Below are positions 1-64,000 of a stretch of DNA of 64,000 bases, piece by piece. Position numbers and translations under genes: made by a program. How positions within the stretch are numbered: position 1 is the first letter of the stretch; each line of letters starts with the position of its first letter. The stretch is taken from NCBI GenBank assembly GCA_038380435.1, contig JAWZYU010000010.1, forward strand, positions 42,194,135-42,258,134. Reading direction: 5' to 3'. This DNA comes from Ryuthela nishihirai (taxonomy: Eukaryota; Arthropoda; Arachnida; Araneae; Heptathelidae). Under the pieces are notes generated by a model. The model had not been told where the DNA came from. It ran no database searches and saw nothing but the letters and a program-made list of their open reading frames with translations.

Positions 1-53
1 TCTGAATCTGTTCTGCTACACAGAGGGGTGAGTTTTCCCAATGTCTTAGTGAG

Positions 54-430
54 TGTGGGGTTGGTCAGTCGGTAGCGTGCCACGTTCATAATGTGCAGTT
101 CACAGGTTCGAGTCCCAAATGTACCTGCGTTGATATTTATCACCGCCAACTCCCGTTCTGCTCTCGGTAAGATAGGGAACACTGATGGATTTGGGAAGGC
201 CGAAGTCCGTCGGATGGGATGTTAAGACGTGTCCAAGTGTGCAGGAGAGTAATATTCTGTGCACGTTAAAGAACATGCTGGATGGTCTTGATGGGATCTA
301 TTTCCTAACAGCTGTCCAGTGCCCCCCCCCTCCCGAACCTTTTGTGAACCTTTGGAGTCCTTGTGACCTGGCCATTTAGCTTAATGTGTGCAAAAAAAAA
401 CGCTGCTCAGAGGTAAAACAACCCAACCCA
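54..430 (+). mobile_element. SINE-1 copy, near full length, diverged
   Basis: The tRNA-like head (GGTTGGTCAGTCGG A box, GGTTCGAGTCCC B box) is followed by the conserved middle (TCGGATGGGATGTTAAG, CACGTTAAAGAACA) and a 3' end at GAGGTAAAACAACCCAACCC. CATAAT stands in the anticodon region, where most copies read CGTAAT. It is more diverged than the copies at 33.5 or 56.6 kb, and no clear TSD is seen. Confidence 0.85.
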
Positions 431-824
431 ATCCATGATTTTGAACATATGCTTTTATCAGAATAAATTATTGTACTGTGTTTTTCATTATCCATAACAT
501 TTTTAATTTTCTTTATTAACGGTTATTGAATCAAAATCCGTACTTTTGAATTAGACGATTCTTGGATGAATATCATGAAGAGAAATAAAATGTTCATCAT
601 AATATTCACCTTTGTTCTGTTTGATATTTTTTCAGTTCAAATCAGTGTTCTGTTTGATAATGAGGATTTTTTCCTTGACTTAATCATGGTTATTCACAGA
701 GATTAGTGTTCTCAGTCATCATTAATTAGTTATAATTCCACAAAACTCATGTTATGAACCTATCTAGTACAGGAGAATACTGGGTTCTGTTTAGAGGATA
801 AGAGAAATAGAGAGCACATTGCAA
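431..824. other. AT-rich stretch without recognised feature
   Basis: No open frame of note, no tRNA-like boxes and no terminal repeats could be recognised. It lies between two SINE-1 copies. Confidence 0.5.
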
Positions 825-837
825 ACGTATCTCAAGT

Positions 838-1220
838 TGGGTTGTTTTACCTCTGAGCGGCACTTGTTTTGCACATCATGGGCTAAATGGCCAGGTCACA
901 AGGACCCCGAAGGCTCAGAGAAGGTTGTGGGAGGGGACCCACTGGAACAGCTGTTGAGAGACAGATGGTAGCCTCCCGTCCAGGCCATCCAGCGTGTTCT
1001 TTAACGGGCACAGGGTATGGCTCTCCCACACACGGGGCCACGGCTTAACGTCCCATCCGACGGACGGCGGCCTTTCCAAGCCCATCGGTGTCCCCTACTG
1101 ACCGTGGGTAGGGCGGGGAATTTTGCGGAGATAAATCTCAACGCTGACCCAGCTGGGACTCGAACCTGGGAACTACAGATTACGAGCCTGGCGCGCTACC
1201 GACTGAGCCACCCCCGCCCC
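838..1220 (-). mobile_element. SINE-1 copy, full length, with TSD
   Basis: The complete element lies in reverse orientation, 3' end at the left (GGGTTGTTTTACCTCTGAGC) and tRNA-like head at the right (GAGCCACCCCCGCCCC). It is flanked by the perfect 13 bp duplication ACGTATCTCAAGT at 825-837 and 1221-1233, so the boundaries are exact. The open frame at 1017-1271 is the usual antisense reading of this SINE and is not a gene. Confidence 0.95.
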
Positions 1221-1339
1221 ACGTATCTCAAGTCTAAAGGACACTTCTATTCAGGGCTATGTGGTAGGTAATCTGACATCCTACGGTAAAATAAGCTATA
1301 TTACAAAAAATAACTGGGCATTTCTATGTTGTGTGAATG

Positions 1340-1500
1340 GAAAGCCACATTTAGAGCTCCCTAAAGCTTTTTACGAAAAAATATCACTAGACGTAAGTTG
1401 AAGATCTTAAAAAAAATCTCTAAATCTCAATTTTCAACTATATTCGCTTAATATTTAAAAAGTTATTCAAGTTGGAACATTTAAGAGCAGACGCCGCTCT
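1340..1500. repeat. Old fragment related to the 34.3 kb foldback MITE
   Basis: The stretch AAATCTCAATTTTCAACTAT, then a run like TATTTAAAAAGTTATTCAAG, matches the left arm of the MITE at 34282-35036 with substitutions. The ends are gone. At 2296-2340 there is CAAAGTGTTCGGTTACTTTTTGCAATATAGTG, split here for length as CAAAGTGTTCGGTTAC and TTTTTGCAATATAGTG, which looks like a decayed Tc1/mariner terminus. Judged by eye only. Confidence 0.3.
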
Positions 1501-2372
1501 CACACTCTTCCTGAAATAGGTTTTCCCCAAAATTAATGAAAACTTTTAATTTTAAAACGTTACACAAATTTCAAATATTACAATTTTGTTAGTGAACTTT
1601 ATAACAGTTGTGTTTAACCCTTTCAGCCCTGAATTTTTAATATGAAAAATAAATTTTTTTGATCATCAATAATTGAATGTAAGACATACAAGGACTCCCC
1701 TACTAAGTTTGAGCGGGTTTCCGCCATAGGTTTAGAAACTAGGAAATCGTGGCAAATGCCACCATCAGGTCTCAGAGATAAAAATGGAAGTATATTTTTT
1801 ATTCATTTTAAATAATGTTTTCATTCAAAGATCTTATCAAATTATTTCGTGTGAAAAATTTTGAAACAATTTTTAGATTTCGATTTTAGATCGGTGCTTA
1901 CCAAACATGTTGTTCAGGTTATTAGCATTCATCTTGAATAGCGGAACAATTCGGGTCACTCAGATATGTAAACACTCACTTCTTGTTGAACCATGTCATG
2001 AAATGCGATTCACATACTTTGTAGAGGTGACATCTAGTGATTTATGATGAAACTAGATACTCAGCCAATAGCTGGAACTCTTTACATATTAAGGTGGCAA
2101 ATGCCACCGGCAGGGCCGAAAGGGTTAATATTTTCAAATAAATTTTCATGAGTATAAAAACGTTACAGTTAACCGTTTCAATTCTATAATTCTTTAAATG
2201 TGTGACAAATATTGCGGAATATAAACATTTACAGACACTCGAACGACTGCATCAATTTATTTTCAGTAATGATTTTTCATAAAACACTTATTTTCAAAGG
2301 TATCAAAGTGTTCGGTTACTTTTTGCAATATAGTGCATATGAATATTGAGAGGCTCTTTTATACCATGTCAT
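1501..2372. other. AT-rich stretch without recognised gene
   Basis: The block around 1615-2120 is bounded by similar phrases (TTTCAGCCCTGAA at its left and GGGCCGAAAGGGTTAA at its right), with GTGGCAAATGCCACC-like text inside at 1750-1765 and 2092-2112. It may be an old unclassified repeat. No coding signal is seen. Confidence 0.35.
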
Positions 2373-2568
2373 ATGGCCGAGTGGTTAGCGCGCTTGGCTA
2401 GTGATCTAAGGGACCTGGGTTCGAGTCCCGGGTAAGGTATGGATGTGTGTGTCGCTTTTCTACTGTGAGGGCCTGCCATCCTCACAGACCTACTACTCTG
2501 GCATTATAAACTGACAGGCTCCTGTCAGACCTCTGTGGCAAGCAGCTGCTTGAGGGGGTATTTATTAT
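2373..2568 (+). mobile_element. SINE-2 copy, full length
   Basis: The tRNA-like head has an A box TGGCCGAGTGG and a B box GGTTCGAGTCCC. The unique part carries CCTGCCATCCTCACAGACC and CTGACAGGCTCCTGTCAGAC, and the 3' end reads AGCAGCTGCTTGAGGGGG followed by TATTTATTATTA. It is one of the best copies for defining the family. Confidence 0.92.
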
Positions 2569-2639
2569 TATTTTACATATTTATGACAGTGGAAGGTGGG
2601 GGGGGGGGAATTAGAAAGCTCCGTGACTTATGATATAAG

Positions 2640-3085
2640 CTTTATTAGGAAAAATGCGACTGAAGATGTATAATAAAGATCTTAATCAAGTATTTAACCC
2701 GAAATTTCAAAAACGTTCAGCCATTAATAAAAATAAATACCCCCTCAAGCAGCTGCTTACTGAAAAAAGTTATCGAAACTGAAATATTTTACAACAGCAA
2801 AGTCAGTCTTAAGATATTTCTAGAAAACCGATGAATATTGAAAGAATTACTTACACAAACAACTAAAATGTATTTATTTTATTAAACACATTGTAATGAT
2901 AATTATTTAATATTTAATTCTGAGGTAAAAAAATTGCTGATGTTAGATATTCAAGCTTCCATAACTGTTCAAATTCTGAATGAATAATGTTGAATATAGA
3001 AATTTAGATAGAGTTGATCGAAATCTTTCACTTCAGTTGCATTTTTCCATAAAAAGTTTATTTTAATTTATGGATTATCAAATTC
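2640..3085. repeat. Probable decayed foldback MITE with SINE-2 scrap inside
   Basis: AAAAATGCGACTGAAGAT at 2649 and the reverse complement of TTCAGTTGCATTTTTCCA near 3034-3051 form opposed ends. The right arm resembles the arms of the 34.3 kb MITE. A 35 bp SINE-2 tail in reverse orientation sits at 2726-2760. Divergence is high, so the limits are approximate. Confidence 0.35.
2726..2760 (-). mobile_element. SINE-2 3' fragment
   Basis: Only the extreme 3' end is present: AAATAAATACCCCCTCAAGC then AGCTGCTT. This looks like a severely 5'-truncated insertion or a scrap left by deletion. Confidence 0.75.
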
Positions 3086-4679
3086 GGTTTTCCACTGTAA
3101 TAATATAAAAATTTTAATTTTTTTTTGTTTTAAGTAAATGTGTATATGTTAAACGCATATTGAAAATTTCACATTAACCTCAATTACGTGATAAAAACAG
3201 GATTGATTAAATATTAATCCGAACCAGCCCAAAGGAATTATCTAGCTGCTATCGAAAATTTTTATTTATTCAAAAACAATAGAACATAATACTTTAACCA
3301 TTTCACAGAGAGAAAAAAAAAAGCAAAGGAACAATAAAGAAAGTAGATACAAACAGAAAAACTAATAGTGAATACGAAAAATAACAATTTCGCGAATGAT
3401 CCTTGATCCACTGGTCTTTTCATCAGCTTCTTGAATCACATGAATCATCATCCACTGGTAGCCACAGGTAGGTCACATCCCACTGGTAGCCACAGGTAAA
3501 TTTAGCTCTCCGGTACTCTCTAATAACGCCCACTATCTGAAATGTTATATAAAAAATGAAGTACAGTGCTTTATTTTTGAAGCACTGGAAATTATTTTCA
3601 TTTCTTATTTATCTGAGTAAATTGTTGAACTTAATGAGTGAAATGATTAAATGCAGTATCTTTTTCGTCCTCTGTAAAGCAGTTTTCAGGCCATCATTTT
3701 TACGAAATAACTAAGTAGTTTAATTCTTATTCCAATTCTGCTGTTAAACACAAACAGCAAAATTTTAAATATATTTCGAACCATGTGAATTTTTAGAAAT
3801 AAACGACTAAAATATTCGAGTGTTATAGTTCAGAAAGAAATCCGAAATAAAGTTGCAATATTATCAGTAGCTATACCTCATTGTAGTATGTATCTCTCTA
3901 ACTAGTTGTTACATTCACCATTTCACCATTAGGAAAAAAAAACAACTCTAGTCGTAGAGAGCAGCAGGGAAATTTCTCGATTAAGAAAGCCAAAACTGAT
4001 TTCTAGTGAATTGGAAAAAAAAACATATTTTTTAAGGAATCGAGAATATATCTCGATTAAAAAACAAAAATGCACTATGAATGAGTACTATGAATTGGTA
4101 TAATAGTTTAGTAATGTATCTAAAAAAAAATCAACTAGAGTTAGTGCTGATTCGTTTCGTGACCCGCACGTTTTTTTTGCAACGAGTCACGCCTTAGACG
4201 AGCTTGATTTAGATGATTTTGCAACATTTTAAATCGTTGCTAAAGATAACTCTTCCATTAAGTCTTTTTATTTTTTTTTTCTCTAAAGTTTTTAAAAATA
4301 ATTATATTTTGCTTATGTTTCTAAATAAATAAATAAAGCAGTAGAAATATTTCAAGAGCCTCGGGATCATTCCGTGCTCTTGATTCCTTTTTATATTTAA
4401 CTTTTTTGTTCTTTTTTTCAATCATGTGATTGCCATTTGTCCTTTAATGCGAAATTTTTAATTGCACAATTTCATTACGCAATGTCGTTCTGTACTTACA
4501 ATTTCCACGGTAAAGAATTGTGCCAAAAATTATATTTTGCTTCCAAGGGGAAGTTGGGTTACCTGTGACTAGATGGGTTTTTAATGCGATGGTGACTTTT
4601 CAGGGTGGCTTCCCTGAAGACTGGCAAGTTGCTTCTCTTTTTAACCTTCATGGAAAATTCAGATGATCTAATATTAGAG
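3086..4679. other. AT-rich stretch, no gene seen
   Basis: Long A and T runs dominate. A short direct repeat CCACTGGTAGCCACAGGTA occurs at 3452-3470 and 3480-3498. Nothing resembling an RNA gene or coding exon was recognised. Confidence 0.5.
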
Positions 4680-4965
4680 GACAGCATTTGAATTTTCTCC
4701 TCAAAATCTTGCCCTACCTTTGGTGAGAAAAGCGATACCAATGGGTCTGGAACGGCAGCCATGACATGGGCGTTAAGCCGCGGTCCCTTTTGCAGAAGAG
4801 CCATACACTTTGCACGTTAAAGTACACACTAAATGACCATGACGGGAGGCTACAATCTGTCTCCTAACAGCTGTGAAGTGGGACCTCTTCTCCTAACCTT
4901 CTCTGAGTCCTTGTGTTCAGAAAAAAGGCGGGGAACATTCAGAGCTGAAGAAAAACCCTAAATCC
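4680..4965 (+). mobile_element. SINE-1 copy, lacks tRNA head
   Basis: The middle and 3' parts are recognisable (GGCGTTAAGCCGCGG, AGAAGAGCCATACAC, CACGTTAAAGTACACAC, GGGAGGCTACAATCTG), with the head absent. The 3' tail overlaps a tandem duplication of a 30 bp unit at 4951-4980 and 4981-5010. Confidence 0.75.
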
Positions 4966-5010
4966 TTGAATTAGGGAAATAAAAACCCTAAATCCTTGAA
5001 TTAGGGAAAT
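4951..5010. repeat. 30 bp direct tandem repeat, two identical units
   Basis: The unit beginning AAAAACCCTAAATCC is repeated exactly once, directly after the SINE-1 3' end. A third partial start (CCTTGAAT) follows. Identity suggests recent slippage. Confidence 0.9.
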
Positions 5011-5034
5011 CCTTGAATATTTAGGAAATGAAAT

Positions 5035-6060
5035 TTCATTCTCATTTAACCTTACGTTACTTACACAACCAAACGGGCGTTTTTCCTAAGATTTACATAA
5101 CGCATATATTACGAATAAATTTCATAGTTACAAAAAGAAAATGTTCAACGATGTAGCCCAACTGAGACTAAAACTCTCTATGGAGGGGTGAACTGCAGCA
5201 TGTTTATCCACCTGGTGCACAGCCCTGATATGACTGGCAGGTCAAAAAATTTTAAAACTTTAGGATAACTCGTGACATTTTCTGCCATTAAGTCGAAGGA
5301 AATATTTGATATTTGACAATGTCATGGATGCTGATGTCTGCCAAAACGATTTCCATCCAGATGGCAAGCTGAACAAATGCATCCGCCTGTAGGAGCAATT
5401 TACGCTTGCAGATAATGAGTCAGGAAGTTTTCCTTTGATCACCTGTTGGAGCTGCTGTTGTTCTCTATTCAGAGAGCAGGTAGATGGAAACAGTTCATGC
5501 AAGAATACGTTTTCTCTCTGTGTTTATGAAGGCTTAAGTGGGAAAGTGTAAACCTCTAAATTATTGGGTTTTGACGGATGCATTCCTTTTCTGTTGATAA
5601 ACTCAAAAAGGATGAAGTTACGATTTGAAATAATCCATCTATGTCAGAAGGACACTTAAAAATAAATTGCCCATGCCTGTTCAGATATTTGTCCCGACAC
5701 GAAATTAGAAATATGATTTTACATCTCCGAGAGCGATTTTGGCTGGTGCTGAGGAAATCTCTGATAATCCACTGCACCTTTTCTTCTGACTTTTATTTGC
5801 TTCTTTTCATGGTGTTTTTTAAAGGTCCAGAAATGTGAAATTTTCTCAGGGAGACGCCAGTACTACAGAGAGAACATCCCAGGCATTCCCAACCATACGT
5901 GTTAAACGGAGTTCAGCTTGTTCCCGAGAAACAATTTTCTTCAACCAAAAAGTTTAAATATAATTAAAACGGAAAACGTAAACAATATTTCTTAATACGA
6001 ACTGAACAAAAAATAAACTTTAATGCAAGCCAATAAGAGTTTGCTGCGTTTTTTTTTAAA
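5035..6060. other. Unrecognised stretch, somewhat less AT-rich
   Basis: Short open frames occur on both strands at 5260-5838, but none carries a motif I recognise. It could be an unknown old transposon. It abuts the Tc1-like element at 6063. Confidence 0.4.
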
Positions 6061-6062
6061 TA

Positions 6063-7548
6063 CACTGGTTTCCATAAATTAAGGAAAAATGAAAAAAATC
6101 GCGATAATTCGCCAAAAAATTGTGCGATCCTCACCACTTGTTCATGTAACCAGTAAAGTAATACCGAGTGAGCATATCACATGCAAATTAGTCTAGGTTG
6201 GGTCAATTTGCGTAATCGGATAGCGGCATTAAAACGGGTGTTTTGGAGTGGATCATTATTTTGTGTTGTAAATGTGAGTAAAGAAATTCGAAATAGCCAT
6301 TTTGTAGAAATGACCTCGAGACATCATTTGCCAAATGAACTGCGGTGGAGAGCTATTGGCTGGCTCGAAGAAGGCCAAATCAGTCAGACATGGCGTGATG
6401 GCTGAATGTGAGTCCTTCTGTGGTCCATAGACTGTTGAATAAATTTCTTAGCACGGATTCCGCGTCTCGGATGTTTAGCCGAGGAAGGGCTAGAGTTACG
6501 ACCGCTGTACAAGACCAATATCTGTGATTAACAGCACGAAGGAGCAGGACGTCTACTCCCTCTCAGCTACGATCCTTTTTTGCAGCAGCCACTGGGAGGG
6601 TTGTATCAGCTTCAACTGTCTGTAGAAGGCTTCATGAAGGACGTCTGTACGCTAGAAGGCCAGTAATTTGTATACCCCTCATGTCACAGGAGAGATCGGT
6701 TGAATTGGACACGCACGCATGTTAACTGGACAGAAGAGCAACGGAGGTCCGCACTCTTCACAGATGAGTCCAGATAGTGCTTGCAGAGTGATTCCGGACA
6801 TTGTTTGATACGGAGAGAATGAGGTACCCCCTATCATCCCAGTAACATCCGTCAAAGAGACAGTTAGGGGGGAGGTAGTGTGTGTGTGTTTGGGGTGGCA
6901 TTTCCTTAGATGGACACACAGACCTCTATGTGTTGACGAGTGGGAACCTTAATGCTCAAATGTATAAAGATGACATCCTGGACCCTTATGTACGTCCTTA
7001 CGCTGGTGCAATAGGTGAAACATTCATCTTACAAGATGATAACGCTCGTCCACACAGAGCTCGACTAGTGGAACAAATACCTTAAAGAGGAGACCATTAT
7101 GCGCATGGAGTGGCCAACTCGATCTCCCGACCTAAATCCGATTGAGCATGTGTGGGATGCTCTAGGGAGACGTGTTGCTGCCCTCAACCCACCACTTGAA
7201 ACAAAGGGAGAGCTTATAACTGCTTTAAAGGGAAAATGGTCGTTATTCCCTACTGAGCTGATTAACAACATCATAAACAGCATGGAACATCGCTGTCATG
7301 CCTGCATTGCTGTAAGGGGTGACCACACTCCTTATTAAAGAACTTTGCCCATTGCATTCTGACAACTCATTTTTGGACAAGTTCCTGTGTTATTTTTTGA
7401 CGTAAAATGTTTCTAGTGTAAAATATTTTATTCCATTCTGAAACTAGCATTGTAATTCACATTTTCATCAAATATCATTAAAATCATTCATATAGTTTTT
7501 TGTTTTTCATAATTTTTCTGATTTTTCTTTAATTTTTGGAAACCAGTG
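6063..7548 (+). mobile_element. Tc1-like DNA transposon, inactive, both ends present
   Basis: The 1486 bp element is bounded by TA dinucleotides at 6061-6062 and 7549-7550. Its inverted termini begin CACTGGTTTCCATAAATTAA at the left and end AATTTTTGGAAACCAGTG at the right. Size, TA target and the internal transposase relic fit the Tc1/mariner superfamily. The same termini flank the non-autonomous element at 34282-35036, so this copy represents the family that could have mobilised it. Confidence 0.92.
6310..7338 (+). pseudogene. Tc1-like transposase pseudogene
   Basis: The frame opens at an ATG with a helix-turn-helix-like start (RWRAIGWLEEGQISQ) and is broken by stops and frameshifts from about residue 30. 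Later pieces are typical of Tc1 DDE transposases: FTDES near 6757-6771 (first Asp), LQDDNARPHRA near 7030-7060 (second Asp), and SPDLNPIEHVWDALGRR near 7117-7170 (catalytic Glu in IEHVWD). All three catalytic positions can be located, but only across different frames, so no functional enzyme is made. The expected full length is about 340 residues. Confidence 0.9.
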
Positions 7549-7734
7549 TATAAAGGATCTAAAAGTTCTATCGGGCTTGTCCTGGGTTCTCATACAATAT
7601 ACAAATTCATACACGAACACATAACCATGGCGTCTCGGAATCCGAACCCGGACAACTACATTGACACCGTGAGTCAACGCGATACCACTGCGCCAAATGA
7701 AGTTCATTTTTTATTTCCATCCCTTTTGCTCATT

Positions 7735-7817
7735 TACACAGTCGTATCAGAATAATATGACCACCTGTCATAATATATGTATGGTAGGTGGTCATATTAT
7801 TCTGATACGACTGTGTA
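7735..7817. mobile_element. Perfect 83 bp palindromic MITE remnant (M3)
   Basis: Perfect 32 bp inverted arms at 7735-7766 and 7786-7817 contain GTATCAGAATAATATGACCA and are separated by 19 bp. The inner phrase AATAATATGACCACCT is the same as in one end of the composite M1 elements at 13.9, 18.0, 32.4 and 46.3 kb. It looks like two near-complete ends of a Tc1/mariner-type MITE with little between them. Confidence 0.8.
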
Positions 7818-8448
7818 CAGTGAGCTTGTTGTTAACTGATTAACAGTACATCCTGAGTTAAAGGTTAACTCTTTTTTTGAGTAAAATGAGTGAATAAGAG
7901 AAGTTTTCCTTTATAAGGAAACGTCGATATCGAATAAGTGAGATGCATACAGAAGAGATGAAAGCAGAGATGTTGGCAGCTGGTTAGAAGAGAAAAAAAA
8001 AAGGGTTACATGGAAGTGATGACAGGCAACAAGGTGAGAAGCAGATGCCAAAGGTGATGGCGATGCAACACCTGCAGAGATTGATCATTGATATGACTTA
8101 TTTTGGAAAAATATCTGCATTTTTTCGCAATTTATTTTAAAATTAAATACTGTTTGTTCACACATGTAGACAACGTGAAAAAAATTCATTAGATTGCTGA
8201 TTTAATCATGCAAGATTAATCACTGATATTATCATATTTATCATTGAGTAGGAATTGATAGTTCCGAAAAGACTTCTGGTTTTTACTGAGGGAATGAAAA
8301 ACTGACTTGATAGAACAACATCAGTACGGATTTTTTTTTAAACTTTGATGACAAGTCACAAAATCATTTTTCTTGGCTTTTTTCTAAGACATGGAAACAA
8401 ATAAATATTTAAATCGTACAAAGCATTTGCTTCAATCTTAAAAATGTG
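7818..8448. other. AT-rich stretch without recognised feature
   Basis: No repeat family, RNA gene or convincing open frame was recognised. Confidence 0.5.
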
Positions 8449-8460
8449 TATGATACATTG

Positions 8461-8784
8461 TTTGGGTTGTTTTACCTCTGAGAGGCACGTTTTTGCACAC
8501 CATGGGCTAAATGGCAAGGTCACAAGGACCCCCAAAGCTCAGAGAATGTTGGGGGAGGAGACCCAATGGAACAGCTGTTGGAAGACAGATGGTAGCCTCC
8601 CGTCAAGGCCATCCAGCGTGTTCTTTAACGTGCACAGGGTATGGCTCACTAGCACAGGGGCCACGACTTAATGTCCTATCCGACGGACGGCGGTCTTTTG
8701 AAGCCCATCGATGTCCCCTACAGGCAGGGCGGGGAATTTTGCGGAGATAAATCTCACCGCTGACCCAGCTGGGAGCCTCGCCCC
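8461..8784 (-). mobile_element. SINE-1 copy with deleted head, TSD retained
   Basis: The reverse-oriented copy reads from TTTACCTCTGAGAGGCACG to GACCCAGCTGGGAG and then jumps to CCTCGCCCC, so the tRNA-like head was lost by internal deletion rather than 5' truncation. The flanks TATGATACATTG (8449-8460) and TATGATATATTG (8785-8796) are an 11/12 TSD. Confidence 0.88.
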
Positions 8785-8796
8785 TATGATATATTG

Positions 8797-9339
8797 GAAA
8801 GCTGAAAGAGTTCTGTAGTGGTTTAGAATTAATTTTTACCATATGGATATTATTGTCTGGAAATAATTCAAGGGGGGAGAGTAATCACAATCATGTTTCA
8901 TCTAAAAGCAGCCCCCCCCCCCGCAACCTGAGGCTTATTAATAAAATCACAAATCATCAGTATACTGAATTGGGCTCATTGCAATTTTTTGGCATGACAT
9001 TATCTGGTGATAACTAAACTATTTTGACAATTCATAGAGCCTGTTAAAAATATATGATTGTTTTTAACGAACATATTTGAAATTAGAATTCCGATACGAA
9101 GATATTAAAATTAGAATTCCCTCCCCCCAAATTCATTACTCATTAGAATTGTATACTTTCGTTTTAAAATAGAGAATTTTTCTTGCAGCTCTTTAAGGAT
9201 ATAGTCCCCCCCCCCCCCCCCAATGGCCCTTTACTAAGTTTGGGTTGGACGGCTATGATCTAAGGAAGTACGTATCAAAAAATATTTTGAATTGCTTTAG
9301 ATTTTTCGTTATTATTGTTTAAGAAGGGATTCATGAAAT
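8797..9339. other. AT-rich stretch with homopolymer runs
   Basis: It contains C runs around 8912-8922 and 9207-9222 and little else. No coding or RNA feature was recognised. Confidence 0.5.
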
Positions 9340-9800
9340 TTTCAAACCGAACTGTATATTTTGTGCCAAAAGTTTGGTATGGTGGTGAAGTTTGGACCAT
9401 TTGTAAGCAAGATAACAGGAAACTTAATGTCTTTGATTCTAGATGCTTATGCAGTATTTTGGGCATTAAGTGCTTTGAGCATTAAGTAATTTTGAGTTTA
9501 GTCGAAGGAGTAAGCAACCACTTTGGGCACTATGCTGTGCAAAGAGAGACTATAATTGGTTTGGCCACGTAAAAATTATGAAGTTATGCGAAGGAATCAG
9601 CAACTACTTCGGGCACCATCGTGTGCAAAGAGAGCGACTTCTTTCATTTGCCCATGTTGCCTGCATCCAGAACTACAGATTAGTGAGTCCGGTTATGAAC
9701 CGAGCGCCTAAAAGACTTCAGAAAAAGTGGGAGATCTGGGATGCGTTGAGTAGACAATTCCCATGCAGAGATCATCCTTCGTATGAACATCTCCTTTAAC
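9340..9800 (+). pseudogene. LINE reverse-transcriptase C-terminal fragment, decayed
   Basis: Conceptual translation gives YGGEVWTICKQDN, LNVFDSRCLCSILGIK, then RERLLSFAHVACIQN and NRAPKRLQKKW. These line up with the C-terminal region of the LINE at 51.4-53.1 kb (SETWTLCKQDN, DSRCLRSILGIRW, MNSVPRGLRRRGRP) but with enough differences to be another family or a very old copy. A segment of about 93 bp is duplicated in tandem (GAAGGAGTAAGCAACCAC near 9503, GAAGGAATCAGCAACTAC near 9590). Confidence 0.75.
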
Positions 9801-10280
9801 TTAAAGAAGCGGAGGTAAAACGGAAGGAAACACTGTTTGAGGAAAAGTTGTTTGATTATAGAGTGATTGTAATGTGTCAGATATTTATGATTCAGTTATG
9901 ACGAAAGGCGGGCTTTTGGGTATGACTTGTGATATTGCCGTTTCACATCTGTTAAGGAAAAAAAGAGTAAAAATGCTGAATGTTAGTGTTATGGATGACT
10001 GAATGCATTGATGGGCCAGAGAAACATAAATGCATATATGCGTGGGCGAAAATATTTCCATAGGGGGATTTAACGTCATATTGAGCAATGCATTGAAATT
10101 TATTGTTAACAGAATCCCTTGTTATTTGGTGTGTTGCTGATTATGATCAATATAATCCAAGTCCATATTCATTGTGTAAATTAGATACAAGTGGCGTTCT
10201 TCGTTTCAGTTCCCTGGAAGATCAGGTTTCCTTTTAGAAGGAGTTAATGTGGCTGATTCTTTGAAAATCTTTGGTTTGAC
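9801..10280. other. Stretch without recognised feature
   Basis: No further LINE similarity or 3' tail could be recognised beyond 9800. The segment ends at the left TSD of the next insertion. Confidence 0.45.
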
Positions 10281-10293
10281 TGTTAACACAGAA

Positions 10294-10872
10294 CCCCCCC
10301 CCCCCCCCACCAATAGGGGAGCACCTTGTCGTGGTGGTGGTGGTGGTGGTGGTGGGGGGGGGGGGGGGGCTAGGGCCCAGCAAACTGGCTGAAGGCTTTG
10401 GCGGCCGGATTGGGTCCCCGGCTAGAGCATTGCCAAAGCCAACCGAGGTTGACGATGCTGCCGACCGATTCCCTAGCCGGTTGGTTGGTGACAGCATCTG
10501 AGACCTCACCTATCAGGAGCTCTGTGTGAGCTGTTCGAGGGCTCGGCAGAACGGGTTTGGCTACTAGTAGGCCTGAGCCCTCACAAAAGTCTGGGTCTTA
10601 CTTAGAGTCTCCACCCCGGGAGCCGATCGAACTTGGATCTATATATCCTTGTTCATGGCTAACCGGGGAACAGATAAAAGTTAGGTTTCCTCCGGTGGTC
10701 AGCTTTCCTTCTATAGGACTGCTGCCATGTGAGGCTGGGGTTGAGGTGCGCCTATAGGGCGTATTCCTTGCCCCCGGCTCTAGATAAGCACGGCTTTTCA
10801 TAACCAGGTAGTGTCGTGAGACGGAACCGGGAATTGCCATGGTTGCATAAGATCGCAACAAAAGAGATCAGT
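10294..10872 (+). mobile_element. Unclassified 579 bp retroposon-like insertion with 13 bp TSD
   Basis: A GC-rich block is flanked by the perfect duplication TGTTAACACAGAA at 10281-10293 and 10873-10885. It starts with a long C run, then GGGGAGCACCTTGTCGTGG, a GGT microsatellite and a G run, and ends near GCAACAAAAGAGATCAG. The strand is a guess. No tRNA-like boxes are obvious, and short open frames occur on both strands. The opening phrase reminds me of 5' regions of some invertebrate LINEs, but I cannot confirm that. Confidence 0.75.
10295..10372. repeat. Poly-C, GGT microsatellite and poly-G tract
   Basis: A C run, a (GGT)n stretch of about nine units and a G run lie inside the 579 bp insertion. 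The open frame on the minus strand here (runs of Pro and Thr) is a by-product of this tract. Confidence 0.9.
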
Positions 10873-10965
10873 TGTTAACACAGAAATCGCTCAGAATGTC
10901 TTAAAATCCCAAATGTTTACAAAACTGTTTATCTCAGTGGCTTCTTTTTATGGAATTGTTGCATA

Positions 10966-11313
10966 TTTTACTTGGGAGAGGCATTTTTTGCACGCAATGG
11001 GCTAAATGGCCATTGCCCCCAAAAGTCTCAGAAAAGGTTGGGGAAGAGGACTCACTGAACAGATGTTGAGACATTTGAAAGCGTCCCTTTTAGGCTATCC
11101 AGCGTATTATTCATCGTGCACAGAGGTTTTACGGACGGCTTTAGAGCCATCCGAAAGACGGCGGCCTTCCCAAGCCGAACAGTGCCCCTTTTCCACAGAG
11201 GACAGAACGTAAGTTAGTGGCGATGAATCTCAACACAGGCACATTTGGGACTCGAACCTGGGAATTACAGATTACGAACCTAATGCGCTTCCGACTGAGC
11301 CAACCCTCACCCC
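10966..11313 (-). mobile_element. SINE-1 copy, diverged, near full length
   Basis: The reverse copy runs from TTTACTTGGGAGAGGCATTT to GAGCCAACCCTCACCCC. The head (TCGAACCTGGGAATTACAG, ACTGAGCCAACC) and the TAAATGGCC motif are clear. Several indels are present and the TSD is not visible. Confidence 0.82.
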
Positions 11314-11387
11314 ATTTTTTTAACGGAAAAATTTGACGGAAGATAAAACAGATTTATTTCAGCACTTTATCTGTCAAGCAAGTATTA

Positions 11388-11486
11388 TAAATAAAAAAAT
11401 AAATAAATGCCCCCTCAAGCAGCTGCTTGCCACAGAGGTCTAACAGGAGCCTTGTCAGTTGATATGCCACAGTAGAAGGCCTGGCG
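11388..11486 (-). mobile_element. SINE-2 copy, 5'-truncated
   Basis: The 3' half reads AAATGCCCCCTCAAGCAGCT, GCCACAGAGGTC and GATATGCCACAGTAGAAGG, then breaks off before the tRNA-like head. Confidence 0.85.
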
Positions 11487-12659
11487 TTCTTAAAAATTGA
11501 ATATTTATCAGCATCAATGCCAAGGTTAAAGCAATTTATCTTTAAAAAAAATTAATTCAGGTAGATTAAAACATGAGTAATATCCGTTACGTGAAACTTT
11601 ACTAAAACGTATAAAACAATTTTTAACAGTTCGGGTAATGATTATTTGAATTTCAGCGACTTTTCAATAATTTTTACCGAACGAACTGCTTAACAACTCT
11701 TTAAATAGTGGATGAATATTGTTGAAATTACAGATTTAGAAAGATTTGATATTTTAAATTTATCTTCAGACACATTTTTCCATTAGAAGCTTTTTTTAAA
11801 GATGAATATCACTATTTCCTAATGGTTTTTCCCAATCTTTTCCTAAGTGACTGGCCTGGCTTGGAAGATATGTTCCCTGGCTGCCTTGATGCCAGGCCAT
11901 TGGCCCTCTTAATATATATGTTAAATATCTAAATTTTGCAGATGTAATATAACCTTCAAAAGGAGTAAGGGAACCTTCTAAGAAGCCCTCTTTTCTCTTC
12001 CTTCTTGCTTGTAATTGGTTATTCCAGTTTAATTAAAAATTGATTGAAAGTTCTGTAAGTTGACATGAAAGCATAACTGTAAATTTCATTTCCTTCATTT
12101 AGGGTTTGTTGGGGAGGTTTTAAGCTTTTGCCACTTGTAGTTGACATTTACTGTTTATTAAATACTTCAAGTCTTAAAAGAGAGTTCTTTAAAAATACCG
12201 AAATTTTATCAAAATGTATCAAAACTATTTTGGCAAGTTGAATTTTAACGCATATATTTAAACACTATAGTACGCGTTTCTTAAAAAAAAATATTTACAT
12301 TAAAAGATTGCTTTGCCTGAGTTTGCAAAAAAAAAAAAGAGTACCCTCTCCCGCTAGTGAGTTTCGTGACATTGCGTGGGGGAAAAATAAATGTGAAGCA
12401 GACCAGAGGATAATTCTGTCTTAAAATCCAACTCTGAGTATTCAAAAATGCACGTTACATAAACATGATTTTTTTTCCATTTTGTAAAAACTTTCAAAGC
12501 TCTCAGATTTCCCTATCTCAGCAATTGCATTATAAATAAATTCCAAATCTATATTTCATTTGAAACACTTCGATCATATCTCGATGATTTCCCTCTGAGC
12601 AATCCAATATATTTGTAGAATATACAAATCTGATAAACCTATTGAAGCTACTTTCTTGT
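11487..12659. other. AT-rich stretch with an old MITE scrap
   Basis: Around 11690-11815 the text (GATGAATATTGTTGAAATTA, CACATTTTTCCATTAGAAGC) resembles the right arm of the foldback MITE at 34.3-35.0 kb. The rest shows no recognised feature. Confidence 0.35.
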
Positions 12660-13170
12660 GAGGGATAAACACCAAGGTCTTTGAGATGAGGAGCAAGCTT
12701 TGTTGGAGCGGAATGCGATCCTCCTATCTTCCGCCACGCACTCTCAATGCAGATAACCTTCCCCTCAGTTCGGGTTACCCGTCCTTAAGAACTAATTGCC
12801 GTTCCACTCCTCCCATCATGTACCTTCAATAAACCCCACCCCAAGGGTCGGAACCAGCTTCCGTCTGCCCTGCCAGGCTATTTAGTGACAGTTTTACGAG
12901 GCTATTGAAAAAACCTTGTCACTCTCCCGTACTCTTGCCCTGTTCGGGGGAAGGGGTCGAACTCAATGCACTTGCATGTCGGCGGAGGGCGTTGGTGGTC
13001 ATTAGACAATAAAGGACTCGAAAATGACACTCGCTACAAGCTCGACTGATGTTGGGAGTGGGGCGGTTGTTGTTCGTTCAACAACACTTGATGAGGAATG
13101 GCGGTAATCGAATCGGTCGCCAATTCTCCTGCGAACGGTAATTGAGACGAACTGGGGGATCGAACAAGTG
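12660..13170. other. GC-richer unique block, possible conserved or regulatory DNA
   Basis: About 500 bp of visibly higher GC and mixed composition stand out against AT-rich flanks. The block shows no similarity to any repeat in this window and no long open frame. It could be an exon or UTR piece, a regulatory element or an unrecognised transposon; nothing in it decides. Confidence 0.35.
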
Positions 13171-13815
13171 ATTTAAGCTGTCGAAAGATAAAGAAACATC
13201 CTCACACTTAATTCTATCAAGCATTTAGGAGAATGTTTGGTTTTCTAAGATGGCTAGAAATATTTTATTTCGCATCTGAAACAGTCAAGAGATTACTACT
13301 TTACTACGCTAATTTATATGATTCTAAAGCATTTAAAATTATAAATTCGAATATTAATTAGCGGTTTTAATTTTTTATAACTTATATGATTCCAAAATGC
13401 GTACATCCGGCCTACACTTTTCTCCCAAAAGTTTGTAAGTCAGCAGTAAACCAGAAATTGCTCTTTAGATTTGATCCTTGAACTTTAAAAAACCCATTTA
13501 ATATTAGTAAATGTGGAAGATTTATTTTCGAGAAGTAAGAAGATTTAATTTTCCGTCCCCTCTCAGAAAATGACGGTGGGGCCCATGAATACCTCTCAAT
13601 ATAAATCCCTGATCTTCACACTCTATCGTCTAACATTAAATTTCTAATATAATAAGATTGTTTCGATGTTTTGTCATTGAGAATACTAAACAAGTAGGTC
13701 TTTTTCATCAAACATGTCAATTATTGCAACAAATATGATAAATATTCACCATACGAAAACATGAATGAATATTACTATGCACGTTATTTCCAATAAAAAT
13801 GTTAATATTTTTTTT
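13171..13815. other. AT-rich stretch without recognised feature
   Basis: Nothing supportable was seen. Confidence 0.45.
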
Positions 13816-14645
13816 TTCCTGAGCGTAACTTTTGTGCATACAGTGAACTAAATTCCAGGTTACAAGGGCTTAGATTGGTTGGGGGAAGGGATCCACTAGA
13901 TAACTGCTAGAATACAAATCACACAAAGCATCTAGAGTGTTCTTTAGTGTACAGTCGCTCAAAAAAGTATCCGAACACTATGGTTGATTACAGAATTCAG
14001 AAAAAATGTCTCGCAACGATTTTTTTAGAAATTAGTGATCTGGCAACCTTCGTGTCACGTGATTACAGAATTCAGGAAAAATATCTGGAGCGTTTACAGC
14101 AACTGTACACGCTCCAGTTACCGTTCACAGCAAACTGGAGCGTGTGCAGTTACTGCATACGCTCCAGTTTGCTGTGAACGGTAACTGCACACGCTCAATA
14201 TTTCCGTGAGTGAGCCCACACGATCTAGTATCAAAATAATATGACCACCTACAGTCGCTCAAAAAAGTATCCGAACACTATGGTTGATTACAGAATTCAG
14301 AAAAAATATCTGGCAACGATTTTTTCTAGAAATTAGTGATCTGGCAACCTTCGTGTCAAATTGCCAGATCACTAATTTCTAAAAAAAGTTTCCAGATATT
14401 TTTTCTGAATTCTGTAATCAACCATAGTGTTCGGATAATTTTTTGAGCGACTGCCCATAGAGTATGGCTCTCCTGCACACAGAGACACGACTCATTGTCC
14501 CATCCGACGGAAGGCGGTTTTTTCAACCCATAGGTATCCCCTTTCTTAACGAAGTCAGAATGGGAATTAGCAGAGATAATTCTCAACTCAGGTAAAGTTC
14601 GGATTTGAACCTCGGACTGGAGATTACGTTTTTGACACGCTAACA
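13816..14645 (-). mobile_element. SINE-1 copy split by an M1 MITE
   Basis: The 3' part lies at 13816-13950 (CCTGAGCGTAACTTTTGTGC to GTTCTTTAGTGT) and the 5' part at 14454-14645 (ATAGAGTATGGCTCTCC to the decayed B-box region TTTGAACCTCGGACTGG). The break falls within the conserved GTTCTTTAACGTGCACAG segment, where the M1 composite landed in a TA. Confidence 0.88.
13952..14453. mobile_element. M1 composite MITE, copy a (two units)
   Basis: Unit 1 (13952-14249) starts with CAGTCGCTCAAAAAAGTATC, carries nested hairpins built from GGAGCGTGT(A/G)CAG, and ends AATAATATGACCACC. After a TA, unit 2 (14252-14453) is a simple palindrome with CAGTCGCTC at one end and GAGCGACTG at the other. The left flank is TA; the right flank has lost it. 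Inserted in SINE-1. Confidence 0.88.
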
Positions 14646-14654
14646 ACTACTCCG

Positions 14655-15507
14655 TAATATATGACTTAAGAGTTCAAAATTGAAAAAAAAAAAAGATTAT
14701 AATAAAAATATTGCGAGTTCATAATTAATTCCATCCAACTGAAACTTTTTATTAAGTAAGAAGAAGCCAATCTTCGTAAATTGCCTCAACATTTGCGTCA
14801 TTATTTGCTGCTTCGTTCATTTCTGACTCTCTCTGATCTTGAAGCATCCTTGGGGGAATCCAAAGTGTTCCAGAAATCAGTATCCACGAGGCAGCAGAAT
14901 GAAGAAGCGTTTCGTAGAAGGAAGGGTTAAGTAGAATTAATCAAAATTCCACTTCTTTTTAAGGACTCTATAAATGCACGGAGCATAACGTTGGCCTCAT
15001 TTGAAAAGTTAAAAATAGCTTTTCATCTCCAAAGCTTCGTTCACTAGACTAAAGATGTCTACAATGCTCTCTTCACACAGCAAAAGTATTTTCCTCGCAG
15101 AATTTCGGTGTCTATTATCTGAATGCGAAAAATCAGAACTCATCAGTCGTTAACAGGGTAGGATATTAGTGTTAATTTTTTTTTTTCTTTTTCTTAAATT
15201 GAGCAAGATCGGCTTTGACCATGCTATGCTGTCAATGTTCCGAAAGACGTTGGCTAATTCTAAAATATATTTATTTCCTATTCACAATATAAAATAAAAA
15301 AGATCACACCTTTCCTTGTTCAAGACTTGAATAGTGTCCAAATATAGTGCTGACAACTCTACTAGACAAAATAAGCGTGATTTTTCAGGTGACAACGAAG
15401 GCAACAGTTCTTTCTGTGTTAATCGAGTCATTTGTCTAATGACGATGGTTTTCTTGGCGATTAGGAAATCAATATTTGATAATGAAGATTCTCTTGGTGA
15501 TAAATAC
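14655..15507. other. AT-rich stretch without recognised feature
   Basis: No repeat family or coding signal was recognised. The open frame beginning at 15334 runs into the next SINE and has no recognisable domain. Confidence 0.45.
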
Positions 15508-15785
15508 AGTGGGGTTTGCGCAGTAGGTAGCGCATTCGGTTCGCAATCTGATATTCCGAGGTTCCATTGTGCCTGCGATGAGAATTTCTCCGCTAATCCT
15601 CGCCCTGAGAGAGGGGGTACCGATGCTCTTGATACAGGCCACCGTTTAATTCTTTGGAACGTTAAACCGTGATTCAGTGTACGGGAGAATGCATCCTGTG
15701 CCTGTTAAACAACATGATAGATGATTTTGACGGGCAGCTTCGATCTGTTTCTCAATAGCTATTCACACTTCATTACCAACATTAA
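15508..15785 (+). mobile_element. SINE-1 copy, strongly diverged
   Basis: The head is GCGCAGTAGGTAGCGCATTC with TTCGCAATCTGATATTCCG. The middle is recognisable through GGAACGTTAAACCGTGAT and TACGGGAGAATGCATCC, followed by GACGGGCAGCTTCGATCTG. The 3' end is lost. This is one of the oldest copies. Confidence 0.7.
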
Positions 15786-16254
15786 AGCACATAACCGGAG
15801 CGCTCAAAGGCCTAATAAACTAGCTCTCAAGTAGCTTTGTCCCACTAGAATTTTACCGCCCTGGAGTCCTCTTGGCGTTAACTAAATTAATTATATAATG
15901 AAGAAAGATAGTTCCATTGATAAAAATGAAAGATAATAGGAGCACACTGAAGCGAAAGAAGGAGACCCCCCAAATCGCAATATTTTTATTATTAACTTAT
16001 TAATCCAAGAGTTCCTACTTGGATAATGTGTGCAGTCTTCGAAAGATGAAACTTCAAACATCTTTGACATTCTACACAATTGGAACTTTCTGAACAAGCG
16101 ACTGAATCTCAATGATGGTTCATTTAATTTCAGTAAATCCTTAATTATTTTGCTGATATTTTTAGATGCTACAATCACTGTTAGTGTTAAATAAAAGTCA
16201 TGAGCCTTATGAGTGTTTCCTAATTCTATGTAGTATCAACGTCTTAACTGTAAA

Positions 16255-16470
16255 AAATAATAAATAAATCACTTTTCAAGCAGCTGCTTGTCACAGAAGC
16301 CTGACAGGAGCCTCTAGGTATAATATACAATAAAAAAAAGTCTACAAGGAAAGTGAGACCTCATCAAAAATGGAAAAACAACAACAACAATAAAACTAAA
16401 ATATACATCCATGTCTCATTCGGGGCTCGAACCCAGATATTTTTATCCTCAGCGAGTAAGCACGTAACCT
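16255..16470 (-). mobile_element. SINE-2 copy, diverged
   Basis: The reverse copy runs from TCAAGCAGCTGCTTGTCACA to GGGGCTCGAACCCAGATA. An A-rich insertion lies in the middle (about 16330-16400), and the A box is poorly preserved. Confidence 0.78.
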
Positions 16471-16489
16471 TAGCGATCAAAGGACTATA

Positions 16490-16645
16490 ACAAACTAGCT
16501 CTCAAGCAGCTGCTTGCCACAGAGAGATGAGAGGAACTTATCGGTTTAATATGCCATGAAGAAGATCTGTGAGGATGGCGAGACCTCAGAAGCGAAACAA
16601 CACTAGAAAAGAAACATCTATGTCTTTCCCGGGACCCTTTGATCA
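16490..16645 (-). mobile_element. SINE-2 copy, diverged
   Basis: It starts TCTCAAGCAGCTGCTTGCCA, continues through ATATGCCATGAAGAAGATCT and GAGGATGGCGAGACC, and ends near TTTCCCGGGACCC. It lies head-to-tail with the preceding SINE-2. Confidence 0.8.
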
Positions 16646-16746
16646 GTAGAAAGTACACTAGTCATTCGAACACGGGGAGGCATTAAAGGACAATACTCGT
16701 CTATTATTATTCGACAATTGTGATTCACTTCCAAATGCCTAAGAAT

Positions 16747-17100
16747 ATTTCATTTTGTTTCTTATCAAAATATCACTAAACTACCATTTGCTTCTTATCA
16801 AAATGTTACTAAACTACCATTTGCTCCAGCTCACAATGTCACTACGATCCCATTTGTCCCTGCCCACAATGTCACTACGCTTTCATTTTCTCCTACTCAC
16901 TGTGTTACTCTACTTCCATTTGCTCCTGCGCATCATATACTTTCGTTTGCTCGTGATCAAACACCGATTATATTTTCTTTTGCTCACAATGCCATTCTGT
17001 TACCTTTTTGACATTGATAAAAATTTCACTGTTATCCTTTTGCCATTGCTCACCATGTCGCTATAATTTTTTCCTGCTCACAATGTCACTGTACTTCTCT
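16747..17100. repeat. Decayed ~33 bp tandem array
   Basis: Degenerate units contain CCATTTGCT(C/T)C and CACAATGTCACTAC at roughly 33 bp spacing, best preserved at 16785-16890. A period divisible by three keeps a plus-strand frame open (16755-17066), giving a Leu-rich 11-residue repeat; this is not evidence for a gene. Confidence 0.7.
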
Positions 17101-17766
17101 TTGACCCTACGTGAATGGATATGTCGACTTGAACGGCTGAAAAACACAGATAATGGAGACGAGGACGTTTCCATCATAAGAACAGTCACGTTCACCCGAT
17201 TACAGCCATTGTTTCTGCTGCCCGTGACAAAGGCCTTATGCGCGAGATCAGTTCCTTCATAAAAAATGAATTAAAGTCACTCGGTGGCATATTCCTATTA
17301 ACCTTGATAAGAGCGATAAGGACGAAGACAATTCGATCATAAACCACCCATTGCGAGATCTTTAGAGCTAATGCCATTAACAAAAGAGCATTCCTTTTCC
17401 TTCAGCGGCAGGTCTACAAGGGAAAAATTATCCAAGTGCTTTCATACCTAAATTTCGCGATGTTTTCTTCATTTAGTCTTAAGTGCATGAGTTTCGAAAG
17501 TCCGTCTTCCTCTTTTCTTGCGAGAAATCGTTAAGCAGATACATCATTATTAGAATGCATCACAGACATGATTTTGGAGCAGACTCTCCAGAAATTGTGC
17601 ATTATTTTAAGATAGCTGTTGAGATTGGTCAAAATGGCGAATCTTCGAATTTTTGTCTCTTTTAACTGTGTATTTTGGGTTATAGTAGCTCGTGGAGTAG
17701 GCTGTTTTCTTTTATAGAAGGGAGCATAAGAAATCTGGATGGCTGCAATGGGCAACAATATAGACA
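17101..17766. other. Stretch without recognised feature
   Basis: Mixed composition with short open frames on both strands and no motif or repeat similarity that I can name. Confidence 0.4.
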
Positions 17767-17768
17767 TA

Positions 17769-18137
17769 CAGTCGCTCAAAAAATATCCGAACACTACGGT
17801 TGATATTACAGAATTAAAAAAATATATCTGACGATTTTTTAGAAATTACTGATCTGGCAACCTTCGTGTCACGTGATTACAGAATTCAGGAAAAATATCT
17901 GGAGCGTGTACAGCAATTGTACACGCTCCAGTTACCGTTCACAGCAAACTGGAGCGTGTGCAGTTACCGTGCGTACTGCAGTAACTGCACACGCTCCAGT
18001 TTGCTGTGAACGGTAACTGCACACGCTTAATATTTCCGTGAGTGAGCCCACACGATCTAGTATCAAAATAATATGACCACCTAGTACACGAAGTTCTGTA
18101 ATCAACCATGGTGTTCGGATAATTTTTTGAGCGACTG
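17769..18137. mobile_element. M1 MITE, copy b
   Basis: A 369 bp element between TA dinucleotides (17767-17768 and 18138-18139), starting CAGTCGCTCAAAAAATATCC and ending TTTTTTGAGCGACTG. The interior has two nested hairpins with GGAGCGTGT(A/G)CAG and one M3-type end (AATAATATGACCACCTA) not followed by a second full M1 unit. Confidence 0.9.
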
Positions 18138-18167
18138 TACATACTTTTTTACCCAAAAAGCAGAGTG

Positions 18168-18290
18168 CTGGTTGGCTCAGTCGGTATCCAGTCTCGAGAT
18201 CCGCCCTTCCCTGGTTCGAGTCCGAATTGACCTCGCTTCGAGATTTACCTCCGCTAATCTCCAGCTTGGCTCGCAAGGGCTACAGAAAGT
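18168..18290 (+). mobile_element. SINE-1 head fragment
   Basis: The tRNA-like part GGTTGGCTCAGTCGGTATCC with B box TGGTTCGAGTCC continues into ATTTACCTCCGCTAATCTCC and then loses similarity. The anticodon region is altered. Confidence 0.75.
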
Positions 18291-18644
18291 TGGGAAAGGG
18301 AACTAAGTTTAGTTCTTCCTCCACTCTTATCTCAAGATATATACATGTATTGATGTTTGATAAGTGTTCTTACAGTATGAATGGAAGTGACTTCCCACAA
18401 TTCTTTGACTAGACAGCGAAGTGTCCCGAAGTGGAAGCACATTTAATTAGCTTCCTACAAGCATCAAAGTCGTTAATGGTTAAGGTGGGAGTCAGCTTAA
18501 TGAGTGGGGACTGCCTGGGACATTCAGAGCGGACTAAACTGCAGAGCTATTCAAAATCATTAGGCTAACGTGCTTGAGTTCAGAGAAGCTTGAGAGGATG
18601 CTAGAGGAGAAAAGAGAAATGGAGACGGAAGAGGATGAGTGGAG
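18291..18644. other. Unique stretch without recognised feature
   Basis: Moderate GC, no repeat similarity within the window. It ends at the left TSD of the next SINE. Confidence 0.4.
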
Positions 18645-18657
18645 CTCTGAGGTAGTG

Positions 18658-19054
18658 GGTTGGGTTGTTTTACCTCTGAGCGGCACATTTTTGCACACCA
18701 TGGGCTAAATAGCCAGGTCACATGGACCCCGAAGGCTCAGAGAAGGTTGGGGGAGGGGACCCACTGGAACAGCTGTTGGAAGACAGATGGTAGCCTCCCG
18801 TCAAGGCCATCCAGCGAGTTCTTTAACGTGCACAGAGTATGGCTCTCCCGAACACGGAATCACGGCTTAACGTCAATCCGACGGACGGCGGTCTTTCCAA
18901 ACCCATCGACGTCCCCTACTGACCGTGGGCAGGGCGGGGAATTTTTTGGAGATAAATCTTAACGCTGCTGGATAAATCTCAACCCAACTGGGACTCGAAC
19001 CTGGGAACTACAGATTACAAGCCTGGCGCGCTACTGACTGAGCCAACCCCGCCC
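18658..19054 (-). mobile_element. SINE-1 copy, full length, with TSD
   Basis: Reverse copy with the perfect 13 bp TSD CTCTGAGGTAGTG at 18645-18657 and 19055-19067. An inserted repeat of GGATAAATCTCAACC near 18970 lengthens the head-middle junction. Confidence 0.95.
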
Positions 19055-19067
19055 CTCTGAGGTAGTG

Positions 19068-19811
19068 AGGTTGTCATAAAGCCATTAGTGACTAGAGTGC
19101 AATGGAGACGGAATGGAGACTCGAGAACCGAGGAGTTTCAGTACGAAGTTAGCGTGAGGGACTCGCAACAGATTTTTTCCCTTGGAATTTGAAGGCGGAA
19201 GTCCAGCATATAGATATGGTATATTTCGTCCTCTACGTGCTAGTATAGGGTGTGAATAAATATTCTTCACCCTAGATTTCCATACAGCCCCAATATTTTA
19301 TACTATATCGATATTCAGAATAGAGTGTTAAGTTTCCATTCAGCCTCTTTCCAATTGATAGATACCACAGACATAAAAAATCAACAGCAACCATACAACA
19401 GCCCTTAATCAAAAGGAGCAATCTGTAAGGAACATTACATATTTATATGATACTTAAAATGCTAAGACGTAAAAGAAAGTACATTTTCCATTTTTAATCA
19501 ATAAGAGTCGTCAGTGGTTCACTAAACTTTTGATTTCAAATCACATGACACAGATTAGTGTCACTAATGCAACTAGAATGAAAATATTTAGTAAATATCC
19601 CTTTTCCTTTACCTATAGAAATCCAGGGACAAATAGTTCTGAATATATTAAATCTCCAGAAAGAGATTCATCATTATATGAAATCTTCGGAAAAATAAGC
19701 ATTATGCTTGAGGGGTTATTTATTTTTTATTGTGTGAAACCTCCGTAAAAATATCGATCATCATTTGAAATTTCCAGATCGTAACTGACAGAACGGAAGC
19801 TATGAGGATAT
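19068..19811. other. Stretch without recognised feature
   Basis: AT-rich with no motif recognised. It ends at the TA preceding the Tc1-like relic. Confidence 0.4.
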
Positions 19812-19901
19812 ACAGTATGTGCAAATGATCAGAAAACTTGAACTTGAGAACGTAAGATACGTGCATTCATTGAAGATTCATTATTACATAGTAGGCCCAT
19901 C

Positions 19902-21005
19902 TCAGGAGTTTATACAAGCCTGTAGACTTATCGGCATTCCATCAATCAGATGGTTAATGGTGTCCTGAGGTATGGTGTTACAAACAGCATCCAATTAAGC
20001 ATGTAACTGTATCAGGTTGGCCGCTGGAAGGAGCTGGTGAAGGCGATGACTCATAAGATCCCACACATGCTCAATGGATGTTCAGGGAGTATGGCGGCCG
20101 TGAGAGAATGGCCATATTTTAGAAACTGTCCGTCTTTGCACGTGCCGTATGTGGAGGTGGCATTGTCCTGCTGCAGAATCAGTCCAGGTACGGTGGTAAG
20201 GAAGGGTCGGGACACAGGATAAACGATGCCATGGAAGTAACATCTCACTGTTATTGTCCAGAAACATGGAGCAGAGGTTCCGGTTGCCATGTGTGATGCC
20301 ACTTATAACATTGTACCATGGTGGACAGCTGTATGGCGGCTAATAGGCTTCCTCATGTCATTGACAATGCCGATGTCATGCAGACAAACGGTCATCTGTC
20401 ATGCCGAAACAGAATCGGGACTCGTCTGTGAATAACACTCTCCTCCATTCCATAGTCCAATGTTGCCTCGCTCGACACCAGTAGAGACGGCATAACCGGT
20501 GATGTTTGCTGCAATGGCAGATACCAGACTGGATATCTCGCCCTCATTCTTGCATCATGCGAACGTTGTCTAATGGTTTGTGTGGAGACCATGGTAAATC
20601 CATAGTAAAGATCGCATGCTACTTTGCAACCCTTCAAACACAGTGACTGTGCTGTAGAGTAATTTGTATTGGTCCACAAATAACTCTGCAGCACAGTTGC
20701 TGTGGTTAAAGGTGTGCAGTCGCAGTTGTTTAATGCTGAAGAGTGATATAACTCTGCAGCACAGTCGCTGCTGTTAAAGGGTCGCAAAGTAGCATGTGAT
20801 CTTTATATCCTGTGGTGCTGGTCCTTTACCTGTCCTTCGAATCCCAGTTGTTGCATGAGACACACCATTGAACTGTGCTCACATTGCACCACATGCATGC
20901 AGCGATTGCTCAAAGGCTCAATCCAAGTTCTCGCATATCAACGATTCTCTTTCTCTCAAAAGGCGTCAATTGCACATAAGGATCCCACCGACATCTCCAA
21001 GGCAT
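19902..21005 (-). pseudogene. Tc1-like transposase pseudogene
   Basis: Minus-strand translations give an N-terminal helix-turn-helix region (LTPFERKRIVDMRELGLS), a linker with MVSTQTIRQR and MRARYP, the first catalytic Asp in RRVLFTDESRFCFGM, the second in LQQDNA, and the Glu in SIEHVWDLM. The end reads TINHLIDGMP and LQACINS before a stop. Pieces lie in different frames with in-frame stops. A ~200 bp foreign hairpin interrupts the gene at 20606-20805. Confidence 0.88.
20606..20805. repeat. Hairpin-ended insert inside the transposase relic
   Basis: Inverted arms of about 29 bp (20606-20634, starting TAAAGATCGCATGCTACTTT, and 20777-20805) with two or three mismatches enclose ~140 bp. The interior contains a 67 bp-spaced direct repeat of AACTCTGCAGCACAGT at about 20685 and 20752. 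One arm matches the expected coding position; the other is its inverted copy. Confidence 0.75.
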
Positions 21006-21170
21006 GTTCCGAACATTTTTGGCATGATGCACTCCAACCTCATTGTCAGTCGTGCTCTGATACGAGCTCATGGGGCCCGGTTTTTATACATGGCTCAAAT
21101 GAGTGTCACGTGTCCATTCGCTGCAGAACTTTGATCATTTGTATATCTCCGATGGCTGATTGTCTCCTGC

Positions 21171-22179
21171 GATTTCCATATCTCTACTTCCATTCCTTGT
21201 TGGCTGTTTCGATTTCCATATCTCTACTTCCATTCCTTGTTGGCTGTTTCGATTTCCATATCTCTACTTCCATTCCTTGTTGGCTGTTTCGATTTCCATA
21301 TCTCTACTTCCATTCCTTGTTGGCTGTTTCGATTTCCATATCTCTACTTCCATTCCTTGTTGGCTGTTTCGATTTCCATATCTCTACTTCCATTCCTTGT
21401 TGGCTGTTTCGATTTCCATATCTCTACTTCCATTCCTTGTTGACTGTTTCGATTTCCATATCTCTACTTCCATTCCTTGTTGGCTGTTTCGATTTCCATA
21501 TCTCTACTTCCATTCCTTGTTGGCTGTTTCGATTTCCATATCTCTACTTCCATTCCTTGTTGGCTGTTTCCATTTCCATATCTCTACTTCCATTCCTTGT
21601 TGGTTGTTTCGATTTCCATATCTCTACTTCCATTCCTAGTTGGTTGTTTCGATTTCCATATCTCTACTTCCATTCCTTGTTGGTTGTTTCGATTTCCATA
21701 TCTCTACTTCCATTCCTTGTTGGTGTTTCGATTTCCATATCTCTACTTCCATTCCTGGTTGGCTGTTTCGATTTCCATATCTCTACTTCCATTCCTTGTT
21801 GGCTGTTTCGATTTCCATATCTCTACTTCCATTCCTTGTTGGCTGTTTCGATTTCCATATCTCTACTTCCATTCCTTGTTGGCTGTTTCGATTTCCATAT
21901 CTCTACTTCCATTCCTTGTTGGCTGTTTCGATTTCCATATCTCTACTTCCATTCCTTGTTGGCTGTTTCGATTTCCATATCTCTACTTCCATTTCCTTGT
22001 TGGCTGTTTCGATTTCCATATCTCTACTTCCATTCCTTGTTGGCTGTTTCCATTTCCATATCTCTACTTCCATTCCTTGTTGGCTGTTTCCATTTCCATA
22101 TCTCTACTTCCATTCCTTGTTGGTTGTTTCGATTTCCATATCTCTACTTCCATTCCTTGTTGGTGTTGCGATTTCCACT
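21171..22179. repeat. 40 bp minisatellite, about 25 copies
   Basis: Units start GATTTCCATATCTCTACTTC and continue CATTCCTTGTTGGCTGTTTC. Most copies are identical. Variants are G to C at the first unit base (21571, 22051, 22091), TGGTTG for TGGCTG (21604-21690, 22124), one 39 bp unit near 21721 and one 41 bp unit near 21991. Because 40 is not a multiple of three and no frame contains a stop, all three plus frames stay open (20855-22183 is one 442-codon frame). I see no reason to call it coding. Confidence 0.97.
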
Positions 22180-22189
22180 TTGAGCAGTG

Positions 22190-22276
22190 TAAACTCAACG
22201 CTGGCGCAGGTGGGTATCAAACCAGGAAACTGGAGATTACGAGCCTGACGAGCTACCGACTGAGCCACCTAGCCCG
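22190..22276 (-). mobile_element. SINE-1 tRNA-like head only
   Basis: The reverse head is complete (CTCAACGCTGGCGCAGGTGG, ATCAAACCAGGAAACTGG, ACCGACTGAGCCACC), but the rest of the SINE is missing. The array at its left occupies the position where the body should be. Confidence 0.85.
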
Positions 22277-22854
22277 GAAATACTAAAGATGATATATTAT
22301 TATGCCAAATACGCAACTGTTTTTCCATTGAAAACAAGGTAAACGTCACATTTTAATAAATAGAAAATATTTATTTCTGTGGAAAACGAATCATCCATCC
22401 ATGCCTGCAGGATATTTCTCTCTCAATCACGTTGGTCCAACTGTGACCTATATATTCCTCTGGGGTATGCACATCAGAGTTTAATAACAATTGCTCTAAA
22501 CTAAAAATCAAAATTGTACTCCTCAATTACAGATCACCAACAAATTGCAAATTTGCAGAGAAAGAAAAAGAAACGAAAATCAGTTACTTTTAGAAATTAA
22601 ATCGATGCTTGGGCGAAGTACTTGCTTTGTTTGGTCATGACAGAGTAGCTTCTTATCCTAGTTAAATGAGGGAATATTTGTGTTGCTTCTTTCAGAGGTT
22701 TCTTCTGTGACTAATGACAGTCAGACCTAGTTGGGAAGTGACTGATTGGAAAAACAGAAGAAACCTGTAACAAGCTTTATTTGGCTGCCATCATTTCGAA
22801 TTTAGATTAGGCCATCATTATAATATCTGCTATCGCGAGGACGAGGATTAGCTG
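22277..22854. other. Stretch without recognised feature
   Basis: AT-rich, no open frames of note. The part near 22840-22905 may be a ruined SINE-1 head. Confidence 0.4.
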
Positions 22855-23190
22855 GAGCAGTTGCTCACCAAGCTGGAAATATGATGTTATCAAACTCGAC
22901 GCATGCGTTCAGATTTTCTCCGCCAACTCCCTCTTTGCCTTCAGTGAGAAAGGGTACACCAGGGGTCTTGGAAAGGCTACCTTTCATTGGGTAGACGTCA
23001 GCCATCGTACAGTGTGCAGGAGAGCAATACTCTATTCATGTCAAAGACCACTCAGGATGGTCGATTGTCTCCTAGGATCCATCTGACTCTTTGTTTCTTA
23101 ATCAATTCTGAGACTTAGGGGTCTTTGTGTCCTGGTCATTTCGTCCGTTGTGTGCCCAAAAGTGCCACTCACAGGTAAAACAGCCTCCGA
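22855..23190 (+). mobile_element. SINE-1 copy, diverged, head decayed
   Basis: Body motifs GATTTTCTCCGCCAACTCCC, GTGCAGGAGAGCAATACTC and GGTCATTTCGTCCGTTGTGT, then a 3' end CTCACAGGTAAAACAGCCTC. The tRNA-like region is hardly recognisable. Confidence 0.75.
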
Positions 23191-23967
23191 CACAATTTCA
23201 GTAGTTGAGAGGAGTGAGAAATATGCTTTGAAAGAATTTGCATTCATCTTACGAGACAACGGATTAATGTGTAGGAGAATTATTCACTGATTTTTACGGA
23301 TGGCTCCATCGAACTCTGTTCTCAGTCTAGGGTTCTTGCGACCTGACTATTTAACCCATTATGAAGAGAAGAAACAACGCTACAATATACAACTGAATCA
23401 AAGTACGCAGTTATTTTTGATGTTAATTTCCTAAGCAGAGGAAGTGAGTAAAAATCAGAATGTATAGAAGGATGATTCAGAGAATTAACTCTTGCCAACT
23501 CCACTCTGGATGGTGCGAAACATGTGACCACCACGTAATGAACTAATAAGTGAATCACGTTATCACGTGTTCAGGACGGACATCCGGGATACAACTTCCG
23601 TCCCTGTGGAAACAGGAAGTATTAGTTTCGAGTAGGGGGAGGGGAAAGGGAAGGAATCAGTGCGATAATTTGAGGCAATGGCTTCTTACAATGCGGCGAT
23701 GGTTAACCTCTTGGGACGAGGGAAAGAAAGTAGGAAGGGAAAGTTCTGGCTGAGTGAGAGTGTTTCACTTTCATTTGTGCGAGTGGTGGTAGTCTTATAA
23801 TTCTCATTAGAACTTTGTTAGTTTTAAGTATTTGCCTCAATCTATAATTGAAGCAGAAATAATAACTATTTATGACGAAACGTTTGATAAAATTAATGTA
23901 GTGTAGTTTTAGTGGTTTGTGTAATGATTCTTTCAATTTTTGTAAATTTTGAAGTTGCATAGATTTA
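23191..23967. other. Stretch without recognised gene
   Basis: Contains TTAGTGGTTTGTGTAATGAT at about 23910, which is repeated in the palindrome at 24651-24701. Otherwise no feature was recognised. Confidence 0.4.
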
Positions 23968-24330
23968 CTTCTGAGAGATACTTTTTTTTTGCACGAAATA
24001 GGGTAAATGGACAGGTAACAGGGACGGTTTGGGCTGAGAGAATGTTGGGGACGATGAGCTATTGAATAACTGCTAGGAGACAGATGGAAGCTTCCCCATC
24101 TAGGCCATCCTGCGTGTTCTTTAATGTGACAAGGCATAACTGTAGGGGCGTGATTTTTCTGTAACTCCCTTCTGGGCGACGGTTTTTTTTTTAAGTCTAT
24201 CGATGTTCTCTTTCTTATCGAGGGCAGAATGGGAGGTAGCGGAGAAAATTCCCAATGCAGTAGGGGCAGTCGGGACTGGAATCTGAACACTGTAGACTAA
24301 GAGCCTGGTGCGTTTCTAAGAGCGCCTCGT
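23968..24330 (-). mobile_element. SINE-1 copy, diverged
   Basis: The reverse copy starts CTTCTGAGAGATACTTTTTT and runs through GGTAAATGGACAGGTAACAG and CATCCTGCGTGTTCTTTAAT to a poor head (ACTAAGAGCCTGGTGCG). Not flanked by a clear TSD. Confidence 0.78.
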
Positions 24331-24576
24331 CTAATTTTGAAGCATAGTGCGTATGATGAGAGAAACAACAGTGGCTGCGGTAGAATGTGTCAGCTTTAAT
24401 AATTCTTTAAATATTATGAGAATATTTCTTTTAATCGGGAATTTGAGAGGTATGAGTTAGATCTTCAATTTATGTCCCCTTTATTTTAAAGACATTTTTC
24501 TTAAAGAACTTATTTTCAAAGGTAAGGAGCTTCGAATGTGGAAAAAAATTTCAAATCTATGAAATTTTGAATGTGG

Positions 24577-24701
24577 AACATAACCACATTTCAAATCTAT
24601 GAAATTTTATAGATTTGAAATGTGGTTATGTTCTTTTGTATTTCTCTAAAAAAATTAGTGGTTTGTGTAATGAAAGAATCATTACACAAACCACTAATTT
24701 T
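24577..24701. repeat. Two adjacent perfect palindromes
   Basis: Arms at 24577-24600 and 24609-24632 (24 bp, AACATAACCACATTTCAAAT) and at 24651-24673 and 24679-24701 (23 bp, AAAATTAGTGGTTTGTGTAA) are perfect. Both are also copied from nearby text: the first from TTTCAAATCTATGAAATTTT at about 24549, the second from 23908-23935. Confidence 0.88.
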
Positions 24702-25306
24702 GAATGTAGAATAAGCCACATAACATGGAAGTGTCTCGTATTTCAATAAATATAATGTACATTATATTGTTTATGGACGAAGTCTACGAATCGTGGCTTT
24801 GTTCGCTAGAAAGAAAAATTTATAAATCATGGAATTTTACGATTAATAAATCATCTTTGTGTACATATAAATACTACATATAAAGATTCCCATTCATAAG
24901 TATCATATCTCATTCATATCTCAGTGGATGTTAAACAGCTGATTCCTGATAAAACCGAAGAAGAGTTTCTCTGACTAATGCTTTTAATGGCTCGTTTAAT
25001 TGCCTCGCGTAGAAAGTGATTCTAACGCACATTAAAGCATTGTGAGCCATTCATATGAAACGCAAAATAAGAATTCAAGAGCACATTTACATATCTTGCG
25101 AAATACAGTCACCTGAACGCAACCAATCAATAGACAATTATTCTTCAGGTTATGTTAATCAAATTTAGTCACTCATTCCCTTTTAGAATTAGGAGTAACA
25201 TTTATTTTTTATGAATAACATTCAGCCAAAACGGTTTGCATATATGGGATGTTAGACATGACAACACGTGCAGTTAAAAAACAATGTTAAAACACAGTTA
25301 AAATAA
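24702..25306. other. AT-rich stretch without recognised feature
   Basis: Nothing supportable was seen. Confidence 0.45.
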
Positions 25307-25366
25307 AAAAATAAATACCCCCTCAAGCAGCTGCTTGCCACAGAGGTCTGACAGGAGCCTGTTAGT
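25307..25366 (-). mobile_element. SINE-2 copy, 5'-truncated
   Basis: AAATAAATACCCCCTCAAGC to GTCTGACAGGAGCCTGTTAG only. It is the most conserved third of the family and is followed by an A-rich tract. Confidence 0.88.
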
Positions 25367-25468
25367 TAAAAAACAAAAAAAAAAACCAAAAAAAATTCAA
25401 AAATAAAAAGAAAAAATCGCAATTGCCAGGATTTTCTAAGATCAGTAATTCTCAAACTTTGTATGCGA

Positions 25469-25937
25469 TGGGTTGTTTTACTTGTGAGTGACACTATTTT
25501 GTACGCAATGGGCTAAATGACCTGGTTACAAGGACCCCAAGGGTTCAGAGAAGGTTGGGAGAAGGGGACCCACTGCACTTCTGTTAAGAGACAGATGGAA
25601 GCCTCCCATCAAGACCATCTAGCGCGTTCTTTTGCGATCACAAGATATTGGGGCCATGGCTTTAACGTCCCATTCTACGGACGGCCGCCTTTCCAAGACC
25701 ATCGATGTCCCCTTTCTCACTGAAGGCTGGGTGGGGAGATTTCGAGGAGGGACTCCACCTTCACTGAGAAAGGGGAAATCGATTGGCTTCAAAATGCCGC
25801 TGTCCATCAGATACATTATTTTGAGTTGCTTTACCTCTGAGTGGCACTTCTTTGCACATAATGGGCTAAATGGTCAGATCATAAGAACCCGCAATGGCTC
25901 AGAGAAGGTTGAGGGAAGGGGACCCACTGCGCTGGGG
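25469..25937. mobile_element. Cluster of three SINE-1 fragments
   Basis: A reverse copy without head (25469-25748, ATGGGTTGTTTTACTTGTGA to GGTGGGGAGATTTCGAGG) is followed by a short forward piece (25752-25822, TTCACTGAGAAAGGGGAAAT, CGCTGTCCATCAGATAC). A second reverse piece (25822-25937) starts GAGTTGCTTTACCTCTGAGT. This looks like nested insertion followed by deletion. Confidence 0.78.
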
Positions 25938-26516
25938 GTTCAGTGGAAGTAGTTTTTCTTCTTTTAAGAGCCTTGGCCCTCGTTAATCCTTTCAGTTCGA
26001 AATTAAGTCGATTAAAGTAACAGTGCTTTGAATAACGCACGTTATTATTATTATTTGGGTCCAAATAAATATCTTTTTAACAATTTATATAGATATACGT
26101 ATAAATATACAAATTAAAAAGTTCTGTATTAATTATAAATATATCACGGGTTTTTATGTGAGAAACAATTTTTGGAAATTTTCGGTCAAGTCCGATTAGA
26201 TATCAAAAAAAAAAATTCTGCCACAAATTCAAAAATTCACCCACAAAAGCAAAAACACATGCCGCAAAGCCATTTTTCAAACTCTTGGCAGCCTTGGTTT
26301 GCAAACTTTAAAATAAATTGAATTATTTGAAGACCACATGAAAATCTCAATGTTATTTGAAACTAAAAACTTTAGAAATAATTAAGAGAAACTGAAAATT
26401 CAGGGGAGCTCTGAAGTTTTAAGATCTTCAGAAAAATACCAGCTAAAGGGCCATTCATTAATGAGAGTTCCCTGAAAAAACAATCAAAAGCCGAATATTG
26501 GTTTTTAATTTTAAGT
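25938..26516. other. AT-rich stretch without recognised feature
   Basis: No family recognised. It ends at the TA where M1 copy c landed. Confidence 0.45.
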
Positions 26517-26517
26517 A

Positions 26518-26790
26518 CGGTCGCTCAAAAAAGTATCCGAACACTATGGTAGATTACAGAATGCAGAAAAAATATCTGGCAACGATTTTTTTGGAAATTA
26601 GTGATCTGGAAACCTTCGTGTCACGTGACACGAAGGTTTCCAGATCACTATCACGTGACACGAAGGTTTCCAGATCACTATCACGTGACACGAAGGTTTC
26701 CAGATCACTAATTTCCAAAAAAATCGTTGCCAGATATTTTTCTGCATTCTGTAATCTACCATAGTGTTCGGATACTTTTTTGAGCGACTG
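26518..26790. mobile_element. M1 MITE, copy c, with amplified centre
   Basis: A near-perfect palindrome between TA at 26516-26517 and 26791-26792. Ends are CGGTCGCTCAAAAAAGTATC and TTTTTTGAGCGACTG. The centre carries three exact 30 bp tandem units at 26621-26650, 26651-26680 and 26681-26710, each starting TCACGTGACACGAAGG. Confidence 0.95.
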
Positions 26791-27008
26791 TACAAAATGC
26801 TGATGAAAAGGTTGCAATCAAATCAAAAGAAATTATTCATTTTTAATTTTTACATTTACTACTTTACTCTCAGACTGAAAAATGTAGGTAAAATTATAAA
26901 ACACTAATGAAAATATAATATTAAGATTTTATATATATATTGGTAAGAATGAAAATATGATTTTTATTAGAGAAACTATATATAAAGAAGAATATATATA
27001 TTAAAAAA

Positions 27009-27190
27009 TGTAATGGCTACTGATCTAAGGGACCTTGGTTCGAACCCCGGGTAAGGTATGGCTGTTTGTGTCGTTTTTCTGCTGAAGTCCTGCCATCCTC
27101 TCAGATCTACTGCTCTGGCATATAAACAGAAAGGCTCCTGTCAGACCTCTGTGGCAAGCAGCTGCTTGAGGGGGTATTTACTTTTCATTT
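27009..27190 (+). mobile_element. SINE-2 copy
   Basis: B box GGTTCGAACCCC, body CTGCTCTGGCATATAAACAG and 3' end AGCAGCTGCTTGAGGGGGTA. The A box is partly lost at the left edge, where the copy starts in ATGGCTACTGATCTAAGG. Confidence 0.88.
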
Positions 27191-27329
27191 TTATTTAATT
27201 TTTAAAATTGTGTATCTGAGATATAAAAGATTGTATATATTTCATTGTAATATCAGTTCTGTGATAAAAACGTGCAAACGTAAATGTTACTGCATATTCT
27301 GGGAATAAATCTATCTACTATAAAATAAA

Positions 27330-28040
27330 AAAAAAAAATAAATACCCCCTAAAGCAGTTGCTTGCCACAGAGGTCTGACAGGAGCCTGTCAGTTTATATG
27401 CCATAGTGGAATGTCTGTGAGGATGGCAGGACCTCAGCAGAAAAACAACACAAACGTCCATGCTTTATCCGGGGCTCGAACCCAGATTCCAATTAACGCT
27501 AAGAAACCAGACTTGGCCCAAACTCGTTGAGCTTTGGTAGTAAACCACAATTCGCTACCACGATCATGGTAGAACCATGAACTGTGTAATCTAAAATAAA
27601 TAAATAAAAAAATAAATACCCCCTCAAGCAGCTGCTTGCCACAGAGGTCTGACAGGAGCCTGTCAGTTTATATGCCATAGTGGAATGTCTGTGAGGATGG
27701 CAGGACCTCAGCAGAAAAACAACACAAACGTCCATGCTTTATCCGGGGCTCGAACCCAGATTCCAATTAACGCTAGGAAACCAGACTTGGCCCAAACTCG
27801 TTGAGCTTTGGTAGTAAACCACAATTCGCTACCACGATCATGGTAGAACCATGAACTGTGTAATCTAAAATAAATAAATAAAAAAATAAATACCCCCTCA
27901 AGCAGCTGCTTGCCACAGAGGTCTGACAGGAGCCTGTCAGTTTATATGCCACAGTAGAAGGTCTGTGAGGATGGCAGGCCCTCAGCAGAAAAACGACACA
28001 TACATCCATGCCTTATCCGGGGCTCGAACCTAGGTCCCTT
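27330..28040 (-). repeat. 274 bp tandem duplication carrying SINE-2, plus third SINE-2
   Basis: The segment AATACCCCC... starts at 27341, 27615 and 27889, exactly 274 bp apart. Each unit holds a reverse SINE-2 (to GGGGCTCGAACCCAGATTCC) and ~110 bp of another sequence containing AACCACAATTCGCTACCACG. The third SINE-2 (27889-28040) ends with a more normal head (CGAACCTAGGTCCCTTAG) and is not followed by the spacer. Units 1 and 2 differ at only a few bases. Confidence 0.95.
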
Positions 28041-28180
28041 AGATAAGCTAAAACTTAGATATAATAGAAGAATGGGATCCAGCCTAGAAATTTGGGAGGT
28101 CACCCTTGAGCCTAAAGTTTAGATCCTGAATACACTTCTTGTACCGATGGAGTTGTAAATACTAGATACTATAATTAGAC

Positions 28181-28850
28181 TCCTGCGCGGATAGCAAAAG
28201 TCATATCCGCATCCGCAAAACTTTATCAGCATCCACATATTGCCTATAAAATAGTGGTTGAGCTTTTTTTTGCAAATGCTTGAATATAGGGGTCAAATAC
28301 ACACTATATGCTTGAAGTGTGATGTATATTTGTGAGCAAATCAGGTACTAATTAATAACTGAAAAATATACTGTAAAAAATAAAAAGCCATTTGTTTGTA
28401 AAAACATGCTTTACTAAATTTAGATAAAAATTGCCAAATTTTAACTTTACGAATTCTTCAGAATTAATTTTCCTTTTTTAAATGCAGTTATCGACGATTA
28501 TGGGAGATTAAAATTCCCTCTAAAAATTTGTGATCTTCCAGACTGAAATTTTCATTCGACTGGTATTTATTTCCCGTTTTCTACGTAACACCTCAGAATT
28601 TTTTTCAATTTATATTCTGCTTTGCCAGCAAAAAGAACGCTTCTCTCAACCACTGAATTTTCAAAACAGATTTCATTTAACACCATCTCAAGTAGTTATA
28701 TTCACTCATGGCAGCCATCAATAATATTTCTCATGTTTCCGCAAATCTTATCAATTATCAAATACGAGACTTTATCCGCCATCCGCGTTGAAGTTAATCT
28801 TTTATCCTCCGAGAGCTTTTAAACGCGGATAGCCGCATCCGCGCAAGGCT
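28181..28850. mobile_element. Candidate non-autonomous DNA element with CGGAT-rich ends
   Basis: The left end TCCTGCGCGGATAGC with CATATCCGCATCCGC is opposed by AACGCGGATAGCCGCATCCG and GCGCAAGG at the right. The interior is AT-rich without coding potential. AATATAGGGGTCAAATACAC occurs both inside (about 28283) and just outside (about 28880). The TSD is unresolved; hAT is a guess. Confidence 0.4.
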
Positions 28851-29119
28851 TTAACTATAATACAAGGATCGAAAACTCAAATATAGGGGTCAAATACACA
28901 ATATTAGCATTTTGTTTTAAGAAATAAAGAAACAAAATATAATTACTTATATTGCAGTTTTATTATTTAAATGTTAAATAATTTCTTTTTTTCATTTTAT
29001 GAAATTAATACCAAAATATAAACCTAATTGGTTCCACAAAATATATATCCAGATCTTTTGTGGGGACGGTGTTAAAAGCCTCCATTCCCCTCTATCCCAT
29101 GTGTCGCTGAGGAAATTTT

Positions 29120-29262
29120 GATTCCACCACCACATTTGCACTTGATTCGGTTGAAGGCGACCACATGATCTATATTTCAGTGAGATCATCGCAGCCAATA
29201 AACCACAATTCGCTAACACAATTATGATAAAACCACGAATACGATTGCTTGCTGGCGCAAAC
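29120..29262. repeat. Diverged copy of the 27.5 kb spacer repeat
   Basis: AATAAACCACAATTCGCTAA with CACGAATACG resembles AGTAAACCACAATTCGCTAC and CCATGAACTG in the 274 bp units. The spacer there is therefore itself a dispersed repeat, nature unknown. Confidence 0.55.
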
Positions 29263-29942
29263 AAATGACTACACTGCCCACTATCCCTGCAATGATGCTT
29301 TTTTCTTCTGAAAGGAAAAAGTTAAGGACTTTCTCTTGAAAGGAAACAAAAAGAAAAGTACAATAAAGAAAACTAATTCGAAAACAGTGAAGTCAAAGCT
29401 TTTAAGGAAATTGAAAATTATCAACCAAAAAATTCTATTATAATGTTGTCATGTAATTAAAAAAGAAAATTTCCTTTTTTTTGTAGGTTTTTTTTGGTCA
29501 TGACTAGCTTTGAAACCACAAACACCGACGAAGGTATTAGATAAACATCAATAAAAAAGTTTTAGTAAGGAAAGAAATTTTGGCAGTGACTGTTTCTCCA
29601 TATCTTAATAATGCTATTAATTCTAATCAGCTTAGCTTCTATAAAGAATAGGAAATGAAAAAACTAGTATTATTACGCACCACATATATTGTGTGTTTGC
29701 GTAACGTGTAGTATGTATTATCGGATTTCATGAAGAAATTAAATCATATGCAACATTTTATATTTAAACGTTCATATCACAAATTATTTTGCAATTTGCT
29801 TCTCAAATATCCTGTTTTTATAACCATATTTCAAGTGTAAAAGGGGAAAACAAACAGGTTTCAGTTGGCAAACATATTTGGATCAGTTCAATTCAGAACT
29901 TGTTTCAATTTGCTTATTGTTTTAACTTTAAGCGAAAAAATC
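29263..29942. other. AT-rich stretch without recognised feature
   Basis: Nothing supportable was seen. Confidence 0.45.
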
Positions 29943-30290
29943 TCCGATTCACCTCTAAGCAGTACTTTTTGCACAAAATGGGTTAAATGACTAGGTCACA
30001 AGACCTCAAAGAATTTGAGGTCACAAGACCTCAAAGGGCTCAGAGAAGGTTGAGAAAGAAGACCCACTAGACAGGAGATCGATAGAAATCTATCCGCCAA
30101 GGCTATCTTGTGTGTTCTTTAAGGTGCACAGGTCTGAACTACTGATCTGACAGACGGCGGTCTTTCCAAGTCCATAGGCTTCCACTTTTTCACAGAGGGT
30201 AGGGTGGTAGCGGAAATAAATCTGAATGCTTGCAGAGTTGGAACTCGAAACTGAAGATTACGAGTCTGGCCCGTTACCAATCCCCGCTCA
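29943..30290 (-). mobile_element. SINE-1 copy, diverged, with a small tandem duplication
   Basis: The reverse copy starts TTCACCTCTAAGCAGTACTT. GGTCACAAGACCTCAAAG is duplicated at 29994-30030. The head is reduced to TCGAAACTGAAGATTACGAG. It borders a Tc1-like relic. Confidence 0.78.
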
Positions 30291-30295
30291 AAGGC

Positions 30296-30665
30296 GTGGT
30301 GGAAAGTCAAGCGCGACATGGATAAAAAGGCTGATCTGACCGACTTCGAAAGGGAGATCATCGTTGGAACGCGATGGGTAGAAGCATCCGTAACGGAGTT
30401 GAAGGAACTCAGCGGAAAATCACAGCGCACAATATCCCAAGTGTGTGGAGAATGGCAAAGGTCTAAAAAATAGTCCGCCAATTGTGTAAAATGAGGGAGA
30501 GAGAAAAAAAAAAGTCTGACAGACAGGGGCAGGCGTTTGTTGGCACGAACTGTAAGGCAAAACAAGGCTGCTGCCCGTACATTTCATCAGCTAAGAGAGA
30601 TGATGGCTAACAGTACATTAAATCCATTTTAACGAGTACTAAGAGCAGAAAATTGAAACTTTTGA
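30296..30665 (+). pseudogene. Tc1-like transposase N-terminal relic
   Basis: A plus-strand reading gives MDKKADLTDFEREIIVGTRW and SVTELKELSGKSQRTISQV, then a stop. In a shifted frame it resumes as RLLARTVRQNKAAART and FHQLREMMANSTLNP. This is the paired helix-turn-helix region of Tc1-like transposases. No catalytic domain follows and no terminal repeats were found, so it is a fragment distinct from the elements at 6 and 20 kb. Confidence 0.8.
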
Positions 30666-30714
30666 AATTTGGGAACTGTGTCATAATAGAAACAACGAAA
30701 TCGGTGGATAAATG

Positions 30715-30825
30715 ACAGAGATGGGGATAACTTAGTGGCTAGATCACCTGGCATGTAACAAGGGAGTCCTATTACATGCTCCTGCCTAGTGGGTTTTGAA
30801 TCCCACTCATAGGTGAAAATACTCC
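30715..30825 (+). mobile_element. Possible third tRNA-derived SINE fragment
   Basis: ACTTAGTGGCTAGATCACC looks like an A box and GGTTTTGAATCCCACTCA like a B box, followed by GAAAATACTCCCCCTCCCCC. The B-box part is shared with the palindrome at 48300-48412. The family has too few copies here to define. Confidence 0.45.
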
Positions 30826-30914
30826 CCCTCCCCCGAAAAAAAAAATATATTAAGTAGGTATAATTTGGTCAATCAACAATCATATTTGTTTCATATAAAT
30901 CATAACCCGGCGAA

Positions 30915-31157
30915 ATACTTTGAAGCTTGGAAAGGCCGCCGTCTGTCGGAGGGACGCAAAACTATCATCCCTTGTGCTGGTGAACCAAACTCTTCCACGT
31001 TAATGAACATGCGGGATGGCTTTAATGGGAAGCTACCATCTGTCTACTAACAGCGTCCGGTAGGTCCCTTCTCCCCAACCTCCTCGGGGTCCTTGTGACA
31101 TGGCCATTTAGCCCATTGTGTGCAAAAAAGTGCCGCTCAGAGATAAAACAACCCATG
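30915..31157 (+). mobile_element. SINE-1 copy, lacks head
   Basis: It starts at GAAGCTTGGAAAGGCCGCCG and runs to AGAGATAAAACAACCCATG. M1 copy d begins three bases after the SINE-1 3' end, at a TA. Confidence 0.88.
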
Positions 31158-31159
31158 TA

Positions 31160-31372
31160 CAGTCGCTCAAAAAAGTATCCGAACACTATGGTTGATTGCA
31201 GAATTCAGAAAAAATATCTGACAACGATTTTTTAGAAATTAGTGATCTGGCAACCTTCGTGTCACGTGTCACGAAGGTTGCCAGATCAGTAATTTCTAAA
31301 AAAATCGTTGCCAGATATTTTTTCTGAATTCTGTAATCAACCATAGTGTTAGGATACTTTTTTGAGCGACTG
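31160..31372. mobile_element. M1 MITE, copy d (minimal palindrome)
   Basis: 213 bp between TA at 31158-31159 and 31373-31374, a nearly perfect inverted repeat meeting at CACGTGTCACG. It has no GGAGCGTGT hairpins. This is the simplest form and probably the ancestral unit. Confidence 0.95.
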
Positions 31373-31671
31373 TACGTGCGCTGCTATTAATACTTAGAAG
31401 AGTTTCAAGAAAGTCCCACTGAAATAAGGAATGCTACCAAGTTCCGTTCAGCATCAGGCCGTTGGCTTTCCTTGCAGAAGATGACGACGGGTACTGAGAA
31501 ACGAGACTCGGAAAAGCGCGCTAACCCCTTTAGCGGAAGCTTCTGTCGCCAGCTTCTGACGCCACAGGAAGTGCCATTCCGAGTGTTTTCCTGTGCCTCC
31601 TTATCTCCGTTTCGATCGCCCACTCAGTGGCAGTCGGTCTCCGATTCACGGAGGCTGCTTCGCTGCATTGC

Positions 31672-32060
31672 CATGGTAGATGGACTCGCTCTTCACTTCA
31701 TTACGATGTCTCCAAACGCATCTCTGGTGACGTTGGGTTTCGGTTAAAACGTGTCAATCGGAATGGTCTATTTTATGGTCGATGGTTCTTCGTGACGAAA
31801 TTGAGGTAGTCGATAGTTCTCTACGCAGGCCCGGATGTAGAAAAAAAAAATACGGAGGAGGGGAGGGGGGCGACCAAATCCAACTGGAAAAGGTAAATAA
31901 GCGGGGGGGGGGGGGGGTCAAGAAACTGCATTTCCATTGCAGTATATCATTTTCCCCTTCGTTTTGCAGGTTTTTAACCTATTTCTTAAAATATGCATGA
32001 AATATGGAGAAGTTTAATAAATTTTGGCTTCTATTATCCTTACTAGTGTTCTCAAAATAT
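31672..32060 (+). repeat. Left arm of a diverged inverted duplication
   Basis: It matches 33362-34066 in reverse complement: CATCTCTGGTGACGTTGGGT, GAAATTGAGGTAGTCGATA, TCAAGAAACTGCATTT, AAATATGGAGAAGTTTAATA and CTTACTAGTG all have counterparts there. Similarity is roughly 80-85 percent by eye. The 300 bp to its left (31375-31671) is GC-richer, unique, and has a 91-codon frame without recognised motif. Confidence 0.8.
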
Positions 32061-32113
32061 GTGTGTGTGTGGGGGGGGGCATTACTCCTTGTCCCCCTAG
32101 ATTCAGCCCTGCC
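31824..32113. mobile_element. Candidate MITE with CAGGCCCGGAT ends
   Basis: The left end CAGGCCCGGATGTAG and the right end CTAGATTCAGCCCTG are imperfect inverted repeats. Inside are G runs and GCATTACTCCTTGTCCCCC. A second element with matching ends lies at 61896-62158. TSD unclear. Confidence 0.5.
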
Positions 32114-32176
32114 CTAAAGATATTTTTTTGACGATCCAATAGTAGGGTGGCACAGGAGATAACCTGTAACATGGTA

Positions 32177-32741
32177 CAGTCGCTCAAAAAAGTATCCAAA
32201 CACTATGGTGGATTACAGAATTCAGGAAAAATATCTGACAACGTTTTTTTAGACATTAGTGATCTGGCAACCTTCGTGTCACGTGATTACAGAATTCAGG
32301 AAAAATATCTGGAGCGTGTACAGCAACTGTACACGCTCCAGTTACCGTTCACAACAAACTGGAGCGTGTGCAGTTTGTTGCACACGCTCCAGCACACGCT
32401 TTTTTACTGCACACGCTCAATATTTCCGTGAGTGAGCCCACACGATCTAGTATCAAAATAATATGACCACCTACAGTCGCTCAAAAAAGTATCCGAACAC
32501 TATGGTTGATTACAGAATTCAGAAAAAATATCTGGCAACGATTTTTTTCAGAAATTAGTGATCTGGCAACCTTCGTGTCACGTGATTACTGGAGCGTGTA
32601 CAGCAACTGTACACGCTCCAGTTACCGTTCACAGCAAACTGGAGCGTGTGCAGTTACTGCAGTACGCACGGTAACTGCACACGCTCAATATTTCCGTGAG
32701 TGAGCCCACACGATCTAGTATCAAAATAATATGACCGACTG
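32177..32741. mobile_element. M1 composite MITE, copy e (largest)
   Basis: 565 bp between TA at 32175-32176 and 32742-32743. Two units each start CAGTCGCTCAAAAAAGTATC (32177 and 32474), carry nested GGAGCGTGT(A/G)CAG hairpins and end with AATAATATGACC. The first junction reads ACCACCTACAGTCGC. The final end is a fusion, ATATGACCGACTG, in which the M3-type end runs directly into the last bases of an M1 terminus. Confidence 0.93.
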
Positions 32742-32753
32742 TACTCCTGAATA

Positions 32754-32966
32754 AAAAATAAAAAAAAATAAATACCCCCTCAAGCAACTGCTTGCCACAG
32801 AGGTCTGACAGGAGCCTGTCAGTTTATATGCCACAGTAGGAGATCTGAGAGGATGGCAGGACCTCAGCAGAAAAACGACACACACATCCATGCCTAATCC
32901 GGGGCTCGAACCCAGGTCCCTTAGATCAGTAGCCAAGCGGGCTAACCACTCGGCCACGGGACGGTC
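32754..32966 (-). mobile_element. SINE-2 copy, full length, with 11 bp TSD
   Basis: Flanked by ACTCCTGAATA at 32743-32753 and 32967-32977. The reverse copy shows the 3' tail as AAATAAATACCCCC and a complete head (CCCAGGTCCCTTAGATCAGT, AACCACTCGGCCACGG). It inserted immediately next to the end of M1 copy e. Confidence 0.95.
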
Positions 32967-33361
32967 ACTCCTGAATAGTTAGCTGAAAAAAAAATTAAAT
33001 TTCTGCCTGAGTGAGATTCGTAACGAGTTTTTTTCTTTTTCTTTTTTAGCTCGTTTTCAGTAACGAAACGAGATCACGATTTCGCTTTGTCATCTGTCTA
33101 CTCCTTAATCCGTCGGTAGACATTAAGATGTTTCGTTTCAAGAAATAAATTAATAGTTCTTTTTTGGTTGCATAAGTAATGACAACACCTTATGATTCAC
33201 TTTTTCGAATCTTCAAATTGTATTTACTTCACCACTAACGGTGGAAAAATTTGGCAAAATTTTTAATTAATATTGCAAACGATCTATTCGTGCTAGAAAT
33301 CTGAAATTTTGGCGGTAGAGTTGGTTGGTGGTGATTTTGTCCAAGAGGAGGGCAAGTCCCC

Positions 33362-34066
33362 TATTTGGGAATGCTAGTAACGGTAATGGAAGCCAATAAT
33401 TATTAAACTTGTCCATATTTCATGCATTTTTGAAGAAATTTCTTAAAAACCTCTGAAACGGAGGAGAAAATGTAGTTTCTTGACCTCTTTACCTTTTTGT
33501 TGGGGGGGGGGGGGGTGGCTCAGTCGGTAGCACGCCAGGTTCGTAATCTGTAGTTCCCAGGTTCGAGTCCCAGCTGGGTCAGCGTTTAGATTTATCTCCG
33601 CAAAATTCCCCGCCCTGCTCACGGTCAGTAGGGGACACCGATGGACTTGGAAAGGCCGCCGTCCGTCGGATGGGACGTTAAGCCGTGGCTCCGTGTGCGG
33701 GAGAGCCATACCCTGTGCACGTTAAAGAACACGCTAGATGGCCTTGACGGGAGGCTACCATCTGTCTCCCAACAGCTATTCCAGTGGGTCCCCTCCCCCA
33801 ACCTTCTCTGAGCCTTCGGGGTCCATGTGACCTGGCCATTTAGCCCATGGTGTGCAAAAAAGTGCCGCTCAGAGGTAAAACAACCCAACCTTTTTGTTCT
33901 AGATCCGATCCTCTGTTAGGAAATATCGACCACCTCAATTTCATCACAAAGATCGATCGACCATAAATAGACCATTTCGATTTACTCGTTTTAGCCCGAA
34001 CCCAACGTCACCAGAGATGAAATGGGCATCTTAATGAAATCGAGAGTCCATTTACCATTCCTACAC
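33362..34066 (-). repeat. Right arm of the inverted duplication, with a SINE-1 inserted
   Basis: This is the counterpart of 31672-32060 in opposite orientation, interrupted by the SINE-1 at 33502-33887. Without the SINE it is about 310 bp. The SINE insertion therefore came after the duplication or was lost from the other arm; its clean TSD favours a later insertion. Confidence 0.8.
33502..33887 (+). mobile_element. SINE-1 copy, full length, with TSD
   Basis: Perfect 11 bp TSD ACCTTTTTGTT at 33491-33501 and 33888-33898. It starts in a G run, then GGTGGCTCAGTCGGTAGC, B box GGTTCGAGTCCC, and ends AGGTAAAACAACCCA. Close to consensus and so comparatively young. Confidence 0.96.
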
Positions 34067-34107
34067 TGGCAACTGATGATTTTGCTCCACAGCTCGTTCG
34101 GTTCTTC

Positions 34108-34190
34108 TGTTGTTTTACCTCTAGGGTGTTATTTTTTTTACACACGGTGGGATAAAAGGCCAAATCACAAGGACCTCAAGAGTTAACAAT
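34108..34190 (-). mobile_element. SINE-1 3' fragment
   Basis: TTGTTTTACCTCTAGGGTG, then GGATAAAAGGCCAAATCACA and AGGACCTCAAGAG, after which similarity ends. Confidence 0.7.
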
Positions 34191-34281
34191 TTCGTTTTAA
34201 GAGATAAATGAAAAATTACTTTTGTGTTGTATAAGTACTAAAAAAATATTACCAAACTGTATTTTTTTTAATCACCTATTA

Positions 34282-35036
34282 CACTGGTTTCCATAAATTA
34301 AGGAAAATCCCTGTGTTAAGTCAATGGGAAGCTAACGTCAAAGCTCTATAACTTCTAAAATAAGTTTTTTTGTTTGGAAAAATGTGATTGCAGATAAAGA
34401 TCTCAATTAAATAAATCAATATCTCGATTTTCAACAATATTCGTTCGGTATTTAATGAGTTATGGAAGTTTGAATTATAGTGATAATAATGCCAGCCTCA
34501 AAAATTGACTTCAGAATTAAAACTTAGTATGCCGAGTGGTTAGCACGCTTGGCTACTGATCTAAGGGACCCGGGTAAGGCATGGCTGTTTGTGTCGTTTT
34601 TCTGCTGAGGTCCTGCCATCCTCTCAGATCTTCTACTTTGGCATATAAACTGACAGGCTCCTGTCAGACCTCTGTGGCAAGCAGCTGCTTGAGGGGTATT
34701 TATTTATTTATTTTATTATAATAAGTACTGTATAAAGTGTCTAATAGAATAAGTTTGTATTTTAGAACTTTGTGTAAAGAATTCTTTCACTATTCTTCAG
34801 TTTTGTATAAGTTTCTTAAGACTGGCATTTTTATTGTTAAATATTCAAACTTCCATAAATCATTAAATACTCAACGAATATTGCTGAAAATCGAGTTATT
34901 GATTTATTTAATTCAGATCTTTATCTGCAATCACATTTTTAAAAGCAAAAAAATTTGTTTTAGAAGTTATAGAACTTTGACGTTAGCTTCCCGTTGACTT
35001 AACACAGGGATTTTCCTTAATTTATGGAAACCAGTG
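34282..35036. mobile_element. Foldback MITE sharing Tc1-like ends, with SINE-2 inside
   Basis: Bounded by TA at 34280-34281 and 35037-35038. The ends CACTGGTTTCCATAAATTAA and TTAATTTATGGAAACCAGTG match the autonomous-type element at 6063-7548. The inverted arms are unusually long, about 230 bp each with scattered mismatches (for example TTAAGTCAATGGGAAGCTAA against the reverse of TTAGCTTCCCGTTGACTTAA). A SINE-2 occupies the centre. Confidence 0.92.
34528..34712 (+). mobile_element. SINE-2 copy inside the foldback MITE
   Basis: It starts GCCGAGTGGTTAGCACGC. The B box is mostly deleted (GGGACCCGGGTAAGG lacks GTTCGAG), yet the body and tail (AAGCAGCTGCTTGAGGGGTA, TTTATTTATT) are intact. The missing box implies loss after insertion. 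Confidence 0.9.
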
Positions 35037-35271
35037 TAGTTCGAATTTCCACTGATAGAGTACTAAATTCGAAAAATTATGAATTCCATTTGGAAACGAA
35101 CATCCTATATTCGTTAAAGGCGATAAGTTATTCCTCTATTTCTTTTTCGCTTTTCACGATGAAAATTTTAGACGAAAGCAATCTAAAGCTTAGCGTGTGT
35201 TCCTTTCAGCGAAATAATTCAATCCTGTACTCCTGATGCCAGTGGTTTCCAAAAAGTGGGACATAAACCAA

Positions 35272-35640
35272 TGAGGTGGTTTACTAATTACTAATCTACA
35301 GTTCACAGGTTCGAGTTTCGGCTGGTCCAGCGTTGAGATTTATCTCCGGAAAAATCCCCGTCCTGCCTTCGGTCTTTAGGGTCATCCGGAGGGATGGCGG
35401 AAAGGCCGCCATCCCTCGGATGGGACGTTAAGCCGTGGCTATTGTGTGCGTGAGAGCATACCCTGTTCACGTTAAAGGACACGCTGTATGGACTTGACGG
35501 GAGGCTACCATCTGTCTCTTAACAGCTGTTCCAGTGGATCCCTATCCCGCCACTTTCTCTTAGCTATTGTGGTCCGTATGACCTAATCATTTTGCCCATT
35601 GTGTGGAAAAAAGTGCCGCTCAGAGGTAAAACAATCCAAC
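35272..35640 (+). mobile_element. SINE-1 copy, head partly deleted
   Basis: ACTAATCTACAGTTCACAGG and the B box are present, but the A-box region is lost. A small duplication of GGATGGCGGAAAGGCCGCCA lies around 35393-35415. It ends CAGAGGTAAAACAATCCAAC. ACCAAT on both sides is a possible TSD remnant. Confidence 0.85.
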
Positions 35641-35720
35641 ACCAATAAATTAGAAGAATTGCACGTGACTTCTGGAGAATATGGAATGCTCGTTTCAAGA
35701 ATAATGCTTTTTTTTTTTTC

Positions 35721-35913
35721 CAGTGGTTAGCACGCTTGGCTATTGATCTAAGGGACCGGGTTCGAGCCCCGGGTTAAGGCATGGATGTGTGTGTCGTTTT
35801 TCTGCTGAGGTCCTGCCATCCTCACAGACCTTCTAGTATGGCATATAAACTGACAGGCTCCTGTCAGACCTCTGTGGCAAGCAGCTGCTTGAAGGGGTAT
35901 TTATTTATTTTTT
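35721..35913 (+). mobile_element. SINE-2 copy, near full length
   Basis: CAGTGGTTAGCACGCTTGGC, B box GGTTCGAGCCCC, and a 3' end AAGCAGCTGCTTGAAGGGGT with TATTTATTTATT. A T run precedes the head. Confidence 0.9.
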
Positions 35914-36519
35914 ATTTTAACAACCATTAACATCGGTAATTAGAAAAATGCATGTTTTGTTAATAAATGTACAGCACAAAATATTTTTTGACTTTCGTAA
36001 AAAAAAATTGCGATTTCTTATTAGAAGACGATATTGAAGTTATTGGGAGTTTCAAGAAATGTGAATTCTAATATTTCATTAAAGCTTAATCTCTAAAAAA
36101 CTAGAGTCAAAGGACAAAATGAAAACATTAGCTCTTTTTTTTTGAAAACGAACTATAAAACAAATTTGTGAACACTGATATTGAATATTTCAATTGCCAC
36201 AAATCTATAATATCGAAAACCGCAAAAAGCATTTTTTTTCTACAGACTTTATGAATATATCTAAATTTAATTCACAATATTTTTTTCAATAATTAATTGT
36301 AGAGTATATTGGACAACTAATTTGACTGACGTCATACGGCGATGCTTATAAGGAAGGGGGGCGTTTCAAGTTACCGGAAAAAATTACAAATCAGTACTTT
36401 ACAATAAACGCGCTTCAGCAATAACAGAATTTTAATTTTTTAATACATTTGTATACTTGCATAGACGTCTGTTAGCTGCTGATCCTGTGGAGACAAGGAT
36501 TAACATCAACAATAAAGAA
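35914..36519. other. AT-rich stretch without recognised feature
   Basis: Nothing supportable was seen. Confidence 0.45.
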
Positions 36520-36875
36520 TTGGGTTGTTTTACCTCTGAGCGGCACTTTTTTTTTGCACACAATGGGCCTAATGGCCAGGTTACAAGGATCCCGAGGGCT
36601 CTCAGAAAAGGGGTGGGGAAAGGAACCACTACGCAGCTGTAGGAGACAGATGGTAGCCTCCCGTCAAGGTCATCCAGCGTGTTCTTTTAGCGTGTACAAG
36701 GCATATCTCTCATGTACACGGAGCTACGCCTTAACGTCCCATACGATGGATGGTGGCTTTCCATGCTCATCGGTATCCCCTACTGATCGAAGGAGGGTGT
36801 AGGTTTTGCGGAGATAATCTCAACGCTGGTCCAGTTGGGTCTCGAACCCAGGAACTGCAGATTATGAGCCTAAAA
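36520..36875 (-). mobile_element. SINE-1 copy, head truncated
   Basis: The reverse copy runs from GGGTTGTTTTACCTCTGAGC to CAGGAACTGCAGATTATGAG, stopping inside the tRNA-like part. A different tRNA-like sequence follows directly. Confidence 0.9.
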
Positions 36876-36879
36876 ATCT

Positions 36880-36955
36880 GTCTTCCGAATCTGAACTCGG
36901 GATCTTCTGGTTACGCGCCCGTTCCTCTACCCTTTGGGCTAAGACGAGGGCCAAC
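36880..36955 (-). mobile_element. tRNA-like sequence of another family
   Basis: On the minus strand, TTAGCCCAAAGGGTAGAGGA resembles an A box and D arm, and CCCGAGTTCAGATTCGG forms a T-arm-like hairpin. The acceptor stem pairs only in part. I read it as a SINE head or decayed tRNA pseudogene, not a functional tRNA. Confidence 0.45.
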
Positions 36956-36959
36956 AATA

Positions 36960-37357
36960 AAATAAAACTCGATCGTCGGATCACTTATCATGTTTTCAGG
37001 AGGTCGTGCTTTCGGATCCCACCCGGCTTAATATAATTTTTCTTCTACACCCACGTCAATAGGATACTTATGCAGCGTTAACACTGGTTCAGATACTTAG
37101 CAAAACTAAGTTATTTGTTTTCGTTCATGTTACTGACAGAGCCTTCCATTAACGAAGGCCAATTCATCATTATACAGGGTGTGCGAAAAATAATGGTAGG
37201 GTTTCCACAACCAATATGCAAAAAATATATGCATATTCAAAGAAGTAATGCTTTAATTGAAAGCTGTTCTAAAATAGTTTGGAACATAATTAGTGAATTT
37301 CCTCTTCTTGCAATACACATTTCTTGACAGATGGATTGAATGTGTGTGTGTGGGGGG
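36960..37357. other. Stretch without recognised feature
   Basis: Contains CATTATACAGGGTGTGCGAAAA (shown as ATACAGGGTGTGCGAAAA) at about 37175, a phrase that resembles the ends of some DNA transposons. No partner end was found. Confidence 0.35.
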
Positions 37358-38140
37358 GGGGGGAGGATTGACTCAACCGATACCGCGCCAGGCTCCTAAT
37401 GCGCAGTTCCGAGGTTCGAGTCCCGTCTTGCCCAGCATTGAGATTTATCTCTGCAACGCCTCCATCCTGCCTCGGTCAGTAGGGGACAGCGATGGGCTTG
37501 GAAAGACCGCCGTCCATCGGATGGGATGTAAAGCCTTGGCCCCGTGTGCAGAAGAGTTGGGTTGTTTTACCTCTGAGCGGCACTTTTTTGCACACCATGG
37601 TCTAAATGGCCAGGTCACATGGACCCCGAAGGCTCAGAGAAGGTTGGGAGAGTGGACCCACTGGAACAGCTGTTGGGAGACAGATGGTAGCCTCCCGTCA
37701 AGGCCATCAGTGTGTTCTTTAACGTGCACAGGGTATGGCTCTCCCGCACACGGGGCCACGGCTTAATGTCCAATCCGACGGACGACGGCCTTTCCAAGCC
37801 CATCGGTGTCCCCTACTGACCGTGGGTAGGGCGGGGAATTTTGCGGAGATAAATCTCAACGTCTGACCCAGCTGGGACTCGAACCTGGGAACTACAGATT
37901 ACGAGCCTGGCGCGCTACCGACTGAGCCATCCCCGCCCCCATGCAGAAGAGAGTCATTCCCTATGCACGTTAAAGAACACGCTGGATGGCCTTGGCGGGA
38001 GGCTTCCGTCTGTCTTCTAACAGCCGTCTATTGAGTCCCCTTCCCTCAACCTAATCTGAGCCCTTGGGGTCCTTGTGTCCTGGCCCATTTAACCCATTGT
38101 ATTAAAAAAAAAGTTCGGCTCAGAAGGAAAACAACTCAAG
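37358..38140 (+). mobile_element. SINE-1 copy interrupted by another SINE-1
   Basis: The outer forward copy has its head and middle at 37358-37556 (GACTCAACCGATACCGCGCC, GGTTCGAGTCCC) and its remainder at 37942-38140, ending AGAAGGAAAACAACTCAAG. The break lies in the GTGCAGAAGAG segment of the conserved middle. Confidence 0.93.
37557..37941 (-). mobile_element. SINE-1 copy nested in SINE-1, with TSD
   Basis: A full reverse copy flanked by TGCAGAAGAG at 37547-37556 and 37942-37951. Much closer to consensus than its host copy, in line with later insertion. Confidence 0.95.
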
Positions 38141-38864
38141 CTCTGATCCTTTCTCACCCATTCGTCTTGCGCCTCCTCTTCCTTTCGAAATTTTCTCCCT
38201 CTTGACAATGATAAACACCCAACTCAGCGTTTCGTCAATGACTCAGAAAATCGTGAGCAGTTTGTAGCTCCAAAAGTTGCCCGACCGCCTGTCAAACGAC
38301 TCAAAAGAAAGAACTGTCCGAGTAAAATACACCGAATCTCGAAGTGGTCATGAAAGTCTAATGAAAAACTCTTTTAACAGAAGTCGGTAGCTGTGGCAAG
38401 GAAGGAAAAATTTCTTTAATCCTCGAGACACGACACCTTCCTTTGGTTTCGCGTGAGAATGGGCAATTTTCCAGCTCGAGAAAGAGCAAGTTGGCCAATA
38501 TGTACTGCTGAAGAGATTTCTGTTGACGTTTATTGCCAGCTAAATCGAGCGCACAAACGACGGAAAAAGGCTTCCTGAATTCGGATAAAATGCTAAGCGA
38601 GTCTATTGTCATCTACTGGCAGCACAGCTTTATTCTTTTGAATAAATATTGTTATGGAAGTTTTCTTAACAGTTTTTTTAATGATATCAGATGCAACATC
38701 AGAATGCATAATTATCAATGGAGATAGAGCCAAGACGGTGTTTAAACGCCTTTTTTTCACCTTTCTTTCATTCAATTCTCGTATTTTGTTCCGTAGAGTC
38801 AAGCTGTTGAAGTAGAGTCGCCACTGAGCGGCAATGTGTTGCGCATAAAGACCTAATGGCCACG
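38141..38864. other. Unique stretch without recognised gene
   Basis: GC is slightly raised at 38150-38560. Short frames occur on both strands, none with a recognisable motif. No repeat similarity within the window. Confidence 0.4.
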
Positions 38865-39424
38865 GTTGACTCAGTCGGTAGCTCGCCAGGTTAGTAATCT
38901 GTAGTTTCCTAGTTCGAGTCCCGGCTATGCGAGCTTTGAGATTTATCTCCGCTAAATCTCTACCCTGCCCTCGGTCAGAAAGCGGACACCGGACAGGCTT
39001 GGAAAGCCAACTGTTCATTGGATGGGTCAGTATGCAAGAAAGCCGGGCACATTAAGGATGTTGCATGTCCTTGATGAGAGGCTACCATCTGTCTTCCAAC
39101 AGTCCAGTGTCCAGTGGTCCCCGCTTTCTCCAACCTTTTCTGAGCTCTTGGGGACCCTTTTGACCTGGCTATGTAGGCTATTGTCTACACGAGGGGTTCT
39201 CAACGTGGGGCACGCGGTAAAATTTTTTGGGGGTACGCCGTGAGAACTCAAAAGTCGCTAGATCTAGTAACAAAGTTTTATTCCCATTGTTATACTATAA
39301 CTATAGATTTATCTATCTATACAAGGGGTACGCCAGTTACATACACATTTCTAGGAGGTACGTGAAGCATAAAAGGTTGAGAAACACTGGTCTACACCAT
39401 AGTGCCGCTCAGAGATAAAACTAT
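38865..39424 (+). mobile_element. SINE-1 copy interrupted by a hAT-like MITE
   Basis: Head GTTGACTCAGTCGGTAGCTC, B box AGTTCGAGTCCC, body to GGCTATTGTCTACAC at 39190. It resumes at 39390 and ends CCGCTCAGAGATAAAACTAT. Confidence 0.88.
39191..39389. mobile_element. hAT-like MITE with 8 bp TSD
   Basis: The 199 bp insert starts GAGGGGTTCTCAACGTGGGG and ends GGTTGAGAAACACTG, giving imperfect inverted ends of the CAG(G/T)G(G/T)TTCTCAAC type seen in hAT elements. It is flanked by perfect 8 bp GTCTACAC at 39183-39190 and 39390-39397. No coding potential. Confidence 0.88.
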
Positions 39425-39625
39425 CTAAAACATGGACACCAAGGATTCAGAGGAGGTTGGGAAAGGGGATCCACTGAAGGACACAGTTGGGAGTTTCGAA
39501 TCAAGGACATCCAACGTCTTCTTTAGCGGTCCCAGTGTATGGATATCCTGCATACGGAGACACTGCCTAACATCCCATCCGATGGATGGCAGCTTTCCAA
39601 GGCCGTCGGTATTCGAACAATCGCA
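39425..39625 (-). mobile_element. SINE-1 fragment
   Basis: A reverse piece from GGACACCAAGGATTCAGAGG to CCAAGGCCGTCGGTATTCG, without 3' terminus or head. It lies immediately after the preceding SINE-1 in opposite orientation. Confidence 0.78.
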
Positions 39626-39716
39626 ATCTGTCTTAATGAAATATTCTGCCAACATTTTGAATAACGGGTTTCATTATATACATGTGGACATTGATGTATG
39701 ACTCCTACCGTGCCAT

Positions 39717-39850
39717 TTCGATGTCAGAGTGGTTAGCGCGCTTCATTGCAGATCTAAGGGAACTGAGTTCGAGGCATAAATGTTTCTGAGTTTTTTTGCT
39801 GAGTTCTTGTATCCTTAATCGGTCTTCTCGGAAGGGAATTTAAACAGAAA
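39717..39850 (+). mobile_element. SINE-2 copy, diverged and 3'-incomplete
   Basis: Head TCAGAGTGGTTAGCGCGCTT, GCAGATCTAAGGGAACTGAG, then a weak body. The 3' third is missing. Confidence 0.7.
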
Positions 39851-40523
39851 CAATTAGAAGGATTCCTCGTTCTGCAAAACAATATTCAAAATTGGCGGAA
39901 ATTAATATAATTATTATGTGAACTGCTAAAAATACTCTTGCACGTGTTAGCAGACTTAGATCTACAAAATAACAAAGTGGTTGGGGGAGGAGCATGTCAC
40001 TGGATCGAGCTGGAAAAAGAAAAGGGAGGGGACAAAAAATTGGATCAACGTTTATTTATTTGTTTCTGTTCTTAAGAAGAATTTTTACTTTATTTTAGGA
40101 GTTTCTGAAAAATTTCTTGAAAAATCCGTGTCATATTTATTCAATAATTTTTCAGCTTCATTCCGGTTACTGGTATTTTTGAAGAGGGGTGGGCTACATG
40201 GCCCCTTCCCCCCCCCCTCTCTCCCCTCTCCTAGATCTGCCATGTTTATTAGTAAAGTTTAGTATAGCAGTTATTGTTTTTCTTTCAATTTGTTTTTATC
40301 TACTTTCTAGAACAATTATTTAAACTGGCACTGTTGCTGTTCAATATTCCATTTCCCGTAAGTCTCAAAAAAGAAGAAAGCATGTTATTAAAAATCTAGA
40401 TTGAAATAGATTTGTTTGAGATCTTTAAATTACCTATAGTTCCTTTTTTTTTTAATATAAAAAGCTTATTTAAGAAGTTCTCGAGTTGTACACCTCACTT
40501 GCTATTGGCACAACATGGAACTG
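39851..40523. other. Stretch without recognised gene
   Basis: GGTGGGCTACATGGCCCCTT with C runs and CCTAGATCTGCCATG at 40190-40245 resembles one end of the CAGGCCCGGAT-type MITEs. The remainder is AT-rich. Confidence 0.4.
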
Positions 40524-40525
40524 TA

Positions 40526-40981
40526 CAGTCGCTCAAAAAAGTATCCGAACACTGCGGTTTATTACAGAATTCAGAAAAAATATCTGGAAACGATTTTTTT
40601 AAGAAATTAGTGATCTTCGTGTCACGTGACACGAAGATCACTAATTCTAAAAAACTCGTTGTCAGATATTTTTTCTGAATTCTGTAATCAACCGTAGTGT
40701 TCGGATACTTTTTTGAGCGACTGTAGGTGGTCATATTAAGCGTGTGCAGTTACCGTTCACAGCAAACTGGAGCGTGTGCAGAACTGCACACGCTCCAGTT
40801 TGCTGTAAACGGTAACTGGAGCGTGTACAGTTGCTGTACACGCTCCAGATATTTTTCCTGAATTCTGTAATCACGTGACACGAAGGTTGCCAGATCACTA
40901 ATTTCTAAAAAAATCGTTGCCAGGCATTTTTTCTGAATTCTGTAATCAACCGCAGTGTTCGGATACTTTTTTGAGCGACTG
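40526..40981. mobile_element. M1 composite MITE, copy f
   Basis: 456 bp between TA at 40524-40525 and 40982-40983. Unit 1 (40526-40723) is the simple palindrome. After a TA, unit 2 starts GGTGGTCATATTA (an M3-type end), then GGAGCGTGTGCAG hairpins, and ends TTTTTTGAGCGACTG. The order is the mirror image of copies a, e and g. Confidence 0.93.
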
Positions 40982-40997
40982 TACCGAATCAAGTGGC

Positions 40998-41005
40998 TAT
41001 ATAAG
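40998..41005 (+). promoter_or_regulatory. Possible TATA box
   Basis: GGCTATATAAGAG is a good TATA-box match in non-repeat DNA, 17 bp downstream of M1 copy f. It precedes a GC-richer block with an open frame ending at a splice-donor-like site. No initiator or transcript evidence is available, so it is a candidate only. Confidence 0.3.
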
Positions 41006-41196
41006 AGTATCATCGCAAAGGATATATTCCAATCCGAAGTTTGGTGCTCTGTGGCTGCAATGATTCTAAAATGCAGCCACTGAGCCGTGACGCCATCCCA
41101 TCGAGCTCATTGATGCAAAGGGGAAGTGAGTCGGCTTCGTAATCGGATCACGTCAACTCGATTCATTCTGCAGATTGTCCTTTCGTTGGATTGACA

Positions 41197-41369
41197 ATGA
41201 AACCGAAAGGCGACATTTATCAGGAGATGATGATGATGACACGGCGCATTTGTAGGGGAAGGAGCCATCGCCATCAACAGGTAGCGGAGCAGTCAGCTGT
41301 GAGCAGATTTAATCATGGCCTCTTGTCATGCAAATCTCGACCGACTCCAGAGAAAAACGAAAGGCAATC
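41197..41369 (+). CDS. Candidate first coding exon (hypothetical)
   Basis: ATG at 41197 opens about 58 codons (MKPKGDIYQEMMMMTRR at the start) that stay open up to ATCGTAAGTC. There GTAAGT (41370-41375) fits a 5' splice site, and the only in-frame stop is the TAA within that donor. A TATA-like box lies ~190 bp upstream of the ATG. The residues match no family I know. The short length and an MMMM run argue for caution; chance is quite possible. Confidence 0.22.
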
Positions 41370-41558
41370 GTAAGTCTTGGATGTTGCTGCTAACGGATAC
41401 CAAATCTAAGAGGAGAATTCCTTTTTTTGCAAGGGAGGTTTGGAATTGTTTTATTTCACTTTAACGTGTGTTTTGCTCAAGTTTATGGTGGATTAGTGTC
41501 CAGACTAGTGATATATGTAAAACTGGCACACTAAGTAGTAAACAAAAATAGTTAATTG

Positions 41559-42122
41559 CGCTCGAGTGGTTAAAGTGATTGGCTGTGAATCAAAGGGTTG
41601 GGTTGGTTGTTTTACCTCTGAACGGCACTTTTTTGCACACCATAGGATAAATGGCCAGGTCACAAGGACCCGAAGGCTCAGAGAAGGTTGGGGGAGGGGA
41701 CCCACTGGAACAGCTGTTGGGAGACAGATGGTAGCCTCCCGTCAAGGCCATCCAGCGTGTTCTTTAACGTGCACAGAGTATGGCTCTCCCACACACCGGG
41801 ACACAGCTTAACGTCCCATCCAACGGACGGCGGCCTTTCCAAGCCCATCGGTGTCTCCTACTGACCTGGGCAGGGCGGGGAGTTTTGCGGAGATAAATCT
41901 CAACGCTGACCCAGCTGGGACTCGAACCTGAGAACTACAGATTACGAGCCTGGCGCGCTACCGACTGAGCCACCCCCGCCCCGCTGTGAATCAAAGCTCC
42001 CCGATTAAGGCAAATATATTTCTGCTGAGGTCTTTCCTTCTTCAGAGACTTCTCTGTGGCGTGTTATACTTGAAGGCTGCTGTCTGACCTCTGTGACAAG
42101 CAGCTGCTTGAGAGGTAGTTTA
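41559..42122 (+). mobile_element. SINE-2 copy interrupted by SINE-1
   Basis: The head lies at 41559-41595 (GCTCGAGTGGTTAAAGTGAT) and the body and tail at 41983-42122 (CTGCTGAGGTCTTTCC, ACAAGCAGCTGCTTGAGAGG). The reconstructed order is normal once the inserted SINE-1 and one TSD are set aside. Confidence 0.92.
41596..41982 (-). mobile_element. SINE-1 copy nested in SINE-2, with 14 bp TSD
   Basis: Full reverse copy with the perfect TSD GCTGTGAATCAAAG at 41582-41595 and 41983-41996. Boundaries are unambiguous: 3' end GGGTTGGTTGTTTTACC and head GAGCCACCCCCGCCCC. Confidence 0.97.
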
Positions 42123-42138
42123 TTCTCCTTTTTATATT

Positions 42139-42352
42139 CATGGCCAAGTGGTTAAAGTGCTTGACTACTGATCAAAGGGACTTGGGTTCCACTTCCGGGT
42201 AAGGCATGCATGTTTGTGTTACTTTTCTGCTGAGGTCCCGCCATCCTCACAGACTTTCTACTATGGCATATAAATTGACAAGCTCCTGTTAGAGCTCTGT
42301 GCAAGAAGCTGCTTGAAGGGTGGGTGGGTGGAGGAGTATTTATTTAATTACT
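42139..42352 (+). mobile_element. SINE-2 copy, diverged
   Basis: A box TGGCCAAGTGG, GGGTTCCACTTCCGGGTAAG in place of the B box, and 3' end AAGAAGCTGCTTGAAGGGTG with a GGGT expansion before TATTTATTTAATT. It stands directly behind the previous SINE-2. Confidence 0.88.
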
Positions 42353-42384
42353 ATAATACCAATAGTTGCAAAAAACCTTAATAA

Positions 42385-42480
42385 CACTAAATATATAAAT
42401 ATATATTAATATATATTTTACATAATATATATTTATATATATATATATAAATATATATTTTAATTATATGCTTAATATAT
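42385..42480. repeat. AT-rich imperfect microsatellite
   Basis: Mixed (TA)n and TATATTTA runs, self-complementary over most of the length. Confidence 0.9.
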
Positions 42481-43425
42481 CATCGTAAAATTAATTAATA
42501 TGGGCCTGTGTGACACGTAGTATCCTGTTTTTTCTAGGTAACACTGCAACTACTGTGGTCCGGGTTCGAGTCCCCTGATAGCATGATTGTTCTGTCGTAA
42601 CCTGCAGATATGCTGGTAAGTTGCGGGTCTGATTATAACGACAGTAAAAAAACAGTAAAGAAAATTTTTTATAAAGATCTACTTCGAATCTGTTTAGATT
42701 TTAATTTTTTAAAACATTCATTATTTTTTTCTTTAAGGATTTACCTTTGATGTAATATTGGTTTGATGAAAATAACGTTTTTTAAAGTAAAAAAAAATAA
42801 TGTACTTTAATTTGAGAAAAATATTATTTTTAATATTGAAATATCGCAAGATAAATTGTGTTCATTTAGTTTTCGACAGTGATATATCGCAAGAAAGTTG
42901 TGTTAATTCAATGAATTATGGCTGCCATGCTACAGAAGATTCAATAAAATTAAGCATTTAAATGTTTTAATGTGAAAGATTCTAAAAGAAGAATGATAGA
43001 TGCAAGAATGTTAATGGAAAGCGAAATTCGATTTATTTTGCATAGATTTTACTACTTGAAAAAAATCGGGTTCAAAACATTTTTAGTATTTTTAGTATTA
43101 TTTGCATGCGCAAATTCCGTTCTACATTATGATATTTGTAGTTGACATGGTTCATACAAAAGTAATTTATATATTTTTTTCTTTATTTGCAAATAATTTA
43201 TAAATAGAATTATAAAAAAAGTACATGTTTAAGCCTCTTAGTGTTAAAAGAATTAAATTGCATTTAGTTATGTTAAAAATTATAGGTTTGTGATATGTAT
43301 ATAGACTTATTCTCAAATTACTATGATAAAACTTTTATGTAATGCGGGTACTCTGTATATTTGAGAATAAATTAAATATTTTTATTCATAGGGTTAGAGA
43401 AACTGAAATATTTAAAAATAGTATC
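42481..43425. other. AT-rich stretch without recognised gene
   Basis: GTCCGGGTTCGAGTCCCC at about 42558-42576 is a good B box without a matching A box, perhaps a SINE scrap. Nothing else was recognised. Confidence 0.4.
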
Positions 43426-43436
43426 CCTCATTCTAA

Positions 43437-43856
43437 GGGGTGGCTCAGTCGATAGCGCGCCAGGCTAGTAATCTGTAGTTCCCAGGTTCGAGTCCCAGCT
43501 GGGTCAGCGTTGAGATTTATCTCCGCAAAATTTCCCCGCCCTGCCCACGGTCAGTAGGGGACACCGATGGGCTTGAAAAGGCCACCGTCCGTCGGATGGG
43601 ACGTTAAGCCGTGGCCCCGTGTGTGGGAGAGCCATACCCTGTGCACGTTAAAGAACACACTGGATTGGCCTTGACGAGAGGCTTACCATCTGTCTCCCAA
43701 CAGCTTGGCCTTGACGGGAGGCTTACCATCTGTCTCCCAACAGCTGTTCCAGTGGGTCCCCTCCCCCAACCTTCTCTGAGATTCAGGGTCCATGTGACCT
43801 GGCCATTTAGCCCATGGTGTGCAAAAAAGTGCCGCTCAGAGGTAAAACAACCCAAT
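43437..43856 (+). mobile_element. SINE-1 copy with TSD and internal 40 bp duplication
   Basis: TSD CCTCATTCTAA at 43426-43436 and 43857-43867. The body contains two tandem 40 bp units at 43665-43704 and 43705-43744 (TTGGCCTTGACG, CCATCTGTCTCCCAACAGC), explaining its extra length. Otherwise close to consensus. Confidence 0.95.
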
Positions 43857-43989
43857 CCTCATTCTAAAAATTATTTCAAAATCTACAAAAATCGATAGAA
43901 GTTATGAAAATTACATTTGCAAAGGGGATGTCTGATCGATGGGTTATTCTTTTTGTTTTAATTAGATTCGGAAATTTTTTTTGGGATGA

Positions 43990-44400
43990 ATGATACTACT
44001 CTTAAATATTACACCTTCTACGAATTACTCTTACCAGTATAATGATCAGCATTCCGCAACACTATTCCTAAATGTTCCATTTTACAAAACTGTACTCTGA
44101 AATGTTGTATCTTTCACTACTCTTAAATGATCCACCTTCCACGATATTACCTTTCTGCTCTTAAATGATCTATCTTTCATTATCATCATCATCATCATCC
44201 TCAAGCAGCCATGGGCTATGGAGGTCCAACCAAACCGTGCAGTTTAATTCTCCAAGCATATCTGTCCTGAGCTGCTATACGTAAGTGATCCACCTCCCAG
44301 ATACTATTCCTGAACATTCCAGGACATTTTTCTTAAATGATCTACCTCCCATGACACTTTTCTTAAGTGTTCAACCTTTCTTAACTGTCTGAACAGTGAA
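43990..44400. repeat. Degenerate ~30 bp repeat array interrupted by a LINE tail
   Basis: Units related to CTCTTAAATGATCCACCTTC recur irregularly before 44180 and after 44280. Between them sits a LINE 3' fragment. The array is old, and no exact period can be given by eye. Confidence 0.6.
44181..44275 (-). mobile_element. LINE 3' terminal fragment
   Basis: (ATC)n followed by CTCAAGCAGCCATGGGCTAT, GGAGGTCCAACCAAACCG and TCCAAGCATATCTGTCCTGA matches the 3' end of the element at 51349-53085 at a few mismatches. It is a strongly 5'-truncated copy of about 95 bp. Confidence 0.92.
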
Positions 44401-45096
44401 TGAATATTAAAATCGAAATTTGGTCAGATTTTATCTGATATCACTAAAATATTTTTTCCACAAATAATTTTGTCAATTATAATATCTAGTAGCAAGCATT
44501 CGTGGCAACTTTGGCGTACACGGTTTTGAGCAAGCAAGCGTGTGAACAATTGTTAGTGCAGTACTTTTACCATTCTCAACATGACTACTCAATTCACGAT
44601 TCCTTGATTATTTTTGATGAACTCATCAATTTTTGTTGCGTTGTTGTCACACATGTTGCGGGGCGCATTCCACAAAAAAATACAGATCTGAACGAAGTTT
44701 ATGTTTCAGATCTGTATCACCTTCCCTAAAGCGTTTTATCTAACGCCTCGCTGTGTTTATATCGACACACACACATTACGACAGAATTTTTTTAGCGACG
44801 GCGAATCTCTACTGGCCTAGCAGCTTCCGCAGGAGGAAATTTAATATCTCACAGTTGTCTAAATCTGACATTAATGTAGCCGGCCATTTTGAATTGCTGT
44901 ATATTTCTGCTGCGACTTGGGATATGTTTGTAAAACTTTCAAAACTTTAATATGAAGTTCACTCCTTCAAATATCAGCTTTATGTTCTAATAAATATCTC
45001 TTTTTTTTATCAGTTATTTAAAAAATTTGAAAAAAAAAATTAGAAAAAATTAAAAAATTAGAAAAAATTAGAAAATTTTATAATATCTCTTTTTTA
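44401..45096. other. AT-rich stretch without recognised gene
   Basis: Two short open frames (44502-44729, 44753-44950) have no motif I recognise. Low-complexity A/T repeats fill 45000-45096. Confidence 0.4.
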
Positions 45097-45181
45097 AAAA
45101 AATAAATATCTCTATTTTTTTTTTTACACTTTACAAAAAAAAAGTAAAGTGTAAAAAAAAAAAATAGAGATATTTATTTTT
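45097..45181. repeat. Long hairpin with a mariner-like end beside it
   Basis: Arms 45097-45134 and 45144-45181 (AATAAATATCTCTATTTTTT, TTACACTTTAC) pair with one length difference in the T run. CCCTCGTA at 45189-45196 just outside is the terminal motif of the mariner relic at 45626, so this may be the hairpinned remainder of a related element. Confidence 0.75.
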
Positions 45182-45196
45182 GGGGAAACCCTCGTA

Positions 45197-45625
45197 TTAT
45201 TATGACAAATAACCTGTATTGGAATTTAACATGATTCTTGTTCACTTTTCAAAAAGTTGAACATTTTCTTTAATATATTTCAGAAACATGATAGAAAAAT
45301 TCCCCGACACTATTATTTTTTATTCATTTTACTCCATGATGAAAAGCGTAAAGAGTAGTTTGCAAATTATTAATAACAACATAATATGAAATAACAAATT
45401 GGGAGGTAAAGGCAGCTGAAATTTTTTGTCTTAAAAAAGAGCATGTTTTTGGTCAAAGTTATATTTTTCTATTCTCATCTTTAACTCGTAAAAATAGTGA
45501 GGTCTTAATAAATCAAACTCAAAACAATTTGACAGTTTCTGATTCGCTGGTAAATTAGCTTCAATGAGACATAATTTTCGAGATTCAGAAAGCATCAGTT
45601 TTTGCTTTTAACCAATTTTTATGTA
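45197..45625. other. AT-rich stretch without recognised feature
   Basis: Nothing supportable was seen. Confidence 0.45.
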
Positions 45626-45789
45626 CGAGGGTTTGCCAATAAATATTAATTTAAGTACAACATCAAAGCAATTTATTCCAGAAACTTGTGCACGCACTAT
45701 TTTTTAATGTAATTACCTTCTCTTTCGATATATTTAGTCCAACAGCAGGAAAAAAGTTTTCAGTAAAAAGCGTAGTCGATTATATGCTG

Positions 45790-46565
45790 CATTTTGAACG
45801 TCTGCATCATCCCTCAACTCGAGCCCCCTTAGTATTCTTCCAAAGTGATGCGTCGGTTTTCCTCAAAAAGTTCATTAAGACGTTTCATTAACACGTACTG
45901 CTGCTTCGACTGGTCTACCAAGTCCATGTTCATTCATTAGGCTTGTGCGACCGTTTCTGAGAAGTTCTTACCATTTGTGTACACCTTTTGATAATAAAAA
46001 CTGTCCCCCATTTTGTGAACACATCCTACAGTAAATTTCCGTTGTTTTGACTCCTTCTGACAGCAAAAAACAAATGACACCTCGCTCTTTAACTGCGGTA
46101 CAGTCGCTCAAAAAAGTATCCGAACACTGCGGTTGATTACAGAATTCAGAAAAAATATCTGGCAACGATTTTTTTAGAAATTAGTGATCTGGCAACCTTC
46201 GTGTCACGTGATTACAGAATTCAGGAAAACTATCTGGAGCGTGTACAGCAACTGTACACGCCCCAGTTACTGTTCACAGCAAACTGGGGCGTGTGCAGTT
46301 ACTGCACACGCTCAAGTTTGCTGTGAACGGTAACTGCACACGCTCAATATTTCCGTGAGTGAGCCCACACGATCTAGTATCAAATAATATGATCACCTAC
46401 AGTCGCTCAAAAAAGTATCCGAACACTATGGTTGATTACAGAATTCAGAAAAAATATCTTTCAACGATTTTTTTTCTGAATTCTGTAATCAACCGTAGTG
46501 TTCGGATACTTTTTTGAGCCACTGTACAATCCGGCAGAGGGTCCGCCACTTTAACAATTGACTGT
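45790..46565 (-). pseudogene. mariner transposase N-terminal pseudogene, split by M1
   Basis: Minus-strand reading: MADPLPDC just right of the M1 insertion, then ERGVICFLLSEGVKTTEIYC and CSQNGGQFLLSKGVHKW on its left. In another frame follow LLRNGRTSLMNEHGLGRPVE and LFEENRRITLEE. This is the two-helix-turn-helix region of mariner transposases (the [I/V]xFLxxEGxxxxEI and NGRTS..E..GRP landmarks). The DDD catalytic domain is missing. Confidence 0.85.
46101..46524. mobile_element. M1 composite MITE, copy g
   Basis: TA at 46099-46100 and 46525-46526. Unit 1 (46101-46397) has nested GGAGCGTGTACAG and GGGGCGTGTGCAG hairpins and an AATATGATCACC end. Unit 2 (46400-46524) is a shortened palindrome ending TTTTTTGAGCCACTG. 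Inserted in the coding relic of the mariner. Confidence 0.93.
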
Positions 46566-46739
46566 CTGTTTAAGTATCGCCAACTTTATACCGAAACTAC
46601 GAGTACTAACTACATGATCAGACATGCAGCAATGAGGGTATGTTGTAAAGATTATATAATGGGTACATACGTCCGTGAAAAATTGAAATTCACTTTATTT
46701 ATTGACTTACCCTCGTAGTTTCGCAGCATTGTCTGGCTG

Positions 46740-46870
46740 CATCCTTCTCAAGACCTTCGATGTCCTCATTTGTCACTGAGAGTAAATCGGGGCTCAATCG
46801 GTGAGAAAATCTCAATACAAGCACAGTAAAGAATTCGAACCTAGAAACATCCCGTTACAAACACTTAACA
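46740..46870 (-). mobile_element. Weak SINE-1 fragment
   Basis: CCTTCGATGTCCTCATTTGT, GAAAATCTCAATACAAGCAC and AATTCGAACCTAGAAACATC follow the order of a reverse SINE-1 head and middle but are strongly diverged. Confidence 0.5.
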
Positions 46871-47481
46871 GGAAGACTATTAAAATATGCATCAGAGATC
46901 CACTCAGAAAATGACTGTTTTAATAGATCCGATTCTAGATAGCAAGAATAAGACTTAAAGAATAGTTTAGCAAATTGACGAATTCCGATCAGATAGTTAC
47001 GTCACGAAGTTTCCAAACCAATGGAAAAGAGGTTGCTATAAAACGTTCGCTGAATTCTGAAAATGATATACGATCCTTTTCTGTATCTCTTCTGCAGCAA
47101 TAAATCATTTTTGAAACGATAGATTTCTTAAGATTCATGGAATGTTTACTTACAAATATTATCATGACTGTGTGGAAAATGATTCTTTCTATTGCACACG
47201 CATCTTTTATCACCAGGGGACGTAAATAAGGCTGTTTAATTGCATGAACCAAGTGAGTGGGCGTTCATTTAATGCATCGGTCTTGATGAAGGCGGACCTT
47301 TACACAAAGGAGGATGACATGGTTTCTTTACTTGACGTCTTCATTCGAAAGCGAAATTATTTTCGCAGGACAAAAACATGAGAAGAGGGCTGAGACATTT
47401 CTAACACTAATAACAGTCTGAACATAGAAGGTCATAAATACCACTACGCACACCAGTGACTTAATACTTCTTATTCTTTAG
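46871..47481. other. Stretch without recognised feature
   Basis: Nothing supportable was seen. Confidence 0.45.
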
Positions 47482-47872
47482 GGGCCGGGGATGGCTCAGT
47501 CGGTAGCCCGTCAGCGCGCCAGGCTCGTAATCTGCAGTTCCCAGGTTCGAGTCCTAGCTGGGTCAGCGTTGAGATTTATCTCCGCAAAATTCCCCGCCCT
47601 GCCCACGGTCAGTAGGGGACACCAATGGACTTGGAAAGGAAGTCGTCCGTTGGATAGGACGTTAAGCCGTGGCCCCGTGTGCGGGAGAGTCATACCCTTT
47701 GCACGTTAAAGAACACGCTAGATGGCCTTGACGGGAGGCTACCATCTGTCTCCTAACAGCTGTTCCAGTTGGTCTCCTCCCCCAACTTTCTCTGAGCCCT
47801 CGGGATCCTTGTGACCTAGCCATTTAGCCCATTGTGTGCAAAAAAGAGCAGCTCAGAGGTAAAACAACCTAA
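47482..47872 (+). mobile_element. SINE-1 copy, full length
   Basis: Head GGATGGCTCAGTCGGTAGCC with an extra CCGTCAG in the D-loop region, B box GGTTCGAGTCC, complete body and 3' end AGAGGTAAAACAACCTAAAA. No clear TSD. Open frames over it on both strands are SINE readings. Confidence 0.93.
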
Positions 47873-48299
47873 AATCGTAATTTTCTCTCAGGGTTGGGAT
47901 CCTGATGTTTAGCATTTAAGATTTTATCAGGCCTCCTCCACTTAAAGGGAAAAAAAATCGAAACGAAATTAGGATTGGGGATTATAGTGACTGAAAAAGA
48001 TTGTTAGAATTCTGTTCTATGTTCATAAAATAGATGAGCACAATATGGAATATACACGTTCGCCAATATTTCATTTCGATCGAGGTTGAAATAATGATTC
48101 GATGGACATTAGAGATTGACAAAGATCAATGATCATTGCTCTTCATCGGTGAGTACAGAGAAAATCCAGAGATCAGAATCTATTAAATGAAAAAGTGACC
48201 AAAATCAATGCACGCCTCTTTGTAAACACAAACATAATGTCCAACTACCATAAAGTGGTAGTAAAGAATCACAGGATATGTCCTGTAGACATAGAACTC

Positions 48300-48412
48300 A
48301 TGAAATAATAAGCTGAAAGAATTGGTTTTGCCATGAGTGGGATTCGAACCTAGGAGACATGGGTTTGAATCCCACTCATGGCAAAACCAATTTTTTCAGC
48401 TTATTATTTCAT
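48300..48412. repeat. 51 bp-arm palindrome built from a tRNA-like 3' half
   Basis: Arms 48300-48350 and 48362-48412 differ at two positions and are separated by 11 bp. Each arm holds a B box plus ATCCCACTCATGGCAAAACC and CAGCTTATTATTTCAT. The B-box part matches the SINE-like sequence at 30.7 kb (GAATCCCACTCAT). A transcript would fold into one long hairpin. Confidence 0.92.
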
Positions 48413-49308
48413 AAGTACCATAAAGTGTCCTTCAATAAATTTCCCTTCAGACTTTGTACATTCACGAGAAATGGGATTCGTTACACCAACCCCTCCCCTC
48501 CTATAAGGCGGGTTGAAAAGGAACCATGCCTCCTCCCCCTTAACCAGAACAGAGGAGAAAAAATATTAAACATATTTGTATTATCCGTATTTCTCAAGAA
48601 ATATTATAAAAATCGGTGAAAACGAGGGAACATTGGAACGACGTTCCGGTTCATTCCGACTGGAACTCCTGCCCATCCCTTTGATTCGGATCCGTTGGCC
48701 CTTCCCTTCATTTTCCTATAGATCAAGGCCTGCATTAGATCGTATTACATGTTCTCTTTCAGGAACTTCGTAATATTTTGTGGATAGGGTTGTTTTATCT
48801 CTGAAAGGTCTATATTTGAAACACAATGAGATGAATAATCAAGTCACAAAGACTTCAAATTCTCAGAGCAGCGTAGGAAAATGTAGTACTGAGAGAACAA
48901 TACTAAATTTCTATCCCCCAGTTCTATGACAGGAGACTTTCACCTGTCGACAGAAGGTTTCACTTCAAGTCCTCTTAGTTGTAATAGACACCTATACTCT
49001 ATTTCTCGTAAAGAATGAAGCGTCAAAATCTGAAGTCAAAGAAAGCAACAACCAATGAAAAAATGACACACTAGAGCAGGAGTTCTACCAAGAACAAGTC
49101 GCAGATATAAAACTCCGCAACAGCAAATAGTTCCACGCCTTATGCAAGAAATAAGTAACTTTTATAACGTAATTTTTTTTATGTGTAGTTTACAGAAGAG
49201 AGCAATTGAAAGTGCTGTTTTTAATTTCCGACTATTGTAAAGTATACGATGAAACACCATTTCCTTTGTGCCGGTATATTTGCGATACAGAATATTTATC
49301 GAGAAGCT
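48413..49308. other. Stretch with only a weak SINE-1 scrap
   Basis: At 48787-48875 GGGTTGTTTTATCTCTGAAA and AATAATCAAGTCACAAAGAC suggest a degraded reverse SINE-1 3' end. The rest has no recognised feature. Confidence 0.45.
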
Positions 49309-49320
49309 CCCTAACGAGTG

Positions 49321-49704
49321 GGGGGGGGGGGGGCTCAGTCGGTAGTGCGCCAGGCTCGTAATCTGTAGTTCCCAAGTTCGAGTCCCAGCTGGGTCAGTGT
49401 TGAGATTTATCTCCGCAAAATTCCCCGCCCTGCCCACGATCAGTAGGGGACATCGATGGGCTTGGAAAGGCCGTCGTCCGTCGGATAGGACGTTAAGCCG
49501 TGGCCCCGTGTGCGGGAGAGCCATACTCTGTGCACGTTAAACAACACGCTGGATGGCCTTGACGGTAGGCTACCATCTGTCTCCCAACAGCTGTTCCAGT
49601 GGGTCCCCTCCCCCAACCTTCTCTGAGCCTTCGGGGGTTCATGTGACCTGGCCATTTAGCTCATGTTGTGCAAAAAAGTGCCGCTCAGAGGTAAAACAAC
49701 CCAA
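49321..49704 (+). mobile_element. SINE-1 copy, full length, with TSD
   Basis: Perfect 12 bp TSD CCCTAACGAGTG at 49309-49320 and 49705-49716. A G run begins the element and the tRNA-like head, conserved middle and 3' end are near consensus. Confidence 0.96.
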
Positions 49705-49849
49705 CCCTAACGAGTGAGGATTGATGCATTTTCAGCAGTCACATCTTGCTTTTCATTGGCTTTCGTAGTTAAGCGTATTAAGCCATGAATGGGCAAGAAA
49801 CTCTTTGAGGTAAACTTGCTGCTGCATTCTTTATCTGAAATAGAGTATA

Positions 49850-50510
49850 ACATGGGTGAGAGGATCCTGTCACGGCCAGTCAGTGTGTTCCATAGGAATG
49901 AACGAGGTATAGCATTCCTGCACAACCGGGAGGGAGGGATGGATCAGTCAGTAGACTGCCATGCTCGTAATCTGCAGTTCCCAAGTTCGAGTCACACCTG
50001 GTCTAACGTTGAGATTTATCTCCGCAAAACTCCCTGCCCTGCCCTCGGTCAGTAGGGGCCACCAATGGGCTAGGAAAGGCCGCCGTCCTTCGGATGTGAC
50101 GTTAAGCCGTGACTCCATATGAGGGAGAGCCATACCCAGCACGTTTAAGAACCCACTGGATGACTTTGACGGGAGGCTACCACCTGTCAACAGCTGTCCA
50201 GTGAGTCCTCTCCTCCCAACCTTCTCTGAGCCCTCGGGCCCTTGTGACCTGGCCATTTTGGCCATTGCGTGCAAAAAAAGTGTCGCATAGAAGTAAAACA
50301 ACCCAACCCATTCCTGCACACGGAAACACATTTTAAAGTCCCATTCAGCGGACGGCGACCATTCTAACCCCAAACGGAGTCGACTTTTTCATCGACTATA
50401 GAACTTGGGTTAACGGAGAAAATCCTCAAGCGGACGCAGTTGATTCTCGAACCTGGGAATTGCAGATTGCGAGTAGATCTGGCATGCTACCGACTGAGTC
50501 AATCTGTAAC
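49850..50510 (-). mobile_element. Old SINE-1 copy interrupted by a younger one
   Basis: A reverse copy, strongly diverged. The short left piece ends at 49924 (AACGAGGTATAGCATTCC, the counterpart of GGGTATGGCTCTCC). The right piece at 50309-50510 runs from CACACGGAAACACATTTTAA to CCGACTGAGTCAATC with a recognisable head. Confidence 0.78.
49925..50308 (+). mobile_element. SINE-1 copy nested in SINE-1, with TSD
   Basis: Perfect TSD CATTCCTGCACA at 49913-49924 and 50309-50320. Head GGGATGGATCAGTCAGTAGA, B box AGTTCGAGTC, 3' end AAGTAAAACAACCCAAC. Moderately diverged itself. Confidence 0.94.
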
Positions 50511-50552
50511 TATAAAGAATTATTCTTCCTCCCTCCCCCCACCAGTTAGAAC

Positions 50553-51060
50553 AGTGGTTTCTAAATTTGGGATCGCAGCATGATACTGTTGGGGTCTATG
50601 TCATAGATAAGTATCGAGGTCGTGATGGTTTCAGAAACAGGTTGGGTTGTTTATAACTCTGAGCTGCACTCTTTTGCACACCATGGGCTAAATTGCCAGG
50701 TCACATGGACCCCGAAGGCTCAGAGAAGGTTGGGGGAGGGGACCCACTTGAACAGCTGTTGGGATACAGATGGTAGCCTCCCGTCAAGGCCATCCAGCGT
50801 GTTCTTTAACGTGCACAGGGTATGGCTCTCCTGCATACGGGCCCACGGCTTAACGTCCCATCCGACGGACGGCGGCCTTTCCAAGCCCATAGGTGTCCCC
50901 TACTGACCGTGGGCAAGGCGGGGAATTTTGCGGAGATAAATCTCAACGCTGATCCAGCTGGGACTCTCAGAAACAGATATCAGTGCCACAATTGTTTAAG
51001 AGACATATATTGGGGTTCGCGACAGTCTCAAACACAGATTATGCGGTGATCATGGAGTCG
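50553..51060. mobile_element. hAT-like MITE remnant with SINE-1 inside
   Basis: CAGTGGTTTCTAAATTTGGG at the left and TATTGGGGTTCGCGACAGTC at the right read like the ends and subterminal region of a non-autonomous hAT. The exact right terminus and TSD were not resolved. The SINE-1 at 50641-50966 interrupts it. Confidence 0.45.
50641..50966 (-). mobile_element. SINE-1 copy, 5'-truncated, with TSD
   Basis: TCAGAAACAG at 50631-50640 and 50967-50976. The reverse copy stops at GATCCAGCTGGGACTC, before the tRNA-like head, so true 5' truncation at integration is likely, as expected for LINE-driven insertion. Confidence 0.95.
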
Positions 51061-51348
51061 TCGAAGAAGTTGAAAGCGTTAATAAAGGCGAAGGATAAGT
51101 AATTTAGGAAAAAGATTTACTCTTTAGTTCAGTATATAACTGAAGGACATAGAGATGCTCTTAAAGATATTTAACAATCTACTTCTGAAAAAAAAAAACC
51201 TAAAAAAAAAAGCTGTCGACAGAGAATTATATATCTCTGCGAAATATTTGGTGCAGTATTTATAAGACAAATTTATCAAGTTAATTTGCCGATGATCTAC
51301 TCTCATTACGATCATCAGTTCGAAATCAAATTCTAATTCCGAACAGAA
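51061..51348. other. AT-rich stretch without recognised feature
   Basis: Contains two A runs near 51190-51215 and nothing else recognisable. The LINE 3' tail starts at 51349. Confidence 0.45.
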
Positions 51349-53085
51349 TATCATCATCATCATCATCATCCTCAAGCAGCCATGGGCTACGGAGGTCCAA
51401 CCAGACCGCACAGTTTAATTCTCCAAGCATATCTGTCCTGAGCTACATCTGCTGCATCCGGCCACTGCACACCAATTCTAACAAGGTCCTGTTTGACATT
51501 GTCTGCCCACCGCATCCTAGGTCTCCCCCTCCTTCTGAGGCCTCTAGGCACACTGTTCATAACCCTATTCGCCAATCTCTAATTATCCATACGGGCAACA
51601 TGGCCAAACCAGCGGAGTCTCTCTCTGCACAATATGCTGCTTAAAGGAGGTTGCAGACTCCTTTGCCTAACCTCATCATTAGTTACAAAAACCACCTAAT
51701 ACATCATTAGTTTAAACCACCTAATGCCCAAGATACTGCGTAAGCATCTGGAATCAAAAGCATCTAGTTTCCAATTATCTTGTTTACATAGCGTCCAAGT
51801 TTCACTACCATAACTAACCCTAGAAAGAACCAAACTATTATACAGTCTAATTTTAGTCTTTAGGTGTATACGCCTATTTCTCCACAATCTCCATAGATTC
51901 TTAAAAGTCCCGGCAGCAATCCCTATCCGTCTGTTAATCTCATGCCGCACATCACCAGTGTCTGTTACATAGCTCCCAAGATAATTAAACTGAGATACCT
52001 GCTCATCCATTCAGATTAAATGAACCATAGCCTGACTGACCAATTTTCATCACTTTAGTTTTCTCTCTGTTTATAACCAAACCTCTACTCTAGTACCAGT
52101 CTCATCAACAGCTCGAATGAAAGAGTTCATCTCATCAACATCATCGTACCTCCAGATCATTTAAGGCCAAAATCTTTCCCGTGCAGTGAATTTCATATAA
52201 CATATAATCAATAACCAAACTGAAGAGAAAAGGATACAAAATGCACCCTTGTCGAACATCAGAAGCAATGCTAAACCAATTGCTTCAAGTTTTACCACCT
52301 AATACCCAAGTTACACACAACTCGGTGGTTCACACACAACTCGGTGTTATTATAGAGAGCTTTCATTATGTTAACTAACTGGGCTGGTATGCCATATGAT
52401 CTCACAATCAACCACAAATTATGACGATCAACGGAGTCGAAAGCCTTTCTGAAATCAACAAATCTAGCAAACAAAGTTTCTGAAACTCTAAACATTTGTC
52501 AAGAATTTGCCTGAGTGAAAAATATCTGATCTACACATCCCCTACCACTTCTGAATCCACATTGCTCATCACGCAATTGCCTGTCAACAAGATTCTTAAT
52601 TCTATTAAGCACAATCATGGAAAGAACTTTACCTGGAACAGAGAGTAGGCTGATACCCCTATAGTTATCACAAGAACTGCAATCACCTTTTTTGAAAATA
52701 GGGATAATAATAGCTCTGGTAAAATCTTTAGAAACCATGCCTTTATCATAAAAGTTATTCAAAATTTCAGTCATCCAAATTTAAATTTATTTTTAAGTAT
52801 CTCACCTTTACCTGTCCATCTGGTCTCTTGCAAGCCTAGAATATGTAGGTTATAGCTCTGGAATTCCTGCATGAGGACATTAAGAGAATAATCTCTATGT
52901 AATGTCCTCACATTCCACGTTCCTGCAGAGAGAAAATGATTACTAGGATTTTTAAAGAAATTAGGTTTATTGAGATTGGTAGGGCCAACAATATCAAACA
53001 GCCCCCTGATCGCAGGCATGGGGCAAAGACCTGTTCCTCCTCTGCTAAAGGCTGAAGTCACCGATGCTGGTACAATCGTTTAAAG
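51349..53085 (-). mobile_element. RTE-like LINE with internal deletion
   Basis: Minus-strand element ending in a (GAT)n tail (seen as (ATC)n at 51349-51370) directly after CCATGGCTGCTTGAGGATG. A non-LTR reverse-transcriptase relic fills most of it and an endonuclease start lies at the far end. I assign it to the RTE-like group from the C-terminal RGRPRMRW motif and simple-repeat tail, with moderate certainty. TSD not found; the 5' boundary is approximate. Confidence 0.88.
51387..53061 (-). pseudogene. LINE endonuclease/reverse-transcriptase pseudogene
   Basis: In order on the minus strand: an endonuclease start with GTWNVRTLHRD and LGLQETRWTGKG (53061-52771); a deletion that joins it to the fingers and palm of the RT (IIPIFKKGDCSSCDNYRGIS, CGFRSGRG; 52774-52499); FVDFRKAFDSVDR with the first palm Asp (52495-52292); SDVRQGC-like text; a thumb/C-terminal part with FNYLGSYVTDTG and YGSETWTLCKQDN (52010-51696); and RRRGRPRMRWADNVKQDL (51575-51387). 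The segment with the catalytic YxDD box is disrupted. Frameshifts separate all blocks. Small local duplications lie at 51683-51725 and 52316-52346. Confidence 0.9.
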
Positions 53086-53217
53086 AAAAAACATGAGCTA
53101 GTCCTCATTTTTGTCTACTTAGCCTATAAGTCTGTAAACATTCAACTTTTTAATACGGTAATTAAAAATTTTTTTTTGAATTGGTTAGGTATTGATTAAA
53201 AATTCCGATTCGATTTT

Positions 53218-53580
53218 CCGAGGGGTGGTTCAGTCGGTAGCGTGCCAGGCTCGTAATCTGCAGTTCCCAGGTTCGAGTCCCAGTTGAGTCAGTGTTGAGA
53301 TTTATCTCCGCAAAACTCCCCACCCTGCCCACGGTCAGTGGGGGACACCGATGGGCTTGGAAAGGTCGCTGTCCGTCGGATGGGACATTAAGCTGTGACC
53401 ATCGGGAGAGCCGTGCACGTTAAAGAACACCCTGAATGGCCTTGAAGGGAGGTTACCATCTGTCTCCCAATAGCTGTTAAGTGAAACCCCTTCCCCATCT
53501 TCTCTGAGCCTTCAGGGTCCTTGTGACCTGGTCCTTTAGCCCATTGAGTGCAAAAAAAGTGCCACTCACAGGTAAACCTC
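53218..53580 (+). mobile_element. SINE-1 copy, full length, short TSD
   Basis: TCGATTTT at 53210-53217 and 53581-53588. Head GGTGGTTCAGTCGGTAGCGT, B box GGTTCGAGTCCC. About 20 bp of the conserved middle (GGGAGAGCCATACCC region) is shortened to GGGAGAGCCGTGCACG. Confidence 0.92.
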
Positions 53581-53588
53581 TCGATTTT

Positions 53589-54410
53589 GAAAATAGTCTA
53601 GAAACCGCCCTCTAACAGTGGAAAAACTTGGAAACTGTCCAAATTTTAAAGAAATCTTGCAAACGATGTATTTATGATAGAAATCTGAAAATTTAGTGGT
53701 AGAATGTAGTAGTCGAAGGGTTTACATTGACAGAATATATTTGGCACTTTATGTCCAGGAGAGAGGGGTAATGATAAAACCCATTTATTTTTTATTTTAA
53801 GAGATAATCTTAAAATTATTTTTGTGTTTTATAAGTACTAATAAAAAAACTGCCATTTTCATTTATCCAATCATCCGTTAGTTCACATTTCCACTGTTAA
53901 AGGTGGAAAATAAAAAACTTCCTTCTCTTTGAAGACGAGCCTCCTCGTATTCGCAAGAGGTGATCTGTTGTTATTTTTCTTGTTAATTTCCCCGCTGCAA
54001 AATGAGAATGGACTAAAACTAATTGAACCTGTTTACAAATATGGCTGACATGGGATTCGATTGCTTAGATACATTGTCCGAGAAAGTGAAATACGAAAAG
54101 AAACGTGCGTGATATAGAGCTAAGAAACAAGTTTATATAAGACCAAATTAAAAAAAAAAATTTTTTTGTTCTTTTCGAAGAACTCCATGGAAAAAAAAAT
54201 TAAAGAAAAAAAATTGTTTTTAGCGTTAAAGTGCTCCATTTAAAATTTAAATTATTATTATTATTATTATCGGTTCTTTCAAGATTTTTTCATAAATTCT
54301 TTCGTTGTAAATAAAATATGTCCGAGTTCACAGAATTTATTTTTACCTTTTTCTTTTCTCTAAAAAGTCAGTTGTTTTATGTTTGGTTATAATTATAACT
54401 ATGAATTATG
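53589..54410. other. AT-rich stretch without recognised gene
   Basis: A (TTA)n microsatellite of about seven units lies near 54251-54270. Text around 53610-53830 (GTGGAAAAACTTGGAAAC, AATCTTGCAAACGATGTATT) resembles 33240-33300 (GTGGAAAAATTTGGCAAAAT, ATTGCAAACGATCTATTCGT), so an unclassified dispersed repeat is present at both places. Confidence 0.45.
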
Positions 54411-54418
54411 ATTTTCTT

Positions 54419-54704
54419 CTTTCCCCCTCCTGCCCACGGTCAGTAGAGGACACCGACGGGCTTGGAAAAGCCGCCGTCCGTCGGATGGGACGTTAATCCG
54501 TGGTCCTGTGTGTGAGAGAGAGCCATACCCTGTGCACGTTAAAGAACACACTGGATGGCCTTGACGGGAGGCTACCATCTGTCTCCCAACAGCTGTTCCA
54601 ATGGGTCTCCTCAAAACTTCTCTGAACCTCGGGGTTCCTTACGACCTGGCCATTTAGTCCATTGTGTTCAAAACAGTGTCGCTCAGAGGTAAAACAACCC
54701 CACC
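54419..54704 (+). mobile_element. SINE-1 copy, 5'-truncated
   Basis: It starts at CTCCTGCCCACGGTCAGTAG, lacks the tRNA-like head and ends AGAGGTAAAACAACCCCACC. ATTTTCTT at 54411-54418 and 54705-54712 is a probable 8 bp TSD. Confidence 0.88.
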
Positions 54705-54799
54705 ATTTTCTTTTTACTTCTTACAAAAAGGACAGAAAAGGGACGAAGTTACACCTGGTTTAAACACGACTTTTGTTTACTTAGAAAGTATGGATATTG

Positions 54800-54940
54800 T
54801 CTTTCCTGTGTGGTCTATCTTGTGTTGTCCTTCTGCTAAGGTTTTGCCTTCTTCACAGATTTTCTCTATGCCTTATTACACTGACGGGCTTCTGTCAAAC
54901 CTGTGTGGCAAACAGCTGCTCGATGGGCAATTTATTTTGG
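54800..54940 (+). mobile_element. SINE-2 copy, diverged, lacks head
   Basis: CCTTCTGCTAAGGTTTTGCC, ACTGACGGGCTTCTGTCAAA and GTGGCAAACAGCTGCTCGAT follow the SINE-2 body and tail in order. Confidence 0.78.
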
Positions 54941-55217
54941 TTACATATTTTCCGAGAGAAAAGTACACGTTATCTGGTGTTTGCCTCAGTTATATCTGAA
55001 CACACAAATGCCCACTGAATAACATCCAGCTTCCTAACCACTATCCTTGTAAAGGTCGAATTTGTTGATCTGGTGATCATATTTGTTGCTGATTAAAGCT
55101 TTTCTTATTCAAAGCGATAATCGCGTCTAAAGAAATAAAACCATTGTGTTTCCAGACTCTTAAGAATGAAGAATGTCGTAAAAAACAAAAAACAAAAAAA
55201 AAATTATTTTCTAACCA

Positions 55218-55680
55218 CCAGTTTGCCACAGAGGTCTGACACAGTCTTTGGGTTGAGTTGTTTTACCTCTGAGCCGAACTTTTTTGCACACCATGGGCTA
55301 AATTGCCAGGTCACAAGGACCCCAAAGGTTCAGAGAAGGTTGGGGAAGGGGACCCACTGGAATAGCTGTTGGGAGATAGATAGTAGCCTCCCGTCAAAGC
55401 CATCCAGTGTGTTCTTTAACGTACACAGGGTATGGTTCTCACACACAAGGGGCCACGGCTTAACGTCCCATCCGACGGACGGCGGCTTTTCCAAGCCCAT
55501 CGATATCCCCTACTGACCGTGAGCACAGCGGGAAATTTTGCGGAGATAAATCTCAACGCTGACCCAGCTGGGACTCTGACATTATCTGCTAATTTAATAC
55601 GTCGTAGAGAATATCTCTGAGAAACACAGAAAGATAATATAAGTAAACAAACATCCATGACTTATACAGGGCTCGAATTT
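55218..55680 (-). mobile_element. SINE-2 copy interrupted by SINE-1
   Basis: Reverse SINE-2 pieces at 55218-55240 (GTTTGCCACAGAGGTCTGAC) and 55575-55680 (AACAAACATCCATGACTTAT, CAGGGCTCGAATTTGGCACC) flank a SINE-1. Both pieces are strongly diverged. Confidence 0.68.
55248..55575 (-). mobile_element. SINE-1 copy, 5'-truncated, inside SINE-2
   Basis: It runs from GGGTTGAGTTGTTTTACCTC to GACCCAGCTGGGACTC without the head. TCTGACA on both sides may be part of a TSD, but the 3' junction is not clean. Confidence 0.85.
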
Positions 55681-56047
55681 GGCACCTTCCTTACCGTAAC
55701 AAAACGTGCAACTAATGATGAATTATTCAACCCTTCTTTTTACCAATATATTATTTTTCTACTTAGAAAAATTTGAACGAACTAATGTAGCGAAAGATTA
55801 ATGGTTTGGAAAATTCGTTTTCGAGAAATCTCTGAAGCTGATGTAAATATTCATCCACTTCTGTGGGATTCAAAAATCCCGCCATATTGTCTCATAAACT
55901 TTCAGAACCACTTCACAGCATGTAAGCAAAAATTAAGTGAAAACAGGAAGCGACGAACCGTCACAGAAACATGATTTTGATAGCAAAGCACGCTTGTCTA
56001 AAAAGGCAGATGTTTTCCACATTCTTAATATTTTATTCTTAGCCATA
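55681..56047. other. Stretch without recognised feature
   Basis: Nothing supportable was seen. Confidence 0.45.
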
Positions 56048-56130
56048 ATATACTGCTCACAAAAATTAGGGGATATATTATCACTTCATATTCATTTTGA
56101 AATATCCCCTATTTTTTATGAGCAGTATAT
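56048..56130. mobile_element. 83 bp palindromic MITE, Tc1/mariner-like ends
   Basis: ATATACTGCTCACAAAAATT and AGGGGATAT form the left arm; ATATCCCCTATTTTTTATGA and GCAGTATAT form the right arm. TA dinucleotides at both ends fit a TA-targeting element. It belongs to none of the other MITE families seen here. Confidence 0.78.
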
Positions 56131-56439
56131 ATTTCCATCCCTGGAAAGAATTCTGATTTCTAGAATTAAAGTCTTCTCGCATACAGGACTTTGGAGAGCT
56201 CTGCTTGAACCATTTAGTAAAGGAAATACCCCCCACCTAACCCCGATTAGGTCGCAGCCTCTTTGAAGAATGGCTCCTTTTTCGCAAAATACATAGAACA
56301 AAATTTTGTTTCCTTGACTTTTCGTAAAAGACATAGGAGCAATCTCTGCTTCTTCCCCTTTTCATAAAAGGGCTAAAAGCTCCTTTTCCTTTTCCCCACT
56401 TTCCAAAAAGATGTAAGAGTCACCTTTGCTGCTCCCTCT

Positions 56440-57137
56440 TTTCAATTTATCTCCGCTGAGCGTCACCCTATCCTCGGTCAGAAAGGGGACACTGATGGCC
56501 TTGGAAATGCCTTTTCATCCGTCGGAAGGAACGTTAAGCCGTCGGGGCGGGGGTGGCTCAGTCGGTAGCGCGCCAGGCTCGTAATCTGTAGTTCCCAGGT
56601 TCGAGTCCCAGCTGGGTCAGCGTTGAGATTTATCTCCGCAAAATTCCCCGCCCTGCCCATGGTCAGTAGGGGACACCGATGGGCTTGGAAAAGCCGCCGT
56701 CCGTCGGATGGGACGTTAAGCCGTGGCCCCGTGTGCGGGAGAGCCATACCCTGTGCACGTTAAAGAACACGCTGGATGGCCTTGACGGGAGGCTACCATC
56801 TGTCTCCCAACAGCTGTTCTAGTGGATCCCCTGCCCCAACCTTCTCTGAGTCTTCGGGGTCCATGTGACCTGGCAATTTAGCCCATGGTGTGCAAAAAAA
56901 GTGCCGCTCAGAGGTAAAACAACCCTACCGTAAGCCGTCGCATCATGTGCAGGAGAGCCATACCATGTGCTCACTGGAAAGAACATACTGGACGGCCTTC
57001 AAAGGGGCTACTATCTGTCTCCTAATATATGTCTAGTGGGTCCCTTTCCCTCAGTCTGCTCTGATTGGAGGTCCTTGTTGCTTGGTCATTTAGCCTACTG
57101 TCTGCAAAAGTGCCACTAAGAGGTAAAGCAACCCAAC
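56440..57137 (+). mobile_element. SINE-1 copy interrupted by another SINE-1
   Basis: The outer forward copy, headless, starts CAATTTATCTCCGCTGAGCG. It breaks at 56544 in GTTAAGCCGTCG and resumes at 56931 with TAAGCCGTCGCATCATGTGC, ending AAGAGGTAAAGCAACCCAAC. Confidence 0.92.
56545..56930 (+). mobile_element. SINE-1 copy nested in SINE-1, near consensus, with TSD
   Basis: Perfect TSD TAAGCCGTCG at 56535-56544 and 56931-56940. Head GGGGGTGGCTCAGTCGGTAG with A box TGGCTCAGTCGG, CTCGTAATCTG in the anticodon arm, and B box GGTTCGAGTCCC. One of the best copies for a family consensus. Confidence 0.97.
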
Positions 57138-57420
57138 TGCTTTTCGAAAAAGTCATATGAGCCACTTTTCCTTATCCCTTTTTACTTTCCTCCTTTTCAC
57201 AATAGACGTAAAAGCCATCTTTGCTTTTCTTTTTGTCACAAAAGACTTAAGAGCTACCATTGAGCTGCATGCCACTTGACAAAAGGCGTAAGATCACACA
57301 TTCATTCGTAGTCCATTTTGAAAAAGGCGTAAGAGCCAGTATTTGGTCGCAATTCATTTGATAATAGGCACAGAACCACGATTTTATTTGCACAGAGCAT
57401 CGTCATTTCACAAAAGTAAC

Positions 57421-57706
57421 AAGAGCCACTGTTAAATCGCAACTCATTTTCCAAAAGGCATAAGAGCCACTGTTGAGTCGCAACTCATTTTCCAAAAGGC
57501 ACAAGAGCCACTGTTGAGTGGCAACTCATTTTCCAAAAGGCATAAGAGCCACTGTTGAGTCGCAACTCATTTTCCAAAAAGCATAAGAGCCGCTGTTGAG
57601 TCGCAACTCATTTTCCAAAAGGCATAAGAGCCATTGTTGAGTCGCAACTCATTTTCCAAAAGGCATAAAAGCCACTGTTGAGTCTCAACTCTAATGAGTT
57701 GCCATA
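57421..57706. repeat. 41 bp minisatellite, about 7 copies
   Basis: Units begin AAGAGCCACTGTTGAGTCGC and continue AACTCATTTTCCAAAAGGCA plus T. Copies differ by one or two bases. The last copy decays into CTCAACTCTAATGAGTTGCC, a small local palindrome. Confidence 0.95.
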
Positions 57707-57760
57707 AGGTGTATAAGAAAATAAAAGGCAAAACGCATAAGAGTCAATGTTAGGTCGCAA

Positions 57761-59290
57761 CCCCCAAGTTAGTTACTATCGCTTCGCCTTCATTTCAGTT
57801 CAACTTCCAAGAATCACTTGTAATAGCATTCAATAAATGGTAAATTGTATATTTCCATTTAAAAAAATTTGTTTTTGCAACAGACGCGGCATGTAATTAA
57901 TTTTGGTTGATCTATCGAACTCTTAGCCTAAAAGACTGGTTTTCATCATTAAAATAACAAACAAATGCATATCAAAACTTACGCAAGCTTTGTGGACTAA
58001 CAGGATTACCCATTGTTAGCCGTACTAGAAGCAATTTCTAAAGTTAATACTACATTTTGAGAATCATATTTTAGCGCACTGCAACTCATTTATATTAACG
58101 AAGGATTTGAGCTTACATTCAGGACATTATTTTTCTCCTTATGGAAAAATAAGGTCATGATTCTGTTTTGATGGATCATAATAGCTAGAAAGAAAAACAC
58201 TCGAATTTTAAGTTTTAATATCTAAGAGATGGAGAAAAACAAATTTTAAATTGAAAAATAACAAGAGAGAAGATTTGTATTGAAATGCAAATATCCTCAT
58301 GCGAAGTTTCCAAATGAAATAGAAAACTTTTGTTCATCATTTAGGTAGCGATCAGGCATCAATACCAATAAACGTTATTAACTTACTAATATATAGTTGA
58401 AGTAGTTTCTGTCCTAAATGCTATTCTCTATTATCAGCAGAACATCATTATTTTTCGCTAAGTCTCACCAACAATCCGTCTTCTAAGGCAGAAAATATCA
58501 TCAAACTGTGCTGGAGTATTTCAAAAGTCCAATTCAACTTTATCGTGAGCAATATAGATTTTATTTCGAAATAAGTCAATCCTCAGATTGAAACATCTTT
58601 TTTTTACATGTTTCTCGCAGAGTACACAAAATAAGAAGATTATTCTCTGCAGAAAAAGAATTACATCTTGTTATTCTTCATTGGGCTTTTCAGGTAAAAA
58701 CCATTGCGAAGTTTTGTGCATAAACAAGCGGCTGTTACAGTGTACCGAGATGCAAAACAGAACTTCAAGTTTGTAATGAGGACTGTAATATAAGTCTGAA
58801 ACGTTCTGAGTTCATAGTCACCATTCACTTTAAAATATAATCCCACCTTAGACTGAAATTCAAAGGATTGCTGAATTGAGAAATGCATATTAGTATCAAT
58901 AATAGTTGACGAAAAAAAGTGAAAAATGCATGCTTTTCTAAATGGAAAGTTTTGTTTTACATAAAGTGTTAAGAATCTTTACATGAGAAGGCTTTATATT
59001 CTCTTAGGAACTACTTGAAGCATATATGGACAGATGTTGAATAACTTTTTTACCATCAATAAAGCATCTTATTTGACAGATTATTTTTCATGTCTAGTAC
59101 TTTTATTTCTCATTTTTATGTTTGCAGAATTGCATTCCTGATCTTTTTTAACTGAATAATATGCTTTGTTGTTTACTTGTTTTCAAAATTTCTGTAGATG
59201 GAAGAAAAGACATGATATTAACCTGCCTTGTTAGATATATGCAGGTACGGATTTCCTAATAGGATAAACGATAAACGGTTTAGAGCTGCA
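57761..59290. other. AT-rich stretch without recognised gene
   Basis: This is the longest repeat-free stretch in the window. Short frames at 58588-58888 carry no known motif, and no RNA gene was recognised. Confidence 0.45.
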
Positions 59291-59295
59291 GCTCA

Positions 59296-59532
59296 AGTAA
59301 AGGTAGCAACTCCAATAAGTAAGACGGCTCAAGAAGGGTGTCAACTCTGATGAAAGAAGCAGTTCAAGTAAAGGCGGCAACTTTGATAAAGAAAGCAACT
59401 GAAGTAAAGGAGGCAACTTTGATAAAGGAAGCAACTGAAGTAAAGGAGGCAACTTTGATAAAGGAAGCAACTGAAGTAAAGGAGGCAACTTTGATAAAGG
59501 AAGCAACTGAAGTAAAGGAGGCATCTTAAATA
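59296..59532. repeat. 36 bp minisatellite made of two 18 bp half-units
   Basis: GTAAAGGAGGCAACTTTGAT followed by AAAGGAAGCAACTGAA repeats about four times exactly at 59400-59530, with decayed copies before. Period 36 keeps frames open on both strands (EVKEATLIKEAT on plus, a Leu/Pro-rich reading on minus); I do not call these genes. Related text (GAGGCAACTCAAGAAACAAT, ATAAAGGAGGAAACTCAAAT) recurs at 60060-60115. Confidence 0.93.
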
Positions 59533-59656
59533 AAGAAGGTTTTGAATGGGTCCAAAATCTGACTGAAAGAACCCTACAATAAGGCAAAAAACGACGTTAC
59601 AAATTTGTGAATTATTTCTATACTTTAATATTAATGTGGCAGTAAATTTAATGATA

Positions 59657-59780
59657 GCTGTTACGATGTCTGAATGGTTAGTATGCCTAGATGCTAATCA
59701 AAGGCACCCGGGTTCGATCCACTGAGAAGATATGGATGTTTCTTTTCTTATGTTGTCCTCCTGCCAGCTGCCAGGACCGT
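59657..59780 (+). mobile_element. SINE-2 copy, diverged, 3'-incomplete
   Basis: GATGTCTGAATGGTTAGTAT, B box GGGTTCGATCC, then TATGGATGTTTCTTTTCTTA and CCTCCTGCCAGCTGCC. The tail is missing. Confidence 0.72.
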
Positions 59781-60279
59781 GCAAAGATACTTGGGACCAA
59801 AGGACAAAACTCCACATTCAATTTTTAAGAAAAATAATTTTTTGTTCAAAAGCTGTTATGAAATTGTCATTGTTAAAAACATTTTGAAAATCAAACAGCG
59901 CCAGAAATAGCAATCTGTTAAACTCACATTATGGCACCTACTAACCTTCCCAAAAAACCTTTCTTCATCACTTGACAAAACAACAAAATCCTTTCAAAAT
60001 TTAAAAATACTTCTTTACAATAGTTTCATAAAAATGAAAATATTTCTCAATTTTACAAAAGAGGCAACTCAAGAAACAATCGCACCTCTGATAAAGGAGG
60101 AAACTCAAATAAAGGCAATTTTCGTGAAGGAAGTTCTATAAATATGTAACTACGATCTTAACTTCCATCATTTCTTTAAATTCCTATCTTTTACTTCAGA
60201 TACTAGTATGAATAATTCAAAGGGGCCCGTTTACCCATGGGACCCTGAGATAATGCACGGCCTTTGCACAGCCCTATCT
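59781..60279. other. AT-rich stretch with a relic of the 36 bp array
   Basis: Except for the array-like text at 60060-60115, no feature was recognised. Confidence 0.45.
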
Positions 60280-60655
60280 ATGGGTGGCTTAGTGGGTAGC
60301 GCGTCAGGCTCGTAATCTGTAGTTCCCAGATACGAGTCCCACGTGGGTCAGCGTTGAGATTTATCTCCGCAAAACTCCCCGCCCTGTCCACTGTCAGTGG
60401 GGGACACTGATGGGCTGGAAAGACCGACGTCCGTCGGATGGGACGTTAAGCCTTGGCCCCGTGTATGGGAGAGCCATACCGTGTGCACGTTAAAGAACAC
60501 GCTGGATGGCCTTGACGGGAGGCTACCATCTGTCTCCCAACAGCTATTCCAGTAGGTCTCCTCCCCCAACCTTCTCTGAGTCTTCGGGGTCCATGTGACC
60601 TGGTCATTTAGCCCATTGTGTGCAAAAAAGTGCCGCTCAGAGGTAAAACAACCCA
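60280..60655 (+). mobile_element. SINE-1 copy, full length
   Basis: Head GGGTGGCTTAGTGGGTAGCG, GGCTCGTAATCTGTAG, an altered B box (AGATACGAGTCCC), complete body and 3' end AGAGGTAAAACAACCCAACA. A forward SINE-2-like piece follows directly. Confidence 0.94.
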
Positions 60656-60661
60656 ACACAC

Positions 60662-60780
60662 AACCCTGTCTCCTTCTGAGGTCTTGATTTCTTCACATAT
60701 CTCTCTATGGCGTATTATACTGACATGATCCTATAAAATTTCTGTGGGAATTAGCTGCTTGACAGGTAATTCTGTTTTCA
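60662..60780 (+). mobile_element. SINE-2 copy, diverged, lacks head
   Basis: CTCCTTCTGAGGTCTTGATT, ATGGCGTATTATACTGACAT and GGGAATTAGCTGCTTGACAG trace the body and tail. Confidence 0.7.
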
Positions 60781-61618
60781 AATCTAATGATTTAATAAAC
60801 TGACAGCAGGCAGAACTCTGGGATTCATTTTGTAAGGTGTGGCAGGGAATGCAATGGTGTGAAAATTGATCAAGTGCGGCGTAGAAGATGAATTCTGCTC
60901 TGGGTATATAATTGAACTATATTGTTCATTGGCGCCTATGGCAATGGATCTTTGCATTGCAGATATTCAGGAACATTTCATCTTTTTTAAATGTGCGCTA
61001 ATTTTTCTAAAATGTGAGGCATTTTAGGTATTTTTTTTAGTAAAGAAATGAAAATATTTTACTTTATTAAGGGTTTTTGCGGATTTGCGTAAAAATACAA
61101 TAAATAAAATTTTGTGTTTATTAATCGAACTATAAGCTTTCCTTTATCTTTGAAATTAATTTTTGACAGCTTTTATACACTTTTGCAACTATGAAAACGT
61201 GAGCGATCTTCTAAGTATTCAGTATTTAATGAACGTTATGAATCTAATTAAGTAATTTGATCTAATTAAGTAAATTGTTTCACAACCACTTGTGGCAATT
61301 ACTTGATATGCCTTATTGAATGAGATATTTTGGATTTATCAACATTAAATTTCGTTGAATCTAATTTTGAATATTAATTCAGACATTTTTACATATTAAT
61401 TCATTGTTGGTATTTTTGCATTTAATTTTGATTAAAAATTATTCATATTTAAAAAAATCGATAAAACATAACCCAACTTGTACTTAAAAGTAATGCCCTG
61501 CATTTTATTATACAGAACATCATTTATTCTACAGAATTATTACTTAAATAAATCGAATTTATTACTTGGTATTAATTACATTTCGTGGAAAGCTGAAGTG
61601 GCAAACATACATCTATGA
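60781..61618. other. AT-rich stretch without recognised feature
   Basis: Nothing supportable was seen. Confidence 0.45.
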
Positions 61619-61740
61619 CAGCGTTTTTCAAACTGCGGGAGAGACCAGATTTTTTTTTAATGAAATAGAATAAAAAATATCAGTGGGTCGCGATGTAAAA
61701 GGTATTTCTTATTGTGGGTGGCAGTCAAAAAAAGCTTGAA
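61619..61740. mobile_element. hAT-like MITE fragment
   Basis: CAGCGTTTTTCAAACTGCGG followed by GTGGGTCGCGATG is the usual terminal and subterminal text of hAT non-autonomous elements. The opposite end was not found. Confidence 0.45.
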
Positions 61741-61895
61741 AAATCTATGACATCAGATTGCTTCAACCGATATCCATGAGAGTACCATGTTAAATCAATA
61801 CCACAGCAGCGCCACCTGCAGTAAGATGATGTAATATAATAAAAACTGGTGGGAAGGATGTACCTTTAAAGTGTACAGGTAACAAGGTTGTAGAA

Positions 61896-62158
61896 CAGGC
61901 CCGGATCTAGAAAAAAATAAAGGGAAGGGGGAAATCTTAAATTGGGGAGGGCATCAGTGCCATCTTTTAGCACAGGCAAAGTAGGCAAATGTAGGGGGTC
62001 CTCGATATTTGGAGCCCATTTTCATTACCACACCCCTTATAATAACTTTAAGGGGAGGGGCCATGTTTTACTTTTGCCTAGGGACCCAGGTAAGGCTTAA
62101 GATGGCCCTGGGGGGGGGGGGGGGGCATGAACCCCTTGCCTCCTCCCCTAGACCTGCT
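61896..62158. mobile_element. Candidate MITE with CAGGCCCGGAT ends
   Basis: It starts CAGGCCCGGATCTAG and ends CCCCTAGACCTG after a G run and GCATGAACCCCTTGCCTCC. Same ends and internal order as 31824-32113 (GCATTACTCCTTGTCCCCC there), so the two define a family. Confidence 0.55.
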
Positions 62159-62307
62159 CTTGGTATAGAATGATTACTGATCTGTTTAAAAAAATATGGG
62201 GCATTTCTTTTTCAGTGACACTCGTATTAAAAGTTAACAAATACTTTTGGAATCATAGGTAAATAGATTTAAAAAGAAAGTAAATAGGTAATGAATAGGT
62301 AATGAAT

Positions 62308-62688
62308 TGATTGGGTTATTTTGCTTCTGAGTAGCACTCTTTTGCACCCAATGGGGTCAAGAATCTAGTTTAAAAAATAATACCCACAAGGGCTCAGATC
62401 TGAGTGTGAGAAAAGATTCACTCTACGGCTGTTAGGTAAGAGGTGAAAACTTCTCATCAAGGACACCTAACACATGTATGCGAAATGGCTCTCTTGCACC
62501 ACGAGACTACGGTTTAACGTTCTATCCAAAAACAGACGGAGGTCTTTTCAAGCCAATCAGTGTCTCCTTTCTCATGTAGAAGAGAGCAGAGGCTGGTGAA
62601 GAAAATCTGAACTCAAGCCCAATGAGTATTCAGCTCTGAGAACATCAGACCTACGAATCTGATGCGCTACCGACTTCGTCGAATCCCA
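62308..62688 (-). mobile_element. SINE-1 copy, diverged, full length
   Basis: The reverse copy runs from GATTGGGTTATTTTGCTTCT to ACGAATCTGATGCGCTACCG and ACTTCGTCGAATCCC. Most motifs are recognisable with many substitutions, and no TSD is visible. Confidence 0.8.
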
Positions 62689-62962
62689 GATATTGGACAA
62701 GATCACTATCAAACGAAAAAATTACAATCAGGTGAATTTAAAAGATGAACAAACAGGAAACTTTCTCAGATATACTGCTTACGAAGATAAAAAATATATT
62801 TGGAGTATTTTGACATTTGTTGGCAAAAAAAAGTGAAGATTAGACAATAAGAGACATTCGCAGATTTACGCAGCAAGACTATTATATTCTTAAACTGCTG
62901 CTGGCATCTGGCCCCTTTAGTAATACTTTCTCTCCTATTTAATTTTCTTTCATTTCTTTCAG

Positions 62963-63060
62963 AGGGAATGGAAAAAGAATTAGGAAAAATGGAAATTATG
63001 GATACCGGAAAAGAATTAGGAAAACAGACTCCAGACGATGAGATCTCCGTGACTATTGAG
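62963..63060 (+). CDS. Weak candidate internal exon
   Basis: A pyrimidine tract ending CATTTCTTTCAG (to 62962) precedes an open stretch reading MEKELGKMEIMDTGKELG and KQTPDDEISVTIE, followed by GAG then GTTAGG, a weak donor. A looser copy of the same text occurs about 120-180 bp downstream (GAAAGAAAAAGAATTGATGA), so a local duplication is as likely as an exon. Confidence 0.15.
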
Positions 63061-63677
63061 GTTAGGACTTTGGCAATCCTGAACGGAGGGGAGTAGATTT
63101 TTCGAACAAAAGATCAAAATTATTTAGATCAAAATATGCATCTGGTTTTCGAAACCGGAAAGAAAAAGAATTGATGATGACTTGCTGACTATGGAAGTTA
63201 GGACTCTTGTAAACACGAACAGGGGAATTCAGATATTAGAACTGCGAAATATTGAATGCAAAGAACTCTTAAAAATTTGCTTCAGTTTCTATAATCTTTC
63301 AATTTTTTTGACGTAACTCTCTGAGTATACCCTACGTTTTGACCAGTATTCAATCGTATTAATTTAGAAGTCTGTATGATCTTCAAATTTGGACAATTCA
63401 TGAGACAGATGTTTACAGAGGCCAAATATCTTCAATGAAGATGCTCAACTAAAAAAAACACACCGGCCCAATATTTTAAAGAGATAGCGTTTGCCCACCA
63501 CCGTTTGAAAAGAGTGTGCTGATTTGTACACTAAGCAAACCAGTGTAGCTAAGATTTAACCCTCCGTCCCTAGCACACACAAGCACTTGAGTTGTAATAC
63601 GATCCTCAGAATCAGTCTTCCGGCACGGTGAATATCACGAAGTACTGAAACAAAAGTCAAATTGTTTTCCTTTTCAG

Positions 63678-63814
63678 CTCTTCCGGCTCCCATCACTTAC
63701 GATGGCAATCTTACACCATCCACGCTTTGTCGGGAGTTCTTTGATATGAGTAACTCCTCAGCTACACGCGGACTTCTCTCACAACCCTTGCTGTTGAATT
63801 TCGTGGAATGCTGA
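63678..63814 (+). CDS. Weak candidate terminal exon
   Basis: An acceptor-like CCTTTTCAG ends at 63677. In one phase 44 codons stay open to a TGA, starting LPAPITYDGNLTPS and including CREFFDMSNSS. Composition is balanced and not repeat-derived. No domain is recognised and no polyadenylation signal is evident close by. Confidence 0.2.
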
Positions 63815-64000
63815 AGTTGCGAACTTTTTTGAAAACAAAAAAGCATGGAATCACTCGTTGTTGGATTCTGATTAAGATCGTTGATGGATTTGATACTTGA
63901 TAAATATTTTCCTGATTAAGTTCGGAGCAGGGAAGTATAGTGATAAATGCACACTAACTTTCCAAAGGTATTAGGATCTTTCCATGTTATGTGAATGGAA
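63815..64000. other. Right edge, no recognised feature
   Basis: The last bases (CCATGTTATGTGAATGGAA) resemble 1323-1342 (TCTATGTTGTGTGAATGGAA), hinting that a dispersed repeat begins at the right edge. Confidence 0.3.

What the first reader, a model, noticed from the sequence alone, without database searches (positions are those of the whole stretch)
32177..32741. M1: a modular, hairpin-rich MITE family that grows by joining end modules
Seven copies (13952, 17769, 26518, 31160, 32177, 40526, 46101) share CAGTCGCTC ends and TA targets but range from a plain 213 bp palindrome to a 565 bp composite. Larger forms add nested hairpins of GGAGCGTGT(A/G)CAG and an end AATAATATGACCACC belonging to a second family. 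The junctions contain a single TA, as if one element inserted at the border of another and the pair then moved together. In copy f the order of modules is mirrored.
Basis: partly seen in the sequence, partly recalled or inferred. Interest (0 to 1): 0.75.

Follow-up and report, generated by a model that had tools for sequence, protein, structure and literature searches.

The report
Multimer-forming composite MITE family
A very abundant short, hairpin-shaped "jumping DNA" has fused with other repeats into longer mobile composites, which are spread through a 3.1-billion-base genome and in places repeat head to tail like a young satellite.

Summary
The seven copies are real. The end occurs 155,182 times (<=2 mismatches; reversed-pattern control 2) in the 3.11-Gb assembly that holds the window. 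Plain form: palindrome E-b-b'-E', about 213 bp, TA flanks, preferred target G-TA-C. The composite E-b-x-h-u-r-q-TA-E-b-b'-E' is no accident of one locus: its junction occurs 23,012 times (control 0) and the stretch ending in q 23,518 times. So q hardly ever stands without the next E: the join was probably founded once or rarely, then spread as one unit. The second family is a 79-bp MITE (7737-7815) in which AATAATATGACCACC is inner arm, not an end; the founding join is best read as M1 inserted into the TA that follows it. A second composite type (J2, >=2,030 junctions) can carry a 118-bp tandem array. L units also repeat head to tail (six in L100). The shared E-b start is a direct repeat about 300 bp apart, so unequal exchange explains the arrays better than repeated border insertion. 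Mirrored copy f is merely the other strand. No multimer seen kept an intact M1 right end, and no autonomous partner was found.

The parts
13952..14453 (+). J1 composite: L unit 13952-14249, TA 14250-14251, M1 palindrome 14252-14453
   Evidence: joined flanks align unbroken to 18 places of a dispersed repeat in the window
17769..18137 (+). J1 composite: L unit 17769-18081, TA, then only a remnant of the M1 right arm
26518..26790 (.). M1 palindrome whose apex carries three copies of a 30-bp unit
31160..31372 (.). Plain 213-bp M1 palindrome, TA both sides
32177..32741 (+). Flagged copy: dimer of L units (32177-32471, TA, 32474-32736); last M1 reduced to GACTG; outer flanks G-TA and TA-C
40526..40981 (-). 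J1 composite on the minus strand: M1 40526-40723, TA 40724-40725, reversed L unit 40726-40981 lacking r and most of q
46101..46524 (+). J1 composite: L unit 46101-46397, TA, M1 with its centre deleted 46400-46524
7737..7815 (.). M2: free 79-bp palindromic MITE, ends CACAGTCG, TA both sides; source type of the q module

Best explanation
M1 is a TA-flanked, palindromic, non-coding MITE, probably moved by a Tc1/mariner-type transposase (inferred). Founding step (inferred): an M1 inserted into the TA inside an M2 sequence lying downstream of another M1 left arm with hairpin DNA (b-x-h-u-r); transposase then used the outer left end and the new M1's right end, so the block L-TA-M1 moved. Spread (shown): the same junction now occurs about 23,000 times, and complete composites have TA on both outer sides. 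Growth (inferred from shown structure): the block holds two direct copies of its roughly 110-bp E-b start about 300 bp apart, so unequal exchange or repair slippage between them gives L-TA-L-TA-M1 arrays, the reciprocal product being plain M1; exchange in the same arm with a J2 element gives L-TA-J2 hybrids. A second founding event gave J2, whose 118-bp interior can repeat in tandem. Hairpin apices are further sites of short duplication and of capture of foreign DNA.
For: Junction counts 23,012 and r-q 23,518 nearly equal, controls 0. Complete J1, J2 and hybrid elements TA-flanked in 12 of 13, 8 of 9, 2 of 2. M2 has TA directly after GACCACC in 3 of the 4 arms of the two M2 copies read. After q-TA-E comes M1 (19), another L (13), J2 (2), truncated E-b (8) of 51 q-like ends. 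Repeats at 200-355 bp spacing on one strand in 10 of 88 loci of the first 100 listed junctions (my count). L078: inner ends share private changes absent from the outermost unit. No E'-TA-E tandem. Plain arms oldest on average.
Against: The reciprocal product of the founding insertion (M1 right end followed by the rest of M2) was not found or counted: the search did not complete. The J1 site reads C-TA-C, while 53 of 60 insertions have G at -1. q lacks the outer 7 bases of M2, unexplained. In multimers most units are no closer to each other than to units elsewhere (22 pairs, mean 0.060 against 0.065; nearest neighbours in 2 pairs), which local duplication alone does not predict unless the arrays are old. 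None of the multimers read kept an intact M1 right end, so movement of multimers as such is not shown. Unequal exchange was not observed directly.
Confidence: 0.6

Rival explanations
1. Serial border insertion: elements repeatedly insert at the TA at the border of another copy, and the pairs then move together; each junction is a fresh insertion.
For: Nested insertion does happen: L010 is M1 inside M1 at a central TA. Junctions carry one TA.
Against: One and the same junction at about 23,000 places, with q hardly ever free; no E'-TA-E tandem in 102 loci plus window.
Confidence: 0.15
2. Shrinkage: a long ancestor (J1 or J2 type) is oldest and plain M1 copies arose from it by deletion between the direct E-b repeats.
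For: Such deletion needs only one exchange; b is lost between 28-bp direct repeats in several copies (L040, L060, L077).
Against: Plain arms 0.0476 from the probe (n 91) against 0.0325 (J1 outer, n 38) and 0.0198 (J2 outer, n 11); Mann-Whitney p 0.0008 and 0.00005, but arms are not independent and subfamilies inflate the plain value. The M1 palindrome stands entire inside the composites.
Confidence: 0.15
3. L is a transposon of its own, with the E end on the left and q as its right end, and M1 merely sits next to it.
For: q has a sharp edge at TA in the composites.
Against: r-q and q-TA-E counts nearly equal. Of 8 q-like ends without E within 20 bp, 4 are arms of two M2 elements, 3 (17769, 32177, L073) have an eroded M1 remnant, and L091 runs TA-CAG into diverged DNA.
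Confidence: 0.05
4. The arrays are assembly artefacts or segmental duplications.
For: L072 and L096 share flanks and are one duplicated locus; loci are clustered on C1.
Against: Complete composites have different flanks; units in one array differ by several percent.
Confidence: 0.05

Closest known systems
Tc1/mariner-type (Stowaway-like) MITEs
   Same: Short, non-coding, inverted ends beginning CAG, TA flanks, very high copy number
   Different: Palindrome over the full length, strong GTAC target, composites and multimers; no transposase with these ends was found
miDNA4 and Xstir of Xenopus (as described in the review PMC12628747, passages)
   Same: MITE with internal tandem repeat of varying copy number; miDNA4 is Tc1/mariner
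   Different: Here the repeated module of J1 arrays contains the transposon end itself; two composite types share an interior
MER6 of mammals (PMC6887750, passages)
   Same: Composite Tc1/mariner MITE that took in another element and then amplified as a unit
   Different: One SINE inside one MITE; no multimers in the passages read
CMITE of corals (PMC2872659, passages)
   Same: Tandem MITE arrays and a new mobile element (CMITE-IN) built by MITE insertion
   Different: piggyBac type with TTAA; arrays there are of full elements, ascribed to replication slippage
Tetris and Galileo foldback-like elements of Drosophila (PMC4079207, PMC4168063, passages)
   Same: Long inverted arms, internal tandem repeats, exchange of modules between copies
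   Different: Target duplications of 7-10 bp and arms up to kilobases long

Membership tests
Tc1/mariner-type MITE | TA on both sides of the element | tested here: met
   60 of 64 complete elements, probe without TA
Tc1/mariner-type MITE | Duplication is exactly 2 bp (TA) | tested here: inconclusive
   -1 is G in 53 of 60 and +1 is C in 57 of 60, so a 4-bp GTAC duplication cannot be told apart
Tc1/mariner-type MITE | Terminal inverted repeats | tested here: met
Tc1/mariner-type MITE | Non-coding, mostly under 1 kb, high copy number | tested here: met
   No ORF of 150 aa or more in the window overlaps a copy; lengths under 1 kb; 155,182 ends
Tc1/mariner-type MITE | Autonomous element with the same ends encoding a DDE transposase | not tested
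   Only one long E-ended stretch was looked at by eye; no transposase search of the genome was made
MITE carrying a satellite-like array (miDNA4-like) | Internal tandem repeat of varying copy number | tested here: met
   118-bp and 117-bp arrays, 4.4 copies each, in two J2 elements of L033; other J2 copies have fewer units
MITE carrying a satellite-like array (miDNA4-like) | Long satellite arrays outside the element | not tested
   the unit was not counted genome-wide
Foldback element (Tetris/Galileo kind) | Target duplication of 7-10 bp | tested here: not met
   only TA, at most GTAC, is shared by the flanks

The most novel reading that the evidence does not exclude
A MITE whose composite carries its own transposon end as a direct repeat, so that a copy can pass between 0, 1, 2 ... 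n modules by exchange while the outer ends stay movable: a mobile array that reassorts with a second composite type, i.e. a satellite in the making that disperses by transposition. Arm-to-arm copying keeps the palindromes alike (variants private to one element: 6 on both arms, 70 on one arm).
Probability: 0.3. Interest if true: 0.65.

Novelty: new variant of a known kind. Interest (0 to 1): 0.5.

Why it matters
How MITEs arise and grow is still open. One genome here holds, in tens of thousands of copies, the plain form, two composite types, hybrids between them and head-to-tail multimers, so steps usually inferred from single cases (nested insertion, use of alternative ends, exchange between repeated ends, capture at hairpin apices) can be counted. 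If multimers move whole, this is a direct route from MITE to dispersed satellite.

Tried and rejected
Exact ends in viral and prokaryote collections: no match; those collections hold no such eukaryote, so this says nothing on wider spread. Rfam: no match in the window; ARAGORN: one tRNA-like stretch. The longest E-ended stretch seen (L033:6420-7860, 1.44 kb) was looked at in six frames by eye: frames broken, nothing Tc1-like evident; no family search was run. End sequence as text in papers: 23 papers hold one of four strings; in the 15 listed the 20-base string occurs 0 times and the titles are unrelated.

Superseded: (24 elements, arm distances) (TA in 53 of 54, with a probe containing TA, so circular) (right arms of composites mixed into the simple class). 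Empty-site test: of 8 elements, 13952 gave clear uninterrupted relatives, 40526 one weak match reaching only 13 bases past the joint, 6 none; for 32177 the end was set 4 bases short, so its negative is not clean, and for 13952 the CC was left in.

Limits. Loci come from the first perfect matches listed on contig C1 and further stretches there, many in dense patches; J1 loci were chosen on a perfect inner junction. Pattern counts miss copies with more changes or indels. The 102 loci overlap in part (for example L078-L080, L098-L099, L007-L008); duplicates were dropped by sequence before counts. One search leaves out 15 arms of class 'other' (mean 0.0327) and 4 with unseen ends (0.0203). One search counts only elements with both E ends starting at probe base 1; it contains no multimer with both ends.

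Full report
What was checked. The window is G000:C10:42194135-42258134 of a 3,110,830,574-base assembly in 1,680 contigs; no organism is named, and repeats and gene density point to a eukaryote (inference).

Anatomy. Modules: E (end, CAGTCGCTCAAAAAAGTATCCGAACAC...), b (inner arm to the centre CACGTGA), x (second copy of GATTACAGAATTCAGGAAAAATATCTGG), h (hairpins of GGAGCGTGTRCAG), u and r (parts of a 118-bp unit), q (GTATCAAAATAATATGACCACC), j (an AT-rich stretch). Plain M1 is E-b-b'-E'. Window composites are E-b-x-h-u-r-q-TA-E-b-b'-E', with deletions in single copies. I call the part up to q an L unit and the q-TA-E joint J1. Copy f (40526) is the same order on the other strand. The flagged copy 32177 is an L-TA-L dimer whose last M1 is reduced to GACTG; its outer flanks are still G-TA and TA-C, so I read the missing M1 as a later deletion (inference).

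The second family. A free 79-bp MITE with ends CACAGTCG lies at 7737-7815 with TA on both sides. A second copy is at L031:5739-5820; its right flank reads CA. In both, AATAATATGACCACC is inner arm; in 3 of the 4 arms the next two bases are TA. An M1 inserted there gives exactly GACCACC-TA-CAGTCGCTC. The L unit carries this arm without its outer 7 bases, directly after r.

Numbers. At <=2 mismatches: end 77,718 + 77,464 (control 1+1); q-TA-E 11,502 + 11,510 (control 0+0); r-q 11,764 + 11,754 (control 0+0). The last two patterns differ in length, so the comparison is rough, but L units without a following E must be rare. A second joint, J2, where j runs into an E lacking its first bases, has 1,035 + 995 matches at <=3 mismatches (control 0+0). 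Of the 100 J2 places listed, 83 are on C1 and 68 of those between 57.3 and 76.6 Mb (my count).

Mobility as a unit. Of 64 complete, de-duplicated elements with both ends, TA stands on both sides in 36 of 37 plain, 12 of 13 J1, 8 of 9 J2, 2 of 2 hybrid and 2 of 3 other elements. Beside the TA, -1 is G in 53 of 60 and +1 is C in 57 of 60. Joining the flanks of copy 13952 gives a sequence that aligns across the joint to 18 places of a dispersed repeat in the window, at 72-81% identity; the whole 502 bp is extra there.

Multimers and hybrids. L100 holds six L units head to tail, L098/L099 three, L080 three, L083 three (the first truncated). L076 and L088 are L-TA-J2 with TA on both sides. In the first 100 listed junctions, 22 fall into 10 same-strand clusters with 200-355 bp spacing, i.e. 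10 of 88 loci (my count). In 102 partly overlapping loci plus the window, 51 distinct q-like ends were classed: 19 lead to an M1 palindrome, 13 to another L, 2 to J2, 8 to a truncated E-b, 1 to a locus edge, and 8 have no E within 20 bp; of these 8, four are arms of two M2 elements, three (17769, 32177, L073) have an eroded M1 remnant, and L091 runs TA-CAG into diverged DNA. No E'-TA-E tandem was found with up to 4 mismatches. Repeated insertion of whole elements should leave such tandems; exchange between E-b copies should not. In L078 three inner ends share private changes absent from the outermost, as local duplication predicts. Against it: most units in an array are no closer to each other than to units elsewhere (22 within-locus pairs, mean 0.060; other pairs 0.065; nearest neighbours in 2 pairs). 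None of the multimers read has an intact M1 right end, and holds no complete multimer, so I cannot say that multimers move.

Age. Distance of arms to the arm probe: plain 0.0476 (n 91), J1 outer 0.0325 (n 38), inner 0.0322 (n 19), right arms of composites 0.0325 (n 26), J2 outer 0.0198 (n 11). Plain copies are the oldest or most varied class on average. The probe is one consensus-like sequence, arms are not independent, and subfamilies of plain M1 inflate its value: support, not proof.

Other growth at the hairpin. Copy 26518, L020 and L027 have short repeated segments at the apex; L006 has a piece of another repeat between its arms; L033:6420-7860 has about 1.3 kb of other DNA between M1 ends; L010 is M1 inside M1 at a central TA. 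In 44 palindromes the two arms of one element are closer (0.0575) than arms of different elements (0.0794; 0 of 10,000 permutations as low); of variants carried by one element 6 are on both arms and 70 on one; a left arm's nearest right arm is its own partner in 13 of 44. This fits occasional arm-to-arm copying; rare subfamilies would look alike.

J2 and the 118-bp array. In L033 two elements hold 4.4 units each, 95% matches. An L unit with an extra u-r unit before q (L083) shows that both composite types share this interior. L-arms with and without b occur with both J1 and J2.

What is not settled. Which transposase moves the family; whether J1 was founded once or a few times; how q lost the outer bases of M2; whether multimers move whole.

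Literature. Passages read, not whole papers: PMC4079207, PMC4168063, PMC2872659, PMC6887750, PMC12628747, PMC12368964, PMC4678618. They hold the ingredients separately: internal arrays in MITEs and foldback elements, composite MITEs, tandem MITEs. Among the listings I saw no family combining TA-flanked palindromes, two composite joints and multimers of the end-bearing module; these cover openly licensed full text only, so this is weak evidence of novelty.

Noticed in passing
window 2270-2350: Old, diverged relative of the j-E joint (AAAGTGTTCGGTTACTTTTTGCAATATAGTGCATATGAATATTGAG on the + strand), suggesting that the j-E arrangement predates the young J2 copies.
   Followed up: no
L033:6400-7880: M1-ended element of 1.44 kb whose outer flanks are inverted repeats of each other over 20 bp, as if it lay in the centre of a larger palindrome.
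   Followed up: no
window 21165-22180: Array of about 25 copies of a 40-bp repeat, forming a long open frame by chance.
   Followed up: no
window, e.g. 33506-33805 and 50651-50950: Two abundant dispersed repeat families with tRNA-like starts, probably SINEs; copy 13952 is inserted in one of them.
   Followed up: partly
G000:C1 12.03-12.5, 17.4-18.0, 33.8-35.3, 57.3-57.8 and 67.6-72 Mb: Ends and junctions are listed in dense patches, which could be local hopping or regional accumulation.
   Followed up: no
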